The translations under genes were made by a program, and so were the position numbers. From contig VMGG01000003.1 of assembly GCA_007376425.1 (NCBI GenBank), positions 1-33,279 on the forward strand: DNA of 33,279 nt, in the 5' to 3' direction. Positions 1 through 33,279 of the stretch are shown here, piece after piece. The stretch comes from Parcubacteria group bacterium Gr01-1014_2. GTDB taxonomy: Bacteria; Patescibacteriota; Minisyncoccia; 2-02-FULL-40-12. Below the pieces are notes generated by a model. It ran no database searches. It saw only the letters and a program-made list of their open reading frames with translations, and was not told the origin of the DNA. Numbering within the stretch: position 1 is the stretch's first letter; each line of letters starts with the position of its first letter.

Positions 1-267
1 CAATTCATTGAAACAGAGACCAAAATAATCGGCCCTTTAACCTGGAAACAGTTTATCTGGGTGGCTATGGGAGTGGGTCTGCTTTTAATACTGATCAGGT
101 TTTTATCAGGCTTTTGGCTGATTTTTGTTTCGATTATAGTGCTAGCAGTTTTTGGCTCATTGGCTTTTGTCAGGATAGAAGAAATGAGTCTATTGGAATA
201 CTTAATAAAAGTGTTGAATTATGCTCTGGGTCCGAAAAAGTATTTATTTAAAAAAGACGATAACTAA
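1..267 (+). CDS. PrgI family-like small membrane protein, 5' end truncated by window edge
   Basis: Frame is open from base 1 (QFIETETKIIGPLTWKQFIWVAMGVG...), two hydrophobic helices, directly upstream of VirB4-type genes; typical PrgI/VirB3-like layout. Confidence 0.7.
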   Translation, partial: QFIETETKIIGPLTWKQFIWVAMGVGLLLILIRFLSGFWLIFVSIIVLAVFGSLAFVRIEEMSLLEYLIKVLNYALGPKKYLFKKDDN

Positions 268-268
268 T

Positions 269-883
269 ATGCCTGAAGTAAGCGCTAAACAATTCGTAGA
301 AATACAAGAAATCAGGGACAACATCTTGATTCTAAAAGACGGTTCGCTTCGCCAAATTATGAAAGTCGGCTCAATCAATTTTGAATTGAAATCACAAGAT
401 GAGCAGCTTGCCATTTTGCAGGGTTTCAGGAACTTTCTCAATGCTCTGGATTTTTCATTGGAAATTATGGTGATGTCGCGAAAACTTAATATTTCCGGCT
501 ATCTCGCCTTTATCGACAGCCTTATTGAAAACCAGCAAAACGAGCTGATGAGAATCCAGGCGGTTGACTATTCAAAATTCGTGAAAGAATTGACCCAGCT
601 GGCTAATATTATGGATAAAGAATTTTTCGTAGTGGTGCCATATTATCTCGGGCCAAGAGCGAGTAAAGGAATCAGCAATGCGTTAAAGAGCTTTTTTAAA
701 CCGTCGGAAATATTTAAAAAACTCACTCCCGAAGAATTTGATGCTTATAAACTCCAACTGAATCAAAGAGTCAATTTAATGTTTGAAAATTTATTCGGTC
801 TTGGTTTGACGCCTAAAGTTATGGAAAGAGATGAATTAATTAATCTTTACTATCGATTTTACAATCCAGAAGCAGTTGTATGA
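269..883 (+). CDS. TraC/VirB4 N-terminal-like domain protein (T4SS-like)
   Basis: ATG at 269 (MPEVSAKQFVEIQEIRDNILILKDGSLRQIMKVG...); the track start at 221 looks too long; precedes the VirB4 ATPase. Confidence 0.65.
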   Translation: MPEVSAKQFVEIQEIRDNILILKDGSLRQIMKVGSINFELKSQDEQLAILQGFRNFLNALDFSLEIMVMSRKLNISGYLAFIDSLIENQQNELMRIQAVDYSKFVKELTQLANIMDKEFFVVVPYYLGPRASKGISNALKSFFKPSEIFKKLTPEEFDAYKLQLNQRVNLMFENLFGLGLTPKVMERDELINLYYRFYNPEAVV

Positions 884-989
884 AATCCAAAATCCAAAGC
901 ACAAATGACAAAACAAATTTAGAATTTATTAAATTATAATTTTATAAAATTGTTTTGAATTTTGGATTTTGACATTTGAATTTCAAACT

Positions 990-2777
990 ATGGCTTTATT
1001 CAAAAAAATCAAAGAAGAAAAAATAAATCTGGAACAAAAGCAGCCGGCGATTGACGAACTCCTGGCTCCGTCAGCCGTAAGTATTTCTCCAAATAACATT
1101 CAGGTCGGTGAAAGACTGGCCCGGACCATTTTTATTTCAAATTATCCGCGTTTTCTTAATTCCAACTGGTTTTCCCAAATAATTAACTTAGACCAGGAGC
1201 TGAACATTGCTTTTCATATCCACCCCGAAGACACAGGCGCTATTTTAAAAAAACTAAGAGACCGGTTAGCCCGGCTTCAGGCTCAAGCCATAGAAGAACA
1301 AGAAAAAGGCAAAGTCCGCGATCCAGTCCTGGAAACTGCCATTACTGACATTGAAGATTTAAGAGACAAACTCCAGCTTGGGACGGACCGGTTTTTTCGT
1401 TTCGGTCTTTACGTCACTATTTTAGGCAAAGACCAAAAAGAACTGGATGAGGTCGAGAAAAAAATAAGAAACTCTATGGAAGCCCAGTTAATCTCGGCCA
1501 GATCATCAATTTTTAGAATGAAGGAAGGATTTACTTCGACTTTGCCGCTTGGCAAAGATGAATTAAGCGTTCTCTCACCCTTAAACACCGAGCCAATCTC
1601 TTCAAGTTTTCCATTTGTCTCTTATGACTTAACCCAAGACCAAGGCATTCTTTATGGAATTAATCTGCACAATAACTCGCTGATTTTGTTTGACCGATTC
1701 AGTTTGGAGAACGCCAATGAAGTGGTCTTCGGGACTTCTGGCGCGGGGAAAAGTTTTTACGTTAAGCTTGAGGTTCTGCGTTCAATTCTTTTCGGAACCC
1801 AGGTCTTTGTGATTGATCCGGAACACGAATACAAGCATGTGGCTGAAACTTTAGGCGGCTCATTCATTAAAATATCAATTGCTTCGGAAAACCATGTTAA
1901 TCCCTTTGATCTGCCTTCTCCGCGCGAAGACGAAAGGCTCGAAGATGTCTTTAGAAGCCATGTTTTAGATTTAACCGGCCTAATGAGAGTAATGCTTGGT
2001 AAACTTACGCCTGAAGAAGAATCAATTTTAGATGAAGCCCTGATTCAAACTTATGCCATTAAAGATATCTACCCGGAGAAGGATTTTTCCGGAAAAGAGC
2101 CACCTTTGATGGGCGACTTTCAAAATGTTTTAGAAAGCATGGCCGGCGCCGACTCATTGGTCATCAGGATTAAAAAATACACTGAAGGGACTTTTTCAGG
2201 TTTTTTGAATCAACCGACCAATGTTGGTTTGGATAATCAACTTATCGTTTTTTCTATCCGCGATATGGAAGATGAATTAAAACCAATAGCCATGTATCTG
2301 GTCTTGAATTTCATTTGGACCAAAGTTAGAAAAGAATTAAGAAAAAGAATCTTAGTAGTCGACGAGGCCTGGTGGCTTTTGAGAAATGAGGCCGGAGCAA
2401 ACTTCTTATTAAATACGGCTAAAAGAGCCAGAAAATATTTTTTGGGCCTAACTACTATTTCCCAGGACGTGCCTGATTTTATAAATTCGCCTTTTGGAAA
2501 ACCGATTGTCACTAACTCGGCTTTACAGCTTTTGACGCGGCAAAGCCCAGCCGCAATTGAATCAGTCAAGGAAACATTCAATCTTACCGAGGCTGAAAAA
2601 TTGACTCTCCTCGCTTCCCGGGTTGGGCATGGCTTATTTTTTGCCGGCTCGAATCACGCCGCGATCCGGGTAGTGGCTTCTTATACTGAAGACCAAATAA
2701 TTACTTCGGATCCGAGGCAAATTTTGGAAATTCAAGAAGCAAAAAAAGAATGGCTAAAAGAGACAGGTTCGCAATAG
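990..2777 (+). CDS. VirB4-like conjugation/T4SS ATPase
   Basis: Walker A GTSGAGKS, FVIDPEHEY, Walker B-like ILVVDEAWWLL; ATG at 990 preferred over the TTG at 969. Confidence 0.85.
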   Translation: MALFKKIKEEKINLEQKQPAIDELLAPSAVSISPNNIQVGERLARTIFISNYPRFLNSNWFSQIINLDQELNIAFHIHPEDTGAILKKLRDRLARLQAQAIEEQEKGKVRDPVLETAITDIEDLRDKLQLGTDRFFRFGLYVTILGKDQKELDEVEKKIRNSMEAQLISARSSIFRMKEGFTSTLPLGKDELSVLSPLNTEPISSSFPFVSYDLTQDQGILYGINLHNNSLILFDRFSLENANEVVFGTSGAGKSFYVKLEVLRSILFGTQVFVIDPEHEYKHVAETLGGSFIKISIASENHVNPFDLPSPREDERLEDVFRSHVLDLTGLMRVMLGKLTPEEESILDEALIQTYAIKDIYPEKDFSGKEPPLMGDFQNVLESMAGADSLVIRIKKYTEGTFSGFLNQPTNVGLDNQLIVFSIRDMEDELKPIAMYLVLNFIWTKVRKELRKRILVVDEAWWLLRNEAGANFLLNTAKRARKYFLGLTTISQDVPDFINSPFGKPIVTNSALQLLTRQSPAAIESVKETFNLTEAEKLTLLASRVGHGLFFAGSNHAAIRVVASYTEDQIITSDPRQILEIQEAKKEWLKETGSQ

Positions 2778-2781
2778 TAAT

Positions 2782-3600
2782 ATGAATCTAAGAAAAAATT
2801 TAATTGTTTTGACTGTTGTCCTAAGCGGAGTTTTAGCCTCTCTTTTATTTTTGAATTTTCAAGAATTTGGAAAAAACCAAAAGGCTCAAATTCTTGAAAC
2901 CGATAATAAGCTAAGCAACCTGCCGGTAAAAATAAGCAAAGGGCTGGTTGATTATTTTAATCTTAACGGCTCCGGCAAAGTAATTTTTTACGAAAAGCTT
3001 GATTCAATGGTTTATGAAGCCAGCCTTGATGGAAAAAGTAAAAAAGAATTGGCCAGAATCCCCGGAGTTTCTGAAGTCATATTCAACCCAGTTAGCTTAG
3101 AAATCATAGCCACGATCAGAGATACAGACGGTTTAGGAAAATCGTATTTCAACTTAGAAAACAACCAAAAGATTAAATTAGACCAGAGGATAAGGAATGC
3201 CGCTTTTTCTCCTGATGGCGCTAACCTCGCTTATTTTTTCTATGATGAAAATTATAACGAGGGAAACATTTCCATATCCAAACCAGATGGTTCTGATTTT
3301 ATAAATATTTTCAAGACCAGGAGTAAAAATCTAAAAATACTATGGCCGGCCAAAGACCTGATTGTCTTTTATCCGGAAACAGAAAATAGTGAATTATCAG
3401 CCTTTTCAATAAAACCTGATGGAAAAGAATTTAAAAGACTGATGGAATCAGAGTATTTGGCTTACTCTAATCAAAAACCAAAAGAAGAAATTCTTAAAAA
3501 CTTGGGGATCGAGGCATCAAACATTAAATTAGATCTTTTAGAAACTCATCTTGTATTTATAAACGCAAAAGACGGAAAGTTGTATTCCTTAAAGATCTAA
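2782..3600 (+). CDS. N-terminally anchored TolB/WD40-like beta-propeller protein
   Basis: N-terminal TM segment, SPDG and KPDG repeats typical of TolB-like propellers. Confidence 0.5.
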   Translation: MNLRKNLIVLTVVLSGVLASLLFLNFQEFGKNQKAQILETDNKLSNLPVKISKGLVDYFNLNGSGKVIFYEKLDSMVYEASLDGKSKKELARIPGVSEVIFNPVSLEIIATIRDTDGLGKSYFNLENNQKIKLDQRIRNAAFSPDGANLAYFFYDENYNEGNISISKPDGSDFINIFKTRSKNLKILWPAKDLIVFYPETENSELSAFSIKPDGKEFKRLMESEYLAYSNQKPKEEILKNLGIEASNIKLDLLETHLVFINAKDGKLYSLKI

Positions 3601-4856
3601 TTTTTTGAAAAAATGCCTAATATATTTTTAAAATCCGGCTTGAGACCGGCTTTTTTATAAAGAACCAAAAACATCATAACAGTAACAATAATTTCAGTCA
3701 TTAAAGTAGTGAGCGAAGCGCCGATATAAGAGTATCTTGGAATAACTATAAGATTAGAAATAATATTCAAAACTGCGCCGGAAAGATAAATCCACATCCC
3801 GGCTTTTTGAAATTCCAAAGCGATCAGGGCTTTACCGCCTAAATTATTTAAGAAAACCATGCCGACAACCAAGGCCATTATTCTTAAAGGAGCGGCTGAA
3901 GAAATAAATTCTTCTCCTCCAAGAATTAAAACTATCGGCTCGGCAAATAAAAATAGCCCTGCCACTACCGGAATAGCCATCAGAAAAAGAATGTTAAAGG
4001 TCTTCTTAAAAATCCGGTTAAAAAGACCGCTTGTCTGGGCTAAGGCAGAAAAAGAAGGCATCGTCAGTTCAACCAGGAGGGCTGGGAAAAATACGATTGT
4101 TTCTAATATCTTAGCGGCTAATCGGTAAATCCCGACATCGGCCTGTGGTTTCATCAATGAAAGCATTAAGGCATCGGTTCGAATATAAATAGCAGTAAAT
4201 AAAATTGAGGCGGCGACCGGCAAGGAAACTTTTAGAACGTTCTTGACGTAAGAAAAGTCAAAAGTAAGAGAGAAGGCCACAAAACGACGAGACAAAAGTA
4301 AAATAATCAAAAATTGAATACCGGCCGTTAAAGAAAGTATCCAGATAAAAGCCAAGAGCCCAAAACCCTTATTCACCGCGTAAACGACCAAACCAAGCTG
4401 AATCAAACGGGTTAAAACATCTGAAAATGAAACGCTATAAAAAGCGCTGTATTTTTGAAAAATCCCAGCCAGTATCTGGCTTAAAGAAGAAAAGATAACA
4501 AAAATTGAAGCAACTAAAATTCCTTTTTTAATTTCCTCTGAATAAGGCAGGAATAAACCGATGATAAAAGCCGAGATTACGACTAAAAAAAGAGAGATTA
4601 ACCGTAAGGTAAAGATATTTCCGGAAATAAAACTTTCCTTGTCTGGATGACGAGAGATTTCTCTGACGTGAACTACATGAAGGCCAAAATCAGCTAAGAC
4701 GGTAAAAATAAAAAGGTAAGAGAGTACGGTTTCATAAGCACCGTACCCGGCAAGTCCCAGGTGCCGAGTTAAAAAACTAATTATGGCGAGGCCCACTATT
4801 GCCGTGATAAATCTTGAAACAGAGGCAATGAAAAAATTTTTATAAATTGAGTTCAA
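3597..4856 (-). CDS. Polysaccharide flippase (Wzx/MATE-like, oligosaccharide flippase family)
   Basis: About 12 TM segments, N-terminal NFFIASVSRFITAIVGLAIISFLTRHLGLAGYGAYE typical of the family. Confidence 0.8.
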   Translation of the reverse strand: MNSIYKNFFIASVSRFITAIVGLAIISFLTRHLGLAGYGAYETVLSYLFIFTVLADFGLHVVHVREISRHPDKESFISGNIFTLRLISLFLVVISAFIIGLFLPYSEEIKKGILVASIFVIFSSLSQILAGIFQKYSAFYSVSFSDVLTRLIQLGLVVYAVNKGFGLLAFIWILSLTAGIQFLIILLLSRRFVAFSLTFDFSYVKNVLKVSLPVAASILFTAIYIRTDALMLSLMKPQADVGIYRLAAKILETIVFFPALLVELTMPSFSALAQTSGLFNRIFKKTFNILFLMAIPVVAGLFLFAEPIVLILGGEEFISSAAPLRIMALVVGMVFLNNLGGKALIALEFQKAGMWIYLSGAVLNIISNLIVIPRYSYIGASLTTLMTEIIVTVMMFLVLYKKAGLKPDFKNILGIFSKN

Positions 4857-5329
4857 AGAGATGGTTTTATCATTACTCTTCTTTTTGGCTCTTCGCCAAT
4901 ACTTTCAGTGGTAATGTCGGGCCAATCAGCTAATTCAATGTGGACCAATCTTCTTTCATAGGCTGACATTGGGCTTAAGACATATGACTTTTGAGAGGCT
5001 TGCACTTTTTTGGCCACCAGTCTTGCCAGTTCTGATATTTTACCGTTCCTTTTTTCTAAAAAATTATTTAAATCAAGGATTAGATTGATTTTCTGATTTA
5101 GTTCTTTAGCGGCCAGATTTTTAGCAATGTGTTCAAAGGCCTTCAAGTTTTTTCCCTTGTCATCTAATAGCAAAGGCTGGTCTTCTTTGGAATCAATCTT
5201 AACAATAAATAAGTCTTGCTCTCCCTGTCCCTTTTGTTTCTCTATGCCCAAATTATCAAAGTAAAAACCAGCTTTTTCAAAAAGTTCCTTAACGGTCTCT
5301 AAAATTCGTTGTTCTGTCTGATTTTCCAT
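4853..5329 (-). CDS. khpB: KH/R3H-domain RNA-binding protein Jag/KhpB
   Basis: C-terminal SPMSAYERRLVHIELADWPDITTESIGEEPKRRVMI is the R3H signature; adjacent to yidC. Confidence 0.85.
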   Translation of the reverse strand: MENQTEQRILETVKELFEKAGFYFDNLGIEKQKGQGEQDLFIVKIDSKEDQPLLLDDKGKNLKAFEHIAKNLAAKELNQKINLILDLNNFLEKRNGKISELARLVAKKVQASQKSYVLSPMSAYERRLVHIELADWPDITTESIGEEPKRRVMIKPSL

Positions 5330-6068
5330 ATTCTGATTTTACCCGTGAGCGGCTGGGCCTGTTTATATAAGCCTGTTCAAAGATTGAAAATACGGTTGTG
5401 GCTATCCAGTAAAGCGGCAGGCCAGCCGGAAAACTCATCGAAACTATTATAGTAATCACGGGTAAAAAATACAACATCTGCTGGTTCATCGAAGCTAGGG
5501 GGTTGGTCGTCGACGGGACTTTTTGGTCTTTTTGAAGAGTTGGGTTTTTTGAAAAAGAGAGGCTTGACTTCGTCTGTATAAACTGGCTGATTCCGGCAAT
5601 TAAGGCCAGGGGCAGGCTCTTTTTAGTTAAATCAAGAAATCCTAATGAAATTGAATTCAAAGAAGCCGGATTTTTAATGAAACTATATAAAACTGACAAA
5701 GAATCTTCTCCAAACCCAGCGATTGAAACCCGGTAAAGGGCTATTAAAATTGGGAGTTGAATTAATAGCGGCAGGCAGCCGGAAAAGGGGTTAACATTAT
5801 ACTGACGGTATAAATCCATAACCTGCTTAGACTGCTCTCGAGAATCATTCTTAAATTTTTCTTGGATTTCCTTCACTCTTGGCTGGAGTTCGCTTAAAGC
5901 TTTTTGAGACCTGAAAGTTTTAATTGACAAGGGACTCAAGATTAACCTAATGATTAGGGTCAGCAAAATTATTGCTATCCCAAAATCGTTAAAAGCAACG
6001 GTATTGTATAAGAAAACAAGAAGATTAAAAAAAGGAACGTATAAAAATGTGTCAAATAGTCTGGTCAT
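5289..6068 (-). CDS. yidC: Membrane protein insertase YidC/Oxa1
   Basis: NDFGIAIILLTLIIRLILSPLSIKTFRSQKALSELQPRVKEIQEKF; NPFSGCLPLLIQLPILIALYRV. Confidence 0.93.
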   Translation of the reverse strand: MTRLFDTFLYVPFFNLLVFLYNTVAFNDFGIAIILLTLIIRLILSPLSIKTFRSQKALSELQPRVKEIQEKFKNDSREQSKQVMDLYRQYNVNPFSGCLPLLIQLPILIALYRVSIAGFGEDSLSVLYSFIKNPASLNSISLGFLDLTKKSLPLALIAGISQFIQTKSSLSFSKNPTLQKDQKVPSTTNPLASMNQQMLYFLPVITIIVSMSFPAGLPLYWIATTVFSIFEQAYINRPSRSRVKSEYGKSDRTTNFRDR

Positions 6069-6292
6069 GGCAAATTAACTCCTCCTTTTGACCAGGGGGC
6101 GCATCTTAAAATTCTGATTAGCGATTTAATCAAGCCCGTGGAAAATCCGTATTTATTTATGGCCGCGATCGAATATTCTGAACAAGAAGGATAAAAGCGG
6201 CAGCCGGCCATGGGATTAACAAAAACAAGGCTAAAGGGAAGTGAAATATTCTTCTGATAAAATCTAATTAGTTTTACGAGTATTTTTCTCAT
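6065..6292 (-). CDS. yidD: Membrane protein insertion efficiency factor YidD
   Basis: GCRFYPSCSEYSIAAINKYG...RILRCAPWSKGGVNLP. Confidence 0.93.
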   Translation of the reverse strand: MRKILVKLIRFYQKNISLPFSLVFVNPMAGCRFYPSCSEYSIAAINKYGFSTGLIKSLIRILRCAPWSKGGVNLP

Positions 6293-6627
6293 CGCCTAAT
6301 TCTGTTTAGTTCCTTAATTAATGCTTCTTTTAACTGGTCATATTTTAGGCTTAAAGATGCTGATTTAACGGTAACAACCAAGTCATAGCCTGGTTTATCA
6401 TTTAAAATATTTAATCTAACGATTTCCCTTATCCTTCTTCTGATTTTATTCCTGATAACTGATTTCGGTGAAACCTTGGAGCTGATGATCACAAGGAATC
6501 TGGAAAAAAAGAGGCTATTGGGATAGAATCTAATGCGAAAAAAATTAGAATCAATAACCATCCCCTTTTTAAAAACTTTTTCAATTTCTAACTTACCAAC
6601 CAATCGATATTTCTTTGGTAAAACCAT
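6289..6627 (-). CDS. rnpA: Ribonuclease P protein component
   Basis: RNKIRRRIREIVRLN motif; located between yidD and rpmH. Confidence 0.9.
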   Translation of the reverse strand: MVLPKKYRLVGKLEIEKVFKKGMVIDSNFFRIRFYPNSLFFSRFLVIISSKVSPKSVIRNKIRRRIREIVRLNILNDKPGYDLVVTVKSASLSLKYDQLKEALIKELNRIRR

Positions 6628-6633
6628 ATAAAT

Positions 6634-6771
6634 CTACGGGATCAATCTTTTCCTTCCTTTTCTTCTTCTTCTTGTTAACGTTTTCTTGCCAGCATTACTA
6701 GAGCTCCTTTTTCTGAAGCCGTGTTTACTTTTTCTCCTTCGTTTCTTTGGCCTAAAAGTGGTTATTTTCAT
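6634..6771 (-). CDS. rpmH: 50S ribosomal protein L34 (45 aa, absent from the ORF track)
   Basis: Translated by hand: [46 protein letters not shown]34 signature, correct synteny. Confidence 0.93.
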
Positions 6772-6962
6772 AATTAGTAGAGTAGCCCGTTTTTTTTAAT
6801 TGGTCAATTCCCTGAATTGACAAAGTGAAATATAGTAGTTTTGCTAAACCACTTATTATCAACAAATTCTCAACTTAGTTAAATTGTTATTTTCTGTATT
6901 TGTAAAATAGAATTAGGGTTAGTGTAAATTGAGATGGTTTCAAAACCATCTCAATATCTATT
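6772..6962. promoter_or_regulatory. rpmH-dnaA divergent intergenic region, part of candidate oriC
   Basis: AT-rich, divergent rpmH/dnaA, DnaA-box-like TTATCAACA at 6856-6864 (1 mismatch to TTATCCACA). Confidence 0.45.
6928..6955. promoter_or_regulatory. 13-bp perfect inverted repeat in the dnaA leader
   Basis: ATTGAGATGGTTT CA AAACCATCTCAAT, ends 7 nt before the dnaA ATG. Confidence 0.7.
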
Positions 6963-8330
6963 ATGACTAATCTCACTAATGAAGAAATATGGCGGGGCGT
7001 TCTTAGCGAAATGGAAGTATCTTTGAGCCGGGCTAGTTTTGTCACCTGGTTTAAAGACACTAAAATCATCTCCAAAGAAAACGGCCAAATTGTAATTAGC
7101 GTGCCCAATGGCTTTGTTAAAGAATGGATCCAAAACAAATTTAACAAGCAGATTTTCCAGCAGCTTAAACAAATTGATAATGATGTCCGGGAGATAAACT
7201 ATGTTGTCGGTAATCCTTTCATCAAAAACGCTGATCCAAAGATTTTCACCAAAGAAATACCGTTGGAACAAATCCAGGAAACTTCGGACACAGATATTGA
7301 TCCTAAAACTAATTTAAACAGAAAATATACTTTGGATAATTTTGTTGTTGGAGCAAATAATGAATTGGCTTATGCGGCCAGCATGGCGGTAGCTAAAAAT
7401 TTAGGCAAAACATATAATCCATTTTTTATTTATGGCGGCGTGGGTTTGGGGAAAACCCATCTTTTACAAGGGATCGCCAATAAAATTATGAAAGATAACC
7501 CAGATAAAAGAATCATCTACCTGCCGGCTGAAAAAATGGTTAGCGAGCTTATTGAGGGGCTAAAAAATAAAACCATAGAAGATGTAAAGATGCGGTATGT
7601 CCAAAAAGATGTTTTAATCGTCGATGATGTCCAATTTCTAGCCGCCAAAGAGACGACCCAAGAAATATTTTTTGCCACCTTTAATAATCTTTACAACCGG
7701 AATAAGCAAATTATTTTATCCTCTGATCGGGCCCCCAAGGCGCTTTCAGCCATAGAAGAAAGATTAAAGTCGCGTTTTGAGGGCGGGATGATTGCCGATA
7801 TTGGCATCCCGGCCTATGAAACCAGATTGGCTATTCTGAAGATGAAAATGAAGAGCAAGCCCGTAGTTTTACCCGACGAAATACTCGAATATATTGCGGT
7901 TAATATCCAAAAGAATATAAGAGAGCTCGAGGGGGCATTGAATAGAATTGTCGCGGTAGTTGACTTGACCGGCCGAGAACCTACTTTAAAAGATGTAGAA
8001 AAACTTTTAAAGGCTTATATTCAGGCGAGCTACCGGAAGACCAGCGCCCAGACAATAATTAAAACTGTTTGTGATTTTTACGGAATAACCTTAAGCGATC
8101 TTCTTAAAAAAAGCAGGAAAACTTTCTTGGTTAGACCCAGACAAATCGCCATGTATCTTTTAAGAGAAGATACTAAAGCATCTTTTCCTGATATTGGCAG
8201 CCGGTTGGGCGGGAAAGATCATTCGACCGTAATTCATGCTTATAGAAAAATTATTGAAGAGGCTGATGGCAATGAAAGTTTGAAACAAGAAATAAATTTA
8301 ATCAGAGAAAGAATATATAATAAGGCTTAA
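6963..8330 (+). CDS. dnaA: Chromosomal replication initiator DnaA
   Basis: FIYGGVGLGKTHLLQGIAN, VLIVDDVQFLAAKETTQEIFF, GGKDHSTVIHAYRKI. Confidence 0.97.
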   Translation: MTNLTNEEIWRGVLSEMEVSLSRASFVTWFKDTKIISKENGQIVISVPNGFVKEWIQNKFNKQIFQQLKQIDNDVREINYVVGNPFIKNADPKIFTKEIPLEQIQETSDTDIDPKTNLNRKYTLDNFVVGANNELAYAASMAVAKNLGKTYNPFFIYGGVGLGKTHLLQGIANKIMKDNPDKRIIYLPAEKMVSELIEGLKNKTIEDVKMRYVQKDVLIVDDVQFLAAKETTQEIFFATFNNLYNRNKQIILSSDRAPKALSAIEERLKSRFEGGMIADIGIPAYETRLAILKMKMKSKPVVLPDEILEYIAVNIQKNIRELEGALNRIVAVVDLTGREPTLKDVEKLLKAYIQASYRKTSAQTIIKTVCDFYGITLSDLLKKSRKTFLVRPRQIAMYLLREDTKASFPDIGSRLGGKDHSTVIHAYRKIIEEADGNESLKQEINLIRERIYNKA

Positions 8331-8567
8331 AGAAGTTGTAGATAAGTATGTTGACTTATGTCTAACAACTTGAAGATTTTACTTTAATAACTTTGGTTCG
8401 AAATTAAAAATAAAAAACATTTAACAAGGTTATCCAGAGTTACTAATAATTTATTAAGTAGGGATTGATTAAGTATAGTCTATTAAACTTCTAAAAAATT
8501 ATACTTTTCAACACTATTATTATAACTATATTATCTTTAATTTAAGAATTAAGAATAAATAATAATT
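8331..8567. promoter_or_regulatory. dnaA-dnaN intergenic region, candidate oriC
   Basis: 237 nt, very AT-rich, TTATCCAGA at 8430-8438 (1 mismatch to the DnaA box), imperfect stem at 8333-8371. Confidence 0.5.
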
Positions 8568-9668
8568 ATGAAGCTTACAATTTTAACAAAAAATCTTCAG
8601 TTCGGATTAAATGCCGTTAAAAATATAGTGGGTAAAAATTTAAACCTGCCTGTTTTAAATACTATTTTAGTAGAGTCTAAAAACAATAAACTAAACTTAT
8701 CTAGTACAAATTTAGAACTAGGCATAAATTTCCACCTTAGCGCCACCATTGAAAACGAAGGAGTGGTGGCAATTCCGGCCAGGATATTTTCCGACTTTAT
8801 TTCGAATATTAGGGACGAAAAAATAGAGCTTTCCCTAAAAGATAATATTTTGAGTATTCAAAGCGCTAATTTTAAAACTAAGATAATTTGTTTTAACCCA
8901 AAAGACTTCCCCTTAATCCCAAAATTAAAAAAAGAACCAATAGTGGTTTTGCCGAGTAAGGTTTTAAAAAATAGCCTTAGCTCGGTTTTTGATTCGGTTT
9001 CTTTGTCACAGACAAGGCCCGAATTAGGAGGTGTTTTCGTCAACTTTAATAAAAACAAGATTTACTTTGCTTCCACGGATAGTTTTAGATTAACTGAAAA
9101 AATTATCAGCAGCAGTTCCAGTAAACAGATTTCAGTTATTATTCCAAGAAATACGGTAGCAGAATTAATAAGAATTTTGGCCGATTATGAAAAGGACATT
9201 TCAATTAACATCGAAGAAAATCAGGTCCAATTCTATTCTGATGACTTTGAAATCATTTCCCGGCTTATTGACGGACGATACCCAGACTATCAAAGAGTTA
9301 TTCCAGTTAAAATAGTTTCTCAAATTTTATTTAAGAAAGACGATCTCCAAAATAACATTAGATTAGCCGGCCTCTTTTCGAGTAATATTAACGACATCGG
9401 CTTAAGGGTTGATAAAAAGGAAATAGTTATTTTTTCAAAAAATTCTGACCGGGGAGAATTCAATTCAAGAGTTAAAAACAATTCAGGAATCCAAATTGAA
9501 GAACCATTCGAGGTTCTATTAAATTATAATTACTTAGTCGATGGATTAAAAAATATGCCGTCAGAGGACGTAGTTTTTGAATATACCGGGGAAGGGGCGC
9601 CGGTGATTTTAAAACCAAAAGATACGGATTTCAATCTAACCTATTTGATTATGCCCCTTAAAACATAG
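8568..9668 (+). CDS. dnaN: DNA polymerase III beta clamp
   Basis: LPVLNTILVE, RPELGGVFVNF, TDSFRLTEK, LIDGRYPDYQRVIP, C-terminal YLIMPLKT. Confidence 0.95.
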   Translation: MKLTILTKNLQFGLNAVKNIVGKNLNLPVLNTILVESKNNKLNLSSTNLELGINFHLSATIENEGVVAIPARIFSDFISNIRDEKIELSLKDNILSIQSANFKTKIICFNPKDFPLIPKLKKEPIVVLPSKVLKNSLSSVFDSVSLSQTRPELGGVFVNFNKNKIYFASTDSFRLTEKIISSSSSKQISVIIPRNTVAELIRILADYEKDISINIEENQVQFYSDDFEIISRLIDGRYPDYQRVIPVKIVSQILFKKDDLQNNIRLAGLFSSNINDIGLRVDKKEIVIFSKNSDRGEFNSRVKNNSGIQIEEPFEVLLNYNYLVDGLKNMPSEDVVFEYTGEGAPVILKPKDTDFNLTYLIMPLKT

Positions 9669-9692
9669 GAGCTAAAAACGGCTGAAATAAAG

Positions 9693-10754
9693 ATGGAGAT
9701 TAAAGTTTTTAACGATGAGGATCGAAGTCTGTATAATAATTTTTTACTCCAGTCTGAATATAAAGACATCCTTCAGTCTTGGCAATGGGGCGAAATAAAA
9801 TCAAAATTCAATTTTAACTGGAAAGCTATAAGAATAGGGTTTTTAGAAAATAAGGAGTTAAAAGGGATAGCCCAGATATTGGAAAGAAAATTACCTTTTG
9901 GTTTTTCTCTGCTTTATATTCCTCGCGGACCAGTAACTGATTGGGATAATTTAAATTTAGTTCAGGATTTGACCTCCTCGCTTAAAGATTTTATTGATAA
10001 ATTTAATAAGAAAACTATTTTTTTGAGATTAGAGCCTCCAGTGAATACTACAAAAAAAGAAGTTAAAGAAATATTAAAAAATAATGGCTTTAAAAAATAT
10101 TTTAAAATTGTTCAACCACCATCAACTTTATTAATCGACTTAACGCCGTCTGAAGAAAATTTATTTAAGACCTTCAGAAGAACAGCCAGGAATCTTATTT
10201 ATCGTTCTGAAAGAGAGGGGATAACGGTAGGGGTTTTCAATAATTCTGAAATTACAATTGATGAGTTGAAAGGTTTTTACAATCTTTATAGAGAAACCGG
10301 AAAAAGATTCTCTTTTTCTTTAAGGCCATTCAAGCAGTTTGAGTATCTGTTAAAGGAGGCGGGCGAATTAGTTACACTTAAACTTTATAAAGCAAGGATT
10401 AAGGGTTTAATTTTGGCCTATGGTTTGGTTTTGATACTAGGAGATAAGGCTTTTTACATCTGGGGCGGTACTAGTCGGCATAAATCCTATAGTAAATTTT
10501 TTAACTACGGATACGTTTGGGCAATGTTAAAGGATTTAAAGAATTCTGGGGTCAAGACTTTTGATTTCTGGGGGTTAGGCCCTTTAGATAATAAAAAGCA
10601 CCCCTGGTATGGATTTAGTCTTTTTAAAACAGCTTTTGGTGGAGAAAGATCTGATTATATTGGAGCTTTTGAACTATCAAAGTCAAAACTAAATCCTCTG
10701 TTTAAGGTTATAGATAGAGTGATTACCCCAAAATATAGAGCTACGAGCTCATGA
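9693..10754 (+). CDS. FemAB/FemX-like peptidoglycan bridge aminoacyltransferase (GNAT fold)
   Basis: LQSWQWGEIKSKFNF, YIPRGPV, FDFWGLGP...HPWYGFSLFKTAFGGE. Confidence 0.85.
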   Translation: MEIKVFNDEDRSLYNNFLLQSEYKDILQSWQWGEIKSKFNFNWKAIRIGFLENKELKGIAQILERKLPFGFSLLYIPRGPVTDWDNLNLVQDLTSSLKDFIDKFNKKTIFLRLEPPVNTTKKEVKEILKNNGFKKYFKIVQPPSTLLIDLTPSEENLFKTFRRTARNLIYRSEREGITVGVFNNSEITIDELKGFYNLYRETGKRFSFSLRPFKQFEYLLKEAGELVTLKLYKARIKGLILAYGLVLILGDKAFYIWGGTSRHKSYSKFFNYGYVWAMLKDLKNSGVKTFDFWGLGPLDNKKHPWYGFSLFKTAFGGERSDYIGAFELSKSKLNPLFKVIDRVITPKYRATSS

Positions 10755-10838
10755 TAAACTAATAACCGATAACAAATAACTTAAAGACAGGTTAGTTGAT
10801 TATAATTCCGTTATTCATTGTTAGTTATAAATCATTAG

Positions 10839-12947
10839 TTATTGGTAGTTCTTCACCGCCCATTCCCAATTATTATATTGAGGGTCATTTGATGGATTTG
10901 AAGGGACTGGCCCGCGCGGGTCAGCTTTATCTAAATAATGAAGAATCGTGTGCGTTTCTCCATTTTCATCAACATAACTTCCATTGAGCATTATCTTATC
11001 AATGAATACAGGGTCTGGTTTCTGAAATTCTTCTACTGACTCGTCTTTTAATATTTCTAATATAAATTCTCTCCAGATCGGAGCTCCGGCGGAAATGCCG
11101 CCTCCTTCGGCTGTCATTTCTGTATTATCATTATTGCCCACCCAGACGCCGGTAACTATGGATGGAGTATAGCCGATTGTCCAGGCATCACGGAATTTCT
11201 GGGTAGTCCCGGTTTTTACGGCCACCGGCCTATCAGAAATATTAAGCAGGCTGTTTAATCCAAAAAGCAGGCCCCGGGCTGAATTATCAGACAAGATGTC
11301 ATTGATTGTCCTGGCGGTTTGCTCGGCTACTTTTCTTTGAGGGTCCAAGTCAAATTCCTCGATTATCTTTCCTTCCGCATCTTCGACCTTGAGAATGAAG
11401 CTCGATTGATTGTAGATTCCGTCATTGGCAAAAACTCCATAGGCGCTGACCAAGTCAAGAGGTCGGACATCCCCTCCGCCCAAAACCAGCGACAAGCCAA
11501 AATTATTACTGTCGCCTAAAAAATTTATCCCCAAATCATTGGCTCTTTCAATTGATTCATTGACCCCGGCTAAATAGAGAATCTTAACTGAAGGAATGTT
11601 TAAAGAACTTCCCAAGGCCTGTCTTAAAGTTACTGGCCCTCTAAATTTCTCGTCAGAATTTTGAGGATGATAACATTCCAGCTCATACTGATCTTTTTCC
11701 TGATTGCCTTCGGGCGGACAAAAGGGATTGAATTCTGTTTTGGCGTCAAATAAAATCGTTTTATCGGTCAGGCCCTTATCCAGGGCCATCGAATAAACAA
11801 TTGGTTTAAAAGCCGAGCCGGGCTGCCGGAAAGCAGTGACGACATTAAAATTTCCATCTTTTTCAATATCAAAATAATTTCTTGAGCCGACCAAAGCTAA
11901 AATTTCTCCAGTTCTTGGGTCAAGAGTAACCAGGGCAGCATTGCCGGCCCTAAAGTTTTGTTCGTTTCTGTCAGCATATTTTTGGATAATCTCCTCGGCC
12001 TTTTGTTGCATTTCCCAATTTAGGGTAGTGTAGACTTTTAATCCGCCGTTTTGAATCAAGTCTTCGCCGTACTTCTCAACCAAATATTCCCTGATCATCA
12101 TCACAAAATGAGGGGCTAATATTCCGCCGTTAAAGGGAGAAGCAAGTTTCGTCTCCTCGTTTTTGGCTTGATTAAATTCAGCTTCAGAAACAAGGCCTGA
12201 CTCGAGCATTCTATCAAGAATAAGATTTTTCCTTTCAAGCATTTCTTCTTTATGAGAGCCGTAAGGAGAGTAAAAACTAGGCGCCTTAATTAAACTGGCT
12301 AAAATAGCTGATTCATTTAGGGTCAAGTTTTTGGCTAGTTTGCCAAAATAGCCCTGACTGGCCTCCTCGGCCCCAAAAATATTTGAGCCAAAAGATACTT
12401 GATTAAGGTACATCCAGAGGATCTGGTCTTTTTCAAACCGGCGTTCTATTTGCAGAGCCAGAATCGTTTCTTTAAATTTTCTGGAAAAAGTTTTCTGACG
12501 GCCGAGCAATGAGTTTTTAACTAATTGCTGGGTTATGGTCGAACCGCCTTGAGATAGTCCCCGGTCCTTAATATTTACAAAAATAGCCCTGACGACGCCT
12601 TTTATGTCTAATCCTTGGTGAGCATAAAAATTTCCATCTTCAGCAGCAATAGCAGCCTCTTTTAGATTTTCAGGCATTTGGTCAAAAGGGATAATTGTTC
12701 TTCTTTCATCGCCGTGAACATTAAACAAAACTGTTTCGCCCTTGCGGTCAAGAATCTTAGTTCCTTCATTGACTCGGCGGGTGATAATAGTTTGAGGGTC
12801 AGGAATCTGGGGGGCAAAATAAGCAAATGCCGCGAGGAATCCAATAATGCCAAGAACAATAAGCCAAAGCAAAGCCATTACGGCGACTTTTATTAATTGA
12901 CTGTATTTTTTAGCATTTTTTCGTTTCATGTTTTGATATTTTGTCAT
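10839..12947 (-). CDS. Class A penicillin-binding protein (PBP1A-type transglycosylase/transpeptidase)
   Basis: AAIAAEDGNFYAHQGLD, GGSTITQQLVKN, RQPGSAFKPIVY, SVK-type and KTGTT motifs. Confidence 0.95.
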   Translation of the reverse strand: MTKYQNMKRKNAKKYSQLIKVAVMALLWLIVLGIIGFLAAFAYFAPQIPDPQTIITRRVNEGTKILDRKGETVLFNVHGDERRTIIPFDQMPENLKEAAIAAEDGNFYAHQGLDIKGVVRAIFVNIKDRGLSQGGSTITQQLVKNSLLGRQKTFSRKFKETILALQIERRFEKDQILWMYLNQVSFGSNIFGAEEASQGYFGKLAKNLTLNESAILASLIKAPSFYSPYGSHKEEMLERKNLILDRMLESGLVSEAEFNQAKNEETKLASPFNGGILAPHFVMMIREYLVEKYGEDLIQNGGLKVYTTLNWEMQQKAEEIIQKYADRNEQNFRAGNAALVTLDPRTGEILALVGSRNYFDIEKDGNFNVVTAFRQPGSAFKPIVYSMALDKGLTDKTILFDAKTEFNPFCPPEGNQEKDQYELECYHPQNSDEKFRGPVTLRQALGSSLNIPSVKILYLAGVNESIERANDLGINFLGDSNNFGLSLVLGGGDVRPLDLVSAYGVFANDGIYNQSSFILKVEDAEGKIIEEFDLDPQRKVAEQTARTINDILSDNSARGLLFGLNSLLNISDRPVAVKTGTTQKFRDAWTIGYTPSIVTGVWVGNNDNTEMTAEGGGISAGAPIWREFILEILKDESVEEFQKPDPVFIDKIMLNGSYVDENGETHTILHYLDKADPRGPVPSNPSNDPQYNNWEWAVKNYQ

Positions 12948-12975
12948 AAATCTGTTTTTTTGTCATTATAGGACT

Positions 12976-14148
12976 ATGGCTAAGGTTTTAATTGATGAAG
13001 TAAAAATTCAAGAGCTTTTAACCAGAGGGGTGGAGAATATTTATCCAAACAAAGAGTTTTTGGAACAGAAGCTTAAAGACGGAGCAGAGCTTAGGGTTTA
13101 TTTAGGCATTGACCCGACTGGGCCAGACCTTCATTTAGGCCATTCGGTCCAGCTTCTAACCCTTAAAAGGTTTCAAGACTTAGGCCATAAAACAATTTTA
13201 GTGGTTGGCGATTTTACTGCTCGGGTTGGTGATCCTAGCGGACGAGACCAAAGAAGAATTCCTTTGACTGAAGAGCAGGTAGAAGAAAATGAAAAAAAAT
13301 ATAAAGAGCAGATAGGGAAAGTCCTAGACCTAAAAAAAACTGAAATTCGCCATAATGGTGATTGGCTCGGAAAGTTTAGGTTTGAAAATGTTTTGGAGCT
13401 GGCTTCTAAAAAAACAGTCCAGCAGCTGTTAGATCGAGATATGTTCCAGAAAAGAATTGAAAAAGGGGAACCGATTGGAGCTAATGAATTTTTATATCCC
13501 TTAATGCAGGGTTATGATTCAGTGGCCTTAGAAGTAGACGGTGAACTCGGAGCGACTGACCAGACATTTAATATGCTGGTTGGCCGTGATTTAGAAAGGG
13601 GCTATCTTAATAAAGAAAAATTCGTATTAGCAACCCGGCTTTTGGTTAACCCAAAAACAGGCGAAAAGATGATGTCTAAAACCGCAGGTAATTATATTTC
13701 TCTTCGGGCTTCTCCTATAGAAATGTATTCTGGGGTTATGGCTCTACCCGATGAAGCGGTTTTTGAAATGTTTGAATTATGCACCGAAGTTCCCATGGGG
13801 AAGATAAGTGTTTTAAAATCAGAGAGTATTCTGAAAGCCAAACAAGACTTGGCCTTTGAGATTGCGAAAATATACCACGGAGAAAAAGAAGCCGAAAAGG
13901 CCAAAGATGAATGGAGCAGGGTTTTTTCAAAAGGAGAATATCCCAGCGAAATGGAACAAGTGGAAAGGAGAAGATTAGTTGAACTTGTTGGGATAGTGAC
14001 GCAGGATAGTTCCAGTTCTGCCAAGATATTAATAGACCAGGGGGCTGTCAGGGTTAACGGAGAGGTGAGAAAGGAATGGAATTTTATGCCTGAAGCAGGA
14101 GATATTATTCAAATCGGCCCGCGAAAATTCGTCAAAGTAAAGAAGTAA
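12976..14148 (+). CDS. tyrS: Tyrosyl-tRNA synthetase
   Basis: GIDPTGPDLHLGHSVQL, GADQTFN-like GATDQTFNML, KMMSKT, C-terminal S4 domain. Confidence 0.93.
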   Translation: MAKVLIDEVKIQELLTRGVENIYPNKEFLEQKLKDGAELRVYLGIDPTGPDLHLGHSVQLLTLKRFQDLGHKTILVVGDFTARVGDPSGRDQRRIPLTEEQVEENEKKYKEQIGKVLDLKKTEIRHNGDWLGKFRFENVLELASKKTVQQLLDRDMFQKRIEKGEPIGANEFLYPLMQGYDSVALEVDGELGATDQTFNMLVGRDLERGYLNKEKFVLATRLLVNPKTGEKMMSKTAGNYISLRASPIEMYSGVMALPDEAVFEMFELCTEVPMGKISVLKSESILKAKQDLAFEIAKIYHGEKEAEKAKDEWSRVFSKGEYPSEMEQVERRRLVELVGIVTQDSSSSAKILIDQGAVRVNGEVRKEWNFMPEAGDIIQIGPRKFVKVKK

Positions 14149-14178
14149 ACCCCCACACTCATGCATGAGTGTGGGGGT
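14149..14178. repeat. 30-bp palindrome, copy 1
   Basis: ACCCCCACACTCATGCATGAGTGTGGGGGT, perfect palindrome directly after the tyrS stop codon. Confidence 0.9.
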
Positions 14179-14183
14179 AAAGC

Positions 14184-14208
14184 AAAATCCCGCTTTAAGC
14201 GAGATTTT
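14184..14208. terminator. Terminator-like hairpin between convergent tyrS and the acidic microprotein
   Basis: AAAATCCCGCT TTA AGCGAGATTTT, 11-bp stem with one mismatch and T-rich flanks. Confidence 0.6.
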
Positions 14209-14216
14209 GATTGAAG

Positions 14217-14336
14217 TTACACCTCCTCTTCTTCATCTTCATCTTCTTCATCCTTATCCTTTTTCTTTTCCTCGTCCTCGTCATCATCATCGTCCTCATC
14301 ATCCTGAAGAAGATATTTTAATAAATCTTTTTCCAT
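14217..14336 (-). CDS. 39-aa highly acidic small protein (absent from the ORF track)
   Basis: MEKDLLKYLLQDDEDDDDDEDEEKKKDKDEEDEDEEEEV*; ATG start, TAA stop, terminator-like hairpin downstream. Confidence 0.5.
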   Translation of the reverse strand: MEKDLLKYLLQDDEDDDDDEDEEKKKDKDEEDEDEEEEV

Positions 14337-14437
14337 TTTTCCTATTTTAGAACTTGCTCTTTACTAGATTTCTCGACCTTTAAGGTTTTTTCAATTTTTG
14401 ATAATTTTACCCTATTTTAGCTATATAGAATTCTCTG

Positions 14438-14899
14438 TCAAGTCTTACATCCCAAGATCGCTAAAGCCAGAGCATCTGCCGCGTCATCAGGTCTAGGTTC
14501 TTCTTTTAGGTTGAGGATCAGTTTAATCATTTTTTGAATACTGCCTTTTGACGCCCGGCCATAATTAGTCAGAGCTTTTTTTAATTCAAGAGGGGCAACT
14601 TCTGTGAAAGGAATTTTGTTTTCAGCTAAAGCAAGGATCAGCACTCCTTTTGTTTGGGAGACTTGGATTGCGGTTTTCCTGTTTTTAAAGAAAAACAGTT
14701 TTTCCAGGACGACTACATCAGGTTTTATCTGGGCAATTAATTTTTCAAACGAGTTTTTGACAGCCAAAAGACGCAGAGAATCTTCTTTTTCATTGACTCT
14801 GATTACGCCATAATCCAGGCAGCTTAACTTTCCAGCTTCATTTTTAATTGCGCCGTATCCAATCAGAGTAGAGCCAGGATCGATTCCAAGTATTATCAA
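14438..14899 (-). CDS. ruvC: Holliday junction resolvase RuvC
   Basis: IILGIDPGSTLIGYGAI, VVLEKLFFFKNRKTAIQVSQTKGV, RPDDAADALALAI; start uncertain (TTG near 14899 or the upstream start at 14923). Confidence 0.88.
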   Translation of the reverse strand: MIILGIDPGSTLIGYGAIKNEAGKLSCLDYGVIRVNEKEDSLRLLAVKNSFEKLIAQIKPDVVVLEKLFFFKNRKTAIQVSQTKGVLILALAENKIPFTEVAPLELKKALTNYGRASKGSIQKMIKLILNLKEEPRPDDAADALALAILGCKT

Positions 14900-14965
14900 A
14901 AACTTGCAACTTACAACCAACAACTAACGACCCATTTGAGACAAAAGTCGTTAGTCGTAAGTTGT

Positions 14966-15478
14966 TTAGTCGTTAGTTAAGTTGCTCATGACCTCTTCAA
15001 CTTCATCCTGATCATCCAGGGCTTCTAAAAGTTTGTCTAACTTTTCTTGAGTAGCTGGGTCTTTGAGAGAGGCAGGTTGATTAAACATCCAAGATAAGCT
15101 TTCTGGCTGGACTATTTTTGAGCCATGCTCATTTAGTATTTTTTTAATTTCAGGAAGAGTTCGGTTGCGATTATCAGTGATTGCTTTGATTCTTAAAGCA
15201 ATACCTCCTGGACCAAGAGCTTCAATAAGCAGTTCTTCAAGCTGGCCCTGGTCTTTATCAGACACTTTTTTCAGGGCCTTATCTATATTTTCTTTCGGCA
15301 TATTAGCTGCTTTGGCTTTTTCAATCGCTTGAGATAAGATTGGATTTGTTTTAGGATCAACTCCTTTTTTAGCGGCTAAAGTAATTAAACGAGAAAGTTT
15401 GCTAAAAATCTGGCCGCGTTTTTGGTCGGTCAGTTCCTTTTTGTGTTTTATTTGACTCCAGCGGGAATGACCACTCAT
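14966..15478 (-). CDS. YebC/PmpR family protein, short form (170 aa)
   Basis: MSGHSRWSQIKHKKELTDQKRGQIFSKLSRLI; ALGPGGIALRIKAITDNRNRTLPEIKKIL. Confidence 0.88.
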   Translation of the reverse strand: MSGHSRWSQIKHKKELTDQKRGQIFSKLSRLITLAAKKGVDPKTNPILSQAIEKAKAANMPKENIDKALKKVSDKDQGQLEELLIEALGPGGIALRIKAITDNRNRTLPEIKKILNEHGSKIVQPESLSWMFNQPASLKDPATQEKLDKLLEALDDQDEVEEVMSNLTND

Positions 15479-16017
15479 AATTCGTGGATTTCTTGATCAC
15501 TCGGATGCGATTTAATAAACTGATCGTATAACTGAAGAATTTTATCTTTAACCTGTTGAGGATATGGGATTTGTTCAAATTTGAATTCCGGAATTTCTGC
15601 AGCGGTTTGGACTATTACTGTCCCATAATTAAAAAATGTAGGTAGTAGACCCTCGACTTTGACCGTGACATCTTGTATTTTTGAAAGCCGTAATTCAGAG
15701 ATATCCCTTTTAAATAAGCCAAGCTGGTGAATTTCTAAAATCCTGTGGTCAGTCACTATCCAGGTGTCCAGATAAAAATCGGTCAGGGTTTTAAAAAGGA
15801 AATACCAAACCGATAAAATATAAAGACTCAATAAAAATTCAGCCAGGTAAAGATTATTTCTCTGGAGGCTAAAAAAGTCATTAGCCAGATAGAAGAGGAT
15901 CAGTCCAAAGAGAGTCATGATCGTAAAGCCGAAATAAATAAAAAATAAAACAAGCCAGTGCCTTCTTAGAAAAAATACTACCAGCTCATATGATTTTTGG
16001 GAAGGGAAGGTATTCAT
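15475..16017 (-). CDS. Bacterial PH-domain (YdbS-like) membrane protein
   Basis: Two TM segments then DHRILEIHQLGLFKRDISELRLSKIQDVTV. Confidence 0.7.
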   Translation of the reverse strand: MNTFPSQKSYELVVFFLRRHWLVLFFIYFGFTIMTLFGLILFYLANDFFSLQRNNLYLAEFLLSLYILSVWYFLFKTLTDFYLDTWIVTDHRILEIHQLGLFKRDISELRLSKIQDVTVKVEGLLPTFFNYGTVIVQTAAEIPEFKFEQIPYPQQVKDKILQLYDQFIKSHPSDQEIHEL

Positions 16018-16256
16018 TAGAACGTTTGAATATTTAGATATTTAAATATTCCAGGCCATTCAATTTTAGAAAACAATTGGAAATTAACAAATATCAGAAC
16101 AATCAAGCCGATGGAAAAGATAAAAGCTAAAAGTTTAGTTTTATAATCTAAGCCGAATCTAAAAAGGTGATAAATAATGAATAAAGAGTTAACCACATAG
16201 CTCATTAGAAAAATTATGAGGATGGTTAAAGGCAGATTCGCTATCAGGCTATTCAT
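16017..16256 (-). CDS. Small hypothetical membrane protein
   Basis: Two predicted TM segments, stop/start-coupled with the downstream PH-domain gene. Confidence 0.55.
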   Translation of the reverse strand: MNSLIANLPLTILIIFLMSYVVNSLFIIYHLFRFGLDYKTKLLAFIFSIGLIVLIFVNFQLFSKIEWPGIFKYLNIQTF

Positions 16257-16266
16257 ATAAAAATAT

Positions 16267-17283
16267 TTAAATATTTAAACTTCTTTCTTGTTTAATTCCA
16301 AGGTGGTCAAAGGCAAGTCTGGTCGCAACCCGGCCTTTAGGGGTCCTGGCTAAAAATCCTATCTGCATGAGGTATGGTTCAAAGACGTCTTCAATGGTTT
16401 CTTCTTCTTCGGCGATAGAAGCAGCAATAGTTTTTATTCCAACCGGGCCGCCATTAAAGTTAGAAATAATGATTTGGAGGATTTTCCGATCAGTCATTTC
16501 AAGGCCGAGTTTATCAATGTCAAGCATCTTTAAAGTCTCGGTCATTACTTTCGGGGTGATTATTTTTTCACCTTTGACTTGGGCGAAATCCCTGGCTCTT
16601 TTAAGAAGCTTGTTAGCAATTCTGGGGGTATAACGGCTGGCGCTGGCCAGCATTCTTTGAGCTTCTTTTTCTATCCCGACGTTTAAAATTTTTGCCGAAC
16701 GGCCGATTATTTTTTCAATATTTTCTTGGTTATAAAAATCGAGCCGGTAATGACCGCCGAAACGCGAACGGAAAGGGGACGAGAGAAGAGCGATTCTGGT
16801 GGTTGCGGCAATCAAAGTGAAATGGGGAAGATTAATTTGGATCGTTTTAGCCGAAGCGCCTTTGCCGATTATAATATCCAGCTTAAAGCTTTCCATGGCC
16901 GGATAAAGGACTTCTTCAATTATTTTGTTCAGTCGGTGGACTTCATCAATAAAGAATATGTCTCCATCCTGAAGGTTGGTTAGAATTGCGGCAATGTCGC
17001 CTGCTTTTTCTAAGGCAGCGCCGGAAGTGATTTTTATGTTGCCATTATTTTCTTTGGCAATAATATGGGCCAAGGTAGTTTTGCCAAGTCCGGAAGGCCC
17101 GTAGATTAAAATATGTTCAAGAGGTTCTTTTCTCGTTTTAGCTGCCTGGATCATAATTTTTATATTTTCTTTTGTTTTGTCCTGTCCGACAAAGTCGTTA
17201 AAAGTCAGAGGCCTTAAAGTTTGGTCTAATATCTTATCTTCTAATTGAGGCTCAATTATACTTTTAGGTTTTTGTTCTTTCAT
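16267..17283 (-). CDS. ruvB: Holliday junction helicase RuvB
   Basis: RPLTFNDFVGQDKTKENIKIMI, IYGPSGLGKTTLAHIIAKE, FIDEVHRLNKIIEEVLYPAMESF. Confidence 0.95.
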   Translation of the reverse strand: MKEQKPKSIIEPQLEDKILDQTLRPLTFNDFVGQDKTKENIKIMIQAAKTRKEPLEHILIYGPSGLGKTTLAHIIAKENNGNIKITSGAALEKAGDIAAILTNLQDGDIFFIDEVHRLNKIIEEVLYPAMESFKLDIIIGKGASAKTIQINLPHFTLIAATTRIALLSSPFRSRFGGHYRLDFYNQENIEKIIGRSAKILNVGIEKEAQRMLASASRYTPRIANKLLKRARDFAQVKGEKIITPKVMTETLKMLDIDKLGLEMTDRKILQIIISNFNGGPVGIKTIAASIAEEEETIEDVFEPYLMQIGFLARTPKGRVATRLAFDHLGIKQERSLNI

Positions 17284-17341
17284 TTTTTATCAACATCTAA
17301 ATAACAGCTTATACTATGCTATTCCACGATTATATCTTGAC

Positions 17342-17370
17342 TTGACAAATTTATTTTATCAATATATAAT
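17342..17370 (+). promoter_or_regulatory. Consensus sigma70-type promoter
   Basis: TTGACA (17342-17347), 17-nt spacer, TATAAT (17365-17370); no ORF downstream on +. Confidence 0.75.
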
Positions 17371-17377
17371 GTATAAT

Positions 17378-17600
17378 GTATTAATAACCCAAATATGGGT
17401 CTTTTAATTTATTCTACACAAAGGTTTCTGACAGGGTGCGGGTAACTGGTCTTTGATTTAAAACCACGGACCTTACTGGAATATCCAATCTATGGATAGC
17501 TTGGAGACGCTTAGCGTCTTCTGGGCTACTCCTAGAATTTATTCTGCCCTCGCATTTCCCAAGATCGAGGTTTTACTCGCACCCTGTCAGGAACCCAAGA
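17378..17600 (+). ncRNA. Candidate structured ncRNA (6S-like architecture possible, identity unproven)
   Basis: 18-bp closing stem GGTTTCTGACAGGGTGCG (17423-17440) / CGCACCCTGTCAGGAACC (17578-17595) with one G-U; internal hairpin around TTGGAGACGC TTA GCGTCTTCTGG; promoter upstream; no ORF. Confidence 0.55.
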
Positions 17601-18981
17601 TTCTTTCGATTTCCGCCAGATCAGTTATTCCATCCAAAACTTTTAAGTAACCATCTTGAAGCACGGTCATCATACCCTTTTTTATAATCAATTCTCTTAT
17701 TTCGCTGATGGCCGGCGATTTTAGGATTAACTTTTCAACTTCCTGGTCTATTGGAAATGCTTCAAATATCCCGATTCTTCCCTGATAGCCGGTAAAGTTG
17801 CATCTCTTACATCCCGTCGCTTTAAAAATACTTTCTTTATCTATTTTTTTAATATTTTTCAGCGATTCTCTCATTTTTTTTATTTCTTCGGCAGAAATTT
17901 CGACTTTCTTTTTGCATTCTTGGCATAGTTTTCTAACTAATCTTTGAGCCATCGCTAGATTTATTGCCGGAGCAATAATTTGGGGCTTAGCCCCCAGATC
18001 GATCAGCCGAGGGATTGTTCCGGCGGCATCATTGGTATGTAAAGTTGAAAAAACCAGATGACCGGTTAAGGCAGCATGCATGGCTATTTCGCTAGTCTCG
18101 GCATCTCTAATCTCGCCTACTAAAATTACATCCGGGTCTTGTCTTACAATAGATCTTAAACCGCTGGCAAAGCTATAACCCTTTTCCGGTTCAACTTGAG
18201 TCTGGGATATTCCCTTGATGTGATATTCAATCGGGTCTTCAATGGTTATTATTTTTATTCCTGGTTTATTAACAAAATTCAAAAAGGCATAAAGAGTCGT
18301 GGTTTTGCCTGATCCCGTCGGCCCAGTGGTTAAAATCGCGCCGGTCGTTTTCTTAAGCTGTTTTTTTATTTCTTCCAAAAGTTCAGACCTCATTCCTAAT
18401 TCTTCCAAATCTTTTTTTAAGGCTCGCGGGTCAAGGAGTCTCATGACCATGCTTTCGCCATAAGCCCCGGGCAGAACTGAAACCCTGACTTCGATATCTA
18501 CCTCTTTACCTTTTAAAGTAAGCCGGCCATCTTGAGGGGCGTCATGGATATTGATTTTTAAGCCAGCCGTCAGCTTGATTCTATTAAGGATTGCCGGATA
18601 GGCTTTTTTTTCAAAGTCAAAGACATTCTGTAAAACCCCGTCTATTCTGAACCGCAACCCGACGCTTTTTTCTCCTGGTTCAAGATGAATATCAGAGGCT
18701 TTAACCGAGACTGCTCCGCCAAACATTATTTCAACTGCTTCGGTGGTCGCCGTTTTCGACATTCTATTTTTAAGATCAGCCAGATTTTTAACCTCTTTTT
18801 CAGTATTGCTTGTTCTTTCTTCTTTCAATTCCACAACTCCTAATTTTGTTTCTTTTATTAGAGTCTTTTGAGAGCTATCTAAAGGAGTTTTCTCTGGTTT
18901 TATGCCTTTTTCTTTGAGCTCTCGCTGTCTTATTTCTTTTAGCCTTTTTTCTAAATTTGTTTTTCTTTCTTGGCTGGGCAT
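17587..18981 (-). CDS. pilB: Type IV pilus assembly ATPase (PilB/GspE family)
   Basis: TTGPTGSGKTTTLYAFL, GEIRDAETSEIAMHAALTGHLVFSTLHTNDA, CxxC...CxxC zinc motif; start MPSQERKT at 18981 preferred. Confidence 0.88.
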   Translation of the reverse strand: MPSQERKTNLEKRLKEIRQRELKEKGIKPEKTPLDSSQKTLIKETKLGVVELKEERTSNTEKEVKNLADLKNRMSKTATTEAVEIMFGGAVSVKASDIHLEPGEKSVGLRFRIDGVLQNVFDFEKKAYPAILNRIKLTAGLKINIHDAPQDGRLTLKGKEVDIEVRVSVLPGAYGESMVMRLLDPRALKKDLEELGMRSELLEEIKKQLKKTTGAILTTGPTGSGKTTTLYAFLNFVNKPGIKIITIEDPIEYHIKGISQTQVEPEKGYSFASGLRSIVRQDPDVILVGEIRDAETSEIAMHAALTGHLVFSTLHTNDAAGTIPRLIDLGAKPQIIAPAINLAMAQRLVRKLCQECKKKVEISAEEIKKMRESLKNIKKIDKESIFKATGCKRCNFTGYQGRIGIFEAFPIDQEVEKLILKSPAISEIRELIIKKGMMTVLQDGYLKVLDGITDLAEIERILGS

Positions 18982-19062
18982 ATTTATTAGACAATCTATC
19001 ATTAAAATTTCCAGAATTAAAGTGAATAAGATATTGAAAATCAGACATGTAGATTTGTCCCC

Positions 19063-19090
19063 TTGACTCATTTTTTAGCTTTGATATAAT
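19063..19090 (+). promoter_or_regulatory. Likely nusA promoter
   Basis: TTGACT, 16-nt spacer, TATAAT, about 60 nt upstream of the nusA ATG. Confidence 0.6.
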
Positions 19091-19150
19091 AGAAAATGAT
19101 CACGATGATTTCCAAGCAGTCCGTTATTAAGCGGGCTTAATTTTTTAAAT

Positions 19151-20371
19151 ATGCTGTTAGACATCAAACAATTTGGTTCGGCTATAAAACAGATTGCCGA
19201 AGAAAAAGGAATCAGCGAACAAAAAATCATAGAAACAATTGATGCGGCTATCGCTTCGGCTTACAAAAAGGATTACGGGAAAAAGGGCCAGATAATTAGA
19301 GCCAAGCTAGACTCTCAAAGCGGCCGGATTTTAGTCTGGCAAGTTAAGTACGTGGTTGAGGGAGTCGATGACGAAGGGTACATTACTGGTTTTGTCATTA
19401 AGAGGGAAGACGAAGCTCCTTTTATTAAAACTTCAGAGGACGATGAGACTGGGGATTTTAAAATAAAATTTAATACGGAAAAGCACATCCTTCTTAAAGA
19501 GGCTCAAAAAATAAATCGTGAATTAAAGCCGGGCGACGAACTAACTTTGCCTTTGGAGGAAAAAGCTGATTTCGGAAGAATTGCCGCTCAAACCGCCAAG
19601 CAGGTAATTGTTCAAAGGCTGCGTGAAGCCGAGAGAGAGTCGATCGCCGATGAATATAGAAAAATGGTCGGCACTTTGGTCAGTGGGCTAGTTCAAAGAA
19701 GAGAAGGGCGGGCAGTTTATTTGGATATTGGAAGAACCCTGGGCCTTTTGCCATTTTTAGAGCAAAGCCCCCTTGATAACTATTCGGTTGGCCAGAGATT
19801 CAGAATTTTGATTCTGTCAGTCGATGAAACGCCGAAAGGCCCAATGGTTATTTTGTCTCGTTCTCACCCCAGGCTTCTAGAAAAACTTTTTGAATTGGAG
19901 GTGCCGGAAATTTCAGCCGGGTCGGTTTTAGTCAAAGGCGTCAGCCGCGAGGCCGGTGCTCGTTCAAAAATTGCGGTGGTTTCAAAAGAATCCCATGTTG
20001 ATCCGATCGGCTCCCTAGTGGGGCAGAAAGGCATAAGAGTTCAGACGGTCATTAATGAGCTTTCCGGCGAAAAAATAGACATTATTGAATGGTCAGAAGA
20101 TTCGTCAAAGTTTATCGCTAATGCTCTTTCGCCGGCTAAAGTAGTTGATGTTAAAGTTTTAAACCAAAACAAAAAACACGCTTTAGTGGAAGTGGCTGAA
20201 GACCAGTTTTCTTTAGCCATCGGCAAACGGGGCCAGAATGTTCGCTTGGCCGCTAAATTAGTCGGCTGGAAAATAGATGTTCGTTCACCCAAAGAAGAGA
20301 TGAAAGCCGAGGAAGTTGAAAAGACAACCGAACAACTGACGACTGACGACAAACAATTAGTCGTAAAGTGA
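19151..20371 (+). CDS. nusA: Transcription termination/antitermination factor NusA
   Basis: N-terminal domain, S1 region, KH motifs DPIGSLVGQKGIRVQTVINELSGEKIDIIEW and SLAIGKRGQNVRLAAKL. Confidence 0.95.
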   Translation: MLLDIKQFGSAIKQIAEEKGISEQKIIETIDAAIASAYKKDYGKKGQIIRAKLDSQSGRILVWQVKYVVEGVDDEGYITGFVIKREDEAPFIKTSEDDETGDFKIKFNTEKHILLKEAQKINRELKPGDELTLPLEEKADFGRIAAQTAKQVIVQRLREAERESIADEYRKMVGTLVSGLVQRREGRAVYLDIGRTLGLLPFLEQSPLDNYSVGQRFRILILSVDETPKGPMVILSRSHPRLLEKLFELEVPEISAGSVLVKGVSREAGARSKIAVVSKESHVDPIGSLVGQKGIRVQTVINELSGEKIDIIEWSEDSSKFIANALSPAKVVDVKVLNQNKKHALVEVAEDQFSLAIGKRGQNVRLAAKLVGWKIDVRSPKEEMKAEEVEKTTEQLTTDDKQLVVK

Positions 20372-21414
20372 ATTACAATATTAAGAAAATTAAACCATAT
20401 GAATTAGAACTTCTGGTGATTTTAGATAAGGCCGATCTGGATAATTATATTTCAGAAGCCCAGAAGCATTTAGCCAATGACTTAAAAATTAAAGGCTTTA
20501 GGCCGGGAAAGTCCCGACTTTGTCGAGGATCCTCGATGGCTCCGCCATCGGGAGTTCCGCCCGAATTGGCCAAAGACAAGCTGGATAAAAAAGAAGTTCT
20601 GGAAACCGCTTTTGATTTTGCTTTCAAACAGAGTTTTTCCGATGTTTTAATTAAGGAGAAATTTGATTTGATTAATGCCGGCAAATTCGAGATTAAAGAG
20701 AATTCGGCCCAGAAGCTTTGCTATGCTGTGTTACTCACAGTTTTTCCAGAATTCAAAGTCGGGAATTATAAAAATATCAAAGTTAGTAAAAAAATTACTT
20801 TAGTTTCTCCGGAAGAAATCGATAAAACTATAGAGTTTATAAGGACTTCAAAAAAAGTTAATGGAGCCCTCCCCGAATTAAATGATGACTTTGCAAAAAG
20901 TTTAGGCCGTTTTGAAAACTTAGGGCAATTAAGAGAAAGCATCGGCAATGGATTGAGAGAAGAAAAAGAAATAAAAGAAAACCAGAGAGTCCAGTCGTCG
21001 ATCTTAGATAAAATCGCTGGAAGCACAAAAATTGAAATCCCGCCAATCCTGATTGACCGTCAGCTTGACCAAATGATGCTTGATCTTGATGCTGATTTGC
21101 ATCGAGAGGGCTTGGAACTCGGTTTATTTTTAGCCAAAATAAAAAAGACCAGCGATGAGTTAAGAAACGAGTGGAGGCCAAAAGCAGAGAATTTAGTTAA
21201 GAAAGCCTTGATTCTTAAAGAAATAGCTAAAAAGGAAGATATTAAAGTTGAAGCCGGCGAAATAAAAGAAAAAATAAGCCAATTTGTCCAAAATTTCGGC
21301 ACCACTGAAGAAGCTGAAAAGAGTATTGATTTGCCAAAATTGTCTGATCAGATTCAGCAGATTTTACTTAACCAAAAGGTTTTAGCGTTTTTAGAGAGAG
21401 AAGCCAGAGATTAA
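20368..21414 (+). CDS. tig: Trigger factor without an evident FKBP/PPIase domain
   Basis: LKIKGFRPGK...VPPELAK, VLETAFDFAFKQSF, C-terminal domain; overlaps the nusA stop by 4 nt (GTG start). Confidence 0.88.
   Translation: MNYNIKKIKPYELELLVILDKADLDNYISEAQKHLANDLKIKGFRPGKSRLCRGSSMAPPSGVPPELAKDKLDKKEVLETAFDFAFKQSFSDVLIKEKFDLINAGKFEIKENSAQKLCYAVLLTVFPEFKVGNYKNIKVSKKITLVSPEEIDKTIEFIRTSKKVNGALPELNDDFAKSLGRFENLGQLRESIGNGLREEKEIKENQRVQSSILDKIAGSTKIEIPPILIDRQLDQMMLDLDADLHREGLELGLFLAKIKKTSDELRNEWRPKAENLVKKALILKEIAKKEDIKVEAGEIKEKISQFVQNFGTTEEAEKSIDLPKLSDQIQQILLNQKVLAFLEREARD
20512..20553. repeat. 42-nt palindromic element inserted in frame in tig
   Basis: TCCCGACTTTGTCGAGGATCCTCGATGGCTCCGCCATCGGGA; 14 codons (SRLCRGSSMAPPSG); related element at 23440-23494. 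Confidence 0.8.
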
Positions 21415-21436
21415 TTGAGTGTTTGTGTGTTTCTTT

Positions 21437-21466
21437 ACCCCCACACTCATGCATGAGTGTGGGGGT
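21437..21466. repeat. 30-bp palindrome, copy 2
   Basis: ACCCCCACACTCATGCATGAGTGTGGGGGT, identical to copy 1, 22 nt after the tig stop, followed by a T-rich tail. Confidence 0.9.
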
Positions 21467-21595
21467 TTACTTTTTTTCCGATTTTTGATATTCTATATAT
21501 TAGGTCTAGGTAATTTTGGAATAAACATCTAAGTCCATTTAAGAAAGAAAGCAGCCCGGTGGCGCTTCCTTACTCTCTCATGAACTTAATAAAAA

Positions 21596-23095
21596 ATGAC
21601 TTTCGGAATAAATCCATTATTAATGGGGATTTTAGCATTGGTTTTTGGTTTATTAGTCGGATATCTGGCAAGATACTTTTTAGCTAAGAAGCAGGCCGAA
21701 AATGCTGAAAATAAAGCCAAAGAAATAGTCCTTAAAGCAAAAGATCAGGCTCTGAAGATTTTAGAAGAGGCGAAGAATGATGAAAAATTAAGACAAGAAC
21801 AGTTTCTTAAAATTGAGAATATTTTATCGAAGAGAGAAAAAGAGCTGGACGAAGAAAAGACAAGGCTATCATCTGATTTGGTCAGTATAAAAAGTAAAGA
21901 AAAAGAGATAGGTGATTTAAAAATTAGGTTAACCGATAGCATCGAACTTCAGAAAAAAGAATTGGAACGAGTCAGCGGAGTCAAAAAAGAGGAAGCCAAG
22001 ACCTTGCTTTTGAAACAAATAGAAGATGAATCAAAAGATGAGATATACCGGAAAATTAAAAAATTGGACAGTGAAGGGAACGAGGAGATAGAAAAGAAAG
22101 CCAGAGAGCTTTTGATTTCGGTAGTTCAGAGATTTGCCCATTCGCAAATTGCCGAGATTACGACTACGGTTGTTTCTCTTCCTTCGGATGAAATAAAAGG
22201 GAAAATTATTGGGAAGGAAGGCCGGAACATTAAAGCAATTGAACGTTTGACCGGGGTTGATATAATAATTGACGAAACACCCGAAGCCTTATTGGTTTCT
22301 GGTTTTGACCCGATCAGACGCCAGATAGCTAAATTAACAATTGAAAAATTAATAGCCGATGGCAGAATTCATCCGGCCAGAATTGAAGAAACCGTCGAGT
22401 TAGCTAAAGGCGAATTGGAAAAAAAGATAAAAGAGACCGGGGAGAATGCCATTTATGAAACCGGCATCGGGCCATTTGACCCGAAGCTCATCTATCTTTT
22501 GGGCCGTTTAGCCTTTCGGACCAGTTTTAGCCAGAATGTGCTTCAGCATTCTATAGAGATGGCCCATATTGCCGGAATGCTGGCTCAAGAGCTTAAAGCC
22601 GACGTGGTAGTTGCTAAATCCGCGGCCTTGCTTCATGATATTGGTAAAGCCGTGGACCATGAAGTTCAGGGAACCCACGTTGAGATTGGCCGGAGGATTT
22701 TGGAAAAGTTTGGAGTCGATAAAAAGATAATTACGGCGATGGAGTCGCATCACGAGGATTATCCGTATGCTTCTTTGGAGGCCAGGATTGTCCAAGCAGC
22801 TGATGCTATTTCGGCGGCCAGACCGGGAGCCCGGCGTGAAACAGTTGAGTTTTATCTTAAGCGGCTTGAAGATTTGGAAAGAATTGCTTCTTCATTTGAA
22901 GGAGTTGAAAAGTCATATGCTGTTCAGGCCGGACGGGAGTTAAGAGTATTTGTGATGCCGACCCAAATTGATGATTTAGGAGCCATAAAGTTGGCTAGAG
23001 AAATTGCCAAAAAAATTGAAATTGAAATGAAATATCCCGGTGAAATTAAAGTCAATGTTATTAGAGAAACAAGGGCGATAGAATATGCCCGATAA
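21596..23095 (+). CDS. rny: Ribonuclease Y
   Basis: N-terminal TM, KH motif GKIIGKEGRNIKAIERLTGVDIIIDETPEALLVSGFDPIRR, HD motif LLHDIGKAVDHE. Confidence 0.96.
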   Translation: MTFGINPLLMGILALVFGLLVGYLARYFLAKKQAENAENKAKEIVLKAKDQALKILEEAKNDEKLRQEQFLKIENILSKREKELDEEKTRLSSDLVSIKSKEKEIGDLKIRLTDSIELQKKELERVSGVKKEEAKTLLLKQIEDESKDEIYRKIKKLDSEGNEEIEKKARELLISVVQRFAHSQIAEITTTVVSLPSDEIKGKIIGKEGRNIKAIERLTGVDIIIDETPEALLVSGFDPIRRQIAKLTIEKLIADGRIHPARIEETVELAKGELEKKIKETGENAIYETGIGPFDPKLIYLLGRLAFRTSFSQNVLQHSIEMAHIAGMLAQELKADVVVAKSAALLHDIGKAVDHEVQGTHVEIGRRILEKFGVDKKIITAMESHHEDYPYASLEARIVQAADAISAARPGARRETVEFYLKRLEDLERIASSFEGVEKSYAVQAGRELRVFVMPTQIDDLGAIKLAREIAKKIEIEMKYPGEIKVNVIRETRAIEYAR

Positions 23096-23142
23096 TTTTC
23101 TATTGCCGGTCGAGTTATTTTTTAAAAGAAAATTAAGAAGAA

Positions 23143-23421
23143 ATGCCAATAAAGAAAATTCAATTAGCCCAAGCATTAGCAGATAAGATGCAAATGACCA
23201 AAAAGCAGGGAGCTGATATTCTCGATGCTTTTACCGAAACGATAACTAATTATTTAAGAAAGGGCGAAAAGGTCAATATAACTGGCTTTGGAATATTTAA
23301 AGTTGCTGACCGGAAAGCCAGAGAAGGAATCAATCCAAAGACCGGCCAAAAGATTCACATTGCTGCTTCAAAAAAACCAAGATTCACTGCTGGCAAGGCT
23401 CTTAAGGAAGCAGTAAAATAG
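23143..23421 (+). CDS. HU family DNA-binding protein
   Basis: GEKVNITGFGIFKVADRKAREGINPKTGQKIHIAASKKPRFTAGKALKEAVK. Confidence 0.95.
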   Translation: MPIKKIQLAQALADKMQMTKKQGADILDAFTETITNYLRKGEKVNITGFGIFKVADRKAREGINPKTGQKIHIAASKKPRFTAGKALKEAVK

Positions 23422-23439
23422 ACAGTATTTAGTAAGTAG

Positions 23440-23494
23440 TCCCGATTTTGTTTACAAAATCGAGGATCCGCGATTCGCTAAAGGCGAATCGGGA
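23440..23494. repeat. 55-nt palindromic element, intergenic relative of the tig insert
   Basis: TCCCGATTTTGTTTACAAAATCGAGGATCCGCGATTCGCTAAAGGCGAATCGGGA; shares TCCCGA-TTTGT, TCGAGGATCC and terminal TCGGGA with the tig copy. Confidence 0.8.
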
Positions 23495-23529
23495 TAAGTA
23501 GAGAGTAGATTTTTAAATTTGTTTTTAAA

Positions 23530-23563
23530 ACCAAAAATCACCTTGTTAAAGGCGATTTTTGGT
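23530..23563. terminator. Terminator-like hairpin after HU
   Basis: ACCAAAAATC A CCTT gtta AAGG C GATTTTTGGT. Confidence 0.6.
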
Positions 23564-23603
23564 TGAAATCGGATTAAAAGTTTGATAGATTGATTTTTTA
23601 GGA

Positions 23604-23674
23604 CGGGCTGTGGTGTAACGGCAGCACGAGACGTTTGGGACGTTTTAGTCCCGGTTCGAATCCGGGCAGCCCGA
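23604..23674 (+). tRNA. tRNA-Pro(TGG)
   Basis: Acceptor CGGGCTG/CAGCCCG, anticodon loop TTTGGGA, T arm CCCGG TTCGAAT CCGGG; no encoded CCA. Confidence 0.9.
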
Positions 23675-23679
23675 CTGTG

Positions 23680-23705
23680 TCCTCCGAAGCTTTAGCGAAG
23701 GAGGA
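23680..23705. repeat. Short hairpin repeat between tRNA genes
   Basis: TCCTCCGAAGCTTTAGCGAAGGAGGA; shares a TTCGCTAAAGCT-type core (reverse complement) with repeats at 25276-25310 and 26805-26830. Confidence 0.6.
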
Positions 23706-23708
23706 TTT

Positions 23709-23779
23709 GCGGGTATAGTATAGCAGCAGTACAACACCCTTCCAAGGTGTGGGCAGGGGTGCAAATCCCCTTACCCGCT
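23709..23779 (+). tRNA. tRNA-Gly(TCC)
   Basis: Acceptor GCGGGTA/TACCCGC, anticodon loop CTTCCAA. Confidence 0.9.
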
Positions 23780-23785
23780 TCGAAA

Positions 23786-23859
23786 TCCGCTCGTAGTTCA
23801 ACGGATAGAACGAGGGACTTCTAATCCCTAAATCGAGGTTCGATTCCTCGCGAGCGGAC
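23786..23859 (+). tRNA. tRNA-Arg(TCT)
   Basis: Acceptor TCCGCTC/GAGCGGA, anticodon loop CTTCTAA. Confidence 0.9.
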
Positions 23860-23871
23860 AAAATTTAGAAC

Positions 23872-23945
23872 CCGCCCCTAGCTTAACTGGTAAAGCACAC
23901 GCCTCTTAAGCGTCGAGATTCTGGGTTCGACTCCCAGGGGGCGGA
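23872..23945 (+). tRNA. tRNA-Lys(CTT)
   Basis: Acceptor CCGCCCC/GGGGCGG, anticodon loop CTCTTAA, T arm CTGGG TTCGACT CCCAG. Confidence 0.9.
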
Positions 23946-23964
23946 TTGACATTAAATTTAATAA

Positions 23965-25206
23965 ATGAATAGCCGAAATAATATATTTCTTTGGGTCTCG
24001 TATGATTTTGCCAACTCAATAGTATCAATTGTATTTTTTCTTTACTTTTCTCAATGGATTGTTATTGATCAAGGGATAGCTGATATCTGGTTTAATTTAA
24101 CTTTCACAATATCCGCCATTCTATTACTCTTTACCATCCCTACAACAGGAGCTTTATTAGATAAATACTGGAGACGCATTACGGGATTACGATATACAAC
24201 ATTTGGAACAGCTATATTTTATGGCTTATGTAGCATATTCGCCATCACTAACCAAAATGTTCCAGCACTCATTACTTTTACTTTAGGATTATATTCTTAT
24301 CTTTTATCATTTACATTTTATACTCCTTTAATCAATGATATTTCTTCATCCGAAAAGCGTGGCCGCATTTCTGGTTATGGTATTGCCGCAAATTATTTAG
24401 GACAAATCTCCGGTTTAATTCTAGTTTTGCCGTTTGCTACTGGGAACCTAACCTTATTTAATAGTTCTTTTAGAGCAGAAACTCTTTTACCTTCTGTTAT
24501 CATATTTTTAATTTTAGCTTTGCCAATGCTTATATTTTTCCGAGAGCCGCATAAAGAACAAAAGATAGTATCTTATTCCAAAGAAATTAAGGAATCTTTA
24601 ATTGATACTAAAAGATTACTTGCAGTTCCTGGGGTTTTAGCCTTTTTTGCTTCTTATTTTTTCTTTAATGACGCCATTCTAACCGTCGCTAATAATTTTT
24701 CTATTTTTCTTGAACAAGTTTGGAAAGTATCTGACACAATTAAAACCTATGTACTTTTAGGAATTCTCGCTACATCAGCTATTGGTGGATTTATAAGTGG
24801 ACTTATAGCAGATAGACTTGGCCATAAGAAAACTTTAGTTATCATACTCACAGGATGGATTATAATACTTCCTATTGTAGCCCTGATTACCGATTTTAAG
24901 TTGTTCATTATAGCTACAGTTATCATAGGTATTTGGTTTGGTTCGACCTGGACAGTATCTCGATCAATGATGAGTTACCTTTCCCCGAAGAATAGACATA
25001 ACTTAACCTTTGGTTATTTCGGCCTTGCAGAACGTGCATCATCTTTTGTTGGGCCTATTGTTTGGGGATTAATTGCTACAAATTTAACTTCCTTTGGGCC
25101 AAATCGCTATAGAGTGGCAATTGCTGTTCTTACAATATTTGTCGTTATGGGTTTAGTTGCCATGAAATATGTTAAGAGCGATAAAGTTAAGATGGTAAGC
25201 AAATAA
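23965..25206 (+). CDS. MFS transporter, UMF1/Atg22-like
   Basis: 12 TM-like protein, FLWVSYDFANSIVSIVFFLYFSQWIV, YGIAANYLGQISGLI, GSTWTVSRSMMSYLSPK. Confidence 0.82.
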   Translation: MNSRNNIFLWVSYDFANSIVSIVFFLYFSQWIVIDQGIADIWFNLTFTISAILLLFTIPTTGALLDKYWRRITGLRYTTFGTAIFYGLCSIFAITNQNVPALITFTLGLYSYLLSFTFYTPLINDISSSEKRGRISGYGIAANYLGQISGLILVLPFATGNLTLFNSSFRAETLLPSVIIFLILALPMLIFFREPHKEQKIVSYSKEIKESLIDTKRLLAVPGVLAFFASYFFFNDAILTVANNFSIFLEQVWKVSDTIKTYVLLGILATSAIGGFISGLIADRLGHKKTLVIILTGWIIILPIVALITDFKLFIIATVIIGIWFGSTWTVSRSMMSYLSPKNRHNLTFGYFGLAERASSFVGPIVWGLIATNLTSFGPNRYRVAIAVLTIFVVMGLVAMKYVKSDKVKMVSK

Positions 25207-25238
25207 AAAATTATATTTGGAAATCCTATTTGCATCTG

Positions 25239-25356
25239 CTGCCAAACCCTCAATCCCTCAATAATTTGGTTCCCCACCTTCGCTACCTACTTCGCTAAAG
25301 CTACGAAGGTCAAAGAAAGCTACAGCGGGCAGGCAAGTAGTTCCTACAAGGCGGAC
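25239..25356. repeat. Composite interspersed repeat, copy 1 (long form)
   Basis: CTGCCAAACCCTCAATCCCTCAATAATTTGGTTCC...GCGGGCAGGCAAGTAGTTCCTACAAGGCGGAC; aligns with 25924-25980 and 26773-26859. Confidence 0.75.
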
Positions 25357-25402
25357 ACTTTAGAAACCTTGACTTTTCACGTATAAACAATATCATTGAA
25401 TT

Positions 25403-25618
25403 ATGGAGCAAGTGACTTTGGAAAAAACTAAAGAATATCTCATTGTAAAAATCCCTCTTAAATCAGTTAAAACCGGCAGAACAGAAATTTCTTCCAGTGA
25501 CCGAAGAGTTATCGATAGAGTAATTGCAGAAGGGTTGCACGATATTAAAAGCGGACATGTTTTTGGTCCATTCAAGAACGTAAAGGAATTTAAGGTGGCT
25601 TTAGGCAAATCAGAGTAA
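25403..25618 (+). CDS. Putative antitoxin of a type II TA pair
   Basis: 71 aa, immediately followed (TAA/ATG adjacent) by a RelE-like toxin. Confidence 0.6.
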   Translation: MEQVTLEKTKEYLIVKIPLKSVKTGRTEISSSDRRVIDRVIAEGLHDIKSGHVFGPFKNVKEFKVALGKSE

Positions 25619-25864
25619 ATGAGGTTTTTATTGTCTGGCAGGGCTAAGCGGGACTACCAAAAATTAACCAAGGCGTTACAAAAAGCTGCTGACAAGCAGC
25701 TTGCTTTATTATTAAAAAATTTAATGCATCCCTCTCTGCGCGCAAAGAAATATGATGAAACACGAGATATTTGGCAAGGACGCATAAGTGAGAATTACAG
25801 ATTTTATTTTCGGATTAATGATGACGTTTACGAAATCGTCACAATATTAAAACACCCGAAATAG
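25619..25864 (+). CDS. RelE/ParE-superfamily toxin-like protein
   Basis: RAKRDYQKLTKALQKAADKQLALLLKN...LRAKKYDETRDIWQGRISENYRFYFRINDDVYEIVTILKHPK. Confidence 0.75.
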   Translation: MRFLLSGRAKRDYQKLTKALQKAADKQLALLLKNLMHPSLRAKKYDETRDIWQGRISENYRFYFRINDDVYEIVTILKHPK

Positions 25865-25923
25865 CTATTTTAATTAGTAAGCCTTTCTTTAATGGCTCAA
25901 CGCGTTGAACCATTAAACTTTAG

Positions 25924-25980
25924 TTGCCAAATCCTTAATTCTTCTATAATCTAGTTCCAAGTAGCTCTTACGAGGCGGAC
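25924..25980. repeat. Composite interspersed repeat, copy 2 (short form)
   Basis: TTGCCAAATCCTTAATTCTTCTATAATCTAGTTCCAAGTAGCTCTTACGAGGCGGAC. Confidence 0.7.
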
Positions 25981-25984
25981 CAAC

Positions 25985-26016
25985 AAAAATAATCCCGATT
26001 CTTCAGGGTTATTTTT
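25985..26016 (+). terminator. Terminator-like hairpin
   Basis: AAAAATAATCCC gattctt cAGGGTTATTTTT. Confidence 0.6.
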
Positions 26017-26080
26017 ATCCTCCTTCGTGGGATTTGGAACTTTTTGATAAAATAGGAGTTGGATAAAATAGATTTGTTAT

Positions 26081-26755
26081 ATGGACTATAAGTACGCCTA
26101 TTTAATCGGAGTTTTATCAATTCTATTTCCGATTTGGTTATTTCTACTTATTAGACGTAAAGATTTAAGAAAAGAAATACTATTAACCAGTATTGTTATA
26201 GGTTTATTGGGTCCTTTTTCAGAGCTATTATATTTAAGAGATTATTGGCATCCAGAAACTATCGGAACTTATCCTTTTGGTCCAGAAGGATTTTTATTTG
26301 GCTTTTTATTAAGCGGCATTGCAGTATCCATTTATGAAGAAGTTTATGGCAGGCATTTATACAGAGTAAAGAAACTACAAAGACCACTTTTTGTTCTATT
26401 TTTTGTTATAGGATTTTTATTAATTGTCTTGCCATTGGTTTTCTTGGCAGGATTAAACTCAATTTATGCAACGACAATTGGGCTTTTAGCTATTGCCACA
26501 ACAGTAGTTTTCCTAAGAAGAGACCTTGTGGCACACTCGCTAATAGGTGGCTTACTGACTGGAGTTATTATGTTTTTGAGTTATGTTGTTTTTTTGTTCA
26601 TTTTTCCAGAAGCCGTGGGTAGATGGTGGTCTTTGCAAAATGTGAGTAGCATATTGATTTTAGGCATACCAATAGAGGAATTAATATGGGCATTCGCAGT
26701 AGGTGCTACTATTGGACCAATTTACGAGTTTCTATTGGGTTATAGATTAAGGTAA
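26081..26755 (+). CDS. Multi-pass membrane protein, possibly lycopene-cyclase-domain-like
   Basis: 7-8 TM segments, GIPIEELIWAFAVGATIGPIYEFLLGYRLR and PFGPEGFLFGFLLSGIAVSIYEEVYG; family only tentative. Confidence 0.4.
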   Translation: MDYKYAYLIGVLSILFPIWLFLLIRRKDLRKEILLTSIVIGLLGPFSELLYLRDYWHPETIGTYPFGPEGFLFGFLLSGIAVSIYEEVYGRHLYRVKKLQRPLFVLFFVIGFLLIVLPLVFLAGLNSIYATTIGLLAIATTVVFLRRDLVAHSLIGGLLTGVIMFLSYVVFLFIFPEAVGRWWSLQNVSSILILGIPIEELIWAFAVGATIGPIYEFLLGYRLR

Positions 26756-26772
26756 AATACTTCATTCATTTG

Positions 26773-26859
26773 TTGCCAGACCCTTAATCCCTCTGTAATC
26801 TGGTTCCCCGCCTTCGCTAAAGCTACGGCGGGCAGGCAAGTAGTTCCTACGAGGCGGAC
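26773..26859. repeat. Composite interspersed repeat, copy 3
   Basis: TTGCCAGACCCTTAATCCCTCTGTAATCTGGTTCCCCGCCTTCGCTAAAGCTACGGCGGGCAGGCAAGTAGTTCCTACGAGGCGGAC. Confidence 0.75.
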
Positions 26860-26947
26860 AATAATTTGACTTTCAAGTGCAAATTAGTATATTTAAAAAC
26901 TACCGCAATGAGGCGATAAACAACAGTTCTTTAAGGAGAGTGATGTT

Positions 26948-27364
26948 ATGAAGCGTTTTGTCTTTTCGCTTTTCGCGGCGGTCGTCCTTTTGTTTCCGTC
27001 GTTTGTCTTGGCCCAGGAGGCAAACAGCAGCGACAAGGTAGTTGACACCAAGTTTATGCTTGTTGTCAGCTCTCTGGTGGCTTCCATGGTCTTCGACGTG
27101 GAAACTAGCTTCGCGGGAATCAAGAAGCACCCCGAGATCAATACCCGTGAGGGTAACCCGGTTATGAAGTTGTTCGTCAACGCAGGACGACCTGCGACCT
27201 ACGCCCTTTTGAGTGGGGCAGAAGCAGGCCTTGTTTCCATATCTTATTGGATGAAAAAGAGTAAGAAACCCGCCATCCGAAAGATCTGGTGGGCAGTGCC
27301 TGTAGTTGGGACGACTAGTCACGCTATTGGTGGCGGAGTCAATCTTCGTTTTGTTTTCCGCTAG
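26948..27364 (+). CDS. Hypothetical secreted/membrane protein with signal peptide
   Basis: Signal peptide MKRFVFSLFAAVVLLFPSFVLAQ, Shine-Dalgarno-like AAGGAGAG upstream, terminator downstream; GC-richer codon choice than neighbours. Confidence 0.7.
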   Translation: MKRFVFSLFAAVVLLFPSFVLAQEANSSDKVVDTKFMLVVSSLVASMVFDVETSFAGIKKHPEINTREGNPVMKLFVNAGRPATYALLSGAEAGLVSISYWMKKSKKPAIRKIWWAVPVVGTTSHAIGGGVNLRFVFR

Positions 27365-27379
27365 CACAGTCTGCTTCAC

Positions 27380-27422
27380 GAGCCCCTCGTGGAATTCAAT
27401 TTCGCTTGGGGCTCCTTTTTAT
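27380..27422 (+). terminator. Rho-independent terminator of the 26948-27364 gene
   Basis: GAGCCCC...GGGGCTC followed by CTTTTTA. Confidence 0.7.
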
Positions 27423-27447
27423 TTAGAGAATACTAGGTCAACAAGAA

Positions 27448-27867
27448 CTATTCGTTTCCCGGAGGACATTGATTATTTTGAGTACTCCCTTTCTTGGAAT
27501 CCGAAAATAAATTTTGGGTTCCTTGTTTTAGATCATTTAAAGTTTCAAAAGTTTTTTCAATGAGAGATTCGTCAGAGTTCCTTATTTCATTAAGCTTGCT
27601 TTTTGATTCTCCAATTATTTTAAGACCCTTTTCCAAAACCGCTTTTTTGTCAAAACTCGGATTATCAATATTTTCATTGATCTCTTTCATTATACTTTCA
27701 ATCTCGCCGAATTTGTTTTTAAAAGAATCAAGGATGTTTGCCCTTTTAATTTCCGGATTGGTGAATTCCGCGACTTTGTCCTTTATTCCGCTCCAAATAT
27801 CGCCGCCGTATACGGCAAGACCAGTCAGAAGGATTAGGGTTAAAATCAGTTTAATTAGTCCGCCCAT
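27448..27867 (-). CDS. Hypothetical protein, N-terminal membrane anchor, helical
   Basis: MGGLIKLILTLILLTGLAVYGGDIWSGIKDKVAEF...; overlaps the 3' end of the cysteine desulfurase by 17 nt. Confidence 0.5.
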   Translation of the reverse strand: MGGLIKLILTLILLTGLAVYGGDIWSGIKDKVAEFTNPEIKRANILDSFKNKFGEIESIMKEINENIDNPSFDKKAVLEKGLKIIGESKSKLNEIRNSDESLIEKTFETLNDLKQGTQNLFSDSKKGSTQNNQCPPGNE

Positions 27868-29071
27868 AATAGTATTTTTTCAAATCTTTTGGATATAACT
27901 CCTTTATCTTTTTTACCACTTTTGGCAGAATTTTTAAAACATAATCCAAGTCGGCTTTAGAAGTTTTTCCAAAAGAGAAACGAATGCTGGAGCGGGCTTC
28001 TTCTTTTGATAAGCCAATGGCCAGCAAAACATGGGATGGTTCAATTTCTTTTGATGTGCAAGCCGAACCGGCTGAAGCGCGGATTCCATATTTATCCAGA
28101 TGCAGAAGCAGTTGCTCATTTTCTATTCCGGGCAAAGTCACATTTATTATATGGGGAATCCTATTTTGTTGATTTTCAGGCCCATTTATTTTTATTATTG
28201 GGAATAATTCTTTTAGTTTGTTTATGAAATATTCTTTTAGTTTTTCTTGTTTGTTGTAAGTTGTTTGTTGTAAGTTGTTTGTTATTTCTAATGCTTTGGC
28301 AAAACCCACAATTAACGGGATAGCTTCGGTAGCCGGCCTTAAGTTAAATTCTTGCCCGCCGCCGTAAGTTAATGGTTCAATTTTGGTTTCCCGCTTGGCA
28401 TATAAGAGGGCAATCCCTTTTGGTCCGTAAATTTTATGGCTTGATACGGTCATTAAATCAACCCCGAGATTATTTACATTTATGTCGAGACTGCCGGCTT
28501 GAGCCGCATCAATATGAAAATAAGGAAGTTGTAAGTTGTGAGTTGTAAGTTGTGAGTTCTTCTTAAATTCTTTGATTATTTTGGCCAGTTTTTTTATTAG
28601 TTGAACAGAACCAGTTTCATTGTTTGCGTAAATAATTGAAATTAAAACAGTGTCTGGCGTCAGGTTTTTTTTGAATTCATTTAAATCAATCAGGCCCTCC
28701 TCATTTACTGAAAGATAGTGTATTTTAATTCCCTCTTTTTCAAGTTTTTTTATTGGTCCTAAGACCGATTGATGCTCTATTTTAGTAGTTATGATTTTTG
28801 ATTTTTTGTTTTTTAAGGCTTGGATAGTCCCCAAAATAGCCAAATTATTAGCTTCGGTAGCCGAAGAAGTAAAAATTATTTCCTGGTTTTTGGCGCCGAG
28901 GATTCTTGCGATTTTTTGGCGCGATTGGTCGAGCGCTTTTTTAGCTTCGCGGCCAGCGTCGTTGAAAGACGATGGATTACCGTAAATTTTTGACCAAAAG
29001 GGTGCCATAGCCTTTAAAACTTCTTGGTCGCAAGGCGTTGTGGCCGCGTTGTCCAAGTAAACTTCTCGCAT
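27851..29071 (-). CDS. Cysteine desulfurase (NifS/IscS-like)
   Basis: MREVYLDNAATTPCDQEVL, IIYANNETGSVQ, HIDAAQAGS, DLMTVSSHKIYGPKGIALLY, ASAGSACTSKEIEPSHVL. Confidence 0.93.
   Translation of the reverse strand: MREVYLDNAATTPCDQEVLKAMAPFWSKIYGNPSSFNDAGREAKKALDQSRQKIARILGAKNQEIIFTSSATEANNLAILGTIQALKNKKSKIITTKIEHQSVLGPIKKLEKEGIKIHYLSVNEEGLIDLNEFKKNLTPDTVLISIIYANNETGSVQLIKKLAKIIKEFKKNSQLTTHNLQLPYFHIDAAQAGSLDINVNNLGVDLMTVSSHKIYGPKGIALLYAKRETKIEPLTYGGGQEFNLRPATEAIPLIVGFAKALEITNNLQQTTYNKQEKLKEYFINKLKELFPIIKINGPENQQNRIPHIINVTLPGIENEQLLLHLDKYGIRASAGSACTSKEIEPSHVLLAIGLSKEEARSSIRFSFGKTSKADLDYVLKILPKVVKKIKELYPKDLKKYYYGRTN
28247..28287. repeat. Tandem 14-mer repeat inside the cysteine desulfurase gene
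   Basis: About 2.7 units of TTGTTTGTTGTAAG, translated on the minus strand within NNLQQTTYNKQ. Confidence 0.8.
28527..28557. repeat. Second tandem 14-mer repeat inside the cysteine desulfurase gene
   Basis: About 2 units of GTTGTAAGTTGTGA, translated within SQLTTHNLQLP. Confidence 0.8.
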
Positions 29072-29177
29072 AAATCTAAATAGTCAAAATCTAAATTTCT
29101 TATTTGTATAATTAGTATTCATTAGTATATTGGCATCGATACTAATATACGAATTATACTAATAATACTAATAGATT

Positions 29178-29975
29178 TTATTTAGGGTTTGTGATTTTAA
29201 ATAGGCGTTTTGTGTTTTCAAATGTTTGTTCGGCGACCTGATTGTAGCTCAAGCCCCTTAACTCGGCAATTTTTTCAGCCACATATTTTACATAAAGCGG
29301 TTCATTTCTTTTCCCTCTGAATGGAACAGGAGTAAGATAGGGGGCGTCGGTTTCAAGAAGTATTTTTTCAAGAGGCGCATATTTTACTATTTCATTGTAT
29401 TGATTAGTGAAAGTGATAATCCCGTTGAAACCAAGGTATAAGCCGAGCTCAAGATATTTTTTAGCTTCTTCCATGCTTCCGGTAAACGAGTGAACAACCC
29501 CTAAATGATTTGTATTTTTATCACGATCGTGTATAGAGCACCATTCTGATAACAGGTTAGTCATCTCTTTATGGGCGTCGCGGCAGTGGAAAATCAGCGG
29601 TTTTCTGTACTTATCGGCGAGTTCTAAAAATTGGTTAAGCGCCTCTTTTTGTTTAGCTCTTGATTTATTGTCCTTAACTCTGTAGTAGTCCAAGCCGACT
29701 TCTCCTACGGCTACGACTTTGTCTTCTTTTAGTAATTCTTCCCAAGTTTCAAGTTTCAGGTTGTATGTTTCATGAATATCCGTAGGATGCAAGCCGACGG
29801 TTGCCCAAATGCCCTCATACTTTTCAGCCAGTTCAATTGCTTGTTTTGAAGTTTCTAAATCAGTCCCGACGCAAATCATAAAAATTCCCTCTTTGAGTGT
29901 GTGTTTTATCGTTTCACCCCGGTCCTGGTCATAATCAGGGAATTGGGGATGGCAGTGAGAGTCAAAAAGCAGCAT
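29178..29975 (-). CDS. TatD family DNase
   Basis: MLLFDSHCHPQFPDYDQDR, TVGLHPTDI, VGEVGLDYYR, FHCRDAH, LLETDAPYLTPVPFRGKRNEP. Confidence 0.95.
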   Translation of the reverse strand: MLLFDSHCHPQFPDYDQDRGETIKHTLKEGIFMICVGTDLETSKQAIELAEKYEGIWATVGLHPTDIHETYNLKLETWEELLKEDKVVAVGEVGLDYYRVKDNKSRAKQKEALNQFLELADKYRKPLIFHCRDAHKEMTNLLSEWCSIHDRDKNTNHLGVVHSFTGSMEEAKKYLELGLYLGFNGIITFTNQYNEIVKYAPLEKILLETDAPYLTPVPFRGKRNEPLYVKYVAEKIAELRGLSYNQVAEQTFENTKRLFKITNPK

Positions 29976-30038
29976 GCGAATAGCGCGCTTTCGCCTGCGG
30001 CTTCAGCAATGCGAATGCGCCCATACGAATAAATTGAA

Positions 30039-30413
30039 TCAATATTTCTTTCTTCCGTTCCAAAAAAGTAAGGCCAAAGCGGCACCGATAAGACCGATGT
30101 CTCGAACAGTCACTTCATTTAAACTAAATGAAAAGATGACAAATAGAAGAAACAAGATTACCAAAGAAGCGAACAATTTAACGAATATGTTAAACAAAAA
30201 ACCTAATCCTATTACGATTTCAAAAATTCCGTTGATATAAATAAAATTTAAATTCCCGATGCCGAGATTACTTAAAATTCCTTGAAACCATAAAGGTAGC
30301 CAGGCATTAACCCAATAGTCGGGATGGATGAATTTATCAATCCCAAACCATAAAAAAACAAAAGCCAATCCAAGACGTAAAAATAAGTTAGAAGTATTGC
30401 TTGAATTGAACAT
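30039..30413 (-). CDS. DoxX family membrane protein
   Basis: MFNSSNTSNLFLRLGLAFVFLWFGIDKFIHPDYW...; the track start at 30482 runs into tRNA-His and is rejected. Confidence 0.75.
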   Translation of the reverse strand: MFNSSNTSNLFLRLGLAFVFLWFGIDKFIHPDYWVNAWLPLWFQGILSNLGIGNLNFIYINGIFEIVIGLGFLFNIFVKLFASLVILFLLFVIFSFSLNEVTVRDIGLIGAALALLFWNGRKKY

Positions 30414-30461
30414 TGTTAAAAATATACAATAAATTTTTACTAAAGAGAATTGTTGAAAAGG

Positions 30462-30535
30462 GGTGAGTGGAGGGATTTGCACCCTCGGTCTCCTCGGCCA
30501 CAGCGAGGCGCTTTGGCTGCTAAGCTACACCCACC
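30462..30535 (-). tRNA. tRNA-His(GTG)
   Basis: Anticodon loop CTGTGGC, G-1:C73 pair, acceptor GTGGGTG/CACTCAC, T arm GAGGG TGCAAAT CCCTC. Confidence 0.87.
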
Positions 30536-30538
30536 ATC

Positions 30539-30610
30539 CGCCCTCGGCAGGATTTGAACCTACAACAACTGCTTCGAAGGCAGTTATGATATCCGTTTCA
30601 CCACGAGGGC
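30539..30610 (-). tRNA. tRNA-Arg(TCG)
   Basis: Acceptor GCCCTCG/CGAGGGC, anticodon stem-loop ACTGC CTTCGAA GCAGT. Confidence 0.87.
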
Positions 30611-30633
30611 AATTTCATTCAATAAATTCTAAC

Positions 30634-30664
30634 AAAAATCCGGCTGAAAATCAACCGGATTTTT
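30634..30664 (-). terminator. Bidirectional-type terminator after the 3D-domain gene
   Basis: AAAAATCCGG...CCGGATTTTT, 9 nt beyond the stop at 30673. Confidence 0.75.
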
Positions 30665-30672
30665 GCGCTTTC

Positions 30673-31230
30673 TTAGAGAATCTCAATCTTAACGACTTTC
30701 ACCCCGAATTCTTTAGCTAATGTTTTTTCTGAGAACCAAATGTCTATATTTAACCAATAACGGCTATTCATTCTGTCTTCAACGATAAAAGTCTTGTCGC
30801 CGAATAGTTCCGGAATTTTAATAATTGTTCCAATAGGCAAGAAGTTAGCGGCAATGACTCCGTCTCTAACATGGGTCCCGGCTGCAGTGATAAACGGGGT
30901 GCTGTCGGTTTGCTCCAGAGTTGAAGAATAGCCAGTAGCCGCCACCGTATAGACCTTTTTAGGTTTATAGGTTTTTGGCGTTATCGGCGATCTTGTAGCC
31001 AAAACGCTGTCGTTTTGGACTAAGGCAAAACCAGAAAAAGCCCGATTCTCTTCGAGAATGAATTCATTAATTTCTTGGGTAGTTAATTCAGAGTTGCCTT
31101 TGGCTTTGGCCATAATTTTATTGATCTTTAAAGGATCAAAAATATCCCAAAGTCTGGCTTGGGCCTGAAATGGTGTAACTGCAAAGCCAACCAGTAAAAG
31201 GGCTGAAATTAGTGATTTATTTGTATTCAT
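30673..31230 (-). CDS. 3D (Asp-Asp-Asp) domain protein, secreted
   Basis: Signal peptide; VAATGYSSTLEQTDSTPFITAAGTHVRDGVIAANFLPIGTIIKIPELFGDKTFIVEDRMNSRYWLNIDIWF. Confidence 0.85.
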   Translation of the reverse strand: MNTNKSLISALLLVGFAVTPFQAQARLWDIFDPLKINKIMAKAKGNSELTTQEINEFILEENRAFSGFALVQNDSVLATRSPITPKTYKPKKVYTVAATGYSSTLEQTDSTPFITAAGTHVRDGVIAANFLPIGTIIKIPELFGDKTFIVEDRMNSRYWLNIDIWFSEKTLAKEFGVKVVKIEIL

Positions 31231-31237
31231 AGTAATT

Positions 31238-31264
31238 AAAAAAGCCTGTTTTATAAGGCTTTTT
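31238..31264 (-). terminator. Terminator-like hairpin in the leader of the 3D-domain gene
   Basis: AAAAAAGCCT gttttat AAGGCTTTTT. Confidence 0.5.
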
Positions 31265-31273
31265 AATAAAAAT

Positions 31274-31287
31274 CGCGCCTTAGCGCG
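31274..31287 (-). terminator. Terminator-like hairpin with a T-rich minus-strand tail
   Basis: CGCGC CTTA GCGCG, minus-strand downstream ATTTTTATT. Confidence 0.5.
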
Positions 31288-31325
31288 TTATGTCATAAGA
31301 TTAGCAGATAGAGGTGTTTATGTCA

Positions 31326-31355
31326 ACCCCCACACTCATGTATGAGTGTGGGGGT
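31326..31355. repeat. 30-bp palindrome, copy 3
   Basis: ACCCCCACACTCATGTATGAGTGTGGGGGT (one central C>T change); abuts the stop codon of the 31355-31831 gene. Confidence 0.9.
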
Positions 31356-31831
31356 CAAGTCTGGGCCTTTTTAAAAGGCCAGAGGATTTTCAGCATTTTT
31401 ATACCCGGTTTTGCCGAAATAATTAGAAAGATGACCCCCAAAAATATGAGGAGGCCATCATAGCCCCATCGGACGAGTTCATCATCACGAAGCCGGAGCC
31501 ACATTCCAAACTCATCCAAAGCCAAACCAAGACCAAAACCATGAAGCAAAGAGATAGGGTACTTGGCTTCTGGATCATCAAAGAGAAGGGACAAATAGCC
31601 GGAAACTGCCAAAACAAAAAAACCATAAGCGAAATGGTGGATATGGACTTCGCCAACCACTAAGAAAAGATTAGGGAAGAGATGACTGATAAGCCTGGAA
31701 ACGCCGAAGGTAAGAAGAAAAGAAACGGCAATTGGAAAGATGAGATAAAAATAAAGCCCTGATTTTTGGGTTTCTACTTTTTCGCTGATTATTTTCTCGC
31801 GGGTTATTTTTGAAAAAAATTCAAGAAACAT
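31355..31831 (-). CDS. Conserved-looking multi-pass membrane protein
   Basis: 4 TM segments with HIHHFAYGFF and GFGLGLALDEFGMWLRLRDDE. Confidence 0.6.
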   Translation of the reverse strand: MFLEFFSKITREKIISEKVETQKSGLYFYLIFPIAVSFLLTFGVSRLISHLFPNLFLVVGEVHIHHFAYGFFVLAVSGYLSLLFDDPEAKYPISLLHGFGLGLALDEFGMWLRLRDDELVRWGYDGLLIFLGVIFLIISAKPGIKMLKILWPFKKAQT

Positions 31832-31836
31832 AATTT

Positions 31837-32430
31837 TTAATGATGATGTTCATTGTCGCCGCCGCAGCCGTCCGACAGATTCCATAATTCGGTAATCTGC
31901 TCGCCAGTGAAGTCGTGGTTTTGAATAAGAAACTCTGCCAAGCCGCCGTAGACATACCAACGCCAGCACTTGCAGCAGCACGGACCTTTTTCGCTCGAAT
32001 TGAGCATTGCGTAGTCGTATGCTGTTTGCTCCTCTGGCGTAAGTTCAATGTCGTAATACGAGATCAGTTGTTTTGCGAGTCTGGCTTCAATGTCGTAGGG
32101 GTCGTCGGGAATCTCTGGAATGTTTTGGCTAGAAATTAATTTAAACTTTTCAAGACCTTCAACCTGTTCACTGTAGCGATGTATGCTCATCGGAGAACAG
32201 CACGAACTCTTGAGTCGGGCTTTGTCTGACATGGTGGCTATTGAATCTTTGAATGTGGCAGAACAGGACGAATTTCCATTTTGGGATAATTCCTCGAATT
32301 TTACGGCGAGCGCAGTGTCTGCGAAATGAATGCTTTGCTCGGGTTCGGGCGAACGTCCGAGGGAAAAAATTCCTCCGATAAACAGCGCGGCGATTGCGAT
32401 GGCGAAAATTGTTTGTTTGTTCATAGGCAT
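31837..32430 (-). CDS. Cys-rich exported protein (PCCCKCWRWYVYGG motif, His tail)
   Basis: N-terminal signal/anchor, SSCSATF, SSCCSPMSIHRY, KGPCCCKCWRWYVYGGLAEFLI, C-terminal CGGDNEHHH. Confidence 0.7.
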   Translation of the reverse strand: MPMNKQTIFAIAIAALFIGGIFSLGRSPEPEQSIHFADTALAVKFEELSQNGNSSCSATFKDSIATMSDKARLKSSCCSPMSIHRYSEQVEGLEKFKLISSQNIPEIPDDPYDIEARLAKQLISYYDIELTPEEQTAYDYAMLNSSEKGPCCCKCWRWYVYGGLAEFLIQNHDFTGEQITELWNLSDGCGGDNEHHH

Positions 32431-32990
32431 TTTACTTTACACTTTAATGGTGCGGCGATTTTGTTGCTGATGAATATGAGCGAGAACACAAGAAGAATAA
32501 CGCTTAAAATTCCAAACTCGCCGCCGTGAAGGGGTAGAATCGCAAGTGCGCCGGCGGCTCCAACAGAAGAAAGGGTTGTGCTTAAAATAAACGACCCGCA
32601 GACAGCGCAACCAATCCCAAGCGCGCCGCTTGCAATGCCGCCCAATCCCACCGTTAGATTTTGTCTGTCAAGACCAGCGCGGGTATGTTTCATGGAGTAG
32701 ACGACCATTGCCAAGTTTATTCCAAAAAGCACGGCAATCGCAATAGTGTATCCAGCGGAAAGAAAATTGAAATTAGTGGCAATACCGCCGAGCAAGCTGA
32801 CTGCAATTTTGATTTTTGTCGCAAGCGGTGTGCTTGAAGTGCTAAATATTTCGCCAATGAGGCCTAAATTGGGGAGCCAGACAGCAAAGATAAATACAAT
32901 AATCGCGAGCGCGCTTGAGAGCGCAATATACGAATTTTTCGTAAATACTTCATTGAACGCTGTTTGCAGATTTTTTAGACTTTCTTTCAT
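32421..32990 (-). CDS. Multi-pass membrane protein with intramembrane-type CxxC
   Basis: 5-6 TM segments, GALGIGCAVCGSFILSTTLSSVGAAGALAILPLHGGEFG; overlaps the start of the Cys-rich gene. Confidence 0.7.
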   Translation of the reverse strand: MKESLKNLQTAFNEVFTKNSYIALSSALAIIVFIFAVWLPNLGLIGEIFSTSSTPLATKIKIAVSLLGGIATNFNFLSAGYTIAIAVLFGINLAMVVYSMKHTRAGLDRQNLTVGLGGIASGALGIGCAVCGSFILSTTLSSVGAAGALAILPLHGGEFGILSVILLVFSLIFISNKIAAPLKCKVKCL

Positions 32991-33060
32991 AATTCTGGAG
33001 TATCTTTACGACTGCGCTCGAACCTACTTTATCAAAAATTCCTAACCAATGGAAGCCGCC

Positions 33061-33175
33061 CCGCCGCCGCTCGCTAACGCTCACCGCCAAGCAAAATACT
33101 CTTTACAATTTGCGATTTGCGCGCAAAAGGAAAAGAGTATTTTGCTTGGCTCTGCTCTGAACGAGCAGGCGGCGG
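33061..33175. repeat. Large imperfect hairpin/inverted repeat
   Basis: Inner 19-bp perfect arms GCCAAGCAAAATACTCTTT (33086-33104) / AAAGAGTATTTTGCTTGGC (33132-33150); outer arms CCGCCGCCGCTCG / CGAGCAGGCGGCGG. Confidence 0.75.
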
Positions 33176-33279
33176 ATGCGGCCTCTATTTTTGCTCGGGC
33201 GCTGCGGAATTCCCCCCACACCCCCCTTCCGCCGCGCCCTCGCTTCTGCTGGCGAAAAAAATTGTCGACCAAATTATTC

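Follow-up and report, generated by a model that had tools for sequence, protein, structure and literature searches.

Three short palindromes in one stretch of bacterial DNA (the window, 33,279 nucleotides; contig C21 of G000, a Patescibacteria genome of 545 kb that is ~90% complete) were found to be insertions enclosed by 4-bp direct repeats. We consider it probable that they are minimal non-autonomous insertion elements that are mobilised in trans by GIY-YIG nucleases and represent the smallest members of their family. A broader reading, to which we give an even chance, is that the family forms a new class of DNA transposable element in Patescibacteria. A GIY-YIG protein of ~84 residues would here replace the transposase, produce 4-bp YNNR target-site duplications (TSDs), and mobilise a 28-bp element in trans. 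Insertion would reach essential protein genes, 16S rRNA and the P3 region of RNase P RNA, the hairpin keeping the host RNA functional.

Palindromes and their flanking duplications

The palindromes were located where the original prediction had placed them, at 14149 and 21437 (identical) and at 31326 (a single central change), and no match occurred in 100 dinucleotide-preserving shuffles of the window. The first two neighbouring genes had been correctly named (Table 1). The repeat itself was confirmed and its length was revised from 30 to 28 bp: the repeated unit is CCCCCACACTCAT..ATGAGTGTGGGGG, and the outer A/T pair of the 30-mer lies outside it. At the three window copies this pair is part of 4-bp direct repeats that differ from copy to copy; at other family copies it is G..C or mismatched. 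A protein-binding site with an ATGCAT core had also been proposed and was not borne out, as the core varies (ATGTAT, ATATAT, ATTTTT, ATTTTAT, AACGAAAGTT and others) and the 11-bp arms are conserved. The flanks are direct repeats, whereas the arms of a terminator should produce A/T tracts in inverted orientation; the arrangement carries the signature of target-site duplication, and the 4-bp repeats are target-site duplications. No Rfam family matched the window palindromes, and weak Rfam sRNA matches at locus L001 were far under gathering scores. The window also contains a 30-bp near-palindrome at 25888-25917 (TTTAATGGCTCAACGCGTTGAACCATTAAA) and a hairpin with 29-bp arms at 33086-33150, both outside the CCCC family.

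Table 1 Positions of the elements, their duplications and adjoining or interrupted genes (window coordinates unless a contig is given)
Feature	Location	Strand	Remark
28-bp palindromic insertion element, copy 1	14150..14177	.	perfect palindrome
Copy 1 left TSD TAAA	14146..14149	.	includes tyrS stop codon TAA 14146-14148
Copy 1 right TSD TAAA	14178..14181	.	
28-bp palindromic insertion element, copy 2	21438..21465	.	23 bp past tig
Copy 2 left TSD TTTA	21434..21437	.	
Copy 2 right TSD TTTA	21466..21469	.	T-rich tail begins here
28-bp palindromic insertion element, copy 3	31327..31354	.	one central change, ATGTAT
Copy 3 left TSD TCAA	31323..31326	.	
Copy 3 right TSD TCAA	31355..31358	.	31355-31357 = TGA stop, minus-strand ORF 31355-31831
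tyrS (tyrosine--tRNA ligase)	12976..14148	+	adjoins copy 1; TIGR00234
tig (trigger factor)	20368..21414	+	upstream of copy 2; TIGR00115
G000 rnpB (L031)	C2:16-677	minus	
GIY-YIG element in G000 rnpB P3	C2:382-658		277 bp; repeat CCCCGTGAGATAA
33-bp palindrome in G000 rnpB	C2:129-161		related CCCGTGAGATA arms
28-bp palindrome in G000 rnpB	C2:47-74		
Ddl insertion in G000			71 bp + CTAG; in frame
TsaC insertion in G000			71 bp + CCTG; in frame
GAPDH insertion in G000			29 bp + 4; in frame
ZnuC-like ABC ATPase insertion in G000			29 bp + 4; in frame
RsmA insertion in G000			28 bp, net about 33; in frame
ParB homologue insertion in G000			in frame

The genome-wide count in G000 gave six copies within 3 mismatches and ~23 related elements when longer, variant and sister families were included. 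The start of contig C3 and the end of contig C17 of genome G003 overlap at a palindrome, which suggests that assemblies break at such repeats; counts from draft assemblies are approximate. When 84,980 species were scanned for exact occurrences, the 22-bp stem matched 17 DNA stretches (12 in Yanofskybacteria, 2 in Falkowbacteria, 1 each in Azambacteria and Nomurabacteria, and 1 chance actinobacterial match). Two candidate members, from Kytococcus (L071) and from a single viral contig (L317), were rejected as unrelated or chance matches with inverted flanks and without a TSD.

Exact 4-bp flanking duplications were present at 24 of 43 distinct Patescibacteria members, compared with a mean of 2.0 and a maximum of 9 in 10,000 shuffles of the right flank. 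All 24 fit YNNR (pyrimidine first, purine last); the boundary rule allowed no C ahead of the element and no G behind it, and the excess of YNNR over chance consists in the missing A at the first and T at the last position. Among the 19 members without a perfect 4-bp duplication, 6 are one base off and 7 share 2 bp, a class that is suggested and not significant (shuffle mean 3.8, maximum 10). Most of the 43 members measure from 28 bp to 294 bp, and the size classes comprise 28-bp palindromes, 59-148-bp hairpins and 272-318-bp elements enclosing one GIY-YIG gene. The 28-bp element, made of two inverted repeats only, is possibly the smallest mobile DNA having a target-site duplication.

An unrestricted inverted-repeat scan of G000 was too noisy (17 TSD-like matches; control mean 6.8, maximum 17), which was resolved by restriction to C-started arms: 11 of 51 such repeats had a 4-bp duplication (shuffle mean 0.54, maximum 4 in 5,000). 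Sister families in the same genome show duplications TGGG, CCTG and CCCG (CCCCTCACTTG) and TTCA (CCCCCACACCATAACAAGGA). Sister palindromes of these two families, with their own 4-bp duplications, were observed at C31:2778-2925, C30:15830-15900, C32:4355-4423 and C2:3382-3407. At C27:1101-1283, inverted repeats with arms of 19 bp (TTAGAGATGGTTTCAAAAC) delimit a 183-bp element that has the direct repeat CTAC and is possibly an unrelated mobile element.

The palindromes could alternatively be conserved bidirectional terminators or RNA 3'-end stabilisers whose likeness is kept by selection or gene conversion. The three window copies do lie at gene ends, the palindrome folds into a strong hairpin (-22.9 kcal/mol), and copy 2, its TTTA duplication and the ensuing T-run also read as an intrinsic terminator on the plus strand. 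As originally stated, a clear T-run directly follows the stem only at this copy on the plus strand; copy 1 has a T-run on the opposite strand. A terminator-like hairpin had likewise been reported after copy 3; the hairpin beside this copy lies inside the minus-strand gene and not 3' of it, and a separate terminator-like hairpin occurs ~40 nt further on the minus strand (31287-31274). We regard this alternative as very unlikely, because it leaves unexplained the variable direct repeats, the in-frame copies in six ORFs, the copy in RNase P RNA, the uninterrupted sites of a relative and the nuclease gene in longer members. The earlier view that simple conserved termination is insufficient was therefore upheld on the evidence of the direct repeats and of the coding and rnpB copies. 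Termination or stabilisation is contradicted as a general account; all that is left of it is a subsidiary function at some copies, where 3'-end stabilisation could hold as a by-product.

Placement at gene 3' ends, originally noted for the three window copies, holds for these and fails as a property of the family: judged by the refuting condition set beforehand, placement relative to stop codons, the G000 copies extend into ORFs and rnpB. Under the insertion-element reading, stop codons supply YNNR targets (TAAA, TTGA) and the duplication restores the stop, which would account for the copies adjoining stop codons. The tig copy would have inserted at TTTA ahead of T residues and so would also work as an intrinsic terminator, a secondary or accidental property.

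A REP-like dispersed element had been suggested, and this was right in that the palindrome is dispersed and mobile. Movement by a Y1 (IS200/IS605-like) transposase, as in REP/RAYT systems, would suit the size, the palindromy and the dispersed intergenic placement and is nevertheless extremely unlikely. The Y1 domain PF01797 was not found in the ~90%-complete G000, in which positive controls scored. A fixed tag of the GTAG/CGTC type is absent, the flanks being variable YNNR sequences equal on both sides; the targets are duplicated, whereas Y1 insertion makes no duplication; and the partner gene is GIY-YIG.

Insertions in protein and RNA genes

Members of the family lie in frame in six G000 ORFs, encoding Ddl, TsaC, GAPDH, RsmA, a ZnuC-like ATPase and a ParB homologue. 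A 29-bp variant (CCCCCACACTCATACATGAGTGGTGGGGG), one base over the standard element, occurs in both the ABC ATPase and GAPDH; together with the 4-bp duplication it amounts to 33 bp and keeps the reading frame. The predicted inserted peptide of GAPDH is PPHSYMSGGG. The same-genus genome G001 is uninterrupted at all five loci compared (Ddl, TsaC, GAPDH, RsmA and rnpB, none of which is a window copy). The TsaC site, for instance, reads GTTTGGCCCGGCC in G001 and GTTTGGCCTG, the 71 bp and then CCTGGCC in G000. At the level of sequence, with one genome compared per species, insertion with a 4-bp duplication is well established.

The RNase P RNA gene of G000 (Rfam RF00010) contains a 28-bp copy close to its 3' end, which in our reading has the 3' strand of P2 on one side and that of P4 on the other (P19 region); the site reads GACTGCACAAATACAGAA in G001 and GACTGCATATA, the 28 bp and CGAAACAGAA in G000. 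A diverged related palindrome (GCCACACTCATTCATGAGTGATGAGGGC) was observed at the same rnpB position in another genome (G009, L200). In G000, a GIY-YIG element is preceded by P1 (TTGGTAAATC/GATTTACCAA) and the P2 5' strand and is followed directly by the GAGGAAAGTCC core. The repeats of this element would pair as the P3 stem, and P3 in G001 is an ordinary hairpin. The gene fell under the gathering cut-off in the first Rfam scan because it is interrupted. In three more genomes (L146, L302, L305), GIY-YIG elements likewise immediately precede this rnpB core, and those at L294 and L298, with inverted repeats, lie in or beside 16S rRNA. Element ends coincide with terminal inverted repeats (TIRs), and the interior is just the GIY-YIG ORF. 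A group I or group II intron with a GIY-YIG homing endonuclease was rejected, no intron family match being found around the rnpB or 16S rRNA elements.

Many GIY-YIG genes were also observed directly 5' of tRNA genes (L145, L148, L149, L161, L167, L169, L170, L293, L295, L307, L308, L315), and the tRNA 5' end is partly repeated on the far side of some of them, e.g. L145 and L148.

GIY-YIG genes and a proposed mechanism

A full-length element (G003:C24:46797-47090) consists of a 20-bp perfect TIR (CCCCCACACTCACAAGGTTT) around a single 84-aa ORF, which matches PF01541 GIY-YIG (E=1e-16). The predicted cognate hairpin repeat of this protein is CCCCCACACTCA, and a non-cognate one would be, e.g., CCCCGTGAGATAA. 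The core residues Y5, Y16, G18, R26, H30 and E50 are invariant, and the nearest solved structure is 1ZG2 UPF0213. Single-domain GIY-YIG genes are widespread: in the order 40 of 45 genomes have them, and in the phylum 207 of 287. Tight inverted repeats (score of at least 11) bracket 29 of 70 GIY-YIG genes in the order (41%) versus 7 of 567 control ORFs, all from G000 (1.2%), and 12 of 28 among the best-scoring loci examined in the phylum search; ~60% of the genes are without bracketing repeats at the sensitivity used. Duplications of 4 bp flank 10 of 41 bracketed elements (shuffle mean 1.2, maximum 6 in 5,000), and nine of the ten fit YNNR. Arm sequences differ among the elements (CCCCCACAC.., CCCCCTCAC.., CCCTCACACC.., TCCCRCACATAA.., CCCCGCACC.., CCRGGTAGTGAAA..), and the repeat sequence tracks protein identity (Mantel rho 0.58, reached by 0 of 2000 permutations, best permuted 0.22), a co-variation that simple co-inheritance would also produce.

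A half-site census of G000 and the order revealed that half-sites pair only over short distances, bar a few isolated single half-sites. GIY-YIG was the only ORF found between paired repeats, with no transposase gene there and no CCCCCACACTC repeats at transposase-gene spacing. A long insertion sequence (IS) with the ends of the palindrome was thereby rejected, the census yielding short elements only. These results bear on the possibility that the palindromes are classical MITEs, i.e. non-autonomous relics of IS encoding a DDE transposase, with GIY-YIG genes as frequent passengers inside the repeats. The combination of TIRs and 4-bp TSDs is classically the mark of DDE transposition, and this origin is still unlikely given the outcome of the census, the overlap of GIY-YIG start or stop codons with TIRs, the co-variation of repeats with the nuclease, and the bracketing of 41-43% of GIY-YIG genes in genomes from throughout the phylum.

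The 90%-complete G000 contains no GIY-YIG gene having exactly the CCCCCACACTC repeat, and its own one uses CCCCGTGAGATAA; the cognate enzyme is thus missing or lost there. A shortened GIY-YIG gene of ~72 aa, without the middle segment and without visible bracketing repeats, was observed at C11:4169-4384, directly after an apparent nusG 3' end.

We infer that mobility is driven by the GIY-YIG nuclease and propose the following course for its chemistry. The element would insert at a short YNNR target and leave a 4-bp duplication. The full-length members (272-318 bp), with inverted repeats enclosing one gene for the ~84-aa protein, would be autonomous; the 59-148-bp hairpins and the bare 28-bp palindrome would be derivatives moved in trans. 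The nuclease may recognise the inverted-repeat hairpin, probably as extruded or single-stranded DNA, and cut both the base of the element and the YNNR target, leaving a 4-nt stagger, after which the host would finish insertion by ligation and fill-in. Copies would survive where the hairpin is tolerated: after stop codons, in RNA loops and, in frame, in protein surface loops. Characterised GIY-YIG enzymes leave 3' overhangs shorter than 4 nt, and to our knowledge none integrates DNA.

The findings suggest that ultra-small bacteria harbour a family of mobile elements whose movement is driven by a nuclease in place of a classical transposase. If the nuclease alone suffices, 84 aa and 28 bp would constitute a very small insertion machine. 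Such elements would offer a route by which streamlined 0.5-Mb genomes gain extra peptides (Ddl, TsaC, GAPDH, RsmA) and extra RNase P RNA helices. They would also supply a definite partner enzyme, open to testing, for palindromes whose dispersal is otherwise unexplained, including palindromic peptides within ORFs and non-intron GIY-YIG inserts in CPR rRNA genes.

Comparison with known systems

In Neisseria, the GIY-YIG single-strand nuclease Ssn is matched to a multi-copy repeat (NTS) and acts in DNA uptake. The present palindromes could similarly be cleavage or regulatory sites of a cellular nuclease whose spread would owe more to selection on the sites than to selfish mobility, since a GIY-YIG protein of a single domain, its catalytic residues (Y, Y-x-G, R, H, E) conserved, is again paired with many dispersed matching repeats. 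We judge this quite unlikely, because the gene here lies between repeats that form TIRs and are accompanied by TSDs, and the derived 28-bp palindromes inserted in frame in ORFs, together with placement in rnpB and 16S rRNA, look element-like. Cellular site use and mobile elements are compatible, and both can be true.

The mobile elements proposed here resemble REP/RAYT systems in their pairing of small, scattered palindromes with a matching small protein of the nuclease type, and differ in that Y1 was not found in G000, the target is variable and duplicated in place of a fixed tag, and autonomous copies have TIRs. The small dispersed repeats of cyanobacteria ('very small mobile repeated elements') are mobile at 20-30 bp; the likeness lies in this very small size and the difference in sequence and hosts, and we know of no GIY-YIG partner for them. 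No published description of an element such as ours was found in the literature searched, most subscription papers lying outside its scope.

Prokaryotic MITEs (RUP, SPRITE, Correia, ERIC) share TIRs, TSDs (here exact at 24 of 43 members) and non-coding hairpins with the present family, and a terminator-like by-product, as here, has been proposed for SPRITE (PMC10969869). Our elements are far smaller, the whole element being two 14-bp repeats. An element with the same ends as the palindromes exists, and the gene in this candidate autonomous partner is for a GIY-YIG nuclease and not for a DDE transposase; the census found no transposase gene between repeats. Rickettsia palindromic elements (RPE) of about 150 bp also lie in frame inside housekeeping ORFs and elsewhere (PMC10969869). 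In-frame insertion into unrelated ORFs is common to both (six ORFs here, with uninterrupted homologues for four); compared by description and not by sequence, the present family differs in its 28-bp minimum, its longer non-coding members of 59-148 bp, its 4-bp TSDs and its candidate mobilising nuclease.

A comparable setting is that of a 2024 study of CPR rRNA inserts, in which GIY-YIG inserts fit neither group I nor group II introns and were unexplained by homing; most inserts lay at the tips or bases of stem-loops, and the terms 'inverted repeat' and 'palindrom' are absent from the text of that paper (PMC11270868). The organisms are the same, and the GIY-YIG inserts likewise fall outside the intron classes. 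We offer the present elements as an explanation for these inserts.
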